From Polyangia bacterium (GTDB lineage Bacteria; Myxococcota_A; Polyangia; Polyangiales; Sandaracinaceae): a stretch of 55,864 bases of DNA. The notes below the pieces were generated by a model. The model saw only the letters and a list, made by a program, of their open reading frames with translations. It was not told the DNA's origin and ran no database searches. The position numbers were made by a program, and so were the translations under genes. Location: assembly GCA_030426845.1 (NCBI GenBank), contig JAUHXR010000016.1, positions 1 through 55,864 of the forward strand. The letters run 5' to 3'. Numbering within the stretch: position 1 is the stretch's first letter; every line of letters begins with the position of its first letter. Shown here piece after piece: positions 1 through 55,864 of this stretch.

Positions 1-363
1 GGGCGGCGCCTTCGGCGGCGCGCTCGGGCGGGGCAGCGGCGGCGGAGCCGACGAGGTCGCGGGCCCTGCGGCCAACGGCGTCGAAGGTCGAACGCTCGAG
101 GACCGCGCGGTGGGAGGCGTGGCAGCCCGCGGCGGAGCCGGCGGCGGGATCGACGCGGGCTGCGCGGGCCGGGGCGGGGGCGGCGCGGCGGGCGGTGGGG
201 GCGCGGCCGGCCGCTCCACGAGGGGCGAGTGGACCTCGTCCTCCAGCTCGCCCAGCAGCCGATCGAGAGTGTTGTCGCGCCGCGGCGGCTTCGCCTCGCG
301 AAGCTCGCTGACGTCGACGTCCATCGTCTCGGTCGCAGGATCGGCGTCGCGGTGGTCGACCAT
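1..363 (-). CDS. Partial Pro/Ala-rich protein, unknown function (3' end outside window)
   Basis: An open frame of 121 codons runs from an ATG at 363 to the left edge without a stop. The first ~55 residues are charged (MVDHRDADP..., LDRLLGELEDEV). The rest is dominated by Pro and Ala runs, typical of the flexible linkers in myxobacterial regulatory or envelope proteins. No domain is recognisable in the visible part. The shine-dalgarno signal is weak, and an in-frame ATG at 323 is an alternative start. It lies downstream of the sigma-32-like gene on the same strand, 126 bases after its stop. The opposite frames at 110-649 and 229-1422 are shadows. Function cannot be named. Confidence 0.5.
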   Translation of the reverse strand, partial: MVDHRDADPATETMDVDVSELREAKPPRRDNTLDRLLGELEDEVHSPLVERPAAPPPPAAPPPPRPAQPASIPPPAPPRAATPPTARSSSVRPSTPLAAGPATSSAPPPLPRPSAPPKAPP

Positions 364-489
364 CGTGGGCAGGTCCGGGCGCCGACGATACGATCTTCGG
401 CCGACCAGACCAATGGGGGAGGCCCCTACGCGCGCGAGGCCGGAGCCTCTCGGCCCCGGCCTCGTCCCGCGGGTCCGCGACGCGTCTCG

Positions 490-1329
490 CTACGCGGCGT
501 GCAGCTCGAGGTGCTGGAGCTTCTTCTTGAGCTTCTTCTTCGCGCGCGCCTCGAGCTGCCGGGCCCGCTCGCGGCTCACCCCGAGCTCGCGGCCCAGCGA
601 GGCGAGCGAGACCTGCTCGTCGACCATGTACCGCTGCTCCACGATGTAGCGCTCGCGCTGATCGAGGCCCTCGAGCGCCTCGCCGAGATGGGTCTCGAGG
701 ATGCGCTGGCGCTCCTCGTCGATCACCCGCAGCTCCTGGCTGTCGCCCTCCTCGAGCAGGGTGTCCTGAAGGGTCGCCCCCGAGTCGTCGAAGAGCGGCG
801 CGCTCAGCGACACGTCACGCGAGTCGAGGCGGCGGAGCATCCCCTCCATCTTGGACTCGGAGACGCCGAAGCGGTCGGCCATCATCTGCAGCCGCTCGCG
901 ATGGTCGGCGCTGAGGTTCGCGACCTTCGCGCGCTCGCGGCGCAACCGGAAGAACAGCTTGCTCCGGAGCGGGCCCGAGCCCGCGCCGACCATGGTGGTC
1001 GACTTCACGACGAGGTCGAGCACGTAGGCGCGGATCCAGTAGCCCGCGTAGGTCACGAAGCGGGTGCCACGGTCCGGGTCGAACTTCTTCACGGCCATCA
1101 TCAGGCCGAGGTTGCCCTCGGCGACCAGCTCCGAGATCGGGATCCCGTAGCGGCGGTACTGCAGGGCCACCGCCACCACGTACCTCAGGTTGGCCCGCAC
1201 GAGCGCCTCGGCCGCGGCCTCGTCACCGGCCTGAACGCGGACCGCCAGATCGTGCTCGTCCTCGCGCGTGAGGGTCGGGATCTTTCGGACTCGCTCCATG
1301 TATCGCTGGATGGGCTCGTTGGCAGTCAT
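490..1329 (-). CDS. rpoH: RNA polymerase sigma-32 (RpoH-like) factor
   Basis: This 279-residue protein is a group 3 sigma-70-family factor that would direct RNA polymerase to heat-shock or stress promoters. Region 2 is clear at about residues 45-105 (NLRYVV, EGNLGLMMAVKKF, FVTYAGYWIR). It is followed by an RpoH-box-like stretch, KLFFRLRR, at 124-131, which distinguishes sigma-32 from housekeeping sigma. Region 4.2 at about 240-270 reads LASLGRELGVSRERARQLE. The ATG at 1329 has a GAGGA ribosome site six bases upstream. The C-terminus is Lys-rich (KKKLKKKL). The gene follows the Fe-S carrier gene after a 342-base gap holding a palindromic operator array, so it probably has its own promoter. Myxobacteria often carry several RpoH paralogues, so the exact regulon is unknown. 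Confidence 0.9.
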   Translation of the reverse strand: MTANEPIQRYMERVRKIPTLTREDEHDLAVRVQAGDEAAAEALVRANLRYVVAVALQYRRYGIPISELVAEGNLGLMMAVKKFDPDRGTRFVTYAGYWIRAYVLDLVVKSTTMVGAGSGPLRSKLFFRLRRERAKVANLSADHRERLQMMADRFGVSESKMEGMLRRLDSRDVSLSAPLFDDSGATLQDTLLEEGDSQELRVIDEERQRILETHLGEALEGLDQRERYIVEQRYMVDEQVSLASLGRELGVSRERARQLEARAKKKLKKKLQHLELHAA

Positions 1330-1349
1330 CGGTTTCCTCGGTTGCGTTG

Positions 1350-1371
1350 GATAACGTTACGTAACGTTATC
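1350..1371. promoter_or_regulatory. 22-bp perfect palindrome overlapping the sigma-32-like gene promoter (operator O1)
   Basis: A perfect 22-base palindrome (half GATAACGTTAC) with core AACGTTACGTAACGTT lies 21 bases upstream of the ATG at 1329. On the minus strand a TTGACC -35-like element (1382-1387) puts the -10 region inside the palindrome. A dimeric repressor bound here would occlude RNA polymerase. The binding protein cannot be named from sequence. Confidence 0.6.
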
Positions 1372-1381
1372 TCGGGTGCGA

Positions 1382-1387
1382 GGTCAA
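1382..1387 (-). promoter_or_regulatory. Putative -35 element of the sigma-32-like gene
   Basis: Minus-strand TTGACC matches the TTGACA consensus at five of six bases. The expected -10 position, 16-18 bases downstream, falls within the palindrome 1350-1371, where only a poor TATAAT match (TTACGT/TACGTA) exists. It is a candidate sigma-70 promoter or one for another sigma factor. Confidence 0.35.
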
Positions 1388-1458
1388 GCCCTACGTTCGG
1401 ACCTCGACCCTCGGGGTCCTGACAAACTACGGGTTTCGCCCTGAAAAGCCCGTTAAGT

Positions 1459-1481
1459 TCTGTGAAGCCTTGGTTCACAGA
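1459..1481. promoter_or_regulatory. 8-bp inverted repeat in the regulatory region
   Basis: TCTGTGAA and TTCACAGA form a perfect dyad around a 7-base spacer between operator O1 and operator O2. The spacing is too wide for a CRP site, and there is no T-run on either side to make it an ordinary terminator. Its role is unknown. Confidence 0.35.
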
Positions 1482-1514
1482 CGGTTGTACGGGACCGCTC
1501 GAATGACGCGATGA

Positions 1515-1530
1515 GACGTTTCGTAACGTC
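1515..1530. promoter_or_regulatory. Operator-like inverted repeat O2
   Basis: GACGTT-TCGT-AACGTC is a perfect 6-bp inverted repeat with the same architecture as the core of the palindrome at 1353-1368 (AACGTT-ACGT-AACGTT). It lies about 150 bases further upstream of the sigma-32-like gene. Confidence 0.5.
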
Positions 1531-1557
1531 AGATACGACGGCTCGCCGCGAAGCCGT

Positions 1558-1573
1558 AGTCTTACGTAACGTC
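1558..1573. promoter_or_regulatory. Operator-like half-degenerate site O3
   Basis: AGTCTTACGTAACGTC keeps the TTACGTAACGT core and one perfect half-site (AACGTC) of O1 and O2. The other half has decayed. It is centred 43 bases from O2, about four helical turns. Confidence 0.4.
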
Positions 1574-1671
1574 AGGTCCACATCGGCGGCGTCGGACGCG
1601 CGAGATGCCGCGAGCGCGCAGAGGGGCGCGCTCGAGGTGGTCGATCGCCGGGCTGTCGCGGACGCCGGAGC

Positions 1672-1995
1672 TCAGGCGGAGAAGCTCGACCCGCAGCCGC
1701 AGGTCGACTTCGCCTTCGGGTTCAGGAACTTGAACCCCGCCCCGTGCAGGCCCTCGACGTAGTCGATGGTCGTCCCCTCGAGGTACTGCAGGCTCATCAT
1801 GTCGATGTAGAGCGGGATGCCGTGGCTCTCGAACCTCGAATCGAGATCGGTGGTCTCGTCTTCGAAGAAGAGGTCGTAGGTGAAGCCGGAGCAGCCGCCC
1901 CCGATCACCCGTACCCGCAAACCCTGCTCGCCGAGGTTCTCCGCCGCGCGGATCTCCTTGACCTTATCGCCAGCCTTCGAGGTGAGCTCGATCAT
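1672..1995 (-). CDS. erpA: A-type iron-sulfur cluster carrier (HesB/IscA/ErpA family)
   Basis: This small scaffold/carrier (107 residues) receives Fe-S clusters and delivers them to apo-enzymes in the cytoplasm. The three invariant cysteines of the family are present: C35 in IGGGCSGF, and C99 and C101 in the C-terminal STCGCGSSF. Length matches the family. I chose the ATG at 1995 (MIELTSKAGDKV) because the family begins there; an upstream ATG at 2058 would add 21 residues without homology character. It lies 72 bases after ygfZ on the same strand, and YgfZ is itself an Fe-S maturation/repair factor, so the pair is functionally coherent. ErpA and IscA cannot be separated from sequence alone. 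Confidence 0.9.
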   Translation of the reverse strand: MIELTSKAGDKVKEIRAAENLGEQGLRVRVIGGGCSGFTYDLFFEDETTDLDSRFESHGIPLYIDMMSLQYLEGTTIDYVEGLHGAGFKFLNPKAKSTCGCGSSFSA

Positions 1996-2067
1996 CGCAA
2001 GGCGGACTATAGTTCCGGGGATATCGGACCGCAACAGTCCGATTTGGTCGGCGGCCACGATAGGGGC

Positions 2068-2973
2068 CTAGCTGGGGGCCACCACCTCGAGCACCGTGGC
2101 GGCGACTCCGCCCGCGTCGAGCGCGGTGCCGGGGGCAGCGTGGGCCCGCTTCACGTAGCCGAGCGACAGCCAGCGTCTGGCGGCCGGATCGTACGCGCGC
2201 GATCGCAGCTCGCCGACCGACGCCTCGCCGAGCCGCAGCGGCGCGCCGGCCGGTGGCTCGTCCGCGCTCTCGAGCCGGGCCAGGTGGCGCCGGAGCTGCC
2301 CGCGGCTCTCGAGCATGCAGACCACCTCCTGACCGACGTAGCAGCCCTTGTCGAAGCTCACCGCGAGCGCCTTGATGCCGGCCTCCTGCGGGTAGACGCC
2401 CTCGCTCAGATCGTCGGGGTAGGCCGGCCGGCCGGCGCGCAGGCGCGCGAGCTCCCACCCGGCCGCGTCCACCGGGCCGCCTCCCACCGCCCGCGCCGCC
2501 TCGTCGAGCGCGGCCTCGACCGCGTCCGCCTCGCTCGGCTCGAGCACGAGATCGCGGCCCGCTGCGCCGAGGCGTCCGCACGGCCAGCTCGGGCGATCGC
2601 CGACCACCTCGGCGCTCGCCGGCCCCTGGACGCTGAGCACCACGCGCGGCAGCGGCTCGAGGTCTACGTCCTCCATCACCAGGTACCGCTCGAGGTGCGC
2701 GCGCAGCGTGTCGCGCTCACCGCCCGGCACGATCAGCCAGAGCTCCTCTGCCGTGACCCCGAGAACCCAGGCGTCCGAGACGACCCGGCCCTTCACCGTC
2801 ACGAGCAGCGTGTAGACCGCGCCGCCGGGCTCGAGGAAGGCCACCTGGTTGGTCACCTGCCCGTTGAGCCACGCGCGCGCCTCGGACCCACGGACTCGTA
2901 TGCCCATGTCGTCGAGGCGACGCACCCCGGCCGTGCTCCGCAGCCAGTCGGCCTGCTCCGCTCGCTCGTCCAT
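2068..2973 (-). CDS. ygfZ: Folate-dependent Fe-S assembly protein YgfZ/GcvT-like
   Basis: This is a 301-residue aminomethyltransferase-fold protein of the YgfZ/IBA57 group, which uses tetrahydrofolate to support synthesis or repair of certain Fe-S clusters. The family signature K-G-C-Y-x-G-Q-E is intact at 209-216 (DKGCYVGQEVV), including the essential Cys211. The C-terminal barrel follows at about 225-301. I start at the ATG at 2973 (MDERAEQADW), since the upstream extension to 3039 is Pro/Arg-rich and unlike the family. It is followed by the A-type carrier gene, so both may be transcribed from a promoter in the divergent region 2974-3154. Confidence 0.9.
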   Translation of the reverse strand: MDERAEQADWLRSTAGVRRLDDMGIRVRGSEARAWLNGQVTNQVAFLEPGGAVYTLLVTVKGRVVSDAWVLGVTAEELWLIVPGGERDTLRAHLERYLVMEDVDLEPLPRVVLSVQGPASAEVVGDRPSWPCGRLGAAGRDLVLEPSEADAVEAALDEAARAVGGGPVDAAGWELARLRAGRPAYPDDLSEGVYPQEAGIKALAVSFDKGCYVGQEVVCMLESRGQLRRHLARLESADEPPAGAPLRLGEASVGELRSRAYDPAARRWLSLGYVKRAHAAPGTALDAGGVAATVLEVVAPS

Positions 2974-3154
2974 GCGGCCGATCCTGGCGCCCGGGCCCCC
3001 GCGGTCGCAAGGCGCTTGCGTCGGACGGGCCGGCCGCACCCCGCGCGGCGGGCGCGATCGGGTGTGAACCGAGGTCTACATCGTCGGTCCCGCGGCCGGC
3101 TTCCACCCCGGACGGACGGGTGGCTTGGTCGTTGCTACGTTGATCCGCGATCCC

Positions 3155-4279
3155 ATGACGCGAGCCCACCTCCTCCTCCCGGTCCTCGCGGCGCTTGTCG
3201 CGCCGTCCCTCGTCCCGTCCTTCGCCGACGCGCAGGACTTCGACGGCGGAGGCGAGCAGGCGATGCTCGCGCGCATCAACGCGATGCGCGCCGCGCAGCA
3301 GCTCACGCCGCTGGTCCGCCATCCGGGGCTCGACGCGGCGGCGCGCGCGCACTCGGTCGACATGGCCCACCAGCAGGCCCTCACCCACGTGTCGGACAGC
3401 AGCGGCACGCCCGCCGACCGGGTCCGTGCGGCGGGCGTCCGCGCGTCCTCGGTGAGCGAGAACGTGGCCCTGCACCGGGACGCGGGGGCGGCGCACGAGG
3501 CGCTGATCGGCAGCGACGCGCACCGCGCCAACATGATGGCCGCCGACGCGACCCACGTCGGCCTCGCCGCGCTCCGCACCGAGCAGGGCGTCTACGTGAC
3601 CCAGGTCTTCGCGTCGATGGGCGCACCGGCTCCCGTGGCCGAGGCTCCGCCCGCGCCCGCGCCCGCGCCGCCCGACATCCAGCCCGCGCTCCCCGCGCCG
3701 TCCACCGAGCTGGTGGACGAGCCCGCGTCCGGCGGCACCATCGCGGCGCCGATGCCTCCGCCCGCGATGCCTCCGCCCGCCGCCACCACGCAGGCCCGCC
3801 GTCCGATGGGCCAGCCGCAGCTCGAGGTGCAGCCCGGCTCGAACGGCACGGTGGTGATCGCGCGCGACGGCGCCCGCGTGCTCGCGTACTGGGTCTACGG
3901 GAGTGGCCGCTGGTGGTACTACCCGTACCCCGCCAACGCGGTCCCGGGGCAGCAGCTCCAGGTCGACATGTCGGTCGAGGGCCCGCCGCCCGGCTTCCCC
4001 GCGCACCCGAACGGCGTGGGTCCGAGCCAGTTCGGCGCGATGGCCGCGCCGCCCGCGCGCCCGATGGCGCCGCCGCCTCCGCCGCCCGGCCGTCGCATGG
4101 TGGTCCGCCCCTACGCCGGTTCGGTCCAGGTCAACCCGGGCACCGTCTACTACGCCGTCCCGCCGCCGCCGCTCGTCGGGCGGCCCACGCGAGCGTGGCG
4201 TCGCGCGTACCGGGTCTGGCAGCGCGACCGTCGCCGCTGGGACCGCCAGCAGCGCATCCTCCGTCGCCGCTCGCTCTGA
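3155..4279 (+). CDS. Secreted CAP/SCP-domain protein with Pro-rich and Arg-rich tail
   Basis: This 374-residue exported protein has a signal peptide (about 1-26, ending near FADAQ) and a CAP (SCP/PR-1, YkwD-like) domain at about 30-155. The domain shows LARINAMRAAQQL, AAARAHSVDMAHQQALTHV, SENVALH and AHRANMM, which are the helices and His positions typical of bacterial CAP proteins. A Pro/Ala linker (about 160-220) leads to a Tyr/Trp-rich segment (WVYGSGRWWYYPYP), more Pro runs and a very basic C-terminus (WRRAYRVWQRDRRRW). The start at ATG 3155 places the signal peptide at the N-terminus; an in-frame start at 3125 would precede it with ten residues. The function of bacterial CAP domains is poorly known, and the C-terminal half is unassigned. 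Confidence 0.85.
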   Translation: MTRAHLLLPVLAALVAPSLVPSFADAQDFDGGGEQAMLARINAMRAAQQLTPLVRHPGLDAAARAHSVDMAHQQALTHVSDSSGTPADRVRAAGVRASSVSENVALHRDAGAAHEALIGSDAHRANMMAADATHVGLAALRTEQGVYVTQVFASMGAPAPVAEAPPAPAPAPPDIQPALPAPSTELVDEPASGGTIAAPMPPPAMPPPAATTQARRPMGQPQLEVQPGSNGTVVIARDGARVLAYWVYGSGRWWYYPYPANAVPGQQLQVDMSVEGPPPGFPAHPNGVGPSQFGAMAAPPARPMAPPPPPPGRRMVVRPYAGSVQVNPGTVYYAVPPPPLVGRPTRAWRRAYRVWQRDRRRWDRQQRILRRRSL

Positions 4280-4291
4280 GCCACGCACCGT

Positions 4292-4314
4292 CCGAGCGCC
4301 CCGCTGGCGCTCGG
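4292..4314. terminator. GC-rich hairpin between convergent genes
   Basis: CCGAGCGCC and GGCGCTCGG pair perfectly over 9 bp around a 5-base loop, 12 bases after the CAP-protein stop and 40 bases past the birA stop. No T-run follows, so it may act as a bidirectional or factor-assisted terminator. Confidence 0.45.
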
Positions 4315-4354
4315 TCGCGTCCCGACCGCCCGGCGCGTCGACCGCCGCTCGCGC

Positions 4355-5134
4355 TCAGCCGATGGGAGGCGAGAGCCGGCCCGAGCGGACGACCTCCGGT
4401 CCCGTCTCTCCCTCGATCCGCAGCCCGCCGTCCGGCGTGACCCCGCGCAGGACGACCTCGCGCCCGTCGAGCCGTACCCGCGCCCCCCGCCAGGCGAGCC
4501 GCGCGTCCACCGCGCGGGCGATCGGCGCGGGCCCGTGGGCGATGAACCGGTCAACCTCCTCCTCGATGTGCCCGAGGAGCGAGGCGAGCAGGGACGACCG
4601 ATCCAGCGGCGCGCCGCGCTGGAGCCGGAGCGAGGTCGCGGTGAGATCGAGCGGGGGCGCGAAGCGCGCGCGGTTGACGCCGACGCCGACGCCGATCACC
4701 GCGCTCGTGACCCGGGCGCCGACCGAGACCGTCTCGACCAGGATCCCGCAGACCTTGCGGTCCCCGAGCAGCACGTCGTTCGGCCACTTGAGGGTGGCGA
4801 CGGACGCGCCGTCGAGCGCGACCTCGATCGCCCGCGCGACCCCGAGCCCCACCGCCAGCGTGAGCGGGGGCAGCCGGTCGGGGCTCAGCCCGGTGCGCGC
4901 GACGATCGAGAAGTAGAGGTCCACGCCGGGCGGCGAGTCCCAACCGCGCCCGCTCGAGCCGCGGCCCGCGCGCTGATGATCCGCGACCACGACGTGCCCG
5001 TCGGGGCAACCCGCGTCGGCGGCGGCGCGCGCGTCGTCGTTCGTCGAGCCGGTCTCCTCGCGCAGCTCGAGCGAGCGGCCGTAGCGACGCGTGGTGAGCG
5101 CGGCCGCGACGTGCAGAGCGCTCAGGTCGGTCAC
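4355..5134 (-). CDS. birA: Biotin--[acetyl-CoA-carboxylase] ligase, group I (no HTH)
   Basis: Biotin protein ligase activates biotin as biotinyl-5'-AMP and transfers it to the carrier lysine of carboxylases. The 259-residue protein has the biotinoyl-AMP loop GRGSSGRGW (about 57-65) and the catalytic KWPND motif (116-120), followed by CGILVE and the small C-terminal SH3-like domain. It lacks the N-terminal winged helix of E. coli BirA, so it is monofunctional and not a repressor. The GTG start at 5134 overlaps the nadC stop as GTGA, giving translational coupling. It is the last gene of the CPBP-HAD-nadC-birA operon, whose end faces the CAP gene. Confidence 0.93.
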   Translation of the reverse strand: MTDLSALHVAAALTTRRYGRSLELREETGSTNDDARAAADAGCPDGHVVVADHQRAGRGSSGRGWDSPPGVDLYFSIVARTGLSPDRLPPLTLAVGLGVARAIEVALDGASVATLKWPNDVLLGDRKVCGILVETVSVGARVTSAVIGVGVGVNRARFAPPLDLTATSLRLQRGAPLDRSSLLASLLGHIEEEVDRFIAHGPAPIARAVDARLAWRGARVRLDGREVVLRGVTPDGGLRIEGETGPEVVRSGRLSPPIG

Positions 5135-5979
5135 GTCCAGTCGAGGCCGAGGTCGACCGCGCGCGCCGAGTGCGTGATCCCGCCGACGCTGATGCAGTCG
5201 ACGCCGGCCTCGGCGATGATCGGGATGCGCGCGAGGGTGACGTTCCCCGACACCTCGACGATCGCCCGGCCGCCGACGCGCTCCATCGCCTGGATGAGCG
5301 TGGCGTCGTCGAAATTGTCGAGCATCACGATGTCCGCGCCGGCCGCGAGGGCCTCGTCGAGCTGGGCCATCGTGTCGACCTCGCACTCCACGCGGCTCGT
5401 GTGTGGCGCGAAGGCGCGCGCGCGCTCGATCGCGGCGGCGACCCCGCCGCAGGCCGCGACGTGGTTGTCCTTGATGAGCACCGCCGAGGAGAGGTCGTCG
5501 CGGTGGTTGTGCCCGCCGCCGCACCGCACCGCGTAGCGCTCGAGCGCGCGCAGCCCCGGCGTGGTCTTGCGGGTGTCGGTGATTCGCGTCTTCGCGCCGG
5601 CGGGCAGGGCGGCGACGAGGGCCGCCGTCTTGGTCGCGACCCCGCTCATCCGCTGCGCGAAGTTCAGCGCGACGCGCTCGCCCTTGAGGATCGGGTTGGC
5701 GCGGCCGTGCACCAACGCCGCGATCGCGCCCGGCTCGAGCACGTCGCCGTCCGCCGCGCGCCGCTCGACGCGGAGGGTCGGATCCACCGTCGTGAACACC
5801 GCCTCGAAGACCGGCAGGCCGGACAGGACCAGCCGCTCGCGCGCCCGCAGCACGCAGCTCGCCTCGACGTCCATCGGGACGGTCGCGTCGGTCGTCACGT
5901 CGCCGCGGGCGAGGTCCTCGCGGAGCGCGCGCTCCACCTGATCGCGGATCGTCAGCTCGGGCAGGGGCGCAAGGTTCAT
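5131..5979 (-). CDS. nadC: Nicotinate-nucleotide pyrophosphorylase (quinolinate phosphoribosyltransferase)
   Basis: This enzyme converts quinolinate and PRPP to nicotinate mononucleotide, CO2 and PPi in de novo NAD synthesis. The 282-residue protein shows the family motifs in order: LREDLARGDVTTDA near the N-terminus, LNFAQRMSGVAT, TRKTTPGLR, VRCGGGHNHRDDL, IKDNH, VMLDNFD and ISVGGITHS. All Lys, Arg and His of the active site appear present. The ATG at 5979 overlaps the upstream HAD gene stop (ATGA), and its own stop overlaps birA (GTGA). No nadA or nadB is seen in the window. Confidence 0.95.
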   Translation of the reverse strand: MNLAPLPELTIRDQVERALREDLARGDVTTDATVPMDVEASCVLRARERLVLSGLPVFEAVFTTVDPTLRVERRAADGDVLEPGAIAALVHGRANPILKGERVALNFAQRMSGVATKTAALVAALPAGAKTRITDTRKTTPGLRALERYAVRCGGGHNHRDDLSSAVLIKDNHVAACGGVAAAIERARAFAPHTSRVECEVDTMAQLDEALAAGADIVMLDNFDDATLIQAMERVGGRAIVEVSGNVTLARIPIIAEAGVDCISVGGITHSARAVDLGLDWT

Positions 5980-6653
5980 GTCCAGCTCTCCACCGACCAG
6001 CCTCGACGGCGGGCCTCCCGCGACAGCAGCGGGTCCGGGTTGATCACGCGCGGCTCGCCGACCGCGGCCAGCATGGGTAGGTCGGTTACGCTGTCCGTGT
6101 AGAACGCGCTCGCGCCGAGGTCCACCCCGCGCGCGTCCGCCCAGCGCTGCGCCTCGGTCACCTTGCGCGGCCCGTAGCAGAGCGGCGAGGCGAGCCCCCC
6201 GGTGAAGCGACCCTCGCGCACCTCGACGTCGCTGCAGATGACGTCGTCCACGCCGAGCATCGCGGCGACCGGCTCGGCGATGTACCTCGAGCTCGAGGTG
6301 AGCAGCGCGCACGGCGTGCCCTCGGCGTGGTGCCGCGCCACCTCGGTCCGGGCGCGCACCGTCACGTGAGGGAAGATCTCTTCCTCCACCCAGGCCGCGC
6401 ACTCGGCGCGGAAGGCGCCCTCGTCGACCCCGGCGAGGGTCGCGGCGGCGGCGGCGCTGATGCGCTCGGCGTCGAGCCGCCCGAACGTGTAGAGCAGGCT
6501 CCACCACGTGACGCGCGCGAGGTCGCCGACGCCCATGCGCCGCTGCCGCACGCGCCAGCGGACGTAGAGCGGGCCGGTGTTGACCCGCACGAGCGTCTTG
6601 TCGAGGTCGAAGAACGCGGCGCGGCCGGGGGCGGTCGACGGGAGCCTCGTCAC
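5976..6653 (-). CDS. HAD-IB family phosphatase (SerB-like)
   Basis: This is a 225-residue haloacid-dehalogenase phosphatase. Motif I is FFDLDKTLVR with nucleophile Asp16 and Asp18. Motif II is LLTSSSRY, motif III contains the conserved Lys of GPRKVTE, and motif IV is YTDSVTDLPML. The helical cap (about 35-110) fits subfamily IB, which includes phosphoserine phosphatase and phospholipid or lyso-phosphatidate phosphatases; the substrate cannot be fixed from sequence. The GTG start at 6653 overlaps the CPBP gene stop (GTGA), and its stop overlaps nadC (ATGA). An upstream in-frame ATG at 6734 lies inside the CPBP gene and is unlikely. Confidence 0.85.
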   Translation of the reverse strand: MTRLPSTAPGRAAFFDLDKTLVRVNTGPLYVRWRVRQRRMGVGDLARVTWWSLLYTFGRLDAERISAAAAATLAGVDEGAFRAECAAWVEEEIFPHVTVRARTEVARHHAEGTPCALLTSSSRYIAEPVAAMLGVDDVICSDVEVREGRFTGGLASPLCYGPRKVTEAQRWADARGVDLGASAFYTDSVTDLPMLAAVGEPRVINPDPLLSREARRRGWSVESWT

Positions 6654-7405
6654 AGCCAGCCTCGCTCGAGCGTCTCCGCCAGCAGGTTGCTCATCGCGTG
6701 CACCGCCACCGCCGCTCCGATACCACCGCGCCACGCGCGGAGCACGCCGAAGAGCAGCGCGGGGAAGAACACCGCGAGGCGCGCCGGGTGGGGGATCGAC
6801 ACGAAGTGAATCGCGGCGAACAGCGCGGCCTGCAGGAGCAGCGCCCGCGGCTCGACCTGCACGCCGAGCACGCGCGGCCCGGGCCCGAAGGCGTCGTGCA
6901 GCCGGGTCTGGACGTAGCCGCGGAAGAACGCCTCCTCGGGCAGCGCGATGACGAGGAGCTGGGTCGCCGCGAGCTCGAGGGGCGCCTCCGGGAGCGACAG
7001 CGCGAGCTCGTGGCTCGGCTCGTGCCAGAAGTAGAAGCCGACGACGAACGGGGGGAACACCACCGCGCAGACGGCCAGGCCGACGCCCAGCTCTCGGAGG
7101 CCCGAGGGGAGGGCGCGCCCGAGCGCGCGGCCGAGGTCGAAGATCCCGAGGGGCCCGGCCGGCCGCTCGTCGTCCGGGTCGGTCGGCTCGAGGACGCCGC
7201 CGAGGTCGATGCCCATTCGCCGCATGCCGTCCGGCTCGCGCCGCGCGAGCTGCACCGCGGCCACGAGGAAGAGCCCGGCGATCAGGAGGTGGACGTATCC
7301 GTCGAGGCCGGGGAGGGCGCGCGGTAGGTAGGTGATCGCGGCGGTCGCCGCCGTGATCCCGGCGTAGACCGCGAGGACCTCGAGCAGCGGCTTGGACGCC
7401 TTCAC
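6650..7405 (-). CDS. CPBP-family intramembrane glutamic endopeptidase
   Basis: This is a 251-residue polytopic membrane protein of the CAAX-protease/bacteriocin-processing (CPBP, Rce1/Abi) family. The three catalytic motifs are present: EEAFFRG at 157-163, His200 in FAAIHF, and HAMSN at 236-240. Hydrophobic segments are seen around residues 10-30, 36-52, 105-127, 145-160, 190-210 and 213-225. Substrates of bacterial family members are mostly unknown. The GTG at 7405 is the best start, because upstream codons run into the divergent dnaG promoter region. It heads the HAD-nadC-birA operon, each junction overlapping by four bases. Confidence 0.85.
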   Translation of the reverse strand: MKASKPLLEVLAVYAGITAATAAITYLPRALPGLDGYVHLLIAGLFLVAAVQLARREPDGMRRMGIDLGGVLEPTDPDDERPAGPLGIFDLGRALGRALPSGLRELGVGLAVCAVVFPPFVVGFYFWHEPSHELALSLPEAPLELAATQLLVIALPEEAFFRGYVQTRLHDAFGPGPRVLGVQVEPRALLLQAALFAAIHFVSIPHPARLAVFFPALLFGVLRAWRGGIGAAVAVHAMSNLLAETLERGWL

Positions 7406-7463
7406 GGCTGGATCGATAGCAGGCCGACGGAGCGCGCGCGATCCCTCGGGGCCCGGCGCGGTC

Positions 7464-7491
7464 TTGACCCGGCCCGACCCCACGCTAAACC
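7464..7491 (+). promoter_or_regulatory. Candidate sigma-70 promoter of dnaG
   Basis: TTGACC (7464-7469) and TAAACC (7486-7491) are separated by 16 bases in the divergent dnaG/CPBP intergenic region. They would start transcription about 98 bases before the dnaG ATG. Confidence 0.45.
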
Positions 7492-7595
7492 TCGGCGCTT
7501 TCGAGGCTGGCGACGGCCGCGGGGCAGGGGGGGTCGAGGCGAATGGGCGGCGATGGCGTGGTGGGGCGGTCGGCCCGCGGAGGCCCGCGGCGCGA

Positions 7596-9449
7596 ATGAT
7601 CCCCGAAGAGAAGGTCGCGGAGATCCGGGAGCGAACGGATCTGGTCGCCCTGGTGAGGGAGCACGTCGCGCTCAAGCGCGTCGGGTCGAGCTTCAAGGGC
7701 CTCTGCCCCTTCCACTCCGAGAAGACCCCCAGCTTCCACGTCCACCCGGACCGCGGCTTCTTCCACTGCTTCGGGTGCCAGGCGAGCGGCGACCCGATCA
7801 GCTTCCTCATGCGGATCGACGGCGTGCCCTTCCCGGAGGCCCTCCGCATCCTGGCCGAGCGCGCCGGCGTCGAGATCGAGGCGATGGACTCCGAGCAGGA
7901 GCGCGCCTCCCGGGAGGCCCGCCAGCGCCGCGAGCGGCTGCTCGCGGTCACCGAGTCCGCTGCGGGTTTCTTTGTACAGAGCATGGACGCGCATAGGTTC
8001 GGACCGATGGCGTGGGCGGAGCTGGAGCGGCGAGGGATCGAGCGCTCGACCGTGGAGCGCTACCGCCTCGGCTACGCGCCGCACTCCTGGGATGAGCTGG
8101 CCAAGCACCTCGCGGAGCGCGGCTACAGCCCCCGGGACGCCGAGCAGGTCGGCCTCATCGTCCCGCGCAAGAGCGGCGAAGGGCACTACGACCGCTTCCG
8201 CCACCGGCTGATGTTCCCGGTCACCGACGCGTCCGGGAAGATCGTCGCGTTCAGCGGCCGCGCGCTCGAGCCGGTCGAGGACGACGGCCGCGATCCGCCG
8301 GCCAAGTACATCAACAGCCCCGAGAGCGGCATCTACAAGAAGGGCGAGATCCTCTTCGGCCTGCACGAGGCCCGGGTGGAGCTGCGCCGGCGCGACGTCG
8401 CGCTGCTCTGCGAGGGCAACTTCGACGTCCTCGCGCTCGCGCAGGCGGGCTTCGCCAACGTCTGTGCGCCCCTCGGCACGGCCTTCACCGAGCGGCAGGC
8501 GCGCCTGCTGCGCCGCTTTGCGTCCACCGCGGTGCTCCTGTTCGACTCCGACGCGGCCGGCAAGAAGGCCGCGCGCGCGGCCCAGCCCCTCCTGGCGAAG
8601 GCGGGTATCGCCGGCCGCGTGGTCACGCTCCCCGCGGGCGAGGATCCGGACAGCTACCTCCGCGGGCGCGGGGCCGACGCGATGGGGCGGCTCATCGATG
8701 AGGCCCCCGCGATCGTCGACTGGCTGATCGAGACGTCTGCGCTCGAGGCGGGCCGCGATCCCCGCGCTCGCGCGGAGGCGATCGAGGCGCTCGGCCCGGT
8801 CCTCGCCTCCCTCGACAACCCGGTCGAGGCGCGCCTCTATGTCGATCGCGTGGCCCACGCCTTCGAGGTGCGCGACGTCACCGCGGTGCGTGAGCAGCTC
8901 CGGCGCGGCGCGCGCGCGTCCCGCGGACCCCGACGCCGCCCCGAGCCGCCGCCTCAGGTCTCGACGAACGCGCCCGCGTCGCCCCGCCGGCGCTCGGCGC
9001 CGCTACCCGGTCTCGAGCTGCAGGTGCTCGGCGCCTTCATCGACCAGCCGAAGCTGCATCAATCCGATTTTGCGGAAAAAATCCACGGCCTTTTGACGGA
9101 TGCAGATCTTCGCGCCATCTTTGCGGCCACCGCGCGCTGGGCGAGCGCGCGAGGTGTCGACGCCTCGGAGCTGCTTCAGCTCCCGGGTTTGGCGGAGGGC
9201 GACGGGCCGGTCCGTGACTGGCTCGAGCGTCGTTTGGCGGTACAAGAGTTCGAGGACGAATCGAGTGCGGCACGTTTCATCGAGCGAGCGATCCCCAAGC
9301 TGGAGCGCGATCGCGTCGCCCGAAAGAACCGGCGCTTGAAGAGAGAGTTCCTGGAGGCTAAGCGCGCAGGCGATGACGCGCGCGCGGACGCGTTGATGCG
9401 CGAGATGTCGGAGTCGTTCAAGAGCGCTCGGAGCGCGGGCGAGCCTTGA
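7596..9449 (+). CDS. dnaG: DNA primase
   Basis: Primase synthesises RNA primers at the replication fork and interacts with DnaB helicase. The 617-residue protein begins with the zinc-binding domain (C37, H40, C58, C61: [13 protein letters not shown] and [12 protein letters not shown]). The RNA polymerase core follows, with the TOPRIM fold (E273 in [11 protein letters not shown]317/D319 in FDSDAAGKK). A Pro-rich linker (about 445-470) leads to a C-terminal helicase-interaction domain. The ATG at 7596 ([10 protein letters not shown]) matches family N-termini, while the longer in-frame extension to 7392 is not conserved-looking. It overlaps or abuts rpoD. Codons 487-512 are unusually AT-rich and may hold an rpoD promoter. 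Confidence 0.96.
9093..9121 (+). promoter_or_regulatory. Candidate internal rpoD promoter within dnaG
   Basis: TTGACG (9093-9098) and CATCTT (9116-9121) are spaced by exactly 17 bases inside a locally AT-rich stretch of dnaG. Internal promoters for rpoD within dnaG are known in E. coli, so the position is plausible. The -10 match is only moderate. Confidence 0.35.
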
Positions 9450-9505
9450 GCGTGATCGACTCCAACGAAGAAGACGGACGTCCCGGCGGGGACGGAGGGG
9501 TGAAG

Positions 9506-11428
<1,923 letters not shown>

Positions 11429-11500
11429 GCCCCGCCCCGCTGCCTGCCTCTGCGCGGCGGCTTGCTCTCCGCTCCAGGGCGGTGTTCCATCGAGACCGTT

Positions 11501-11531
11501 GCCCCGCCGGTGGCCTCCGCCGCGGCGGGGC
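11501..11531. terminator. GC hairpin between rpoD and the tRNA gene
   Basis: GCCCCGCCG (11501-11509) and CGGCGGGGC (11523-11531) form a perfect 9-bp stem ending five bases before the tRNA. There is no T-run. It may terminate rpoD transcription, or mark a processing point if the tRNA is co-transcribed. Confidence 0.45.
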
Positions 11532-11535
11532 GCTC

Positions 11536-11609
11536 GGGCCCATAGCTCAATTGGTCAGAGCCCCCGGCTCATAACCGGGTCGTTGCTGGTTCGAGTCCAG
11601 CTGGGCCTA
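11536..11609 (+). tRNA. tRNA with anticodon CAT, probably tRNA-Ile2 (lysidine) rather than Met
   Basis: A full cloverleaf is visible: acceptor GGGCCCA/TGGGCCT, D-arm GCTC/GAGC, anticodon stem CCCGG/CCGGG with loop CTCATAA (anticodon CAT at 11570-11572), T-arm GCTGG/CCAGC with loop TTCGAGT, and discriminator A at 11609. CCA is not encoded. The C4-G69 and C5-G68 acceptor pairs are the TilS identity features of tRNA-Ile2, and tilS is present in this window. The first acceptor pair is G1-U72. Elongator tRNA-Met is the alternative; initiator is excluded because the stem lacks the three G-C pairs next to the anticodon loop (GGG/CCC) and position 1-72 does not show the C-A mismatch. Confidence 0.92.
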
Positions 11610-11681
11610 TCGCTTGCGCATACGTCCGATGCGATGTAGTGACGCACGCGTTCACTCCGGCAGCCAGGGAGGACCGAGCGG

Positions 11682-12392
11682 GTGCAGGACAAGCTGAGGG
11701 CTCTAGTGCGGCTCGCGGAGATCGACAACTCCGCACGTGACACGGACGAGCAGCTCCGGGGCATCCCCGAGGAGCTCGAGGAGCGGCGAGCGGCGGTTCA
11801 GGCGCTCGAGGCCCTCGTCGGCGGCCAGCGCGGCCAGCTCGAGGAGGCCAAGGCGCTCCTCGAGAGCCAGATCGAGGACTTGAAGCTCCGCAACGACATG
11901 CTCGCCCGGGCGCGCGCGAAGAGCGCGAAGGCCCGCAACATGCGCGAGGCGCAGATGGCGGAGCGCGAGCTCGAGTCGGTGCGGCGCTCGATCGGCGACG
12001 GCGAGCAGGAGCGCGACCGGCTCCAGGGCCTCATCGATCAGATCGGGAGCATCCTCGAGAAGCCCCTGACGGAGCTCGAGGAGCAGAAGACGGCGCTCAC
12101 GGAGGCGGAGGCCTCGAGCGGCGACAAGCTCACCACCCTCGAGGCGGAGAAGGCCGAGATCACCAAGGGCCGCGACGAGCACGTCGCGAAGATCCCGAAG
12201 CCGATCTACCGCCGCTACGAGCGCATCCGCCCCAAGATCCACCCCGCGGTGGTCGAGGCGGTCGACGGCTACTGCACCGGCTGCCGGATGCGGATCGCGC
12301 CGCAGCTCTACAACCAGATCATCGCCGGCACCGACTTCCACCAGTGCCAGGCGTGCAACCGGTTCTTGTTCCACAAGGACGCGATCCTCTGA
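11682..12392 (+). CDS. Coiled-coil protein with C4-type zinc ribbon (DUF164 family)
   Basis: This is a 236-residue cytoplasmic protein. Residues about 5-175 form a long Glu/Lys/Leu-rich antiparallel coiled coil (for example ELEERRAAVQALEAL). The C-terminus carries a zinc ribbon with two CxxC pairs, C198/C201 (CTGC) and C222/C225 (CQAC). This is the architecture of the widespread CT398/HP0958-like family, whose members are linked to RNA or protein turnover in a few species; the role here is not known. The GTG start at 11682 follows a GGGAGGA ribosome site. A strong GC hairpin follows the stop. Confidence 0.85.
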   Translation: MQDKLRALVRLAEIDNSARDTDEQLRGIPEELEERRAAVQALEALVGGQRGQLEEAKALLESQIEDLKLRNDMLARARAKSAKARNMREAQMAERELESVRRSIGDGEQERDRLQGLIDQIGSILEKPLTELEEQKTALTEAEASSGDKLTTLEAEKAEITKGRDEHVAKIPKPIYRRYERIRPKIHPAVVEAVDGYCTGCRMRIAPQLYNQIIAGTDFHQCQACNRFLFHKDAIL

Positions 12393-12400
12393 CGGACCCC

Positions 12401-12425
12401 GGCGCCGCGGACGCACCGCGGCGCC
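12401..12425 (+). terminator. 10-bp GC hairpin downstream of the zinc-ribbon gene
   Basis: GGCGCCGCGG and CCGCGGCGCC pair perfectly around a 5-base loop, eight bases after the stop at 12392. There is no T-run, as is common for terminator-like hairpins in very GC-rich genomes. Confidence 0.5.
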
Positions 12426-12476
12426 TCCCGACCGAGCGGCTCGGGACGGCCGAGCTCACGCGGGGCCACCGGCTCT

Positions 12477-12588
12477 GTGCGGCCGGTTTCGTGCGGCCGG
12501 TTTCGTGCGGCCGGTTTCGTGCGGCCGGTTTCGTGCGGCCGGTTTCGTGCGGCCGGTTTCGTGCGGCCGGTTTCGTGCGGCCGGTTCT
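12477..12588. repeat. Tandem array, 8 x 14 bp (GTGCGGCCGGTTTC)
   Basis: Eight head-to-tail 14-base units, all identical except the last (ends TTCT), fill the middle of the 277-base gap between the convergent zinc-ribbon gene and ilvE. A partial ninth unit follows. Each unit contains the palindrome CGGCCG. Open frames run through the array on both strands but are artefacts of the 14-base periodicity. Confidence 0.95.
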
Positions 12589-12669
12589 GTGCGGCGAGCG
12601 AGCTCACCGCCCGAGCCCGGAGGCCGAGCGAAGGAGCGCGAGGCTCGCATGCGCGCGGACGCGCGCGGC

Positions 12670-13590
12670 TCAGACGTAGGCCATCCAGCTCGGGTCGGGG
12701 ACCTCGACGCCGCGGACGACCTGGAAGTAGCGGTCCTGGACCCGCTTGGTGATCGGACCGCGCGCGCCGGCTCCGATCTGGCGGCCGTCGATCTCGCGCA
12801 CCGGGGTGACCTCGGCCGCGGTGCCGCACATGAACACCTCGTCGGCGGTCCACAGCTCGTCGCGCGCGAAGCGGCGCTCCACGAGGGGCAGGCCCATGTC
12901 CTGGATGAGCCGGACCATGGTGTCTCGGGTGATCCCTCCGAGGATCGAGGCGCCCAGCGGGGGCGTCGTCACGACCCCGTCGCGCACGAGGAAGATGTTC
13001 TCGCCGCTCGCCTCGCTGACGTAGCCCTGGCCGTCGAGCAGGATCGCCTCGTCGAAGCCGGTCGAGATCGCCTCGCGCTTGGCGAGGATCGAGTTCACGT
13101 AGTGGCCGATCACCTTGCCCTTGGCCATGAGCATGTTGACGCCGGGCCGGGTGAACGAGCTGACGCGCGCGCGGATGCCCTTCTGGAGGCCCTCGTCGCC
13201 GAGGTACGCGCCCCACTTCCAGACCACGATGCTCACTCGTGTCCGGTTGCTCATCGCGCCCAGGCCCATCGCGCCGTCGCCGACGAAGACCAGCGGTCGC
13301 AGGTAGCAGCTCTTCAGGCCGTTGGCGCGGATCGTCGCCAAGCAAGCCTCGTTGATCTCCTCCTGCGTGTAGGGGATGTCGAGGGTGCAGATCTTCGCCG
13401 AGTCGAAGAGCCGGCGCGTGTGCTCGGCGAGGCGGAACACCGCGCTCCGACCGTCCTCGGTCTCGTAGCAGCGGATGCCCTCGAAGCAGCCTAGACCGTA
13501 GTGAAGGGTGTGCGTGAGGATGTGTACGTTGGCGTCCTCCCAGTTGATGAGCTCGCCGTCCAGCCACACCTTCTCGACCTTGTCGACCAT
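12670..13590 (-). CDS. ilvE: Branched-chain-amino-acid aminotransferase
   Basis: PLP-dependent class IV aminotransferase, 306 residues, catalysing the last step of Val, Leu and Ile synthesis with glutamate as amino donor. Family features run in order: VWLDGELINWEDANVHILTH near the N-terminus, HYGLGCFEGIR, LRPLVFVG, the lysine-bearing AKGKVIGHYVNSILAK stretch around 150-165, GYVSEASGENIF, and the C-terminal FMCGTAAEVTPV. The first of these fits IlvE better than D-amino-acid transaminase. The ATG at 13590 is preceded by GAGGAGG. Transcription is monocistronic-looking, 61 bases after the response-regulator gene on the same strand. Confidence 0.94.
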   Translation of the reverse strand: MVDKVEKVWLDGELINWEDANVHILTHTLHYGLGCFEGIRCYETEDGRSAVFRLAEHTRRLFDSAKICTLDIPYTQEEINEACLATIRANGLKSCYLRPLVFVGDGAMGLGAMSNRTRVSIVVWKWGAYLGDEGLQKGIRARVSSFTRPGVNMLMAKGKVIGHYVNSILAKREAISTGFDEAILLDGQGYVSEASGENIFLVRDGVVTTPPLGASILGGITRDTMVRLIQDMGLPLVERRFARDELWTADEVFMCGTAAEVTPVREIDGRQIGAGARGPITKRVQDRYFQVVRGVEVPDPSWMAYV

Positions 13591-13651
13591 CCCTGGCCCT
13601 CCTCGCGCGGATCTGTAGCACACGCGCGCGCGCTGCCCTCGACGCGCCGCG

Positions 13652-16174
13652 TCAACCGCCGGCGGCGTTGAGCGCGCGCAGCTCGGAGCGCGCGGTCTTG
13701 TGGCCCGGCTCGAGCTCCAGCACCCGGCCGTAGGCGGCGCGCGCGTCGTCCTCACGGCCCGCAGCGCGGAGCAGGCGGGCGCGGAGGAGGTGCCCGGCGC
13801 TGAGCCCCGGCTCGCGCGCGCAGGCGGCCTCCGCCGCCTCGAGCGCGTGTCGGTGGGCGTCCCCGTCGGACGGGTCCAGCGCGTGGGCGCAGAACGTGAG
13901 GTGCAGGGCGAAGCGGGTGTCCTCGGGGCAGAGCGCGGCCGCCTCCTCGAAGCAGGTCCGCGCTGCGCCTGGATCGCCACGGTCGAGGCGCCGGACGCCC
14001 CGGCGGAACACACGCTCGGCTTTGAGCTGGGACTCCACGCGGAGGTCCAGGGCGGCCGTGAGCTCCGGGGGCTCGCGAGCCGCCGAGCCGCTCGGCTCGG
14101 GCTCGTCCAGCGAGCGGTCGTCGAGGCGCCGCGCGTCCGAGCTGTCCGGGTACGCGCCCGGGGGCGCCTCGAGGCTCCCCGTGAGGACCCGCTCCAGCTC
14201 GTCCGACGGTCCCGCGAGCAGCTCCGCGGGGAGCGGCTCGTCGGGCCCGGCCGCCGCGATCGCGCCATGGTCCTCCTCCCGCGCCTCGGCCGCGACCGGG
14301 ATCGGATCGCGGGGCGTGTCGGGCTCGTCGTGGGCGGGCTCGATCACCGGCTCGATCGCCGAGACGCCGTCGCGGTTCGCGATCGACTCCACGCCCGAGC
14401 CACCGCTCGAGCTCTCGTCGACCCAGCGATCATCGGCCGAGCTGCCCACGAGCGAGCCGTCGACCGCCGAGCCGCGGCTGAACGAGCCGTCGACCGTCGA
14501 GCCGTCGACTGTCGCGCCGTCGCCCGTCGAGCCGTCGCCCGTCGAGCCGTCGACGACGAACGAGGCGCCGAGCCCAGCGCGCGCGAGGCGGAGCGCGGGC
14601 AGGCCGTCGTGCGGCGGCAGGTCGGCGAGCGTCGCCATGTCCGCGAGGTCGCCGAAGCCCGCGCCGTCCCCTCGCGCGTCGGCCGGGGCGCGGCTCGCCG
14701 CGTCCGGCGCGCGCATGTCGAGGGTGTGCCGGTCCGAGGGGCCGGGCGGGGGCTGCGAGCGGGCGCGCGTCGGGGACGCGGCGAACGCGATCGCCTCGAG
14801 GCACTCCATCGCGTAGAGCATCTGCGCGGCCTCGCCGGCGTCGACCGCCGAGTCGAGGAGCTCGCGCAGGGTGCGGCTTCCGTCGACGCGTCGGATCAGC
14901 TCCCCGAGCCCCGCGCCGAGTGGGCCGAGCTGGACGAAGCGAACCAGCTTGCGGGCACGCCCGACGACGTAGCGATCCTCGTAGGCGCGCAGCCGCTCGA
15001 GCGCCTTGTGGGTCGGGACGGCGAGCCGCGTGCCGCGGAACACGATCTCGGCGAGCCCCATCTCGAGATCGATCAGCTCGGCGGGGGGAGGGCGGTTCGG
15101 CGCGAAGCGGAACGAGCCGCGCTCCCAGAAGAACAGGTCGAAGAGCTTCACGCGGAGCTGCTCGGCCAGCGCCTCCGAGAGCTCGACCGGCGAGATCGCG
15201 CCCATCCGCACGAGGACCTCGCCCTGACGACCCTCGCCGCGGCGCACCGCGTCGACCGACTCCCGCAGCGTGGCGCGCCCGATCTTGCGCTGGCGTTGCA
15301 GCACCTGGCCCAGGCACTCGCGCACGAGGTTGCTGCGCACGTGGGCGGGGACACCAGCGCGGAAGTAGACGATCTTCTTCGGCTCGGTGCCTGACGTGGT
15401 GGCCCGCTCGTCCGGCGGGTGCATGCACACGAGCGCGCCGGTCGCGCGCGCCTCGGCGAGCCGGTTGAGCACCCGCGCGAAGGTCAGCGTCTCGAAGGTG
15501 CCGCTGATCCCGGTCTCGCCGTCGCTCGCGGCGAAGGCCACCCGCTCCACCTCCGCCCCCTCCTCGCGGCCGTCCGCGTCGGGCAGCTCCCAGGGCCCGC
15601 GGGTCGCGTCCTCGAGGGTGCCCCCGATCTCGAGCTCCTCGGAGCGCAGCGGGCGCGGCCCGGGCGGCTCCGAGCTGAACGCGTGCGGGCGCGGCGGGCC
15701 GAGCGGCCTCGCGTCCCACGCGTCGCTCGCCGCGGCCCGCATCTTGTCCGCCTCGAGCTGGGCCTCCTCCGTGTCGAGGACCCGCGTCTCCGCCTCGTGC
15801 GGCCGGACCGCCGCCGCGCGCTTCGCGATCTCGGCGACGCGCGGCGGATCGGGGAGCCCGACCCGGATCGCGTAGGCGTCGAGCCCCGCCCCCAGCGACT
15901 CGAGATCACCCTCCTCGGGCTCGCGGCTCGCGGTCAGGATCAGCCGCGCGCGTCGACCGCCGGGCATCCACCGGATCGCCTCGGCCGCGCTCACCCCGTC
16001 GCGGCCTCCGAGGTCGTAGTCGATCACGATGACGTCGGCGGGATCCTGGATGAACCGGTCCATCGCGCTCTCGCCGCTCGTCACCACCGTCGGCTCGAGC
16101 CCCGCCTCGTGCAGCGCGGCCGCGAGCCGGGCGCCCACCGCCTCGTCGGCGTGGACGATCAGGACGCGGCTCAC
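13652..16174 (-). CDS. Receiver-PATAN (DUF4388)-TPR regulatory protein
   Basis: This 840-residue protein has three parts. An N-terminal receiver domain (1-125) has phosphoacceptor Asp52 (VIVIDYDLGG) and acidic D10/E11, but the usual conserved Lys region reads AIRVGLPDPP, so phosphotransfer may be altered. A DUF4388/PATAN domain (about 215-365) shows ISGTFETLTFARVLNRLAEARATGALV and KLFDLFFWERGSFRF. A long low-complexity acidic/Ser linker contains DGSTG repeats (about 540-575). The C-terminus (about 735-840) has two to three TPR-like helices. PATAN proteins occur in myxobacterial and cyanobacterial signalling, often with motility or stress outputs. The GTG start overlaps the glnE stop (GTGA), so it is probably co-translated with the nitrogen regulator. 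Confidence 0.85.
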   Translation of the reverse strand: MSRVLIVHADEAVGARLAAALHEAGLEPTVVTSGESAMDRFIQDPADVIVIDYDLGGRDGVSAAEAIRWMPGGRRARLILTASREPEEGDLESLGAGLDAYAIRVGLPDPPRVAEIAKRAAAVRPHEAETRVLDTEEAQLEADKMRAAASDAWDARPLGPPRPHAFSSEPPGPRPLRSEELEIGGTLEDATRGPWELPDADGREEGAEVERVAFAASDGETGISGTFETLTFARVLNRLAEARATGALVCMHPPDERATTSGTEPKKIVYFRAGVPAHVRSNLVRECLGQVLQRQRKIGRATLRESVDAVRRGEGRQGEVLVRMGAISPVELSEALAEQLRVKLFDLFFWERGSFRFAPNRPPPAELIDLEMGLAEIVFRGTRLAVPTHKALERLRAYEDRYVVGRARKLVRFVQLGPLGAGLGELIRRVDGSRTLRELLDSAVDAGEAAQMLYAMECLEAIAFAASPTRARSQPPPGPSDRHTLDMRAPDAASRAPADARGDGAGFGDLADMATLADLPPHDGLPALRLARAGLGASFVVDGSTGDGSTGDGATVDGSTVDGSFSRGSAVDGSLVGSSADDRWVDESSSGGSGVESIANRDGVSAIEPVIEPAHDEPDTPRDPIPVAAEAREEDHGAIAAAGPDEPLPAELLAGPSDELERVLTGSLEAPPGAYPDSSDARRLDDRSLDEPEPSGSAAREPPELTAALDLRVESQLKAERVFRRGVRRLDRGDPGAARTCFEEAAALCPEDTRFALHLTFCAHALDPSDGDAHRHALEAAEAACAREPGLSAGHLLRARLLRAAGREDDARAAYGRVLELEPGHKTARSELRALNAAGG
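14483..14551 (-). repeat. 15-bp coding tandem repeat (DGSTG/DGSTV)
   Basis: About 4.6 in-frame units of 15 bases encode DGSTG, DGSTG, DGATV, DGSTV and DGS in the linker of the receiver-PATAN-TPR protein, with degenerate copies beyond. Because the unit is a multiple of three, copy-number change alters linker length without a frameshift. Confidence 0.8.
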
Positions 16175-19026
16175 GCGCGGCTCCAGGGCGCGCCCGCGTC
16201 CACCGGCCCGACATGCTGCTCGAAGAGCGCCCGGCTCGCCGAGGCGTGACGCCGGTACGCGAAGTCGAGCGCCGCGGTCGGGGCGAGCCCGTCGCGCGCG
16301 CGCACGCCGAGGCTGCGCGCGACGTGGGCGCCGGTGCGACCGAGCGTCTCGAGGTGCTCCTTGCGCGGGTCGTGCAGCTTCAGGCTCTGCTCCACCCGTC
16401 GGAGGAACGTGTAGGCCTCACGCAGGGCGGCCGCCTCGTCGCTCGCGAGGGCCCCGCTCGCCTCGAGGGCGTCCAGCGCCCGCGCCGTGCTCGGGGTCCG
16501 AACCGTGGCTCCGCTCGGGCTGGCGCCGTGGCGCATCTGCAGCCACTGCACGAGGAGCTCCACGTCCACCAGCCCTCCGTAGCCGAGCTTCGGATGGTAT
16601 CGATCGCGACTTTCGCCAGCAAGCTCGGACTGCATGCGCGCGCGGGTGTGCGCGAGCTCCGCCGGCGGAGTGGGCCCGCGCCCGTAGGCCAGCGCCTCGA
16701 AGCGGCGCGTCACCTCGGCGCGCGCGGCCTCGCTGCCGGTGACCGGCCGCGCTCGGATCAGGGCCTGCCGCTCCCACGCCTGGGCGCCGCGCTCGTGGTA
16801 GCGATCGAACGCCTCGAAGGACACGACGAGCGTGCCGCGGCTCCCGCTCGGACGCAGCCGGGTGTCGGTGTCGTAGCCCGCGCCCTCCGCGTCGCGCTGA
16901 CGCAGGAGCTGCATGGTGCGCTGGGCGATGCGGGTGAACGCCTCGGCGTGGGTGCAGCTCGCGCCGCGCGGGGTGGGCGAGGTCTGTCCGTCGCGTTCGT
17001 AGAGGAACACGAGGTCGAGGTCGCCGGCGAAGCCCAGCTCGCGACCGCCGAGCTTGCCCATCGCCACGACGACGAGCTCGCCGCTCGCGGCGCCGTGCCG
17101 CCCCCGGCTCCACCGGGTGGCCGCCTCGACGCTCACCCGGATCTGCGCCTCGGCGAGCGCGCTCAGCCGATCGGTCGTCTCCGGCAGGTCGATCTCCGCC
17201 CCCGCGAACGCGAGCCCGAGCTGAAGCTCGAAGGTGCGCCCCAGCCGGCGCAGCTCGCGCACCGTGACCTCCGGGTCGGGGTCATCGCCCAGCTCGGCCT
17301 CGAGCCGCGCGTGGAGGCGATCGATCGACGCCACGCTCGGCGCCTCGCTCGAGAGGAGCTGGTCGAGATCCTCCGGGTGCCCGACGAGCGCCTGGCTGAG
17401 GGTGCCGCTCGCGCCGAACAGGCCGACCAGGCGACGCAGCAGCCGCGGACGCTCCAGGAGCAGGCGCTCGTACGGCCATCGGCCGCCGAGGCGCTCGAAG
17501 AAGTCGGCGAGGAAGCGCAGCGCCGCGTCCGGGTCGGCCGCGCCCCGCACCTCGCTGAGCAGGGCGCGCCCGAGGGCCGGCGCGCGCTCCTGGTAGACCG
17601 CGCTCAGCGGGGCCACCGCGCGCCGCGCGAGCCGCGCGAGGTGAGCCGCCGCGGCGAACGGATCGCTGACGTCGAGGCGCCCCTCGAGGCGCGCTGCGAT
17701 GGCCTCGGCGTCGTCGCCCCGCGCCACCGCGTCGAGGAGGTCGTCATCCTCGCGGCCCGCCGCGTCCGGCGCCTCGGGCGCGCCCGGCAGCAGCGTGGCG
17801 AACAGGGCCGCGACGTCGCCCCGGCGCGCCGTGAGCGCGTCCTCCAGCGCCGCGCCGTCCGCGTAGCCGAGGCTCCGGGCGAGCGCGTCCAGCTCGCCGG
17901 GATCCGCGGGCAGCGCGTGGGTCTGCCAGCCGCGGTATGCGTGGATCCGGTGCTCGACGCGGCGGAGCAGCGCCCAGGCTCGCTCCAGGTCCTCGGCCTC
18001 GCGGTCTGTCACGAGCCCCGTCGCCCGCAAGCGCGCGAGCGCCTCGAGGGTCCCCGGGACCCTCAGCTCCGGGTGCTGGCCGCCCCACACGAGCTGGAGC
18101 GTCTGCACGAAGAACTCCGCCTCGCGGATCCCGCCGCGGCCGAGCTTGAGGTCGCGCGCCTCGTCGACCTTCAGCTCGCGGCGCGACCGGAGCAACATCT
18201 CTTGCATGGACTCGGCGAGGCTCGGGTCGACCGCGCGACGGTAGATGAACGGCCCGAGCGCCTCGAGCACCTCCTCGCCGAAGGCCCGGTCCCCCGCGAT
18301 CGGCCGGGCGCGGAGAAGCGCCGAGCGCTCCCAGGTCCGGCCCCAGGTCTGGTAGTAGCGCTCCGCGCTCGCGAGCGAGTTCACGAGCGGCCCGCGCGAG
18401 CCCTCGGGCCTCAGGCGCAGGTCGACGCGGAAGCAGAAGCCGTGCTCGGTGACCTCGGAGAGCGTCTTCACCGCGCGCTGCACCGCCCGGGCGAAGTGGT
18501 CGTGAATCGTGCGCTCGCCCGCTGCGCCGTCGTCGGTCCCGTAGAAGAAGATCAGGTCGACGTCGCTCCCGAGGTTCAGCTCGAGGCCGCCCAGCTTGCC
18601 CATCCCGAGCACGGTCAGCGGCACCGCCCTCCCGTCGGCGTCGAGGGCGGGGCCGTCCCGCTCGCGCTGGGTGCGCAGGCTCGCGCCGAGCGCGGCGTCG
18701 ATCACGGTCGCGGCGAGCAGGGCCATCTCCGCGCTCGTCCGCTCGATGTCGGCCAGGCTGAGGATCTCGCGGAGCGCGATGCGGATGATCTCCCGATGCC
18801 GGAAGCGCCGCAGGGCGCGGCGCACGTCCGGGCTGTCGACCGGCTCGGGGCCGAGCGCGTCGCCGAGCCCCGCCCGGTAGGTGGCCTCGTCGGAGCCCAG
18901 CCCGAGCGGGCGCCGAAGCACGTCCCCGAGCGCGGTCTCGTCGGAGCGCACGAGGCCCAGCAGGGCCGGGGCGTGGGTCTCGAGCAGCCCCCTCGCTCGG
19001 GCCGCGTCCAGCTCGGGATCGCTCAT
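16171..19026 (-). CDS. glnE: Bifunctional glutamine synthetase adenylyltransferase/adenylyl-removing enzyme
   Basis: GlnE attaches AMP to, or removes it from, glutamine synthetase in response to PII, setting nitrogen assimilation. The 951-residue protein contains two nucleotidyltransferase domains: the first with LGMGKLGGLELNLGSDVDLIF near 140-162, and the second with AMGKLGGRELGFAGDLDLVF near 650-673. A linker and helical domains (GlnD_UR_UTase) follow each. Both active-site Asp pairs look intact, so both activities are expected. The ATG at 19026 (MSDPELDAAR) is preferred over an upstream ATG at 19116 that would overlap the divergent yajC promoter. No glnA or glnB is in the window. It overlaps the downstream receiver-PATAN gene by GTGA. 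Confidence 0.95.
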   Translation of the reverse strand: MSDPELDAARARGLLETHAPALLGLVRSDETALGDVLRRPLGLGSDEATYRAGLGDALGPEPVDSPDVRRALRRFRHREIIRIALREILSLADIERTSAEMALLAATVIDAALGASLRTQRERDGPALDADGRAVPLTVLGMGKLGGLELNLGSDVDLIFFYGTDDGAAGERTIHDHFARAVQRAVKTLSEVTEHGFCFRVDLRLRPEGSRGPLVNSLASAERYYQTWGRTWERSALLRARPIAGDRAFGEEVLEALGPFIYRRAVDPSLAESMQEMLLRSRRELKVDEARDLKLGRGGIREAEFFVQTLQLVWGGQHPELRVPGTLEALARLRATGLVTDREAEDLERAWALLRRVEHRIHAYRGWQTHALPADPGELDALARSLGYADGAALEDALTARRGDVAALFATLLPGAPEAPDAAGREDDDLLDAVARGDDAEAIAARLEGRLDVSDPFAAAAHLARLARRAVAPLSAVYQERAPALGRALLSEVRGAADPDAALRFLADFFERLGGRWPYERLLLERPRLLRRLVGLFGASGTLSQALVGHPEDLDQLLSSEAPSVASIDRLHARLEAELGDDPDPEVTVRELRRLGRTFELQLGLAFAGAEIDLPETTDRLSALAEAQIRVSVEAATRWSRGRHGAASGELVVVAMGKLGGRELGFAGDLDLVFLYERDGQTSPTPRGASCTHAEAFTRIAQRTMQLLRQRDAEGAGYDTDTRLRPSGSRGTLVVSFEAFDRYHERGAQAWERQALIRARPVTGSEAARAEVTRRFEALAYGRGPTPPAELAHTRARMQSELAGESRDRYHPKLGYGGLVDVELLVQWLQMRHGASPSGATVRTPSTARALDALEASGALASDEAAALREAYTFLRRVEQSLKLHDPRKEHLETLGRTGAHVARSLGVRARDGLAPTAALDFAYRRHASASRALFEQHVGPVDAGAPWSRA

Positions 19027-19088
19027 CGCCAGAAAAGGCTCGTGTTTCCGGGGTGATGGGGCGCACCGGCCTCGCGCCGGGCGGGCGG

Positions 19089-19117
19089 TTGACGCCTCCA
19101 GGGCCGTAGAGTACAAC
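19089..19117 (+). promoter_or_regulatory. Sigma-70 promoter of the yajC-secDF leader
   Basis: TTGACG (19089-19094), a 17-base spacer and TACAAC (19112-19117) match the consensus well and predict transcription from about 19124. The -10 lies in the loop of a 9-bp dyad (CCAGGGCCG 19098-19106 / CGGCCCTGG 19122-19130), which could be an operator. Confidence 0.6.
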
Positions 19118-19133
19118 CCCGCGGCCCTGGCGG

Positions 19134-19172
19134 GTGGAGTCGTGTGGAATAGCGGCCCCCGTCCAGCGGTAG
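19134..19172 (+). CDS. Possible 12-codon leader peptide upstream of yajC
   Basis: GTG at 19134 opens a 12-codon frame (VESCGIAAPVQR) that ends in TAG at 19170-19172, directly abutting the terminator stem at 19173. The ribosome site is weak (GGCGG). The placement would let ribosome position affect terminator folding, as in attenuation leaders, but a random short frame cannot be excluded. Confidence 0.2.
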   Translation: MESCGIAAPVQR

Positions 19173-19194
19173 GCGGGCTCCTGCCCGCTTTTTT
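19173..19194 (+). terminator. Intrinsic terminator in the yajC-secDF leader
   Basis: GCGGGC-TCCT-GCCCGC is followed directly by six T residues on the + strand. Its only upstream + strand promoter is the one at 19089-19117, and yajC starts 53 bases downstream, so it lies inside the sec operon leader. It either attenuates the operon or ends a ~70-nt small RNA. Confidence 0.7.
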
Positions 19195-19247
19195 GTCCCG
19201 CTTCGCCCGCAGAGCCGTCCCAGGGTCGGCACCCCCAGAAGGTTTAG

Positions 19248-19706
19248 ATGCTCTCCCTAGCGACGGTTTACATGTGGCTCTTCGAGCTGGCGCTCCTGCT
19301 CCAGCCGCTCCCCTCGGGGGGTGGCGGTGGCGGCGGAGGCGGCGGCGGCGGCGGCGAGGCGGCGGCCGCGTCGGGAGGCGGCTACAGCTGCGCCATGCAG
19401 GCCGGCCTCATGGCCGTGATGCTGGTGGTCTTCTACTTCTTCCTCCTCCGGCCCGAGCAGAAGCGGCGCAAGGAGCAGGAGGAGATGCTCAAGAGCATCC
19501 GCAAGGGGACGCAGGTGCGGACCTCGGGCGGGATCCTCGGCGAGGTGGTCAGCGTGAAGGAGGACGAGGTCGTCCTTCAGATCGCCAAGGGCACTCGCGT
19601 CAACATCCTCCGCTCGGCCATCTCCACGGTGGTCGGCGGCGCCGGCTCGTCGGACAGCGCGGACTCCGAGTCCAGCAGCTCCGACGAGGCGAAGGACGGG
19701 GCCTGA
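19248..19706 (+). CDS. yajC: Preprotein translocase subunit YajC
   Basis: Single-pass inner-membrane accessory of the SecDF complex, 152 residues. It has an unusual N-terminal extension with a 13-Gly run (about 24-36). The YajC transmembrane helix follows at about 50-67 (GLMAVMLVVFYFFLLRPEQKRRKEQ, whose end RPEQKRRKE is the family signature). The soluble domain then shows KGTQVRTSGGILGEV and a Ser/Asp-rich tail. The ATG at 19248 has AGAAGG six bases upstream. The stop is one base before the secD ATG region (ATG at 19708), so the genes are co-transcribed. Confidence 0.92.
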   Translation: MLSLATVYMWLFELALLLQPLPSGGGGGGGGGGGGGEAAAASGGGYSCAMQAGLMAVMLVVFYFFLLRPEQKRRKEQEEMLKSIRKGTQVRTSGGILGEVVSVKEDEVVLQIAKGTRVNILRSAISTVVGGAGSSDSADSESSSSDEAKDGA

Positions 19707-19707
19707 G

Positions 19708-21840
19708 ATGGAGAGAAGCTGGTACGCACGGTTCAGCCTCGTGCTGGCCGCGGTGGTCGGGGCCTTCGTCGTGCTCTGGCCGACCCTCGACCGCGTGGAG
19801 TGGTTGGGCGCGCCCGAGTGGATCGTCGAGAACGTGGACCGGCAGATCCGGCCCGGCCTCGACATCCAGGGCGGTCTGCGCCTCATGTACACGGTCGACA
19901 TGGACGCCGCGATCGAGGATCGGCAGCGCGCGCGCGCGCAGCAGATCGTCCGGCGCCTCGGCGAGAACCTCGACATCGTCGACGACGGCGACGTGCCGAA
20001 CGAGGAGCAGCTCGACGAGATCCGCAGCCGGGTGAACGCCCGCGTCGGCTCCGCGCAGTCGCGCCGCATCTGGTTCACCTTCGGCGAGGCCGACGACGCC
20101 GAGCGGCTCGATCGCGATCTGCTCAACTCGCACAGCGACCTGACCGAGGTGAACCGCGGCACGCTGCGCATGCGCCTCGACGTCCAGGAGGAGGGCGACG
20201 GGGTCCGCGTGACGCCGGTCGTCGAGTCGGACATCGGCGAGGGCAGCGCGAGCCTGGCGCGGGCCGAGGCCGAGGCGATCATCCAGGACCGCCTCCAGTC
20301 CGGCGAGCGGATCACCGCCCGCTCGAGCGAGGGCTTCCGCGTGAGCGCGCCCGCGGCTCGCTTCTCCAACGTCGGCTCGGTCGAGGTCCACGCGGTGGGT
20401 CTGCGCCTCCGCGAGGAGAGCATCACCGAGCTGCAGGACGTCGCGGTCGAGCAGGCCAAGGAGACGATCAAGAACCGCATCGCGGAGCTCGGCATCTCCG
20501 AGGCGAACGTCCGCTCCCAGCAGGGCAGCATCGACATCAGCGTCGAGGTCCCCGGCGCGGGCGACGATGACTTCCAGCGCATCCGCGAGATCATCAGCCA
20601 GACCGCGCGCCTCGAGTTCAAGATCGTCGACGACGGCAACCCGTGGGTCACCGAGCTGACCGACCTGCCCGAGGGCTTCTCGCTGCGGCGCGGCGGCCAG
20701 GTGTCGGTCGGCCAGGGCCGCAACGCGGTCGACCAGTACATCTTCACCGAGGGCCCGGGGCCGTGCCCCGAGGGCGTCGAGCCCAACGCGCCCGAGGGCG
20801 AGTGCACCGGCCGCACCCGGATGCAGGCCTTCATCCGTTCGCAGCAGACCCAGGGCCGGGTGCCCGAGGGCCGCGCGTTCAGCATCGGCCGCGCGGACAG
20901 CGACTCCGACGAGCTCCAGCCGGACACCGAGCCGGACGCGTGGCGGACCTGGCTCCTCTACGAGCAGCCGCCGAACGGCTCCGATCCGGTCGGCGGTGAG
21001 CACCTCGAGGACGCCTCGGTCGGGACCGACCCGCAGTCGGGTCAGCCGCTCGTGCTCTTCTCCATGAAGACCGATGGCGCCCGCAAGATGGCGGACCTCA
21101 CCCAGGGCAACGTCCAGCGCCGCATGGCCATCGTCCTCGACGACGAGGTCAAGAGCGCGCCGAACATCCAGAGCCGCATCTCCTCGAGCGGGCAGATCAC
21201 GCTCGGCGGCTTCCAGGACTACAGCTCGCTGATGAACGAGGCGAACGACCTCGTCATCGTGCTCCGCGCCGGCGCGCTCCCCGCGCCGATCATGCCGCAG
21301 AACGAGCAGCTCATCGGCCCGACCCTCGGCCGCGACTCGGTCGAGCGCGGCGCCATGGGCGCGCTCATCGGCATCGGCCTCGTCCTCCTGTTCATGGGCT
21401 TCTACTACGAGGTGGCGGGCCTCGTGGCGGACATCATGGTCGTGCTGAACGTCGTGTTCCTGCTCGCGATCATGGCGTTCTTCAACAGCGACCTGACGCT
21501 GCCAGGCATCGCGGGCATCGCATTAACAGTAGGCATGGCAGTCGACGCGAATGTGCTCATCACCGAGCGCATCCGCGAGGAGCTCCGCCTGGGCAAGAGC
21601 GCGCGCGCCGCGGTCGACCAGGGCTTCGGGCGGGCGTTCTGGAGCATCTTCGACAGCCAGCTCACCACCTTCATCGCGGGCGTCGTGCTCTACCAGTACG
21701 GCAGCCCGGAGATCCAGGGCTTCGCCAAGACCCTGATGATCGGAATCGTGACCTCCTTGTTTACCGGTGTGTTCTGCTCGCGCGTCATGTTCGACTGGCT
21801 CGTGCGCGGCCTCCGCGTCAAGCGCCTCCGGGTCGGGTGA
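19708..21840 (+). CDS. secD: Protein translocase subunit SecD
   Basis: RND-type Sec accessory that uses proton-motive force to complete export, 710 residues, longer than E. coli SecD (615). It has an N-terminal membrane helix (about 5-25) and the D1 motif LDIQGGLRL. A large periplasmic domain includes a Gly/Pro/Asp-rich insertion around 340-430. Five C-terminal membrane helices (about 545-705) follow, with the D4-type motif AVDANVLITERIREE. TM-encoding codons 605-608 (GCA TTA ACA GTA) are rare in this genome. It lies between yajC and secF with 1- and 4-base gaps. Confidence 0.95.
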   Translation: MERSWYARFSLVLAAVVGAFVVLWPTLDRVEWLGAPEWIVENVDRQIRPGLDIQGGLRLMYTVDMDAAIEDRQRARAQQIVRRLGENLDIVDDGDVPNEEQLDEIRSRVNARVGSAQSRRIWFTFGEADDAERLDRDLLNSHSDLTEVNRGTLRMRLDVQEEGDGVRVTPVVESDIGEGSASLARAEAEAIIQDRLQSGERITARSSEGFRVSAPAARFSNVGSVEVHAVGLRLREESITELQDVAVEQAKETIKNRIAELGISEANVRSQQGSIDISVEVPGAGDDDFQRIREIISQTARLEFKIVDDGNPWVTELTDLPEGFSLRRGGQVSVGQGRNAVDQYIFTEGPGPCPEGVEPNAPEGECTGRTRMQAFIRSQQTQGRVPEGRAFSIGRADSDSDELQPDTEPDAWRTWLLYEQPPNGSDPVGGEHLEDASVGTDPQSGQPLVLFSMKTDGARKMADLTQGNVQRRMAIVLDDEVKSAPNIQSRISSSGQITLGGFQDYSSLMNEANDLVIVLRAGALPAPIMPQNEQLIGPTLGRDSVERGAMGALIGIGLVLLFMGFYYEVAGLVADIMVVLNVVFLLAIMAFFNSDLTLPGIAGIALTVGMAVDANVLITERIREELRLGKSARAAVDQGFGRAFWSIFDSQLTTFIAGVVLYQYGSPEIQGFAKTLMIGIVTSLFTGVFCSRVMFDWLVRGLRVKRLRVG

Positions 21841-21844
21841 AGCC

Positions 21845-23050
21845 ATGGAGTTCTTCAAGCCAGGCCTGATCGTCGACTTCATGCGCCACCGGCGCATCTA
21901 CATGACGGTGAGCTTCGTGCTCGTCGCCGCTTCGATCATCTCGATCTTCGTCCCCGGGCCGAACTACGGCACCGACTTCCTCGGTGGGACGGAGATCCAG
22001 CTGACCTTCGAGGCGCCCGTCGAGAGCGGCGCGCTGCGCCAGACGCTCACCGATCTCGGCTACGCCGGCGCGGACGTCGTCCCGGTGGTGGAGCGCGAGA
22101 ACTCCTACATCATCCGCACGGGTGACTTCTCCGCGATCAGCGAGGAGCAGGAGACGCAGATCCGGGCCGCGATCACCGACGCGATCGCGGACGTCGACGG
22201 CGTCGACGTCAGCCGGATCCGCCTTCCCACGGGCAGCGACAAGGTGCGCGTCCAGCTCACGGGCGGCATCGACCCGTCGGTGCTCCGGACCGCCCTCGAG
22301 GGGATCGACATCGCGGTCGTCGACGTCGCGCAGTTCGGTAACGCCGAGGCCAACACCTACGAGGTGCGGCTCGCGGGCGTGGCCGACGAGCTCATCAACG
22401 GGCTCCGCGCGGCGTTCCCCGAGGCCGTCCCGGAGACTCGCGCGGACGGCGAGCGTTGGTCGCCCGACCGCATCGAGCGCGTCGGTCCCCGCGCGGGCGC
22501 GCAGCTCCGCGACGCGGCGATCAAGAGCCTGCTCTACGCGATCGCGTTCATCATGGTGTACGTCGCGTTCCGCTTCGACCTGCGCTTCGCGCCGGGCGGG
22601 GTCATCGCGATGGCCCACGACGCGATCATCACGGTCGGGGTGTTCATCCTCCTCCAGAAGGAGTTCAACCTGACGATCATCGCGGCCTTGCTGACGATCG
22701 TCGGCTACTCGATCAACGACACGATCGTCGTCTACGACCGCATCCGCGAGAACATGGGTCGCTACCGCGACAAGTCGCTCTACGAGGTCATCAACATCAG
22801 CACCTCGCAGATGCTCTCGCGCACGATCGTGACCTCGGGCACCACGCTCCTGTCGGTGAGCGCGTTCTTCATCTGGGGCACGCCGGTCATCCGCGACATC
22901 AGCTTCGCGCTGTTCATCGGCATCCTCATCGGCACCTACTCGTCGATCTACGTCGCCGCTCCGCTCACCGAGTGGATGGACCGTCGCTTCTTCAGCCGAG
23001 CCAAGGCGGCCGGCCGCAAGGCGCGCGCGCGGCAGCGCAAGAAGGCCTGA
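21845..23050 (+). CDS. secF: Protein translocase subunit SecF
   Basis: Partner of SecD, 401 residues, larger than E. coli SecF (323). It has an N-terminal helix (about 14-34, MTVSFVLVAASIISIFV) and the motif YGTDFLGGTEI. The periplasmic domain covers about 50-220. Five membrane helices follow (about 225-380) with the conserved TIVGYSINDTIVVYDRIREN. The C-terminus is strongly basic (RKARARQRKKA). The ATG at 21845 follows the secD stop by four bases. A strong hairpin terminator follows. Confidence 0.95.
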   Translation: MEFFKPGLIVDFMRHRRIYMTVSFVLVAASIISIFVPGPNYGTDFLGGTEIQLTFEAPVESGALRQTLTDLGYAGADVVPVVERENSYIIRTGDFSAISEEQETQIRAAITDAIADVDGVDVSRIRLPTGSDKVRVQLTGGIDPSVLRTALEGIDIAVVDVAQFGNAEANTYEVRLAGVADELINGLRAAFPEAVPETRADGERWSPDRIERVGPRAGAQLRDAAIKSLLYAIAFIMVYVAFRFDLRFAPGGVIAMAHDAIITVGVFILLQKEFNLTIIAALLTIVGYSINDTIVVYDRIRENMGRYRDKSLYEVINISTSQMLSRTIVTSGTTLLSVSAFFIWGTPVIRDISFALFIGILIGTYSSIYVAAPLTEWMDRRFFSRAKAAGRKARARQRKKA

Positions 23051-23069
23051 GCTCTCCTCGGGCCCTCCG

Positions 23070-23102
23070 ACGGCGCTCGCTCCCACCGGGAGCGGGCGCC
23101 GT
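23070..23102 (+). terminator. Terminator of the yajC-secDF operon
   Basis: A 15-bp stem with one G-U pair (arms 23070-23084 and 23088-23102, starting ACGGCGC and ending GGCGCCGT) closes a 3-base loop 19 bases after the secF stop. It is followed by the T-containing GTTCGTTCC. Confidence 0.7.
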
Positions 23103-23152
23103 GTTCGTTCCGTCTCCACTGAATCCCCGGCGCAGGCGGCCGTCCACCCTAC

Positions 23153-23947
23153 ATGCGTCATCTCACCCTCGCCGCCCTCGCCGCCGCAACCCTGCTCGCC
23201 TCCCCCGCCGAGGCCCAATGGCAGGCCCGCCAGACCCAGCGGCAGACGCAGAGGCATACGCAGAGGCAGACCCAGTGGCAGACCCAGCGGACCCAGCGGC
23301 AGACGCAGCGGACCCGACGGCAGGCGCGCTGGCGCGGACCGCGCGATCAGGGGCGCTGGCAGCGGCCCGGGCCGTACGGGCGGCCGCCGGCTCCCGTGTT
23401 CGACGGCGCGGTCCTCGCGGCCTGTGAGCGGGCGTTCGACGGCTCGATCAACGAGCAGCGCTGCGCGTCCATCGCGACCGCGCGTCCCTACGCGGCCGCG
23501 GTCTCGGCCATCGAGGCCTGCGAGTCCGCCTTCGACGGGGACTCGAACGAGCTGGCCTGCCTGGAGCTGGCGGTCGGGCGCCGCGACCCGCGGGGCGAGG
23601 TCGCCGCGTGCGAGTCGGCCTTCGACGGGGACATGAACGAGCTCGCCTGCCTCCGCACCATCGCGCAGGCCCGTGGCCCGGTGGGGCCCGCGATCCAGGC
23701 GTGCGAGTCCGCCTTCGACGGAGACCTGAACGAGCTGGCCTGCCTCGAGCGCATGGCGCGGCGCCCCGACCCGGGGGCGGTCCGGGCCTGCGAGTCGGCC
23801 TTCGATGGGGACCTCAACGAGCTGGCCTGTCTCGACGCGATCGCGAACAGCCGCTACGAGCCGGTCTCCCTGATCCAGTGGTGCGAGCGCGCCGAGTCGG
23901 GCGACGCGGCGGAAATGGCCTGTATTCGCCGGTTTTCGGGCGGCTGA
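23153..23947 (+). CDS. Secreted protein with six CESAFDGDxNELAC-type repeats
   Basis: The 264-residue protein has a clear signal peptide (1-22, ending SPAEAQ). A Gln/Thr/Arg low-complexity stretch (23-58) of QTQR-type units and an Arg/Pro linker follow. Six repeats of 29-32 residues start at C91, C123, C153, C184, C213 and C244. The four central repeats share CESAFDGDxNELACL exactly; the first and last are degenerate. Two cysteines 13 residues apart per repeat suggest disulfides outside the cytoplasm. I do not recognise the family. The F-D-x-x-x-x-L spacing faintly recalls DUF4476 helical repeats, an unverified impression. It sits alone between the sec operon and recJ. Confidence 0.8.
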   Translation: MRHLTLAALAAATLLASPAEAQWQARQTQRQTQRHTQRQTQWQTQRTQRQTQRTRRQARWRGPRDQGRWQRPGPYGRPPAPVFDGAVLAACERAFDGSINEQRCASIATARPYAAAVSAIEACESAFDGDSNELACLELAVGRRDPRGEVAACESAFDGDMNELACLRTIAQARGPVGPAIQACESAFDGDLNELACLERMARRPDPGAVRACESAFDGDLNELACLDAIANSRYEPVSLIQWCERAESGDAAEMACIRRFSGG

Positions 23948-23992
23948 GGATCGTCCGTCAGTCGAGGTGTCGGGATTCCGTCTACCGGAATC

Positions 23993-25855
23993 ATGGCACT
24001 TTTGGCGAGCACCCTCGATACCCCGGCAGAAAGGCCTCGCGCCCGCCGGTCGGATCCGTCACCGTCCGCCGCGATGGAAGGCGCCGCTCAGCGCCCCGAG
24101 GCCGCCGCCTCCCGCCCGGTCTCGGGCGAGGGCGACGTCGCGCGGAGCCCGGCCGAATCGTCGGTCGGGCGGCGTGGCGCGGTCCGGGTGCGGCCCGCCG
24201 ATCCGAGCGCGGCCCGGGCGCTCGGAGACCGGGTCGGCATCGGAGCGGCCGCCGCCCAGGTCCTGATCCACCGCGGGGTGACCGGCGAGGAGGAGGCCCG
24301 TGACTTCCTCGAGCCACGCCTCGGCGGGCTGACGCCTCCCGACGCGATGGCCGATCGCGGGGCCGCGGCCGAGCGCCTCGCGCGCGCCTGCCGGGCCCGC
24401 GAGCGGGTCGCGATCTTCGGCGACTACGACGTCGACGGGACCACCAGCGCGGCGATCCTCGGGGGCATCCTCGAGCGGCTCGGGGCCGACGTGCGCGTCT
24501 TCGTCGCGAACCGCTTCGAGGGTGGCTACGGCTTCTCCGCCCCCGCGCTCGAGCGCGTGCTCGGATGCGACCCCGGCCTCATCGTGACGTGCGACTGCGG
24601 CAGCAGCGACCACGCCCGAGTGGCCGCGGCCAAGGCGCGCGGGGTCGACGTGATCGTGGTCGACCACCACCTCGTGCCGGACGAGCCGCTGCCGGCGCTC
24701 GCGTTCCTCAACCCGCACCGGCCCGACTGCGGCTTCGCCTACAAGGGGCTCTGCAGCGCGGGGCTTGCCCTCAGCCTGGGCGCGGCGGTGCGGGCCGTGC
24801 TGGGAGCGGACCTCGACCTGCGCGCCTGGCTCGACCTGGTGGCGCTCGGCACCATCGCGGACGTCGCGCCGCTCGACGGCGACAACCGGCGGCTCACCAA
24901 GGCCGGGCTGATGCTCCTGTCGCGGCCGAGGGCGCGCCCCGGCGTGATGGCGCTGCGGGAGGCGGCCCGGGTCCGCCACGGCACGCCCGTCGGCGGGGTC
25001 GACGTCGCGTTCCGGCTCGCGCCCCGGCTCAACGCGGCCGGGCGGCTCGGCGACCCGGAGATCACGCTGCGGCTCCTCCGCGCCCAGGACCTCCACGAGG
25101 CGCGCGCGCTCGCGGCCGAGATCGAGCGGATCAACCAGGAACGCAAGGAGCTCACCGCGCGCATCACCCAGGAGGCGATCGCCCAGGTCGAGTCGGTGTA
25201 CGGCGCCGAGGTGGAGGGCGGGGTCGTCGTCTCGGCCGAGGGCTGGCACCGAGGCGTGGTCGGGATCGTCGCGGCGCGCCTGGTCGAGCGCTTCGACGCG
25301 CCCACGGTAGTGATCGGGGTCGACGGCGGCGTCGGCCACGGCTCGTGCCGTACGCCGGACGGCTTCTCCATCTACGACGCGGTCGCACGCTGCCGCGGAC
25401 ACCTCGCGAAGTTCGGCGGGCACGCCGCGGCCGCGGGCCTCAGCCTCGACGCGTCTCGCCTCGAGCGCTTCCGCGCCGACTTCGACGACGCGTGCCGGAC
25501 CATGCGCGCGGAGCTGCCGCCGCTCGACGCGACCCCGTGGGTCGACGTCGTGATCGGGGACGCCTTCCCGCTCCCCACGGCGCAGGAGCTGGCCCAGCTC
25601 GAGCCGGTGGGGGAGGGCAACGCCGAGCCGATGTTCCTCCTCGAGGGCGCCGCCGTCGACCGGGTCGACGTGGTGGGTCAGGGCCACCTCAAGCTCGCGC
25701 TCCGCGCGGGCGGCCGGCCGCTCACCGCGTTCGGCTGGGAGATGGGCGATCTCGCCGGCGAGGTCGGCGACCGGGTCGACGTGTACGGCAGCCTCCGCCC
25801 GGACACCTGGCGCGGCGGCGGCGCGATCGAGCTCCGCGTCAACGGGCTGGTCTGA
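23993..25855 (+). CDS. recJ: Single-stranded-DNA-specific exonuclease RecJ
   Basis: 5'-3' ssDNA exonuclease of the DHH superfamily, acting in recombination and repair. Up to 620 residues, with a weak-looking Pro/Arg-rich N-terminus. DHH motifs are visible: FGDYDVDGTTS (about 142-152), CDCGSSD (about 200-206), and VDHH (223-226). The DHHA1 motif GGHAAAAGLSL (about 474-484) and a C-terminal OB-like domain follow. The ATG at 23993 has no good ribosome site. An in-frame ATG at 24074 or a later GTG before the conserved region may be the true start. The stop lies nine bases from the convergent membrane-protein gene. Confidence 0.93.
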   Translation: MALLASTLDTPAERPRARRSDPSPSAAMEGAAQRPEAAASRPVSGEGDVARSPAESSVGRRGAVRVRPADPSAARALGDRVGIGAAAAQVLIHRGVTGEEEARDFLEPRLGGLTPPDAMADRGAAAERLARACRARERVAIFGDYDVDGTTSAAILGGILERLGADVRVFVANRFEGGYGFSAPALERVLGCDPGLIVTCDCGSSDHARVAAAKARGVDVIVVDHHLVPDEPLPALAFLNPHRPDCGFAYKGLCSAGLALSLGAAVRAVLGADLDLRAWLDLVALGTIADVAPLDGDNRRLTKAGLMLLSRPRARPGVMALREAARVRHGTPVGGVDVAFRLAPRLNAAGRLGDPEITLRLLRAQDLHEARALAAEIERINQERKELTARITQEAIAQVESVYGAEVEGGVVVSAEGWHRGVVGIVAARLVERFDAPTVVIGVDGGVGHGSCRTPDGFSIYDAVARCRGHLAKFGGHAAAAGLSLDASRLERFRADFDDACRTMRAELPPLDATPWVDVVIGDAFPLPTAQELAQLEPVGEGNAEPMFLLEGAAVDRVDVVGQGHLKLALRAGGRPLTAFGWEMGDLAGEVGDRVDVYGSLRPDTWRGGGAIELRVNGLV

Positions 25856-25864
25856 GCCCCGCGC

Positions 25865-26323
25865 TCAGCCCTCGACGGCCGCCTCAGGGGGCCGGAGGTG
25901 CACGAGGACGGAGCGGACGCAGACGTGTCCGACGGCGAGGACGAAGGCGGCGTCCATCGCCACGATGACGAGCGACGCGGGATCCGCGTAGAGCCCGCTC
26001 CCCCAGACCGACGTGGACAGGTCCAGGTAGCCGTAGTGCAGGAGCGCCGCGAGGAGCGTCCACGCGACGACCGTCTGTCGACGGCGCCCGTCGACGAGGC
26101 GCCCGAGCAGCACGATCAGGACTCCGATCGTCGCCATGTGGACGAACAGCCAGTGGAAGAAGTCTCCGAACAGCGGGTCGCCCAGCAGCTCCGGAGCGAA
26201 CCCGAAGGGCGCGAGGATGTCGGCCGGCCCTCGCACCAGGTTCATCACCGCGAGGAGGACGAACAGGACCCCCGCGACGGTCAGCGTGGTGCGGAAGGCG
26301 GGCACGTCGGCGGGCGCGCTCAT
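25865..26323 (-). CDS. Small four-helix membrane protein, unknown
   Basis: 152 residues with four predicted membrane helices (about 12-29, 55-75, 83-101 and 115-137). It contains an FHWLFVHMATIGVL segment reminiscent of small membrane proteins annotated only as hypothetical. The ATG at 26323 has plausible context. It is the last gene of the minus-strand run that includes two GT39-like genes, 124 bases after them, so it may or may not be co-transcribed. No function is assigned. Confidence 0.65.
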   Translation of the reverse strand: MSAPADVPAFRTTLTVAGVLFVLLAVMNLVRGPADILAPFGFAPELLGDPLFGDFFHWLFVHMATIGVLIVLLGRLVDGRRRQTVVAWTLLAALLHYGYLDLSTSVWGSGLYADPASLVIVAMDAAFVLAVGHVCVRSVLVHLRPPEAAVEG

Positions 26324-26447
26324 GCGGCGAAGGCTGGGTTCACGTCGGCCCGGCGAAAAGGGCTCCGGAGCGCGTTCCGGTGAGGCCCGCGTCGTCGACC
26401 TCGCGAAGCCGTCGCGAGCCGGAGCCCGCGCGGGACCCCGCAGCCGC

Positions 26448-28097
26448 TCAGGCGCTCGCGCGTGGACGCCCGGCGCGCCAGCGACGCTCGCTGACCGCGC
26501 CGGCCCAGAGCATCGTCAACAGGAAGCCGGCGAGGGCGTAGCCGACGCCGATCACCGTCCAGGCCCAGGCGCTGCCGTCCGACCACATGTTGAGCGTCAG
26601 CGGCGTCGGGTCGCGGACCGGTCGCCAGCCGGGGATCCCGAGGCCGTCCCAGGGGTACCAGGAGCTCGGCGCCCACGGCTCGCCGGTCACGAAGCGCTCG
26701 AGGAGCCAGTAGTGACCGACCGGTGGGCTCATCTCAGGCAAGCAATGGACGATGACGAGGTCGTCGCGGATGAAGAGCGACGCGGGGTCGAGCCGCATCC
26801 CCGCGTGGGTCACCCCGACCACGCCGAGGTAGTGGCTGTGGTCGACGACGTTGCCGAGGACGTTGATGACGATGCCGAGCGCGCCGAGCGTGATGAGCGC
26901 GGCCCGCCACGCCCCGCCGCGCCGCATCACGTAGAGCAGCGGGACGAAGAGGAGCGGCGTCACGTGCACCACGAGGCGTGGGCCCCAGCCCCAGTCGCCG
27001 TGACCCGCCCACCACTTGGCGATGATCAGGTAGGTGAAGACGGCGGGGATGAGCGCGAAGACGAGCGCGGGCCGGTTTGCGCGCCACATGCGCGCCGCGC
27101 CGAAGGGCGCGAGGAGGAGCACCGGCGCGTAGACGAAGATGCTCTTGCCGGGGCTCAGCAGCAGCATGTGGAGGCCGACGGCGAGCGGGGTGCTGAACCC
27201 GAGGGTGCCGTCGCGGAGCTGGGAGTAGCCGCGGTCGGCGAGCTCCCCGTACCGCAGCACGTTGTAGCCGAGGTAGAGCGCGAGGAAGGGGAGGAACCCG
27301 ACCGCGCCCCAGACGAGGAAGCGCACGACCCGCGTCCGATCGGGGCGCAACATCAGGAAGTAGACGAAGGTCGCCAGGCCGATCACCGCGAGCGGCGTCT
27401 TCGCGATCACCGCGAGCCCGACCAGCGCGCCGCCGAGGAGGAAGTCTCTGCGCCGTCCGGTCTCGAACGCCTTGAGGTAGGCCCAGAGGCTCCAGATCAC
27501 GACGCACGCCTGGGTGACCTCGGAGTACATCTCGCGCGCGTAGGACCAGAGCGGCGTGCTGAAGATCAGGAGCACCGCCGCGGTGGCCGCGATGCCGCGG
27601 CTGAAGCGCAGGCGTCGCGCGACGAAGAACATCCCGAGCGCGCAGAGCCCGGCCTCGAACGCGGGGTAGATCCCCGCGAAGAGGTGCTGCGCGGCCGAGC
27701 CGTCGCCGCCGATCAGCTTGCCCGCGCCGCGGAGCGCCGAGCCGGCGCCGCACTGCAGGATCGCGACGATCGAGTACTTGGAGTAGCGCAGCCCGTCGGG
27801 CGCGGTCTGGGCGTCGCGGCGCCCCTGGGCGCCGAGGTCGATCCAGCCGTGGTCCGGGATCGACGAGGCGGCCGCGCACATCTCGCTCGCGTCGCCGCGG
27901 ATGTGGTTGCGGCCGGTGGAGATCGCGACGACCACCATCACGAGCGCGAAGAGCGCGAACGCGTACGCGCCCTCCCGCGGCGGCGTGGTCGCGGGGGCCG
28001 GCGTCCTCGGGGGAGGCGGCGCGGCGTCGGAGGCGGTCGGTGGAGGTGCGACCGGCTCAGCGGGCATCGGCTCAGCGGGCATCGGCTCAGCGGGCAT
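26448..28097 (-). CDS. GT39/ArnT-like polytopic glycosyltransferase (second of pair)
   Basis: 549-residue integral membrane protein with a Pro-rich cytoplasmic N-terminus (MPAEP repeated three times) and about 11-12 hydrophobic segments from residue 45 on. After the first helix, the loop IRGDASEMCAAAS and YSKYSIVAI resembles the acidic catalytic loop of PMT/ArnT-type GT-C enzymes, which move sugars from polyprenyl-phosphate donors on the periplasmic side. A large extracytoplasmic loop lies near 400-490. The start is ambiguous: ATGs at 28097, 28082 and 28067 are copies of a 15-base repeat. The first overlaps the upstream gene by 11 bases. Substrate unknown. Confidence 0.75.
   Translation of the reverse strand: MPAEPMPAEPMPAEPVAPPPTASDAAPPPPRTPAPATTPPREGAYAFALFALVMVVVAISTGRNHIRGDASEMCAAASSIPDHGWIDLGAQGRRDAQTAPDGLRYSKYSIVAILQCGAGSALRGAGKLIGGDGSAAQHLFAGIYPAFEAGLCALGMFFVARRLRFSRGIAATAAVLLIFSTPLWSYAREMYSEVTQACVVIWSLWAYLKAFETGRRRDFLLGGALVGLAVIAKTPLAVIGLATFVYFLMLRPDRTRVVRFLVWGAVGFLPFLALYLGYNVLRYGELADRGYSQLRDGTLGFSTPLAVGLHMLLLSPGKSIFVYAPVLLLAPFGAARMWRANRPALVFALIPAVFTYLIIAKWWAGHGDWGWGPRLVVHVTPLLFVPLLYVMRRGGAWRAALITLGALGIVINVLGNVVDHSHYLGVVGVTHAGMRLDPASLFIRDDLVIVHCLPEMSPPVGHYWLLERFVTGEPWAPSSWYPWDGLGIPGWRPVRDPTPLTLNMWSDGSAWAWTVIGVGYALAGFLLTMLWAGAVSERRWRAGRPRASA
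28053..28097. repeat. 3 x 15-bp tandem repeat at a stop/start junction
   Basis: Three perfect units (minus strand ATGCCCGCTGAGCCG) at the junction of the two glycosyltransferase genes. Each unit carries both the downstream gene's start ATG and the upstream gene's TGA in the correct relative frame. The start is therefore triplicated, and two spare in-frame stops sit behind the upstream stop. Confidence 0.95.
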
Positions 28098-29850
28098 CGC
28101 TCGGCTGCTCGCGTACCGGGAAGGACGCGCGCTCGACGCGGTAGACGGTCAGGGTCGCGACGTCGTCGTCGGAGAGCGCCACCGTGCGCCCGGGCGTGAG
28201 GCGCGCGGCCGGCCGCGGCGCGAGCGAGAGCCACAGCTCGGGCTCCGCCGCCTCGGCCCGCGCGCCCCCGCTCACGCGTCGCAGCGTGACGCCGCCGCCC
28301 GTCCAGCCTTCGGCCGAGCGCTCCAGCGTGAGCCGCTCGATCGCGAGCGTGTCGACCGGCACGACCGGCGAGCCGTGCTCGATCAGCTCGCGGGTGTTCC
28401 AGTCGTCCACCGTCCCCGCGATCAACGCGACGCCCTGCGGCCACATCCGGATCGCGCCGGTCACCGGCTCGCGCCCCGGCCACTGCCAGTTCTCCTCCAT
28501 CGACTCACCGCTGAAGTACTCGAACTCGTGGTGGCCGAAGTTGAACATGTTGAAGAACTCGTCGTGGTAGAGCGTATGCATCGCCCGCGGGTGCAGGCTG
28601 TGCGGCCGGCCGTACCAGACGTAGGGGGTGCCCTCGGGATGGTGCTCGACCAGCCACGCGGCCGACGCGTGGAGCACGTCCTCCTCGAAGAAGGGATCCT
28701 TGAGGTCGAGCCGGACCTGATCGAGCCCCGGCCACACCGCCGCGACGAGCAGCGCGAGCGCCGCGCCCGCCAGCGCGACTCGCCCGCGCGACGCCTCCAG
28801 CCAGGCCCGGAAACGCTGCGTCTTCGCGAGCTCCTCGAGCGGGAGCAGCGCGAAGTAGTACATCCCGGGGAACGCGGCGTAGAGGTAGCGCGCCTCGTTG
28901 TGGTCGATGCGGAAGAGCGGCCCGCCGACGAACAGCACCCAGCCCGCGAACAACAGATCGCGGGGACGCCGCCGGACGAGCGCGATGACGACCCCGACGA
29001 CCGCCGCGCCGAGCACGAGCGGCGAGACGCTGATCGCGAGCATCGGGAAGTAGTGCCACCACTCCTCGTGCGGCCACTCGCGGCTCGCGCCGGCCGCCGC
29101 GTAGGACAGCGCCTCTTGCACACTCGCGACGGTGAAGGGTCGCTGGATCCAGGAGAACGCGAGGTAGAGGCACCCGAGGAACACGAGGCCGCTGAGCACC
29201 GACGCCAGCACGAGGCCGAGCCAGCGCCGGTCGTTGATGCGGCGGGCCTGCGCGGTCGCCACGAGCTCCGCCGCGCCGATCGCGAAGGGGAGGGTGGCGA
29301 ACTGGTAGCGGGTGGCGGCCGCGAGCCCGATACACACGCCGACGAGCGCGTACCAGCGCAGCTCGCGCCGGCTGCGCGCGTGGAACCAGGCCGCGTAGGT
29401 CGCGGCCACCCAGCCGGCGGAGACGATGTCGCTCATCACGAGCGGCGCGTAGCGGAGGAAGATCCGGTTGCCGATGGTGAGGAGCACGCCCGCGATCGCG
29501 AGGCGCCACCCGACCGCGCCGCGGAACGCGAGGAAGACCGCGGCCATCGACACGACGCTCAGGCACGCGCTGAAGAGGTGCGGCGCGATGAGCATGTCGA
29601 GGCTCGGCGGCTCGCCCCGGAACGCGTCCACCACCGGCATGAACAGCGCGGGGATGACCGGCGGCTTGTCGAGCGAGTAGTCCGCGTGGACCTCGCCGAG
29701 GAAGCGGCGCGCGTTGTTGAGGTAGAGGAACGCGTCCCACTGGTCGATGCGCAGGACGAGCGCGCGGTAGAAGATGTAGGCGACCGTGGCGGCGAGGAGC
29801 GCCCCCGCGACCGCGAGGAGCCATCGATCGATCTGTCGCAGGTTCCGCAT
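28087..29850 (-). CDS. GT39/ArnT-like polytopic glycosyltransferase (first of pair)
   Basis: 587-residue membrane protein: an N-terminal helix (about 9-32), then an acidic first loop (RIDQWDAFLYLNNARRF) and the YSLDKPPVIPALF motif. DKPP is a hallmark of bacterial GT39/GT83 dolichyl- or polyprenyl-phosphate sugar transferases. About ten further helices follow up to residue ~370, then a ~210-residue C-terminal extracytoplasmic domain. The ATG at 29850 is clear. Its end overlaps the second glycosyltransferase by 11 bases through a tandem repeat. The pair probably decorates lipid, lipopolysaccharide or protein in the periplasm; substrate unknown. Confidence 0.8.
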   Translation of the reverse strand: MRNLRQIDRWLLAVAGALLAATVAYIFYRALVLRIDQWDAFLYLNNARRFLGEVHADYSLDKPPVIPALFMPVVDAFRGEPPSLDMLIAPHLFSACLSVVSMAAVFLAFRGAVGWRLAIAGVLLTIGNRIFLRYAPLVMSDIVSAGWVAATYAAWFHARSRRELRWYALVGVCIGLAAATRYQFATLPFAIGAAELVATAQARRINDRRWLGLVLASVLSGLVFLGCLYLAFSWIQRPFTVASVQEALSYAAAGASREWPHEEWWHYFPMLAISVSPLVLGAAVVGVVIALVRRRPRDLLFAGWVLFVGGPLFRIDHNEARYLYAAFPGMYYFALLPLEELAKTQRFRAWLEASRGRVALAGAALALLVAAVWPGLDQVRLDLKDPFFEEDVLHASAAWLVEHHPEGTPYVWYGRPHSLHPRAMHTLYHDEFFNMFNFGHHEFEYFSGESMEENWQWPGREPVTGAIRMWPQGVALIAGTVDDWNTRELIEHGSPVVPVDTLAIERLTLERSAEGWTGGGVTLRRVSGGARAEAAEPELWLSLAPRPAARLTPGRTVALSDDDVATLTVYRVERASFPVREQPSDAR

Positions 29851-29924
29851 CGGGCTGGCCAGGGCCGGCGGATTGGAGCAGGCCTGGCCGCGGCCGGCAA
29901 GCGCGCCGCGGCCGACTCAGCCCA

Positions 29925-29976
29925 GCCGCTCAGCCCAGCCGCTCAGCCCAGCCGCTCAGCCCAGCCGCTCAGCCCA
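29925..29976. repeat. Tandem array, 4 x 13 bp, downstream of the crotonase stop
   Basis: Four perfect GCCGCTCAGCCCA units, flanked by a degenerate unit (29911-29924) and by a partial one (29977-29984) that contains the crotonase stop codon. On the minus strand each unit contains CTGAGC, so the array looks like repeated duplication of the stop-codon neighbourhood. It occupies half of the 131-base gap to the glycosyltransferase gene. Confidence 0.95.
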
Positions 29977-29981
29977 GCCGC

Positions 29982-30767
29982 TCAGCGGCCCGTCCACTCG
30001 GGGGCGCGCTTCTCGAAGAAGGCGCGGAGCCCCTCGCGCGCGTCCTCGGTGCCGAGCAGCTCGAAGAGCTGGGTCTGCAGCCACGGGACCGACTCTGCCA
30101 GCGCGAGGTCCGCCTGCCGGTGGTAGGCCGCGAGGCCCCGGCGCATCGCGGTCGGCGACTGGGCCGCGAGGCGGGCCACCAGCGCGTCGACCTCCGCGTC
30201 GAGCGCGTCGTCGTCCACCGCCCGGTTCACCAGCTCGAGCCGCGCCGCCTCGTCCGCGCTCAGCTTGTCGCCGAGGAGCATCATCTCGAGCAGCCGCCGC
30301 CGGCTCACGAGCCGGGCGAGCACCGCCATGATCATCATCGGGAAGAGCCCGCGCTTCACCTCGGGGGTGCCCAGGGTCGCGCTCCGGGCCGCGATCGCGA
30401 AGTCGCAGCTCGCGACGAGGCCGAGCCCGCCGCCCATGGCGACACCGTTCACCCGGGCGACCGTGGGCTTGCCCAGGGTGGTGAAGCGCAGCAGCAGGTC
30501 GGCGTAGTCGCCCTTCGGCTCGAGCGCGGGGCCGTCGCCGCCGCCCGACATCTGCTTGAGATCGCCGCCCGCGCAGAACGCCTCGCCCGCGCCGGTGATC
30601 ACCACCACGCGGACCGCAGGGTCCTCCTTGGCGTCGTCGAGCGCGTAGAGCAGCTCGTTGACCATCGCGGGGCCCATCGCGTTCTTGCGCTGAGGGTTGT
30701 CGAGGGTGACGGTGGCGACGCCGTCGGCGACGCGGACCGAGAGGAAGGCGTAGGGACGTTCGGTCAT
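29982..30767 (-). CDS. Enoyl-CoA hydratase/isomerase (crotonase family)
   Basis: 261-residue crotonase. The oxyanion-hole segments AFCAGGDLKQM (about 62-72) and NGVAMGGGLGLVASCDFAIAA (about 105-125) are intact. Both glutamates used by enoyl-CoA hydratase appear to be present, one in TPEVKRGLFP and one in LLEMMLLGDKLSA, so hydratase rather than only isomerase chemistry is likely. The chain-length or pathway substrate cannot be told. The ATG at 30767 (MTERPYAFLS) is chosen because the upstream extension to 30875 is Pro-rich and lies in the divergent promoter region. No other beta-oxidation gene is next to it. Confidence 0.87.
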   Translation of the reverse strand: MTERPYAFLSVRVADGVATVTLDNPQRKNAMGPAMVNELLYALDDAKEDPAVRVVVITGAGEAFCAGGDLKQMSGGGDGPALEPKGDYADLLLRFTTLGKPTVARVNGVAMGGGLGLVASCDFAIAARSATLGTPEVKRGLFPMMIMAVLARLVSRRRLLEMMLLGDKLSADEAARLELVNRAVDDDALDAEVDALVARLAAQSPTAMRRGLAAYHRQADLALAESVPWLQTQLFELLGTEDAREGLRAFFEKRAPEWTGR

Positions 30768-30934
30768 GGCCTCGGGGGCGGCCGGCGGCCGCGGTGATGG
30801 GGCGCCGAGCGGGGCGAAGGGACGGGGCGAAGGGACGGGCGGTGAACGCGCGGGGCCTCGAGAGACACCCACCAAGACGAGCTGACGGCTAGATATGCGT
30901 TCAGGGACGGGCCGGCAAGGGGAGCACCGTTCGG

Positions 30935-30961
30935 TTGCTGCTCTGCGCGCGTACGTATAAG
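30935..30961 (+). promoter_or_regulatory. Candidate promoter for the membrane-protein gene at 31017
   Basis: TATAAG at 30956-30961 is an excellent -10 element in a locally less GC-rich stretch. TTGCTG at 30935-30940 is a candidate -35, although the 15-base spacing is short. Confidence 0.4.
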
Positions 30962-31016
30962 GTCCGCCCGAGGCTTCCCAATGGAGGGGCGAGTGCCAAT
31001 CTCACGGAGTGGCTTG

Positions 31017-31742
31017 ATGACGAAGACCGGGTCGATCGCCCTCTTGGCGGCCGCGCTGATGCTCGGCCAGGCGATGGTCGACGCGCGGCCCGCGTCGGCC
31101 CAGTGCCCGATGGGCGCGACCCTCTGCAACCGCGTCGGCGCGGACGGCAAGGGCATCCTCGCCGGCGGCATCCTGGGGGCGGAGATCGGCTTCATGATCC
31201 CGGCCATCATGGTCGGGGCGGGCGTCCGCGAGATGGACGAGGCCTGGGCCTACATCCTGTTCCCGGTCGCCTTCGCGGCGGGCGGGGCGGTCGCGGGCTA
31301 CTTCGCGCTCGAGGACCCGCAGCAGATGGACGCCGGCGGGATGGTGACCCAGCAGGGCTTCCCCGAGGTCGCGGTCGCGCTCCTCGCGGTGGGCATCGCG
31401 CTGATCGTCCCGACCTTCGTCGGGGTCCTCGCATTAACCGCCTACAACCCCGGCGCGGACGACGGGCAGGGCGCCTCGGGCGACGAGGACGCAGCCGACG
31501 ACGCCGAAGGCGGGAGCGACGCCCCGGCCAACGAGGCGGTCCCGGAGGAGTCCCCCGAGCAGAGCGCGCTCCGCCGCACCCTCGCGGGCGGCCCGGGCCT
31601 GCTCCGCTTCGACCGCGGGCGCCCCCTCCTCGGGGTCCCGATGGTCCACGGCGCGCCGAGCTTCACCCAGGAGGAGCAGGAGCACGGCGGCCTCGTGAAC
31701 GCGCAGGACGTCCGCGTCCCGCTCGTCTCCGGCGTCTTCTGA
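31017..31742 (+). CDS. Exported/membrane protein of unknown function
   Basis: 241 residues from ATG 31017 (MTKTGSIALL), preferred because GGAG lies seven bases upstream. An in-frame ATG at 30981 would add 12 residues. It has a signal peptide (about 1-28, ending PASAQ) and three hydrophobic segments (about 43-68, 75-97 and 115-141). An acidic Gly/Asp/Glu-rich stretch (about 145-175) and a C-terminal segment ending VRVPLVSGVF follow. Codon 140 is TTA, rare here. No recognised domain; gene neighbours give no clue. A strong terminator follows, so it is monocistronic. Confidence 0.65.
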   Translation: MTKTGSIALLAAALMLGQAMVDARPASAQCPMGATLCNRVGADGKGILAGGILGAEIGFMIPAIMVGAGVREMDEAWAYILFPVAFAAGGAVAGYFALEDPQQMDAGGMVTQQGFPEVAVALLAVGIALIVPTFVGVLALTAYNPGADDGQGASGDEDAADDAEGGSDAPANEAVPEESPEQSALRRTLAGGPGLLRFDRGRPLLGVPMVHGAPSFTQEEQEHGGLVNAQDVRVPLVSGVF

Positions 31743-31768
31743 GCCTCTCGCGATCTCGCGATCCCGTG

Positions 31769-31800
31769 AGCCCCGGCGAGCCATTCGCCGGGGCTTTCTT
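31769..31800 (+). terminator. Intrinsic terminator after the unknown membrane-protein gene
   Basis: AGCCCCGGCGA and TCGCCGGGGCT form a perfect 11-bp stem with a 5-base loop, followed by TTCTT. It lies 26 bases after the stop at 31742. Confidence 0.85.
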
Positions 31801-31836
31801 CGTTCGGGCCGCGTCCGCAAGCGGCTGCCGGTGCGC

Positions 31837-32451
31837 TCAGCCCTCGTCGTTGCCCGGGGCCGGCGCGGGCGGCGCCTCGTCCGCCGCGTCGCGGGCTACC
31901 GACTCGACGAAGAACTTCTCGCGGTAGTAGCGCAGCTCCACGATCGACTCGCGGATGTCGTCGAGCGCACGGTGGCTCGCGACCTTGCGCGGCCGCGCCT
32001 CGAAGGCGGCCGGCGCCCAGCGGCGGGCGAGCTCCTTGACGGTGCTCACGTCGCAGTTGCGGTAGTGCAAGAACCCGTGCAGGGCCGGCATGTAGCGGAC
32101 GAGGAAGAGGCGGTCCTGGTGCACCGAATTGCCGGCGAGCGGCGCCCGCCCCGGCTCGCAGTGCTCCTTCAGGAACGCGAGCGTCTGGGCCTCCGCCTCG
32201 GCCTCGGTCACCGTCGAGGCGCGCACCCGCTCGGTGAGGCCGGACGCCCCGTGGTGCTCCGTGTTCCAGTCGTCCATCGCGTCGAGGAGCGCGTCGGGCT
32301 GGTGGATGACGAGCTCGGGGCCCTCGGCGATCACCTCGAGCTCGGCGTCGGTGACGATCGTCGCGATCTCGAGGATGCGCTCGCGGTCCGGGTCGAGGCC
32401 GGACATCTCGAGGTCGATCCAGATCAGGGGGGCTCGGTTGCGGGCGGTCAT
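31837..32451 (-). CDS. orn: Oligoribonuclease (DEDDh 3'-5' exonuclease)
   Basis: Orn degrades di- and oligoribonucleotides, including pGpG from c-di-GMP turnover, to mononucleotides. The 204-residue protein shows Exo [13 protein letters not shown] (Asp13, Glu15), Exo [18 protein letters not shown], and Exo [19 protein letters not shown] with SHRALDDI (the catalytic His and Asp). The C-terminal ~20 residues are a Pro/Ala extension beyond the usual ~180-residue enzyme. The ATG at 32451 overlaps the stop of the upstream MopE-motif gene (ATGA), so the two are co-translated. Confidence 0.94.
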
Positions 32452-33800
32452 GGGGGTCCACACTCCAGCAGGACCACGACGTCGCGGTCCACGTAATCGG
32501 CGAGCGCGACGGTGCGCGCAGTCGAGGTGGTCGCCACGCTCACCTCGTCGGCCGCCACCAACGTCCCCAGGTCGGACGGGTCGAACGACGCGACGTAGCT
32601 CTCGAGCCCTTCGTCGAGGAGCGACAGCCGCACACCGGTGGATCCGCTGCGGACCACCGCCAGGTTGGGCGCGGCGGGGTAGAGCGAGATCCGATCGTCG
32701 CCGCCGCCTCCCGGCGCACCGACCGGCGGCCCGACCGACGACGGCCGCACCTGGGCGAGCGAGTAGTCGAACCCGTCCTCGAAGACCGCGTAGACGAACC
32801 CGGCCCCGCTCGCGAGCCCCCGGGCCCCGAGCGGGCCGAGGAGGGACTGGCTGCCGGCGTCGTCGCCGCTCACCGGGTCGAAGAAGCGGACGATCCCCGC
32901 GCCCTCGGCGACCGCCACGAGCGGGCCGTCGCTCGCGAGGGCCGGCGGGGAGACGCTCGCGACGAGCTCGCGTGGGGCCCGACCGGTCCGGTGGAGGACC
33001 CGCCGGCGCGGCGAGGGGCCGAGATCGACCACCACGTGCTCGGACCCGCTGTGGACGAGGATCTCGGCCGCGGTCGCCGGCTCGTCGCCGACGTCGGTGG
33101 GCGCGGCCGCGAGGCTCAGGTCCGACCCGACGGTGAGGCGCTGCGGCGGGGCATCGACCACGAGGTAGACGACGGCCCAGCCGTCGACCGAGGCGCTCAC
33201 CCGCAGCCGGGTCGCGGATCCCGGGAGGCCCGCGGCGACCTCGACCGGGGGATCGGCCGCGCCGTCGGCGCGGATGCGCTGCGCCAGGAGGCGGGAGCCG
33301 ACCCCGGTTCGGTCGAAGCCGAAGCGGACCAGCCCCTCGCCGTCCGCGACGAGACGGCTCGAGCTCATCTGCTGCGCCAGCTCGAACACCCGGGTGCCCG
33401 TCGCGCCCTCGTCGAGGCGGTCGTCGCAGTCCTGGTCGACCCCGTCGCAGAGCTCCGTCGCGTCGGGGAACACCGCCGGGTCGCGATCGTCGCAGTCGAG
33501 CCCGCACGGCGGCGGCGCGTAGCCGTCCGCGTCGGCGTCGACCGCGGGCCCGCCCTCGACGCACTCGCGGCGCACGCAGGCCACCGCCACGCAGGCGTCC
33601 GACGAGACGCAGTCGGTGTCGACCAGGCAGCCCTCGGAGGTGGTGGGGAGCGTCCCTCCGGTCGGCGGCCGCTCGCCGGCGCCGCAGCCGCGGAAGTCGG
33701 AGCCGCCCCAGAGGACCCACCCGAGCAGGAGCAGCGACGCCCCGCCGACGCGGCGAGCGACGCACGCGAGATCGGCGCGGCGCGGCACGCCGACGAGCAT
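32448..33800 (-). CDS. Exported protein with MopE-type metal-binding motif
   Basis: 450 residues. A hydrophobic N-terminal segment (about 20-35, [14 protein letters not shown]) suggests export. A Cys-rich stretch is followed by [20 protein letters not shown] and [17 protein letters not shown] (about 80-125), the repeated Asp/Cys pattern of the MopE/putative metal-binding motif family common in myxobacteria. The rest (about 130-450) looks like a beta-propeller-like surface domain with Ser/Asp/Val-rich repeats. The ATG at 33800 is divergent from tilS. It overlaps orn by four bases. Metal binding is inferred from family, not shown. Confidence 0.75.
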
Positions 33801-33933
33801 AGTGCGGCGATCCGGCGGTTTGAAGGGGAGATGCGCGCCCCGGCAAGGCGCGCTGACACGGCTCCGGGGGGCTCGGGCGCCGCGACAAACCGCGGGTGTG
33901 GCGCGCGGCGCCTGGGCCACCGATGCTTCGGGG

Positions 33934-34911
33934 GTGCTGATCGCCCGTGTGCGCCGGACGCTCCGAGAGCGCGCCCTCCTCGCGGGCGGCGAGCGCGTCC
34001 TCGTGGCGATCTCTGGCGGCCCCGACTCGGCCGCGCTCCTGCACGTCCTCCTGCGGCTCGCGCCCGAGCTGTCCCTCACGCTCGCCGCGGCCTCGGTCGA
34101 TCACCGGCTCCGGCCCGGCTCGGCGCGCGACGTCGAGGTCGCGGCCGGGCTCGCCGCGCGGCTCGAGGTCCCCTTCGCCGCCCTCGCGGTGGACGTCGCG
34201 CCGGGCGGGTCGCTCCAGGCGGCGGCCCGGGACGCCCGCTACGCGGCGCTCCGCGCTCACGCCGAGACCCTCGGCGCGAGCCGCGTGGCGGTCGGGCACA
34301 CCCTCGACGACCAGGCCGAGACGGTGCTCGCCCGTCTGCTCCGGGGCGCGCCGCTCGCGGGGCTCGGGGCGATCGCGCCTCGCCGCGCCGACGGAGTCGT
34401 CCGGCCGCTCCTCGACTGCCGGCGAGACGAGGTGCGGGCCCACGTGGCGCGCTTCGCGCTGCCCCACGTGGCCGATCCCTCCAACGACGATCCCCGCTTC
34501 GGCCGGGTGCGCGTGCGCCACGAGCTGCTGCCCGTCCTCGCGGGCGAAGATCCCCGGGTCGCGGTTCACCTGGCCCGCCTCGCGGACGAGGCACGCGACG
34601 TCGCCGACTGGGTCGCCGCGGAGCTGCGGTCCCTCGGGCCCCTCCTCGTGGCCGGTCCGCTGCCCCGCGCCGAGGTGCTCGCCCACCCCCGCCCGGTCGC
34701 CCACGCCGCGATCGCCCGCTGGGTCGAGGCGCGCTCCGGCCAGGCGCCCAAGGGGGCCCACGTCGAGGCGATCGCGGCCCTCCGCGACGGGGGGGAGGTT
34801 CTGATCGGGGGCGAGTGGGTCGTACGGATCGAGGGGGGAGCCTGGTGCGCGCGACGTGAGCCAGATCACCCGACGCGCAGCGGTTCTTCACACGCCGCCA
34901 ACACGGAATGA
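33934..34911 (+). CDS. tilS: tRNA(Ile)-lysidine synthetase
   Basis: TilS converts the wobble C of tRNA-Ile2 (anticodon CAU) to lysidine so that it reads AUA. The 325-residue protein has the PP-loop motif [11 protein letters not shown] (near 28-38), VDHRLRPGS, the LDDQAETVL helix and [19 protein letters not shown]. The GTG at 33934 is preferred; an in-frame GTG at 33898 is possible. Its likely substrate tRNA lies at 11536-11609 in this window. The tilS-ftsH order is conserved in many bacteria. Confidence 0.92.
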
Positions 34912-34944
34912 ACGCTCCGAGCCCAGGTTACGTCGAAGCCTCCA

Positions 34945-34970
34945 GAAATCCCCCGAAATTTGGGGGTTTC
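34945..34970 (+). terminator. Weak hairpin after tilS
   Basis: CCCCC and GGGGG flank an AAATTT-containing loop, and the outer GAAA/TTTC pairs around a bulge, followed by a short T stretch. This suggests partial termination between tilS and ftsH. Confidence 0.45.
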
Positions 34971-34995
34971 CGCGGGCTCCGAGAGGCCCCACGAG

Positions 34996-35024
34996 ATTGA
35001 TGTACTGCAATGGGTATGCTAGCT
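34996..35024 (+). promoter_or_regulatory. Candidate ftsH promoter region
   Basis: A locally AT-richer segment contains TTGATG followed after 17 bases by TAGCTA, about 45 bases before the GTG of ftsH. The -10 match is poor, so a different sigma factor such as the sigma-32-like one is possible. Confidence 0.3.
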
Positions 35025-35065
35025 AACAAGTCTCCCTCCCACCCTCTACGGCCGTAAGGGATCCC

Positions 35066-36994
<1,929 letters not shown>

Positions 36995-36998
36995 GCGG

Positions 36999-37889
36999 AT
37001 GGCGGAGCCTGCGCGCTCCAAGACCGGATCGACGACGCCCGCGCTCGAGCCCCAGGCTCGGCGCGGGTGTGCCGTGTGGGGGGTGCTCAACGTCACGCCC
37101 GACTCCTTCTCGGACGGCGGGCGGTTCCTCGCGGTAGACGCGGCGGTGGCCCAGGCCGAGCGGATGCTCGCCGAGGGCGCCGACGTCATCGATGTGGGCG
37201 GCGAGAGCTCACGCCCTCCCGGCGCGACCTACGGCGCGGGGGCGGCGCGGGTGCCGGCGGCGGAGGAGCTCGCCCGGGTGGTCCCGGTCATCGAGCGCCT
37301 CGCGGGCGGCGCGGTGGTCAGCGTCGACACGGTCAAGGGCGAGGTCGCCCGCGCGGCCATCCAGGCCGGGGCGCGCTACGTCAACGACGTCTCCGGGGGC
37401 CTCGACGACGACCTGCTCAGGGCGGTCGCGGAGAGCGACGCCGAGCTGATCCTGATGCACACCCGGGCCGGCGGAAAGGTGGACGAAACCACCTGCCGCT
37501 ACGACGATGTCGTCGTGGACGTCCGACGCGAGCTCCTCGAGGGGGTGGCGCGGGCGCGGCGCTTCGGCGTCGCCCCCGAGCGCGTGTGGATCGATCCGGG
37601 GATCGGCTTCGCCAAGACGGCTCGTCAGTCCGCGCGGCTGCTCGGCTCCCTCGACGCCCTCGTCTCGACCGGGCACCGCGTGCTGGTGGGCGCCTCGCGC
37701 AAGAGCTTCATCGCCGGCCTCATGACCGCGCGCGGCGCCGAGGCCCCGGGCCCGGAGGATCGCCTCGGAGGGAGCCTCGCGGCGGTCAGCGCGGCCGCGC
37801 TCGCCGGCTGCGCGGCGGTGCGCGTCCACGACGTCTTCGAGAGCGTGCAGGCGGCGCGCGTCGCCGAGGCGATGCGGGGGCCGACGTGA
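36999..37889 (+). CDS. folP: Dihydropteroate synthase
   Basis: Condenses 6-hydroxymethyl-dihydropterin pyrophosphate with p-aminobenzoate in folate synthesis; target of sulfonamides. The 296-residue TIM barrel shows GVLNVTPDSFSDGG (about 28-41), VIDVGGESSRPP, NDVSGG, IDPGIGF and GASRKSFIAGL. The first ~22 residues are a non-conserved extension. ATG 36999 lies close behind ftsH. Its stop overlaps the cdaA GTG start (GTGA). The ftsH-folP-cdaA order resembles that seen in several deltaproteobacterial-type genomes. Confidence 0.95.
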   Translation: MAEPARSKTGSTTPALEPQARRGCAVWGVLNVTPDSFSDGGRFLAVDAAVAQAERMLAEGADVIDVGGESSRPPGATYGAGAARVPAAEELARVVPVIERLAGGAVVSVDTVKGEVARAAIQAGARYVNDVSGGLDDDLLRAVAESDAELILMHTRAGGKVDETTCRYDDVVVDVRRELLEGVARARRFGVAPERVWIDPGIGFAKTARQSARLLGSLDALVSTGHRVLVGASRKSFIAGLMTARGAEAPGPEDRLGGSLAAVSAAALAGCAAVRVHDVFESVQAARVAEAMRGPT

Positions 37890-38845
37890 GCGGCCTGCTC
37901 GACTGGATCAACGCGTTCATCCTCGAGCGCGAGCTCACGCAGGTGCTCGTCGACGTCCTCGACATCCTGATCGTCGCGTACCTCTTCTACCGCGTCCTCC
38001 TGCTCATCCGCGGCACCCGCGCGATGCAGATGGGCATCGGCATCGTGGCGGTGTTCCTCGTCTACACCCTCGCGCGCCGCTTCAACCTCATCACGCTCTT
38101 CAGCATCCTCGACACGCTGCTGACCTACGTGGTGCTGATCATCGTCGTCCTCTTCCAGAACGACATCCGCCGCGCGCTGATGCGGGTCGGCAACCAGCGG
38201 TTCTTCCGCCGCGGCCAGAGCGCGCGCGATTCGCAGGTGATCGAGGAGGTCGTCAAGGCCGCGGCCGCGCTCGCCCAGAAGCGCATCGGCGCGCTGATCG
38301 TCTTCGAGCGCGAGGCCTCGATCGACGAGTTCATCGAGCACGGGACGAAGCTCGACGCGGCCGTGAGCAAGGAGCTGCTCTACAGCATCTTCGTCCCGAG
38401 CTACGAGAACCCGATGCACGACGGAGCGGTGCTCATCCGCGACGGACGGCTCTTCGAGGCGGGCGTCTTCTTACCGCTCACCGAGAGCACGAAGGTCGAC
38501 CGCAGCTTCGGCACGAGACACCGCGCGGCGATCGGCATCTCCGAGGAGACCGACGCGGTGGTCGTGGTGGTGAGCGAGGAGCGCGGCAGCGCGAGCCTCT
38601 GCTTCGGCGGCAACATCGTCCGCGACCTCGACCCCAACATGCTGCGGCAGGCGCTCATCGGGCTCTTCGACAAGCCGGTGAGCCGCGAGGCCAAGGAGAA
38701 GGCGGCGGCCGCGGCCGCGGCGGCCAAGGAGCGCGCACGCAAGGCCAAGGAGGGCACCGGCAAGAGCGAGCCGCCGATCGCGAGCGCGTCCTCGCCCGGC
38801 CTCGTCTCGCTCTCCGCCAAGGAAGCCGAGGAGAGCTCGCCGTGA
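37886..38845 (+). CDS. cdaA: Diadenylate cyclase CdaA (c-di-AMP synthase)
   Basis: Synthesises c-di-AMP from two ATP; in other bacteria this controls osmolyte and K+ transport and wall homeostasis. The 319-residue protein has three N-terminal membrane helices (about 20-38, 45-62 and 66-88) and a DisA_N domain (about 110-270). The catalytic DGA (MHDGAVLI) and RHR (GTRHRAAIG) motifs are present. A ~50-residue Lys/Ala-rich C-terminal extension is unusual. GTG starts and stops overlap folP and ybbR (GTGA at both ends). Codon 196 is TTA. Confidence 0.93.
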   Translation: MSGLLDWINAFILERELTQVLVDVLDILIVAYLFYRVLLLIRGTRAMQMGIGIVAVFLVYTLARRFNLITLFSILDTLLTYVVLIIVVLFQNDIRRALMRVGNQRFFRRGQSARDSQVIEEVVKAAAALAQKRIGALIVFEREASIDEFIEHGTKLDAAVSKELLYSIFVPSYENPMHDGAVLIRDGRLFEAGVFLPLTESTKVDRSFGTRHRAAIGISEETDAVVVVVSEERGSASLCFGGNIVRDLDPNMLRQALIGLFDKPVSREAKEKAAAAAAAAKERARKAKEGTGKSEPPIASASSPGLVSLSAKEAEESSP

Positions 38846-39789
38846 GCCTCGCCTCCAAGCTCGGCGCGGCCGCGCGCCGGGCGGTGACGGAGAACGTCGC
38901 GCTCAAGCTGATCGCGCTCATCGGCTCGATCGGCCTCTTCGTGATCGTGCGCGGCACCGAGGACGCCCAGACGGTGGTCCCCGTCGAGGTGGTCGCGCTC
39001 CTGCCGCCGCCGAGCACCCAGCGGATGCTCACCAACGAGATCCCGGACGAGATCCGCGTGACCCTGCGCGGGTCGCGCGCCGTCCTCAACTCCGTCCGCC
39101 GCGACGGCATGCCGCCCATCCAGATGGATCTGCGGGACGCGGCGGAGCCGTTCTACTACTTCGACCAGGACGAGCTCGAGCTGCCCGCGGGGACCGCGGT
39201 GGTGCAGCTCGCGCCGGCCGCGGTGCCGCTCACCTGGGTCGACCGGGCGGAGCGCCGCCTCCCCGTCTCGCCGCAGATGGCGGGCGACCTCGCGCCGGGG
39301 CACCTGCGCGTCGGCACCACGGTCGAGCCCGCGTCCGTCACGGTGCGCGGCGCGGCCTCCGAGGTGAACCGGCTCGAGAGCATCGCGACTCAGCCAGTGG
39401 ACCTGACGGGCCTCGGCTCCGGTCGGCACGAGCGCCAGGTCGCGCTCGTCGCGCTGCCCGATCACGTGGCCTACGTCGACGCGGTGAGCGTCCTCGTGGC
39501 GGTGACGATCGAGGAAGAGGAGGCGACTCGCCGCCTGCGCGACGTGGAGGTCGCGGTGATCGGCAGCGCCGGCGTCACGGTGCGACCGGAGACGGTCAAC
39601 GTGCGCCTCCAAGGCCCACGTGCCCGCATCGACGACCTGCACCCGCGGCGGGTGATCCCCTTCGTCGACGTCAGCGAGCTCGACCTCTCCGCCGGCGCGC
39701 AGCCGCTCCAGCTCCAGTTCCGGCCCGTCCCCGACGGGATGACGGTGGTGGCGGAGCCGTCCGAGGTGCTCGTCGTGCCGGCGCGCTGA
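38842..39789 (+). CDS. ybbR: YbbR-domain regulator of CdaA (CdaR)
   Basis: Membrane-anchored extracytoplasmic protein that modulates CdaA in Firmicutes. The 315-residue protein has one N-terminal helix (about 21-38, LKLIALIGSIGLFVIVRG) and YbbR-type beta domains (about 45-305, with PVEV, VEPASVTVRG and VRPETVNVRLQGP). The GTG at 38842 overlaps the cdaA stop. A 16-base tandem array begins at its stop codon, and the convergent sigma-54 activator gene ends 148 bases later. Confidence 0.88.
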   Translation: MSLASKLGAAARRAVTENVALKLIALIGSIGLFVIVRGTEDAQTVVPVEVVALLPPPSTQRMLTNEIPDEIRVTLRGSRAVLNSVRRDGMPPIQMDLRDAAEPFYYFDQDELELPAGTAVVQLAPAAVPLTWVDRAERRLPVSPQMAGDLAPGHLRVGTTVEPASVTVRGAASEVNRLESIATQPVDLTGLGSGRHERQVALVALPDHVAYVDAVSVLVAVTIEEEEATRRLRDVEVAVIGSAGVTVRPETVNVRLQGPRARIDDLHPRRVIPFVDVSELDLSAGAQPLQLQFRPVPDGMTVVAEPSEVLVVPAR

Positions 39790-39915
39790 GCTGCAAGCGC
39801 GCAGAGCTGCCGTCGCGCAGGGCTGCCGTCGCGCAGGGCTGCCGTCGCGCAGAGCTGCCGTCGCGCAGAGCTGCCGTCGCGCAGAGGTGCCAGCGTGCAG
39901 AGCTGCCGTCGCGCT
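39788..39915. repeat. Tandem array, 8 x 16 bp, starting at the ybbR stop
   Basis: Eight 16-base units of consensus GAGCTGCCGTCGCGCA start inside the ybbR TGA. Units 2, 5 and 6 are identical, units 3 and 4 differ by one base, and units 1, 7 and 8 are degenerate. The array fills most of the 148-base gap between convergent ybbR and the AcoR-type gene. Confidence 0.95.
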
Positions 39916-39937
39916 GACCCGTTCTGTTCGCGGTGCG

Positions 39938-41887
39938 CTACTTGCCGAGGTCGACGCCGTTGCGCCGCGCCATGCGGTACAGCGTGCTGCGCGCCACGCC
40001 GAGCTCGCGCGCGGCCGCGCTGACGTTGCCGCCGTGAGCCGCGAGGGCGCGCCGGAGCGCGTCGGCCTCCGCGCGGCGCAGCGCGCCTCCCTCCGCCGGC
40101 GCGGCGGCCCGCGCAGGCGGCGTCACCGCGCGCAGGTCGAGCGGCAGGTGCGCGACGTCGATCACGCGCGAGCCGGCGCCCCGCGCCGTCACGAGCGACA
40201 CGTCGATCACGCTGAGCAGCTCGCGCACGTTGCCCGGCCAGGGATGCTGCGCGACGAGCGCCTCTGCCTCGGGGCTCAGGCTCGCCTCGTCGCGCCAGCC
40301 CGCGCGCGCTGCGCGCTCGGCGAGGAGGTGACGCGCGAGCGGCAGCCGGTCCTCGCGGTCGCGCAGCGCGGGCAGCCGCACCGCGGCGCCCTTCAGGCGG
40401 TAGAAGAGGTCCTGCCGGAAGCTCCCGTCGGCGACCGCGCGATCGAGGTCGCGGCAGGTCGCGCAGATCACGCGGACGTCGCAGCGCTCCGGCTTCGGGT
40501 CGCCGACTCGGTGGTAGGCGCCGGTCTCGAGCACGCGGAGCAGCGCGGCTTGCATCGCGAGAGGCATCTCGGCCACCTCGTCGAGGAACAGGGTCCCCCC
40601 GCTCGCGGCGTGGAGCAGGCCGGTCCTCCCGCCGGGCGCCGCGCCGGTGAACGCGCCCGGGGCGTAGCCGAACAGCTCGCTCTCGAGGAGCGACGGAGCG
40701 ACCGCGCCGCAGTTCAGCGCCACGAAGGGGCCCTGGGCGCGCGGGCTCGCGTCGTGGATCGCGTGCGCGAAGAGCTCCTTGCCCGACCCCGTCTCGGCGA
40801 GGAGCATCACGGGCAGGTCGCTCTCCGCGACGAGACGCGCCCAGTCGATGGCCTGCCGGAGCGCGGCGTCGCGCGCGAAGATCCGGCCGAACGGGTCGCG
40901 CGCCAGGGCGGGGGCGGGGCGCCGGCTCGGCTCGAGGTGGGCGAGCACCGCCAGGGCCTCGCCGCGCGCGCCCAGGACTGGCTCGGCCCGGAGCCGCAGC
41001 CGCGCGCCGTCCACCGTGCGCACCTCGCGTCCGCCCGGGGACGGGGCGATCGCCTCCGCGACGAGCGCGGGCCACCCGATGCCGATCGCGTCGACCGGGC
41101 CGCCCGCGAGGCGCCCGCTCAGGAGGCTCCGCGCCGCGCCGTTCGCCGTCGCGACCCGCCCCGGCGCCTCGACCAGCACGGCCGCGTCGCGGCTCCGCTC
41201 GACCGCCCGAACGAGCGCCCGCAGCACCGTCCCGCCCGCCGACGCGTAGGCCTCCAGGCGGAGCAGCTCGGTGAGGACGCCGGCCGCGCCGAGCACCGCC
41301 CGGCCGACCTCGGGGCGCGCGTTCTCGACCCGCGACGTCGCGTCCACCACCGCTACGACCTCGCCGCGTACGTCGAGCACCGGCGCGGCGAAGCAGGCGA
41401 GCCCGTGGTAGCGCCGGCCGAAGTGCCCGCGGCCGAGGACCACCGTGGGCCGCGCCTCGGCGGCCGCGGTACCGATCGCGTTCGTGCCGCGAACCGCCTC
41501 GCCCCAGGACGCGCCCTCGATCAGCCGGACGCGCCGCGCCTCCTCGCGGAACCCGGCGCCTCCGTCGCTGCGCACCACCACGCCGTCGCGGTCGGCAAGC
41601 AGGAGCACGAAGTCGTGCTCGGACACCTGCTTGGCCGCGCGCGCGAGGGCGGCCGCGCCGAGCGCCTCGATGGCCTCGACGTGCTCGCCGCGGAGCCGGA
41701 GCGCCTCGCCGCGCACGAGCGCCTCCTCCGCCGGCGGTCCCGCGGCCGGCGCCCCGAGGCGCTGAGCCCGCGTCCACCGATCCCAGTGCGCGCGGTGGTC
41801 TCGGCGGCGGCTCCCCCGATCCTCGTGGAACGCTCGCCAGACGCCTTCGGAGACGTTGTCGAGCACGAGGACGTCGGCGGAGCTCAC
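39938..41887 (-). CDS. AcoR-type sigma-54-dependent transcriptional activator
   Basis: About 649 residues. The N-terminal GAF domain shows GASWGEAVRGTNAIGTAA, typical of AcoR/DhaR-like sensors. A PAS-like middle follows, then an AAA+ domain with Walker A LLAETGSGKELFA and the sigma-54 loop GAFTGA, and DEVAEMPL as Walker B. The C-terminal Fis helix-turn-helix ends NVSAAARELGVARSTLYRMARR. I set the start at GTG 41887 rather than 41959, because GC at codon third position falls sharply upstream of 41887. It is divergent from aldB and the sigma-54 promoter there, its presumed target. Confidence 0.9.
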   Translation of the reverse strand: MSSADVLVLDNVSEGVWRAFHEDRGSRRRDHRAHWDRWTRAQRLGAPAAGPPAEEALVRGEALRLRGEHVEAIEALGAAALARAAKQVSEHDFVLLLADRDGVVVRSDGGAGFREEARRVRLIEGASWGEAVRGTNAIGTAAAEARPTVVLGRGHFGRRYHGLACFAAPVLDVRGEVVAVVDATSRVENARPEVGRAVLGAAGVLTELLRLEAYASAGGTVLRALVRAVERSRDAAVLVEAPGRVATANGAARSLLSGRLAGGPVDAIGIGWPALVAEAIAPSPGGREVRTVDGARLRLRAEPVLGARGEALAVLAHLEPSRRPAPALARDPFGRIFARDAALRQAIDWARLVAESDLPVMLLAETGSGKELFAHAIHDASPRAQGPFVALNCGAVAPSLLESELFGYAPGAFTGAAPGGRTGLLHAASGGTLFLDEVAEMPLAMQAALLRVLETGAYHRVGDPKPERCDVRVICATCRDLDRAVADGSFRQDLFYRLKGAAVRLPALRDREDRLPLARHLLAERAARAGWRDEASLSPEAEALVAQHPWPGNVRELLSVIDVSLVTARGAGSRVIDVAHLPLDLRAVTPPARAAAPAEGGALRRAEADALRRALAAHGGNVSAAARELGVARSTLYRMARRNGVDLGK

Positions 41888-41899
41888 TCCTTCACTGAT

Positions 41900-41914
41900 G
41901 CACCCCCGAGGTGC
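41900..41914. promoter_or_regulatory. Inverted repeat upstream of aldB (possible activator site)
   Basis: GCACC-CCCGA-GGTGC is a perfect 5-bp dyad about 105 bases before the -24 element. A second dyad, GTT-GCGG-AAC at 41962-41971, lies between them. Either could be an enhancer site of the divergent AcoR-type activator. Confidence 0.35.
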
Positions 41915-42019
41915 GAACCACAAGGGTGGAGCGGGATCTGACGCGTCTCGCGGCGACACGTGTTGCGGAACGCTCCACCTCGCGACGGCGGGTCCAGGGC
42001 GAGGGCCCTCGGCGCGCGC

Positions 42020-42035
42020 TGGTACGTCGGCTGCA
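42020..42035 (+). promoter_or_regulatory. Sigma-54 (-24/-12) promoter of aldB
   Basis: TGGTACGTCGGCTGCA matches the TGGCACGN4TTGCA consensus at ten of twelve specified positions, with the GG and GC elements correctly spaced. It predicts a start near 42046, followed by AGGAGG and the ATG at 42065. Confidence 0.8.
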
Positions 42036-42064
42036 CGGTGGCCGCCTCAAAGGAGGGCATTCTC

Positions 42065-43585
<1,521 letters not shown>

Positions 43586-43586
43586 G

Positions 43587-43928
43587 ATGTCCGCGCGCGT
43601 CGAGGCCACCGAGGCCGCGGTCCAGCTCGTGCGTGAGCTGGCCCGCGAGCACGGGCCGCTGATGTTCCATCAGTCCGGCGGCTGCTGCGACGGGAGCGCG
43701 CCCATGTGCTACCCGGCCGGCGAGCTGCGGATCGGCGCGCGGGACGTCCTGCTCGGCGAGATCGAGGGCTGCCCGTTCTACATCGGCGGCGAGCAGTGGG
43801 AGCGGTGGAAGCACACGCGCCTCGTGCTCGACGTCGTGCCGGGCCGCGGCGCCGGCTTCTCGCTCGAGGCCCCCCGCGGCGTCCGCTTCCTGATCCGCTC
43901 GGAGCTCTGCGAGCCCTCCGGGGCTTGA
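43587..43928 (+). CDS. DUF779 protein, partner of aldehyde dehydrogenase
   Basis: 113 residues with the DUF779 signature HQSGGCCDGSAPMC (about 28-41), whose clustered Cys suggest metal or redox chemistry, and CPFYIGGEQWERWKHT further on. DUF779 genes are recurrently adjacent to aldB/exaC aldehyde dehydrogenases; the molecular role is not established. ATG 43587 is immediately downstream of aldB, clearly co-transcribed from the sigma-54 promoter. A long hairpin terminates the unit. Confidence 0.85.
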   Translation: MSARVEATEAAVQLVRELAREHGPLMFHQSGGCCDGSAPMCYPAGELRIGARDVLLGEIEGCPFYIGGEQWERWKHTRLVLDVVPGRGAGFSLEAPRGVRFLIRSELCEPSGA

Positions 43929-43941
43929 GCCCGAGCCCTCC

Positions 43942-43984
43942 GGCCCGCGCGGCGCCAATCCCCCCCAACGGCGTCGCGCGGGCC
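43942..43984. terminator. Bidirectional terminator-like hairpin between DUF779 and the aldo/keto reductase gene
   Basis: A 15-bp stem with one G-U pair (arms 43942-43956 and 43970-43984) encloses a 13-base loop, between the convergent stops at 43928 and 44046. There is no T-run. Confidence 0.6.
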
Positions 43985-44045
43985 ACCCATCTCTCGGTCG
44001 CGCGCGGCGCGACGGGCGCGTCCGTCCTGGCCTCCGGGGGCGCGC

Positions 44046-44924
44046 TCAGCGGCCGCAGGCGAGGAGCGCGGCGACGTCGTCCTCACCGAGCGCGAGGTCG
44101 CGGGCCGCGAGGTCCTCGCGCATGTGCTCGCTCGACGTGGTGCCGGTCAGGGGCAGCATCCCGAGCGCGGCCGCGAAGCGGAAGACGAGCTGCGGCACGG
44201 TGGCGCCACGCGCGGCCGCGAGCGCCTCGACCGCCGGCGCCTCGAGCTCGCGGCGGTTCGCGGTGAGGAGCGAGAAGCCCTGGTACACGACGCCGTGCCG
44301 GTCCGCGACCTTGCGCACCCGCGCGTCCCAGCCGCGCGACGCGTAGCAGCGGTTCTGGACGAACGCCGGTCGGATCCGCGCGAGGCCTGCGAGCTCGTCG
44401 AGCTGATCCGCCCCAACGTTGCTCACCCCGAGCGCACGCGTCACGCCCTCGTCGACCAGGCGCTCCATCGCCTGCCACGCGGCCCAGTCGGCGTCGGTCA
44501 GGCCGACCGCCTGCGCGGGGCCGTGGAGGACGAGCGAGTCGAGCCGCTCGAGGCCGAGGTGGGCGAGGGAGCGGCGCGCGCTCTGTGCCACCTGCTCGCC
44601 GATCGGCGCGCGGGGATCGTAGGGGAGCCGGTGGTCCTGCCCGCGCGCGAACGTGAACTTGGTCTGCACGAACAGCGCGTCGCGGCTCACCCGCCCGCCG
44701 TCGAGCGCGGCCCGCAGCGCCTCGCCGACGCCGGCCTCGTGGTAGTGCTTGCGCTGGTTCGCGGTGTCGATCGCGCGGAAGCCCGCGTCGAGGGCGCGGC
44801 TCACGCAGTCCGCGGTCGCGTCCTCCTTCCAGGCGGTGCCGTACATCAGCCACGGCACCCGGACCGCCGCCCCGTCGGGCCCCGCCGCGCGCCCGGCCTC
44901 GAGCTCGGCGGGGGCGGCGCTCAC
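44046..44924 (-). CDS. Aldo/keto reductase
   Basis: 292-residue NADPH-type oxidoreductase of the AKR superfamily, reducing an aldehyde or ketone of unknown identity. The catalytic tetrad is visible: Asp in FRAIDTANQ with a nearby Tyr in KHYHEAGVG, Lys in LFVQTKFTF, and His in SLVLHGP. The Tyr sits a few residues later than in the usual DTAxxYG layout, so the alignment should be checked. The C-terminal phosphate-binding region includes LTGTTSSEHMREDL. The GTG at 44924 overlaps the glmM stop (GTGA), making it the last gene of the glmM transcript. Confidence 0.85.
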   Translation of the reverse strand: MSAAPAELEAGRAAGPDGAAVRVPWLMYGTAWKEDATADCVSRALDAGFRAIDTANQRKHYHEAGVGEALRAALDGGRVSRDALFVQTKFTFARGQDHRLPYDPRAPIGEQVAQSARRSLAHLGLERLDSLVLHGPAQAVGLTDADWAAWQAMERLVDEGVTRALGVSNVGADQLDELAGLARIRPAFVQNRCYASRGWDARVRKVADRHGVVYQGFSLLTANRRELEAPAVEALAAARGATVPQLVFRFAAALGMLPLTGTTSSEHMREDLAARDLALGEDDVAALLACGR

Positions 44925-46279
44925 GCCAGCTCCCGGCGCGCGGTCTCCAGGATGTCGTTGGCGTAGGCCTCGATCTTCTTGTCGTCGTCGCCCTCGACCA
45001 TCACGCGGAGCTTGGGCTCGGTGCCCGACCAGCGGATGACGACCCGGCCCTTGGCGCCGAGCTTCTTCTCGACCTGACCGACCGCCTTCATCGTGGCCGG
45101 CATCTGCTTGAGGGGGCGCCGCTGGGTCAGGTTCGCGTTCACGAGGATCTGCGGGACGCGCTGCATGGCCGCGCTCGCGAGCTCGCTGAGCGGGCGCTCC
45201 TCGCGCAGGACCAGCGCGAGGAGCTGGAGCGCGGCGACGAGGCCGTCGCCGGTCGACGCGTGGTCGAGGAAGACCATGTGCCCCGACTGCTCGCCGCCGA
45301 AGTTGAAGCCCCGCTTGCGCATCGCCTCGACGACGTAGCGGTCCCCGACCGCGGTCCGCACGAGCTTGCCGCCCGCGGCCGTGATCGCGCGCTCGAGCCC
45401 GAGGTTGCTCATGATGGTCGTGACGAGCGTCTTCTTGCGGAGCGTCTTCTCGCGCAGCATCCGCGTCGCGCAGAGCGCCATGACCACGTCGCCGTCGACC
45501 TTCTGGCCGCGCTCGTCGATCACGATGACCCGGTCCGCGTCGCCGTCGAGGGTGATCCCGAGGTGGGCCTTGCGCTTGAGCACCTCGCGCGCGCAGGCCT
45601 CCGGGTGCACCGCGCCGCAGCTCTTGTTGATGTTGTAGCCGTTGGGCCGCACCCCGATGGGGAAGACCTCGGCGCCGAGCTCGAAGAACACGAGGGGCGC
45701 GACCTTGTAGGCGGCGCCGTGGGCCGCGTCGACCACGATGCGGAGCCCGTCGAGGGTCAGCTCGTCGGGGAACGACTGCTTGACGAACTCGGTGTAGCGG
45801 CCGGGCGCGTCCTCGAGCCGCACCGCGCGCCCGAGGTTGCGGCCGGTGGGGCGGGACGAGTCGAGCGCGTCGCCGGCGATGAGCGCCTCGAGCTCCTCCT
45901 CGGCCTCGTCGGGCAGCTTGAACCCGTCCGCCCCGAACAGCTTGATGCCGTTGTCGTGGAAGGGGTTGTGCGAGGCGCTGATCACGACGCCCGCGTCCGC
46001 CCGCATGCTCGTCGTCAGGTGCGCGATCGCCGGCGTCGGGAGCGGGCCGGTGAGGCTCACGTAGCCGCCCTGGCAGATCACGCCCGCGCTCATCGCCGGC
46101 TCGAACAGGTAGCCGCTTCGGCGGGTGTCCTTGCCGATGACGATGCGCGGCGCGTGCTTCACGCGCTTGCGGATCTGGTAGGTGATCGCGGCGCCGATAC
46201 GGAACGCGATCTCGGGGGTCATGTGGCCGGCGTTCGCGAGCCCGCGGATGCCGTCCGTGCCGAAGAGCTTCCTGGCCAT
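44921..46279 (-). CDS. glmM: Phosphoglucosamine mutase
   Basis: Interconverts glucosamine-6-P and glucosamine-1-P for UDP-GlcNAc, peptidoglycan and lipid A synthesis. The 452-residue protein starts MARKLFGTDGIRG. It has the phosphoserine loop VISASHNPFHDNG (Ser at about 101), the metal-binding DGDADR (about 244-249), the sugar motif GGEQSGH and the phosphate-binding RWSGTEPKLRV near the C-terminus. ATG 46279 is preferred to 46315, which would add 12 non-family residues. It lies 64 bases after tamB. In Firmicutes GlmM interacts with CdaA, and cdaA-ybbR lie about 5 kb away on the other strand. Confidence 0.96.
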   Translation of the reverse strand: MARKLFGTDGIRGLANAGHMTPEIAFRIGAAITYQIRKRVKHAPRIVIGKDTRRSGYLFEPAMSAGVICQGGYVSLTGPLPTPAIAHLTTSMRADAGVVISASHNPFHDNGIKLFGADGFKLPDEAEEELEALIAGDALDSSRPTGRNLGRAVRLEDAPGRYTEFVKQSFPDELTLDGLRIVVDAAHGAAYKVAPLVFFELGAEVFPIGVRPNGYNINKSCGAVHPEACAREVLKRKAHLGITLDGDADRVIVIDERGQKVDGDVVMALCATRMLREKTLRKKTLVTTIMSNLGLERAITAAGGKLVRTAVGDRYVVEAMRKRGFNFGGEQSGHMVFLDHASTGDGLVAALQLLALVLREERPLSELASAAMQRVPQILVNANLTQRRPLKQMPATMKAVGQVEKKLGAKGRVVIRWSGTEPKLRVMVEGDDDKKIEAYANDILETARRELA

Positions 46280-46343
46280 CGCGCCAGGGCTACCCGGGCC
46301 AGCCCCCGCGATCAAGCGCCGCGTGCGCTGGGGCCCCCGCGGC

Positions 46344-49300
46344 TCACGGCTCCCAGAGGAGCTCGAGCCCGCCGTTGTCGATCGGGACCCAGGTGCCCCG
46401 CATCAGGAAGTCGCTCGGGAAGGTCGCCTCGACCGAGATGCCGCCCCCGACGCCGCCGCCGCCCGAGCTCGTCCCGGCCGCGTTGGTGCCCTCGGTCGCC
46501 GCGGTCACGAAGCCCTCGAGGTAGAGCCCCGTCACGATGCCGTCGAGGAAGTCGGGGATGAGCTCGTCCACGTCGAAGCCGGCCCGGATGCGGGTGCCGC
46601 CGATGCCCTGGCTCTCGATCGCGAGGACCGGGAGCACGTCGCCGAACTCCTGCCGCAGCGTCAGGGTGAGCAGGCCGGCGGCGAGGTTCGACACGAAGCT
46701 CGACGCCTGCGCGGCCGCGTCCTGGACGTCGCTGGCGCCGCGGCTCCGCCCACCCGCGACCAGGAGGCCGATGATCTCCGCCTGGTTCGCGGACTCCGTC
46801 GAGGTGAAGGCGACGTGCGGATCCTCGAGCGACCCGGTGACCTCGACCGTCACCGTCGCGCCGCTCCGCCCGGGGATCTCGTAGACCGCGACGACCCGCA
46901 CCTGCGGGTTCAGCTCGGTGCCGCCGTCGAAGGTGATGCCGCCCGTGCGGAGCTCGAAGCGCTTGCCGAAGATCTCGAAGGTGCCGCGGTGGATGGTGGC
47001 GCGCCCCTCGACGGTGAGGTCGGGATCCGCGTAGGTGGCCGTGATGTCGGCGGTGAGCTGGGCCGCGAAGTCGGTGCGGCGGACCCAGAACGGGTCGCCC
47101 GCGTCGACCCGGAACTCGAGCGGGTAGGAGTCGCGCTGGGGGCCCACGAGGATGCGCTGGGAGCCCACGACCAGCACCTGCGGGTGCAGCTCGAGGGCCT
47201 GCAGGGTGGCCGCGGTCTGCTCGGGGAGGCGGACGTCGAAGTTGTGGATCTCGAGCGACGAGAGCGTCTCGTCGTCGCGGATCTGGCCCTCGAGGAGCGC
47301 GTTGCCGGTGAGCCAGGCGAGGACCATCCCCTCGCGCCGCACCGGGAACGCGCTCGCCGCGAGGGTGAGCCCGACCGAGCGCGGGTAGACGCCCTCGAAC
47401 CCGACGTTGCCGCTGATCAGCACGGTGCCGCCCGAGTCGGTCGCGGTGAGCGGGTCGTCGTGCGGCAGGAGCGCCTCGTCGCCGTAGAGCTCCACCCGCC
47501 CGTGAATGTTCTGAAGGTGCTGGCCGAGGCCCTCGATCTGGATGGACCCGTCGCGCATGTCGACCGCGCCGTTGAGCTGGATCGTCTCCCAGGGGCCGGT
47601 GAGCTCGACCTGCCCGTCGACCACCACGTCGCCGGCCACGATCCCGGGGATGAACGCGAGCACCGGCTCGGCGCGCACGTCGGAGAAGTCGTTCCAGCTC
47701 CGGATCGGGCGCGTGTCGTCGTAGGCGGGGAGCGCCTCGCCCGCCGTCCAGCGCACGGGGACGCGGAGCCGCGAGAGCATCTCGCCCGGCGCGGCCCCGC
47801 GCACCATCCGGCACTGCTCGGGCGGGGTGCCCTCCGCGCCCGCCATGCCGAGGATCGCGCAGGCGGTCAGCGCGTCGCCCTCCTCGGCGGAGCCGGCGCG
47901 CACGTGCACCTGGAACGCCTCGCTCAGCGTCGGGTCGCCCCGCGAGCCCGCGGTCTCCCACAGCCGCAGCTCCGGCATGTCGACCACCGCGCCGAGGCGG
48001 GGCCGGTCCGTGAACAGGCCCGTCAGGTTGGCCGTCCCGTAGATCGGGCCGCGCCCGTAGCCGCACGCGTAGGGCAGCTCGGCGAGGTCCAGCCCGTCGA
48101 AGGTCGCTCGCACCTCCGTGTCCGGGACCTGCGTCACCTCGCCGCGCTCGACCCACTGCGCGACCGGGAGGGTCGCGCCGATCTCGGCCAGGAGGACCGG
48201 CGAGGACCCCGAGCCGAAGCCGCGGATCGTCCCCTCCGCGCGGTCGCCGTCGAGGGAGGCTCGCACCACGGCGTAGGGCCGGAGCGACGACGAGCACGCG
48301 TCGTCGCCCGAGAGCTCGACCACGCGCAGCACCGCCGCGACGTCCGCGTGCGGCCCGCTCGCGTCGCCCTCGGCCGTGAGCGACGCGCTCGCGAGGATGC
48401 CCGGCGGCATCCGCTCGTCGAGCGGCGCGGGGTAGGAGTCGAGCCGGCGCGACGCGAGGCGGACCGACGCGGACCAGCCGCCGCGGTGCACCTGCTGCCA
48501 GAACGCGGCGCGGGTGTCCGGCAGATCCTCGAGGTCGAGGGGGAGCTCGGCCTCGCCGCTCACGAGCTCGCCGACCGCGTCCGCGACCCAGAGGTGTCGA
48601 ACCTGCACGCGACCTTGCCCGTACCGTACCCGGAGCTTGGCGCGGATCGGATCCCAGCCCGCGAGCCCGATCTCGTCGAGCACCACCACCGACTCCTGGA
48701 TCTCGGGGCGCAGGCCCGTGCCCCCGAGTCGGATGTCGGTGGTGATCCGCCCCGCGACGGGCAGCGCCGTCCCCGCGAGCACGCCGATCGCGCCGAGGTC
48801 GAGGTTGTCGGTGCGCACGTCGAGCTGCGAGAGGTCCGCGTCCTCGGCGATGCGTGACGGGTCGGCGAGCGCCTCGCGCGTGAGCCCGATCGGCCCGCGC
48901 GCGAAGAGGCGCCCGCGCGCGCCGAGGTCGAGCGCGACGTCCGTGTCCAGCGATTCGCCCTCGAGCCCGAGATCGACGCGGCCGGAGATCCCGTCGAGGC
49001 CCCGGTAGGCGCCGTCCCGGATCTGGAGCGCGACCCGCCCCTGGGGGCGCCGGTCGAGGTCGCCGTCGAGCCGCACCGTGCCATCCACGCGGCCGCCGAT
49101 CCCCGCGAGCGCCTCTGGCGCGAGGTGGTCGAGCCCGTCCAGGGTCACCCCTTCGAGCTCGACGGAGACGTCGTCGTCGCCGTGGAATCGGTAGGTCCCG
49201 CGCGCGGTGATCGCCTCGCCCGGACGCACGAGGCGGATCGGGTCGAGCTCCACCGAGTGCCCCATCCGCAGCGTCATGTCGACCTCGCCGCGCCACGCCT

Positions 49301-51026
49301 CGCCCGCGCCCAGATCGACCATCACGTCGGTGGAGCGCAGCGACAGCGTGTCCTCGGTGAGGCGAGCCCGCCCGGTGAGCGAGGCGCGCGTCCCGCTCTG
49401 CGCGTCGCTCGTGGCGACGGCGACCTCGTAGCCGCCGGGCCCGCCGTGCAGGCCCACGTCGGCCGTCCCGAGCCTCAGGCCGCCCACCTCGAGCCCCGTC
49501 GCGTCGCCGTCGACCGAGACGGTGGGCGCGGGCATCTCGCCGCCGACCCGGCCGCTCACCCGGAGGGTCGACGCGCGCACCGAGCCGTAGCGCAGGCCGC
49601 GCAGCGCGACCGTGCCCGAGCCGCGGAAGTTGGTCAGCTCCTCGTCGGCCTGGATGCGGAGGTTCCGCGTGACGAGCGAGCCGCGCGCGCCGGGCGCGAA
49701 CCGGCGCACGTTGGGGTCGCGCGCGATGTCGGGCACGCTCGCGCTCACCGTGAGGTCGAGGCTGCCGTCGTAGCCGATCGTGCCCGTCGCCGAGGCCTCG
49801 CCGTCTGCGACCGTGGTGTCGAGGTCGGTGATCGTCAGCTCATCGTCGCCGATCAGGCCGTCCACCGAGAAGCCGGGGATCGCGATCTGCTGGTAGCGCA
49901 GCGCGGCCACGTCCGCGTGGAGGCGCCGGACCGGCTCGCCCGTGACGGGATCCTCGTCGAGGGCGAGCGTGGCGTGCGCGCCGATCCGCATGCGCGGCGC
50001 GACCGGCACGAGCTGATCGAGCCGGTGGTCGCCGTGGGTCCACGCCTCGAGGGTGATCGGGCCTTCGCTCGGGAAGTGGCCGCGCCCGATCAGCCGGCCG
50101 CCCTCGCTCGTCACGTCGGCGTCGAGCCGGAGGTCGTCGGTCGGCCCGTGCATTCGGCCCGCGCCGCGGAACGTCCCCGTGAGGTTGTCCAGGCCGGGCG
50201 CGATCTCCATCTCCGCGAGGGTCGCCATCCGCATCGGGTCGACGCTCGCGCGGAGATCCATCCGGAGCGGCGCCTCCTCGTCGTCGCCCTCCTGCCAGAG
50301 CCGGATGCGCGCGCGCACGCGGCTGTCGCCCCGGTGGGCGCGCGCGAACGCGTCGAGGCCGTCGGTCATGTCGGTGTTGAAGTGCCCGACGATGCGGTCG
50401 ATCGACGTCCGGCCGGGGTAGGGCCCGGTCATCTCCGCGTTGCCGTCGAAGACGCGGAAGTTGACGTCGCTCCGCGCCTCCACCCGCGCCGCCAGGCGGA
50501 CGCCCTCGAGGCGCAGGCCCTCGTAGCTCGGCACGTCGCCGCGCACCGTGACGTCGTCGATGACGATGTCGTTGACGACGATGAGCGGCGGCGGCGCGCC
50601 CCCCGGCTCGCCCGGGGTGACGGGCAGGAACGCCTCGACGAGCGAGACCGTCTCGTCCTCCTCGCCCGCGACGTAGAGGACCACCTCGCCGCCGCGCGCC
50701 CGGGCGCGGTCGACGAAGATCGTGCCGTCCCACAGCGCGCCCCAGTTGGGCCAGGCCGCGAGCCGATTCACCCGGATGACCTCGCGCCCCTGCGGGTCGC
50801 GGATGATCACCCGCTCGGCCACGATCTTCTCGTAGGTGACGTTGTGCAGCTCGCCGATCTCGAGCGAGCCCTGGATCTCTCGGTTGAGCAGCGCGGTCAC
50901 GGTGTCCACCACCACCAGCGACGCGAGGTCGAGCTGGAGGTGGTACGCCAGGCTCAGGACGAGCGAGACCAGTCCCACGAGCGTCCACGCGAGCGCGGCC
51001 CCCAGGCGTTTGAGGCGCTCCTTCAG
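46344..51026 (-). CDS. tamB: Translocation and assembly module subunit TamB (AsmA-like)
   Basis: Giant inner-membrane-anchored periplasmic beta-helix/beta-taco protein linking the inner and outer membranes and working with TamA. About 1560 residues, longer than E. coli TamB (1259). One N-terminal helix is followed by tandem beta-rich repeats throughout and a C-terminal DUF490 domain (GRATIHRGTFEIFGKRFELR, YEIPGRSGATVTVEV, IIGLLVAG) ending at the C-terminus. The standard start is GTG at 50978 (MGLVSLVLSL). A CTG at 51026 overlapping the tamA stop (CTGA), with GGGGAG upstream, would add the basic flank LKERLKRLGAALAW expected before the helix, and is my preferred start. Confidence 0.88.
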   Translation of the reverse strand: MKERLKRLGAALAWTLVGLVSLVLSLAYHLQLDLASLVVVDTVTALLNREIQGSLEIGELHNVTYEKIVAERVIIRDPQGREVIRVNRLAAWPNWGALWDGTIFVDRARARGGEVVLYVAGEEDETVSLVEAFLPVTPGEPGGAPPPLIVVNDIVIDDVTVRGDVPSYEGLRLEGVRLAARVEARSDVNFRVFDGNAEMTGPYPGRTSIDRIVGHFNTDMTDGLDAFARAHRGDSRVRARIRLWQEGDDEEAPLRMDLRASVDPMRMATLAEMEIAPGLDNLTGTFRGAGRMHGPTDDLRLDADVTSEGGRLIGRGHFPSEGPITLEAWTHGDHRLDQLVPVAPRMRIGAHATLALDEDPVTGEPVRRLHADVAALRYQQIAIPGFSVDGLIGDDELTITDLDTTVADGEASATGTIGYDGSLDLTVSASVPDIARDPNVRRFAPGARGSLVTRNLRIQADEELTNFRGSGTVALRGLRYGSVRASTLRVSGRVGGEMPAPTVSVDGDATGLEVGGLRLGTADVGLHGGPGGYEVAVATSDAQSGTRASLTGRARLTEDTLSLRSTDVMVDLGAGEAWRGEVDMTLRMGHSVELDPIRLVRPGEAITARGTYRFHGDDDVSVELEGVTLDGLDHLAPEALAGIGGRVDGTVRLDGDLDRRPQGRVALQIRDGAYRGLDGISGRVDLGLEGESLDTDVALDLGARGRLFARGPIGLTREALADPSRIAEDADLSQLDVRTDNLDLGAIGVLAGTALPVAGRITTDIRLGGTGLRPEIQESVVVLDEIGLAGWDPIRAKLRVRYGQGRVQVRHLWVADAVGELVSGEAELPLDLEDLPDTRAAFWQQVHRGGWSASVRLASRRLDSYPAPLDERMPPGILASASLTAEGDASGPHADVAAVLRVVELSGDDACSSSLRPYAVVRASLDGDRAEGTIRGFGSGSSPVLLAEIGATLPVAQWVERGEVTQVPDTEVRATFDGLDLAELPYACGYGRGPIYGTANLTGLFTDRPRLGAVVDMPELRLWETAGSRGDPTLSEAFQVHVRAGSAEEGDALTACAILGMAGAEGTPPEQCRMVRGAAPGEMLSRLRVPVRWTAGEALPAYDDTRPIRSWNDFSDVRAEPVLAFIPGIVAGDVVVDGQVELTGPWETIQLNGAVDMRDGSIQIEGLGQHLQNIHGRVELYGDEALLPHDDPLTATDSGGTVLISGNVGFEGVYPRSVGLTLAASAFPVRREGMVLAWLTGNALLEGQIRDDETLSSLEIHNFDVRLPEQTAATLQALELHPQVLVVGSQRILVGPQRDSYPLEFRVDAGDPFWVRRTDFAAQLTADITATYADPDLTVEGRATIHRGTFEIFGKRFELRTGGITFDGGTELNPQVRVVAVYEIPGRSGATVTVEVTGSLEDPHVAFTSTESANQAEIIGLLVAGGRSRGASDVQDAAAQASSFVSNLAAGLLTLTLRQEFGDVLPVLAIESQGIGGTRIRAGFDVDELIPDFLDGIVTGLYLEGFVTAATEGTNAAGTSSGGGGVGGGISVEATFPSDFLMRGTWVPIDNGGLELLWEP

Positions 51027-54000
51027 AACGACTCCCCGATCGTCAGGTGGAAGGCGCCGGGGATCGCGAAGTCGCCGATCTGGAAGAACTGGCTGCGCGG
51101 CCGGCAGGGGCCGCTGCCGCCCGCGTCGAACGAGGTGCAGTCGCGCGGGAGCTGGCTGTTCCCGCCCACCACGAGGGTCTCGTCCGGTCGCACGGCCACA
51201 TCAAAACGTAGCGGGCCGATGATGGTCTGGTAACGGATGCCCAGCCCGACCGCGAGCTGGAGGTGGTCGAACCGCCACCCCACGCCGCTCTCGCCGAGGA
51301 GCTGTCGGTCGTTGTCGCCCACGTCCGCAAAGGCCACGACGCCGAGCGAGGTGCTCACCGGGACGCGGACCTCGAGGGACGCGAGCCAGAGGCGCTGCCC
51401 GCCGGAGACCCGAACCGGTCGCGCGCGCACGCCGCTCCCGTTGCGGGCCTCCGAGTCGCTGAGCGGCTCGGTCACGTAGACCTGGGTCGCGTCCCCGAGG
51501 AGGCCGGGGAGGTAGCCGCGGTTGCTCGACGCGCCGCCGCCGGTGAGGTGGAGCGCGGGTGGGCCGAGCCGGTCGAGCTGGTAGACGCTCCCCGGCAGGA
51601 GCGTCTCCTCGTCGTAGCCGAGCACCTCCATCATCCCGATCTGGAAGCGGCCCGCGAGGACGACGCCGGCGAAGAGCGGCACGTAGCCGCGCGCCTCCGC
51701 GGTGAGGCGCACCATCGTCCAGGTGCTCAGCGGCTGGAAACCCTGCTGGCCCGTGATGGCGAAGTAGGCCCCGAGGGTCGGCGAGCGCGGGTCGTCGCGC
51801 AGATCGATGCGGATCGTCTCCTCGATCCACGACGCGTAGGTCTCGGGCAGTCGATCCTCCGGGAGCACCGGCTGCCGGTCGGTCGGGAGGAAGTAGTTCA
51901 CGTGGGCGAAGAGCCCGAGGTAGAGGCGGTTCTCGAAGAACTGCGCCTCCGGGCCGATCGAGGCGTCGAGCTCGAGGCGGAAGAAGTTGGTGAACGGCAT
52001 CGGGCCGAGGTCGGCGCGGGTCTGGCCGAGCAGGGTCAGCCACCGCGCGCCGAGGAAGTTCGGCCACCGCATGCTGCCGTTCGCGAGCACACCGAAGGGC
52101 AGGGGCTCCGCCGGGTCGAAGCTCAAGAACGGCATGTTGAAGATGAACCGCGGCCGCACCTCGAAGCGCGCGCGGATCATGCTGTCGGCGAAGTTGCGGT
52201 CCTCCACCGAGAAGGAGAGGTGCAAGTCCCACTGCGCCGCGTTCTGCTGCGACGAGACGGCGCTGACCGTCCCGAAGGTCACCGCCTGGCCGGCCTGGAA
52301 GCCGCCGCCGATCCCGATGCGGTAGCGCCGGCCGGGCGTGACCTCGATCAGGATGTCCGCCGCCTCGGCCCCGTCCCGGACGCGGCGCGGCGGGTCGGCG
52401 CAGTAGCGGGGGCCCTCGGTGCGCTGGTCGTGGCCGAGCTGGGCGGAGGTCCGATCCGAGACGTCGGCCACCGAGTCCTGATCGACCGGGCCGTCCTCCT
52501 CGTCGCCCTCGTCCTCCCCCTCCTGGTCGCCCTCCGGGTGCACGTCGACCGCCCCGAGCACGCCGAGCCGGTAGAGCGCGCGCTGCGCCTCCTCGAGCGC
52601 GGCGAGGCTGAAGGTCTGGCCCGCCTCGAGGCCCGAGACGACGATGAGCGGCTCGGGCGGCAGCTCGCCGAAGCCGACCACGCAGACCCGGCCGATGACG
52701 TTGGGCGGCCCGGCGTCGACGCTGAAGATCACGAAGGCCTCGCGGCGCCCCACGTTGATCTTCACGTCGCCGTCGACCCGCGCGTGGGCGTAGCCGGCGT
52801 CTGCGAGCGCGCGCACCATCCGGCGCTTCGTGTCCTCGTAGAGCGCCTCGTCGAAGGGGTCGTCGCGGCTGAAGTTCAGCTGCTCGCGCAGCAGCTCGCG
52901 CATCCCGTCCGGGAGGTCGTCGACCCCGCGGAGGCTCATGCGCGCGATGCGCACCGGCTCGCCCTCGTCGACCTGGAACGTGACGTGGACCTCGCAGTTC
53001 CCGTCGCCGTCGCCGCATCCCTGGCCGCGCCGGTCGACGGTGGACGCGGTCGGCGGCTGGAGCTCCGAGGCGGTGACCCGCGCGTCGTAGTAGCCCCGCG
53101 CCCGGTACCAGCGCTCGATCCGCTCGAGGTCGCGCTCGAACACGTTCTCGTCGAAGAGCGGCCACTCGGTGAACGGCCAGCTGAACGGCTGGACGAGCAG
53201 GTGGTCTCCGTCGAACGGGGCCTCTCCGCACGAGGGCTCGCCGCGCACGCCGATGTCGATCCCGAACCGCGGGCGCTGCCGCGTCCCGAGGCACGCCGCG
53301 AGCGACTGCTCGTCGAGCTGGTCGACGCCCTCGAAGTGAACGCCGGCCACGCCGTAGCGGCCGTCGGGGACCTCCTGGGGCGTGCTGCTCAGGCCGAACG
53401 ACAGCCCCGCGCCCCAGACGCCGAGCGGCTCGAAGGCGAAGCCGAGCGGCGGGTCGAGGTTCACGAGGAAGCTCGCCTCGGCGAACAGCTCGATCGAGCT
53501 GTCGTCGAGTCGGAGCGTGCCGCGGAGGAACGCCTCGAGGCTGCTCTGCGTGGTGTTCGCGTCGAGGGTCGGCGTGATGACGGAGCGGAAGCGCAGCCCG
53601 CCCATGAAGTTGTCGTCGCGCAGCGCGGCCGCGGCGCGGAGCTGGATCGTCGCGTCGACGTCGCCGCCGGTCGAGAGCGCGACCGCCTGAGCCACGTTGT
53701 CCGGCGCGGTGCTCGCCTCGCCCGTGTACACGGAGAACATGGCGGCGCCCTCCGCGCCGAGCTCCAGGTAGAAGAAGTCGAGAGGCATGAGCTGGAGCTG
53801 CAGCAGGCCCACCGCGGAGACCCGGTCGGCGGCCCAGAGCCACAGCTCGGAGCCGCCCCGCACCGCGGCCCCATAGAACGAGGCGAGGCGAGCGTCCGAC
53901 GAGGTCAACCCGGCGGGGATCGTCGCGCCGGCCCCGAACCGGAACCGCCAGCGCTGCTCGCCCGCGACGCCCATCACGCTCAGCAGGGTGTTGGCGGCGG

Positions 54001-54310
54001 CGCCGTGGTTGCCGATCGCGCCGAGCGCGTCCCGCTGCTGATCGAAGTCGGTCCAGGCCCAGCCCGCGACGAGGCCGATCTCGAGGACCTGCTCGAGGAC
54101 GAGCCCGGCCCGGAGGAGCCCCGAGAGGTGGCCGACCTGATCCTCGCCCTCGGCGGCCGCGGCCCACATCGTGAGCTCGCCAGCGGCGCCGCTCCGGGGT
54201 ACGAGCTCGAAGCCGCGCGCGGACGGAGTGTCCCAGCGCGGCTGCGCCGCCGCCGGCGAGGCCCACGCTGCCCCGGCGGCGAGGACCCCCAGCAGCGCCC
54301 ACCGCCTCAC
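51023..54310 (-). CDS. tamA: BamA/TamA-family outer-membrane protein with extra N-terminal barrel-like domain
   Basis: 1095 residues, about twice E. coli TamA. Signal peptide (1-23). Residues about 40-310 are alternating short amphipathic strands with Gly/aromatic ends (for example LLRAGLVLEQVLEIGLVAGW) and resemble a complete outer-membrane barrel, not POTRA. POTRA-like domains follow (about 321-665: GVHFEGVDQLDEQSL, VHVTFQVDEGEPVRI, FVIFSVDAGPP). An acidic insert sits at about 592-620 in the last. The C-terminal Bac_surface_Ag barrel is about 665-1095. GTG at 54310. Ends by overlapping tamB (CTGA). A plain OMP85 assignment is safe; the double-barrel reading is inference. Confidence 0.85.
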   Translation of the reverse strand: MRRWALLGVLAAGAAWASPAAAQPRWDTPSARGFELVPRSGAAGELTMWAAAAEGEDQVGHLSGLLRAGLVLEQVLEIGLVAGWAWTDFDQQRDALGAIGNHGAAANTLLSVMGVAGEQRWRFRFGAGATIPAGLTSSDARLASFYGAAVRGGSELWLWAADRVSAVGLLQLQLMPLDFFYLELGAEGAAMFSVYTGEASTAPDNVAQAVALSTGGDVDATIQLRAAAALRDDNFMGGLRFRSVITPTLDANTTQSSLEAFLRGTLRLDDSSIELFAEASFLVNLDPPLGFAFEPLGVWGAGLSFGLSSTPQEVPDGRYGVAGVHFEGVDQLDEQSLAACLGTRQRPRFGIDIGVRGEPSCGEAPFDGDHLLVQPFSWPFTEWPLFDENVFERDLERIERWYRARGYYDARVTASELQPPTASTVDRRGQGCGDGDGNCEVHVTFQVDEGEPVRIARMSLRGVDDLPDGMRELLREQLNFSRDDPFDEALYEDTKRRMVRALADAGYAHARVDGDVKINVGRREAFVIFSVDAGPPNVIGRVCVVGFGELPPEPLIVVSGLEAGQTFSLAALEEAQRALYRLGVLGAVDVHPEGDQEGEDEGDEEDGPVDQDSVADVSDRTSAQLGHDQRTEGPRYCADPPRRVRDGAEAADILIEVTPGRRYRIGIGGGFQAGQAVTFGTVSAVSSQQNAAQWDLHLSFSVEDRNFADSMIRARFEVRPRFIFNMPFLSFDPAEPLPFGVLANGSMRWPNFLGARWLTLLGQTRADLGPMPFTNFFRLELDASIGPEAQFFENRLYLGLFAHVNYFLPTDRQPVLPEDRLPETYASWIEETIRIDLRDDPRSPTLGAYFAITGQQGFQPLSTWTMVRLTAEARGYVPLFAGVVLAGRFQIGMMEVLGYDEETLLPGSVYQLDRLGPPALHLTGGGASSNRGYLPGLLGDATQVYVTEPLSDSEARNGSGVRARPVRVSGGQRLWLASLEVRVPVSTSLGVVAFADVGDNDRQLLGESGVGWRFDHLQLAVGLGIRYQTIIGPLRFDVAVRPDETLVVGGNSQLPRDCTSFDAGGSGPCRPRSQFFQIGDFAIPGAFHLTIGESF

Positions 54311-54317
54311 GTTGGGC

Positions 54318-54770
54318 TCACCCTCGCTGGGGCGCGCGTACGGTGAGCACGGGGCAGGGTGCGTGGCGCACGACCCGCTCGGCCACGCTGCCGATCAGCA
54401 GGTGCGCGAGGCCGGTCCGGCCGTGGGTCGACAGGACGATGAGGTCCGACTGCTCCTTCGTCGCGTAGTGGCAGATGCCCTCGGCCGGGTTGGGGCTCAC
54501 GATGAGGGCGGTCTTGGTCTGCTCGACGCCGGCGAAGTGCTCGCTGAGCACGTCGGTGAGCGCCTCGTGGATCTTCTCCTCGAGGTCGCCCTCGGGGCTC
54601 ACCTTGGCGGAGTCGCCGGCCACGATCGGCGCGAGGGGCGAGGGGTCGATCACGTGGCACACGGTGACCTTCGCGCTCACCTCGCGGGCCAGCTCGGCCG
54701 CCTTGGTGAGGCCGGCGGACGCCGCCTCGGAGAAGTCCGTCGCCACGAGGATGCTCTGGGTGTTCGCCAT
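54318..54770 (-). CDS. Universal stress protein (UspA family)
   Basis: 150 residues, Rossmann-like fold. The N-terminus ILVATDFSEAA is typical. The ATP-binding signature G-x2-G-x8/9-G-S is present near the C-terminus: STHGRTGLAHLLIGSVAERVVRHAPCPVLTVR as separate stretches HGRTG and IGSVAERV. It lies seven bases upstream of tamA on the same strand and seems to head the uspA-tamA-tamB-glmM-reductase run, which is an unusual neighbour for an outer-membrane assembly gene. Confidence 0.92.
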   Translation of the reverse strand: MANTQSILVATDFSEAASAGLTKAAELAREVSAKVTVCHVIDPSPLAPIVAGDSAKVSPEGDLEEKIHEALTDVLSEHFAGVEQTKTALIVSPNPAEGICHYATKEQSDLIVLSTHGRTGLAHLLIGSVAERVVRHAPCPVLTVRAPQRG

Positions 54771-54950
54771 GGGCCGCTACCCTACCGCGCCCGGGGCCAT
54801 CGCGCGATGCCCCGGGCGCCGCTCTGTGCATGCGCGTCTGCGCCTTGGAGGCCTCGGCTGACCTCGGGCGACGATCCGCGCGAAATCCCTGCGCCGATCG
54901 CCCATGGCCCGCGTTCCGGGGGTGAACCGCCTACCCGAAAGGAGCCCGCC

Positions 54951-55448
54951 TTGTTCGATCGCCTCGCCGCCGCCCTCGTCGCCCTCCTCGCCTCCGCCTG
55001 CTCCGCGCCGCGCCCGGTCGAGCCGCCCGCCTCGACCGTCACCCTCGTCGTGAACGACGGCGCGCACCGGACGGCCCTCGGCCCGCTCGTGCGCGTCGAG
55101 CGCGGTGGCTACTGCGGCGAGGGCGACCTCTACCGGGCCGCGTCCAAGCACGCCGCGCTTAGCGTCTGCGTGCCCCACGACCCCGCCGCGCCGGTCTACG
55201 GACACGTCAGCTACTACGGCCTCGACGGGCGCGATCGGTTCATCGCGACCTGGCACCACGCGCCGCTCGACGCCTCGCACCTGCAGGTGATCGAGGGCCC
55301 TGGCGGCGCGCGCTTCGCCCGCCTGCGCGGCCGCCTCGAGCTGGCGCAGGTCACGGAGCCGGCGAGCTTCACCGGCGTCCACGGTCACCGTCGAGTGCAC
55401 GTCGCGCTGGTGGGTGAGGTCGCGCTGCTCGACCCCCAGGCGGGATGA
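54951..55448 (+). CDS. Putative lipoprotein, unknown function
   Basis: 165 residues from a TTG start at 54951. I chose it because AGGAG (54940-54944) lies seven bases upstream and a lipoprotein signal begins there: hydrophobic LAAALVALLASAC with Cys17 as the lipidation site. The lipobox is imperfect, with Ala at -3. The mature part is beta-rich with a few aromatics (VERGGYCGEGDLYRA, HVSYYGLDGRDRFIATWHH). No domain is recognised. It is divergent from uspA and convergent with the right-edge gene. Confidence 0.7.
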   Translation: MFDRLAAALVALLASACSAPRPVEPPASTVTLVVNDGAHRTALGPLVRVERGGYCGEGDLYRAASKHAALSVCVPHDPAAPVYGHVSYYGLDGRDRFIATWHHAPLDASHLQVIEGPGGARFARLRGRLELAQVTEPASFTGVHGHRRVHVALVGEVALLDPQAG

Positions 55449-55536
55449 TCGCGAGACCGGTGCCATCTCCCTGCCCAATGCCGCGGCTCTACGGTCGTAG
55501 AGAATCAAGTTGCGCCCCATGGGCTGCGGCCGCGGG

Positions 55537-55578
55537 TTCTCGTGCCGGCGCTCTCGTGCCGGCGCTCTCGTGCCGGGA
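55537..55578. repeat. 3 x 14-bp tandem repeat between convergent genes
   Basis: Three units of consensus CTCTCGTGCCGGCG. The first and third differ by one and two bases. The array lies seven bases beyond the stop of the right-edge minus-strand gene and 88 bases beyond the lipoprotein stop. It is the fifth short array at a gene end in this window. Confidence 0.85.
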
Positions 55579-55584
55579 GCCCGG

Positions 55585-55864
55585 CTACGGCTCGAGCGGG
55601 GTTGCGCTCGGGTCCTCGAGGGCGAGCGCGCCGCGGGGAGCGTCGTCGAGCCGGAGGTGACCGTTGGCGTCGGTCCGCGTCACCCACGCCGTCCCGTCCG
55701 CGAGGCGCAGGGCCACCGTCCGCTGGCGCAGGAGCGCTGCGCCGTCGGGCGAGTAGGCGAAGACGTCCGCTCGCGCGCCGAGCTCGGGCAGGCCGGGTCG
55801 GGCGCAGACGTCGGCCACCGCCGGCATCAGCGGCTCCTCGGCGCAGGCCGCGAGCGCCTCGCCC
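55585..55864 (-). CDS. Partial protein of unknown function (N-terminus outside window)
   Basis: An open frame on the minus strand runs from the right edge to a stop at 55585 with at least 92 residues. The visible part contains three cysteines (LAACAEE, DVCARP) and a beta-rich end (VALRLADGTAWVTRTDANGHLRLDD) that resembles the Gly/Asp turns of carboxypeptidase-regulatory or transthyretin-like domains, though this is only an impression. An ATG at 55827 is internal, because the frame continues upstream with coding-like codons. Confidence 0.5.
   Translation of the reverse strand, partial: GEALAACAEEPLMPAVADVCARPGLPELGARADVFAYSPDGAALLRQRTVALRLADGTAWVTRTDANGHLRLDDAPRGALALEDPSATPLEP

Follow-up and report, generated by a model that had tools for sequence, protein, structure and literature searches.

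A tamA gene on the 55,864-nucleotide stretch of DNA analysed here, hereafter the window (contig JAUHXR010000016.1 of Polyangia bacterium assembly GCA_030426845.1), probably encodes a form of TamA, the outer-membrane component of the TamA-TamB system, in which a complete outer-membrane barrel of 12 strands stands in place of the N-terminal lipid anchor that is normal in the lineage, with that barrel serving as the anchor of the POTRA1 end; this function is inferred. On balance we also favour a wider reading, in which the barrel is an interchangeable membrane anchor and the lipid of Polyangiales TamA has been replaced three times, at the same site and by unrelated barrels, yielding two-barrel Omp85 proteins. 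The features on which these readings rest are collected in Table 1.

Table 1. Features of the tamAB locus in the window, predicted strands of the N-terminal domain, and fused TamA types in Polyangiales.
Feature	Position in window	Strand	Residues or genomes	Remarks and basis
tamA with predicted N-terminal barrel	51023..54310	-	1095 aa	GTG start; stop codon 51023-51025
tamB	46344..50978	-	1544 aa	44 bases downstream of tamA; Pfam TamB PF04357, E 2e-30
Export signal	54245..54310	-	1-22	Signal peptidase I type, without lipobox Cys; sequence, contrast with lipoprotein starts
N-terminal 12-stranded barrel domain (predicted)	53384..54241	-	24-309	AF2, fold matches, alternation, family
Tether	53351..53383	-	310-320 (TPQEVPDGRYG)	Spans about 11 residues between the last strand and conserved G320
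POTRA region	52331..53353	-	~320-660, boundaries approximate	Pfam PF07244, three stretches; secondary structure
Omp85 barrel	51026..52330	-	~661-1095	Pfam PF01103 at 831-1040
Modelled strands 1-6			39-51, 59-72, 76-88, 102-116, 121-132, 165-174	AF2
Modelled strands 7-12			180-193, 218-231, 235-247, 252-267, 273-284, 298-309	AF2
Type A fusion (window barrel)			G000, G003, G005, G008	Three genera; G000 is the genome of the window
Type B fusion (OmpA barrel)			G001, G006, G009	Sandaracinus-like genus
Type C fusion			G403	Another family of the order

The tamA open reading frame is of coding type along its full length (G+C of 0.73/0.49/0.97 at the three codon positions). In its product, Pfam identifies POTRA (PF07244) in three stretches, all downstream of residue ~320 (E 8.7e-20), and Omp85 (PF01103) at the C-terminus (E 1.3e-20, 74.7 bits against a cut-off of 24). 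We counted three POTRAs, with insertions in POTRA1 and POTRA3, that in POTRA3 being rich in Asp/Glu; the Omp85 barrel contains a loop-6-type RGY motif (SSNRGYLPG) and ends in Phe. The protein reaches 51.8 bits against the NCBIfam TamA model (cut-off 625, E 5e-14) and scores higher against the BamA model, at 102.9 bits, which is also below the cut-off (297); the match to the TamL profile is weak (21.9 bits against a cut-off of 400). The TamA cut-off is a naming rule for close relatives and corresponds to no structural feature. By these scores the window protein is distant from the TamA and BamA proteins modelled in NCBIfam and, as judged from sequence, the gene is the TamA of a tamAB cluster; we use the name TamA rather than BamA because tamB adjoins.

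Beyond tamB lies a gene (44921-46315) whose product resembles GlmM at its N-terminus by inspection, and directly upstream of tamA is a universal stress protein gene (54318-54770, minus strand; Usp, E 8e-36), with a similar gene at the same position in G005. A repeat-rich secreted protein, HEAT-like by eye and ending in ...EDPSATPLEP (55585-55863, minus strand), is encoded upstream of tamA in the window and in several relatives, among them L213 (8681-11257) and L049 (16138-18684), both on the minus strand; it may be a conserved member of the TAM neighbourhood. Long open frames lie antisense to tamA (51263-54346, plus strand, 1027 codons) and tamB (46182-48857, plus strand, 891 codons); such frames are expected at this high G+C content and are no evidence of genes.

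Pfam gave no match to residues 1-312 of the tamA product, and NCBIfam none that was significant. The preliminary description of the locus, made from the sequence alone, had taken the roughly 290 residues ahead of the first POTRA for a full outer-membrane barrel, and the structural evidence bears this out. When residues 24-318 were modelled alone, AF2 produced 12 antiparallel strands of membrane length at moderate confidence (pLDDT 64, pTM 0.67), from a shallow alignment of 5 sequences; the 5-row profile yielded only 4 related loci. Among solved structures, the best matches to the model were all outer-membrane barrels and the top ones are 12-stranded, with fold similarity to FapF (Z 18.9), a COG4313 channel (Z 18.6) and KdgM (Z 17.4 at rmsd 2.1); autotransporter translocators also matched, at Z of about 15-16. 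The likeness to FapF and COG4313 is one of fold, whereas identity is 6-9% and no sequence relation was shown. The inside/outside alternation of hydrophobicity over the 12 strands is 2.50, compared with 1.23 +/- 0.26 in within-strand shuffles, which is about five standard deviations higher (0 of 5000 shuffles as high). As the number of strands is even, both ends of the barrel would be periplasmic, as the POTRAs require.

The moderate confidence of this model, and the five sequences behind it, leave some room for residues 24-309 being a soluble periplasmic beta domain. We find this hardly credible, however: no soluble fold was modelled, no match to a periplasmic domain was found, and 12 membrane-length strands, their alternation, the matches to outer-membrane barrels (Z 17-19 for the three named above) and the existence of stand-alone relatives that end in Phe all count against it. 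A second, N-terminal outer-membrane barrel is the best reading of these residues, within the limits of the model.

The same N-terminal fusion recurs in three further genomes of the family, which is probably Sandaracinaceae (order Polyangiales, phylum Myxococcota). Fused TamA from G003 and G005 is 54-56% identical to the window protein over the full length, and that of G008 is truncated at a contig end; the 12-stranded domain itself is kept at ~40% identity across three genera with its frame intact. Because the fusion is found in three other genomes, the domain is no assembly accident. A mis-called start or a chimeric contig was considered and rejected, the frame, composition and fusion being the same in four genomes.

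The domain belongs to a family that has no Pfam model and consists mostly of stand-alone secreted proteins of about 300-400 aa. A single-sequence search located the family in 15 of 377 genomes, and a profile search in 68 of the 183 genomes of the order Polyangiales, where nearly all matches were stand-alone ORFs. The motifs RG....WLW and NLD.P.GF.F....WG, among others, are kept. A C-terminal Phe is the usual beta-signal in outer-membrane proteins, and it is present in 24 of the 28 stand-alone ORFs with a visible C-terminus; the four exceptions end in ...LLP, ...TVL (twice) and ...GLP. In one genus, stand-alone homologues (L057, 7975-8874; L062, 9476-10396; L065, 8341-9291) adjoin a conserved gene pair coding for a protein of ~430 aa that starts VDRRDF and one of ~740 aa that ends LLSDYRYLYE, which by eye look similar to DUF1552- and DUF1592-type proteins.

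Because AF2 on the full chain (5 rows) reached a pLDDT of only 34 and was not used for topology, the presence of two barrels in one chain has been composed from domain evidence, namely AF2 for the N-terminal barrel and Pfam for the C-terminal one. On domain evidence alone, then, the earlier proposal of two barrels joined by POTRAs in a single polypeptide is supported. We infer, without location data, that both barrels span the outer membrane and that the POTRAs lie in the periplasm between them.

We scored 128 distinct TamA 5' ends, from all loci in the order Polyangiales, judging the lipobox by pattern and not by SignalP. A lipobox-like Cys precedes the Y-G position of POTRA1 by 8-11 residues in 121 of these; the spacing is 9 residues in 92 of the 121, and the residue at -1 to the Cys is G, A or S in 120. 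The other seven, the window protein included, have no Cys at the lipidation site, and they are exactly the fused genes, all with a barrel-like domain in front; these seven 5' ends represent eight genomes, two of which are near-identical. The export signal of the window protein contains no cysteine, and cleavage is expected near the point where ...SPAAA meets QP. Non-fused TamA starts with a hydrophobic signal followed by the Cys, a short segment (typically IP...RYGV) and POTRA1, an arrangement shared by the sister genus (G002, G007) and the other Polyangiales families examined. From this pattern, and in the absence of lipidation data, non-fused Polyangiales TamA is predicted to be a TamL-like lipoprotein. 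Of 20 TamA-like genes sampled from the phylum beyond this order, 18 have the Cys and two have neither lipid nor barrel. The lipid form, as recognised by this start, is common in the phylum, and the anchor is neither universal nor universally needed, since these two genes and E. coli TamA are without one.

TamA genes with other long open frames (900-2359 codons) were checked for further fusions. Only that of G403 was real; in the others, which were rejected, a GC-rich open frame merely precedes the start of a lipoprotein. One tamA copy is split across two frames in a draft genome (L012, G016 C264, 1519-3656), which has a second tamA copy in L139.

The segment IP...R[YH]GV is retained in fusion types B and C, and type A reads E[VI][PE].GRYGV. 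Since the segment ahead of POTRA1 is retained in the fused types, we place the join at the site of the lipid-bearing Cys. This junction bears on the possibility that the fused product is a precursor, cut after export into a separate barrel and a TamA without lipid. An exposed linker is possible, but this short junction looks like the segment retained in the lipoprotein relatives, and cutting would leave TamA without an anchor; we regard such processing as very improbable.

The three types of fusion carry different domains. That of type B, about 180 residues long, is homologous to the barrel of Polyangiales OmpA proteins, in which the barrel is followed by TSP3 repeats and an OmpA domain (PF00691); a common origin of types A and B was rejected (hhalign probability 0.7%). 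The type C protein has 954 aa, with tamB downstream, and its domain is homologous to a third widespread family of stand-alone secreted proteins (~300-400 residues, in 127 of 183 genomes); G403 itself has a paralogue at 47%. Comparison of type C with the type A and type B profiles gave no match. Types B and C are putative barrels, an assignment based on homology and sequence pattern with no structure model.

In a tree of the TamA part (POTRA and barrel), type A forms one clade (support 100/100) and type B another (97/96), beside the lipoprotein genus g3. In a wider tree of the POTRA region, type C falls within its own family, among relatives of lipoprotein type, and at least three changes of start type are required. 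The fused types are thus nested in lipoprotein lineages. Type B is not cleanly one group in this wider tree, where G009 is found with g3 at 89/73; reversion of g3 from barrel to lipid therefore cannot be ruled out. Even so, since the domains are not seen to be related, no fewer than three separate gains are required. From the domain comparisons and these trees, it appears that the lipid was exchanged for a barrel on three separate occasions in Polyangiales, each time for a different, unrelated one.

These events could in principle be neutral, an upstream barrel gene having lost its stop and the lipoprotein start having been lost, so that the fused barrel contributes nothing to the work of TamA. 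This is a generic path for gene fusion, and the fusions are limited to few genera. Three events at one exact position, however, always with the lipid lost and a barrel-like domain gained, do not look random, and the window's domain is conserved, with its frame intact, across three genera. We consider neutral fusion quite improbable.

If the barrel is an anchor, it would pin POTRA1 to the periplasmic side of the outer membrane, with about 10 residues between this POTRA and the bilayer, which is the place where the lipid of the relatives would hold it. The pinned POTRA arm would keep the docked end of TamB near the outer membrane, and this proximity could serve the delivery of lipids or barrel proteins. 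For TamL-type proteins, it has been proposed that a lipid at the first POTRA fixes the POTRAs at a membrane, and that they are constrained if the lipid sits in the outer membrane (PMC4104836). In E. coli, TamB docks on POTRA1-3, removing POTRA1-2 does damage, and the groove in which TamB carries lipid stops about 23 angstroms short of the membrane (PMC12800296).

The main rival to anchoring is partnership, with the N-terminal barrel taking part in the work of TamA as a channel, by handling lipids or by shaping the lateral gate from beside it, and with the fusion holding the two at a 1:1 ratio; the barrel would then be more than an anchor. A precedent exists in the BAM complex of Bacteroidota, where BamG, a separate FadL-like barrel, binds the back of BamA (PMC12611786); there, as inferred for the window protein, an Omp85 barrel stands beside a second, different barrel, but BamA and BamG are separate polypeptides and BamG has 14 strands. 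The resemblance of the N-terminal fold to the channels FapF, COG4313 and KdgM, and its conservation at ~40% identity across three genera, are also in keeping with partnership, and as a lipid would anchor the protein at less cost than 290 residues, the barrel may have a further role. One specific transport role is nevertheless hard to fit to three unrelated domains, one of OmpA type, in the same place, and the lipid of the relatives cannot act as a channel. Partnership therefore remains, to our mind, unlikely, and anchoring is preferred over a specific transport role because all three barrels, as well as the lipid, can hold the N-terminal end in the outer membrane.

Proteobacterial TamA, the Omp85 insertase of the tamAB operon, shares with the window protein three POTRAs, the Omp85 barrel and a tamB directly downstream; the window protein differs in its additional 12-stranded barrel ahead of POTRA1. 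TamL, the lipoprotein TamA of Bacteroidota (PMC12045153, PMC4494059), has its membrane anchor ahead of POTRA1, where the non-fused Polyangiales relatives have their lipobox-like Cys, whereas the window protein is without a lipobox and has a barrel in the lipid's place. TamL was originally described from Bacteroidetes and Chlorobi, and non-fused Polyangiales TamA is similar to it in its lipobox-like start.

The preliminary description had also held the topology to be unknown in the OMP85 superfamily, which stands only in part. No second barrel is described among the ten Omp85 subfamilies of a 2014 survey (PMC4104836), but two-barrel chains exist elsewhere. According to PMC11494523 and PMC8592465, GfcD/YjbH proteins are predicted to combine two barrels in one chain, the N-terminal one 12-stranded and FapF-like, with a periplasmic domain between them, much like the architecture inferred for the window protein; as portrayed there, however, their C-terminal barrel is predicted to be 13-stranded and is not of Omp85 type, the middle domain is not POTRA, and they are tied to exopolysaccharide export and not to TAM. 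The same papers cite Solan 2021, in which the two-barrel class was defined, and an Omp85 case in that work is not excluded. We found no earlier description of a repeated swap of lipid for barrel.

The fused proteins add an Omp85 architecture outside the ten subfamilies of the main survey (PMC4104836). As the closing strand of the first barrel is internal, they raise the question of how BAM folds a two-barrel chain. They also constitute a natural experiment on why TamL and nearly all sampled Polyangiales TamA bear a lipid ahead of POTRA1: unrelated barrels have repeatedly taken its place at one site, which suggests that selection acts on keeping the POTRA1 end at the outer membrane.
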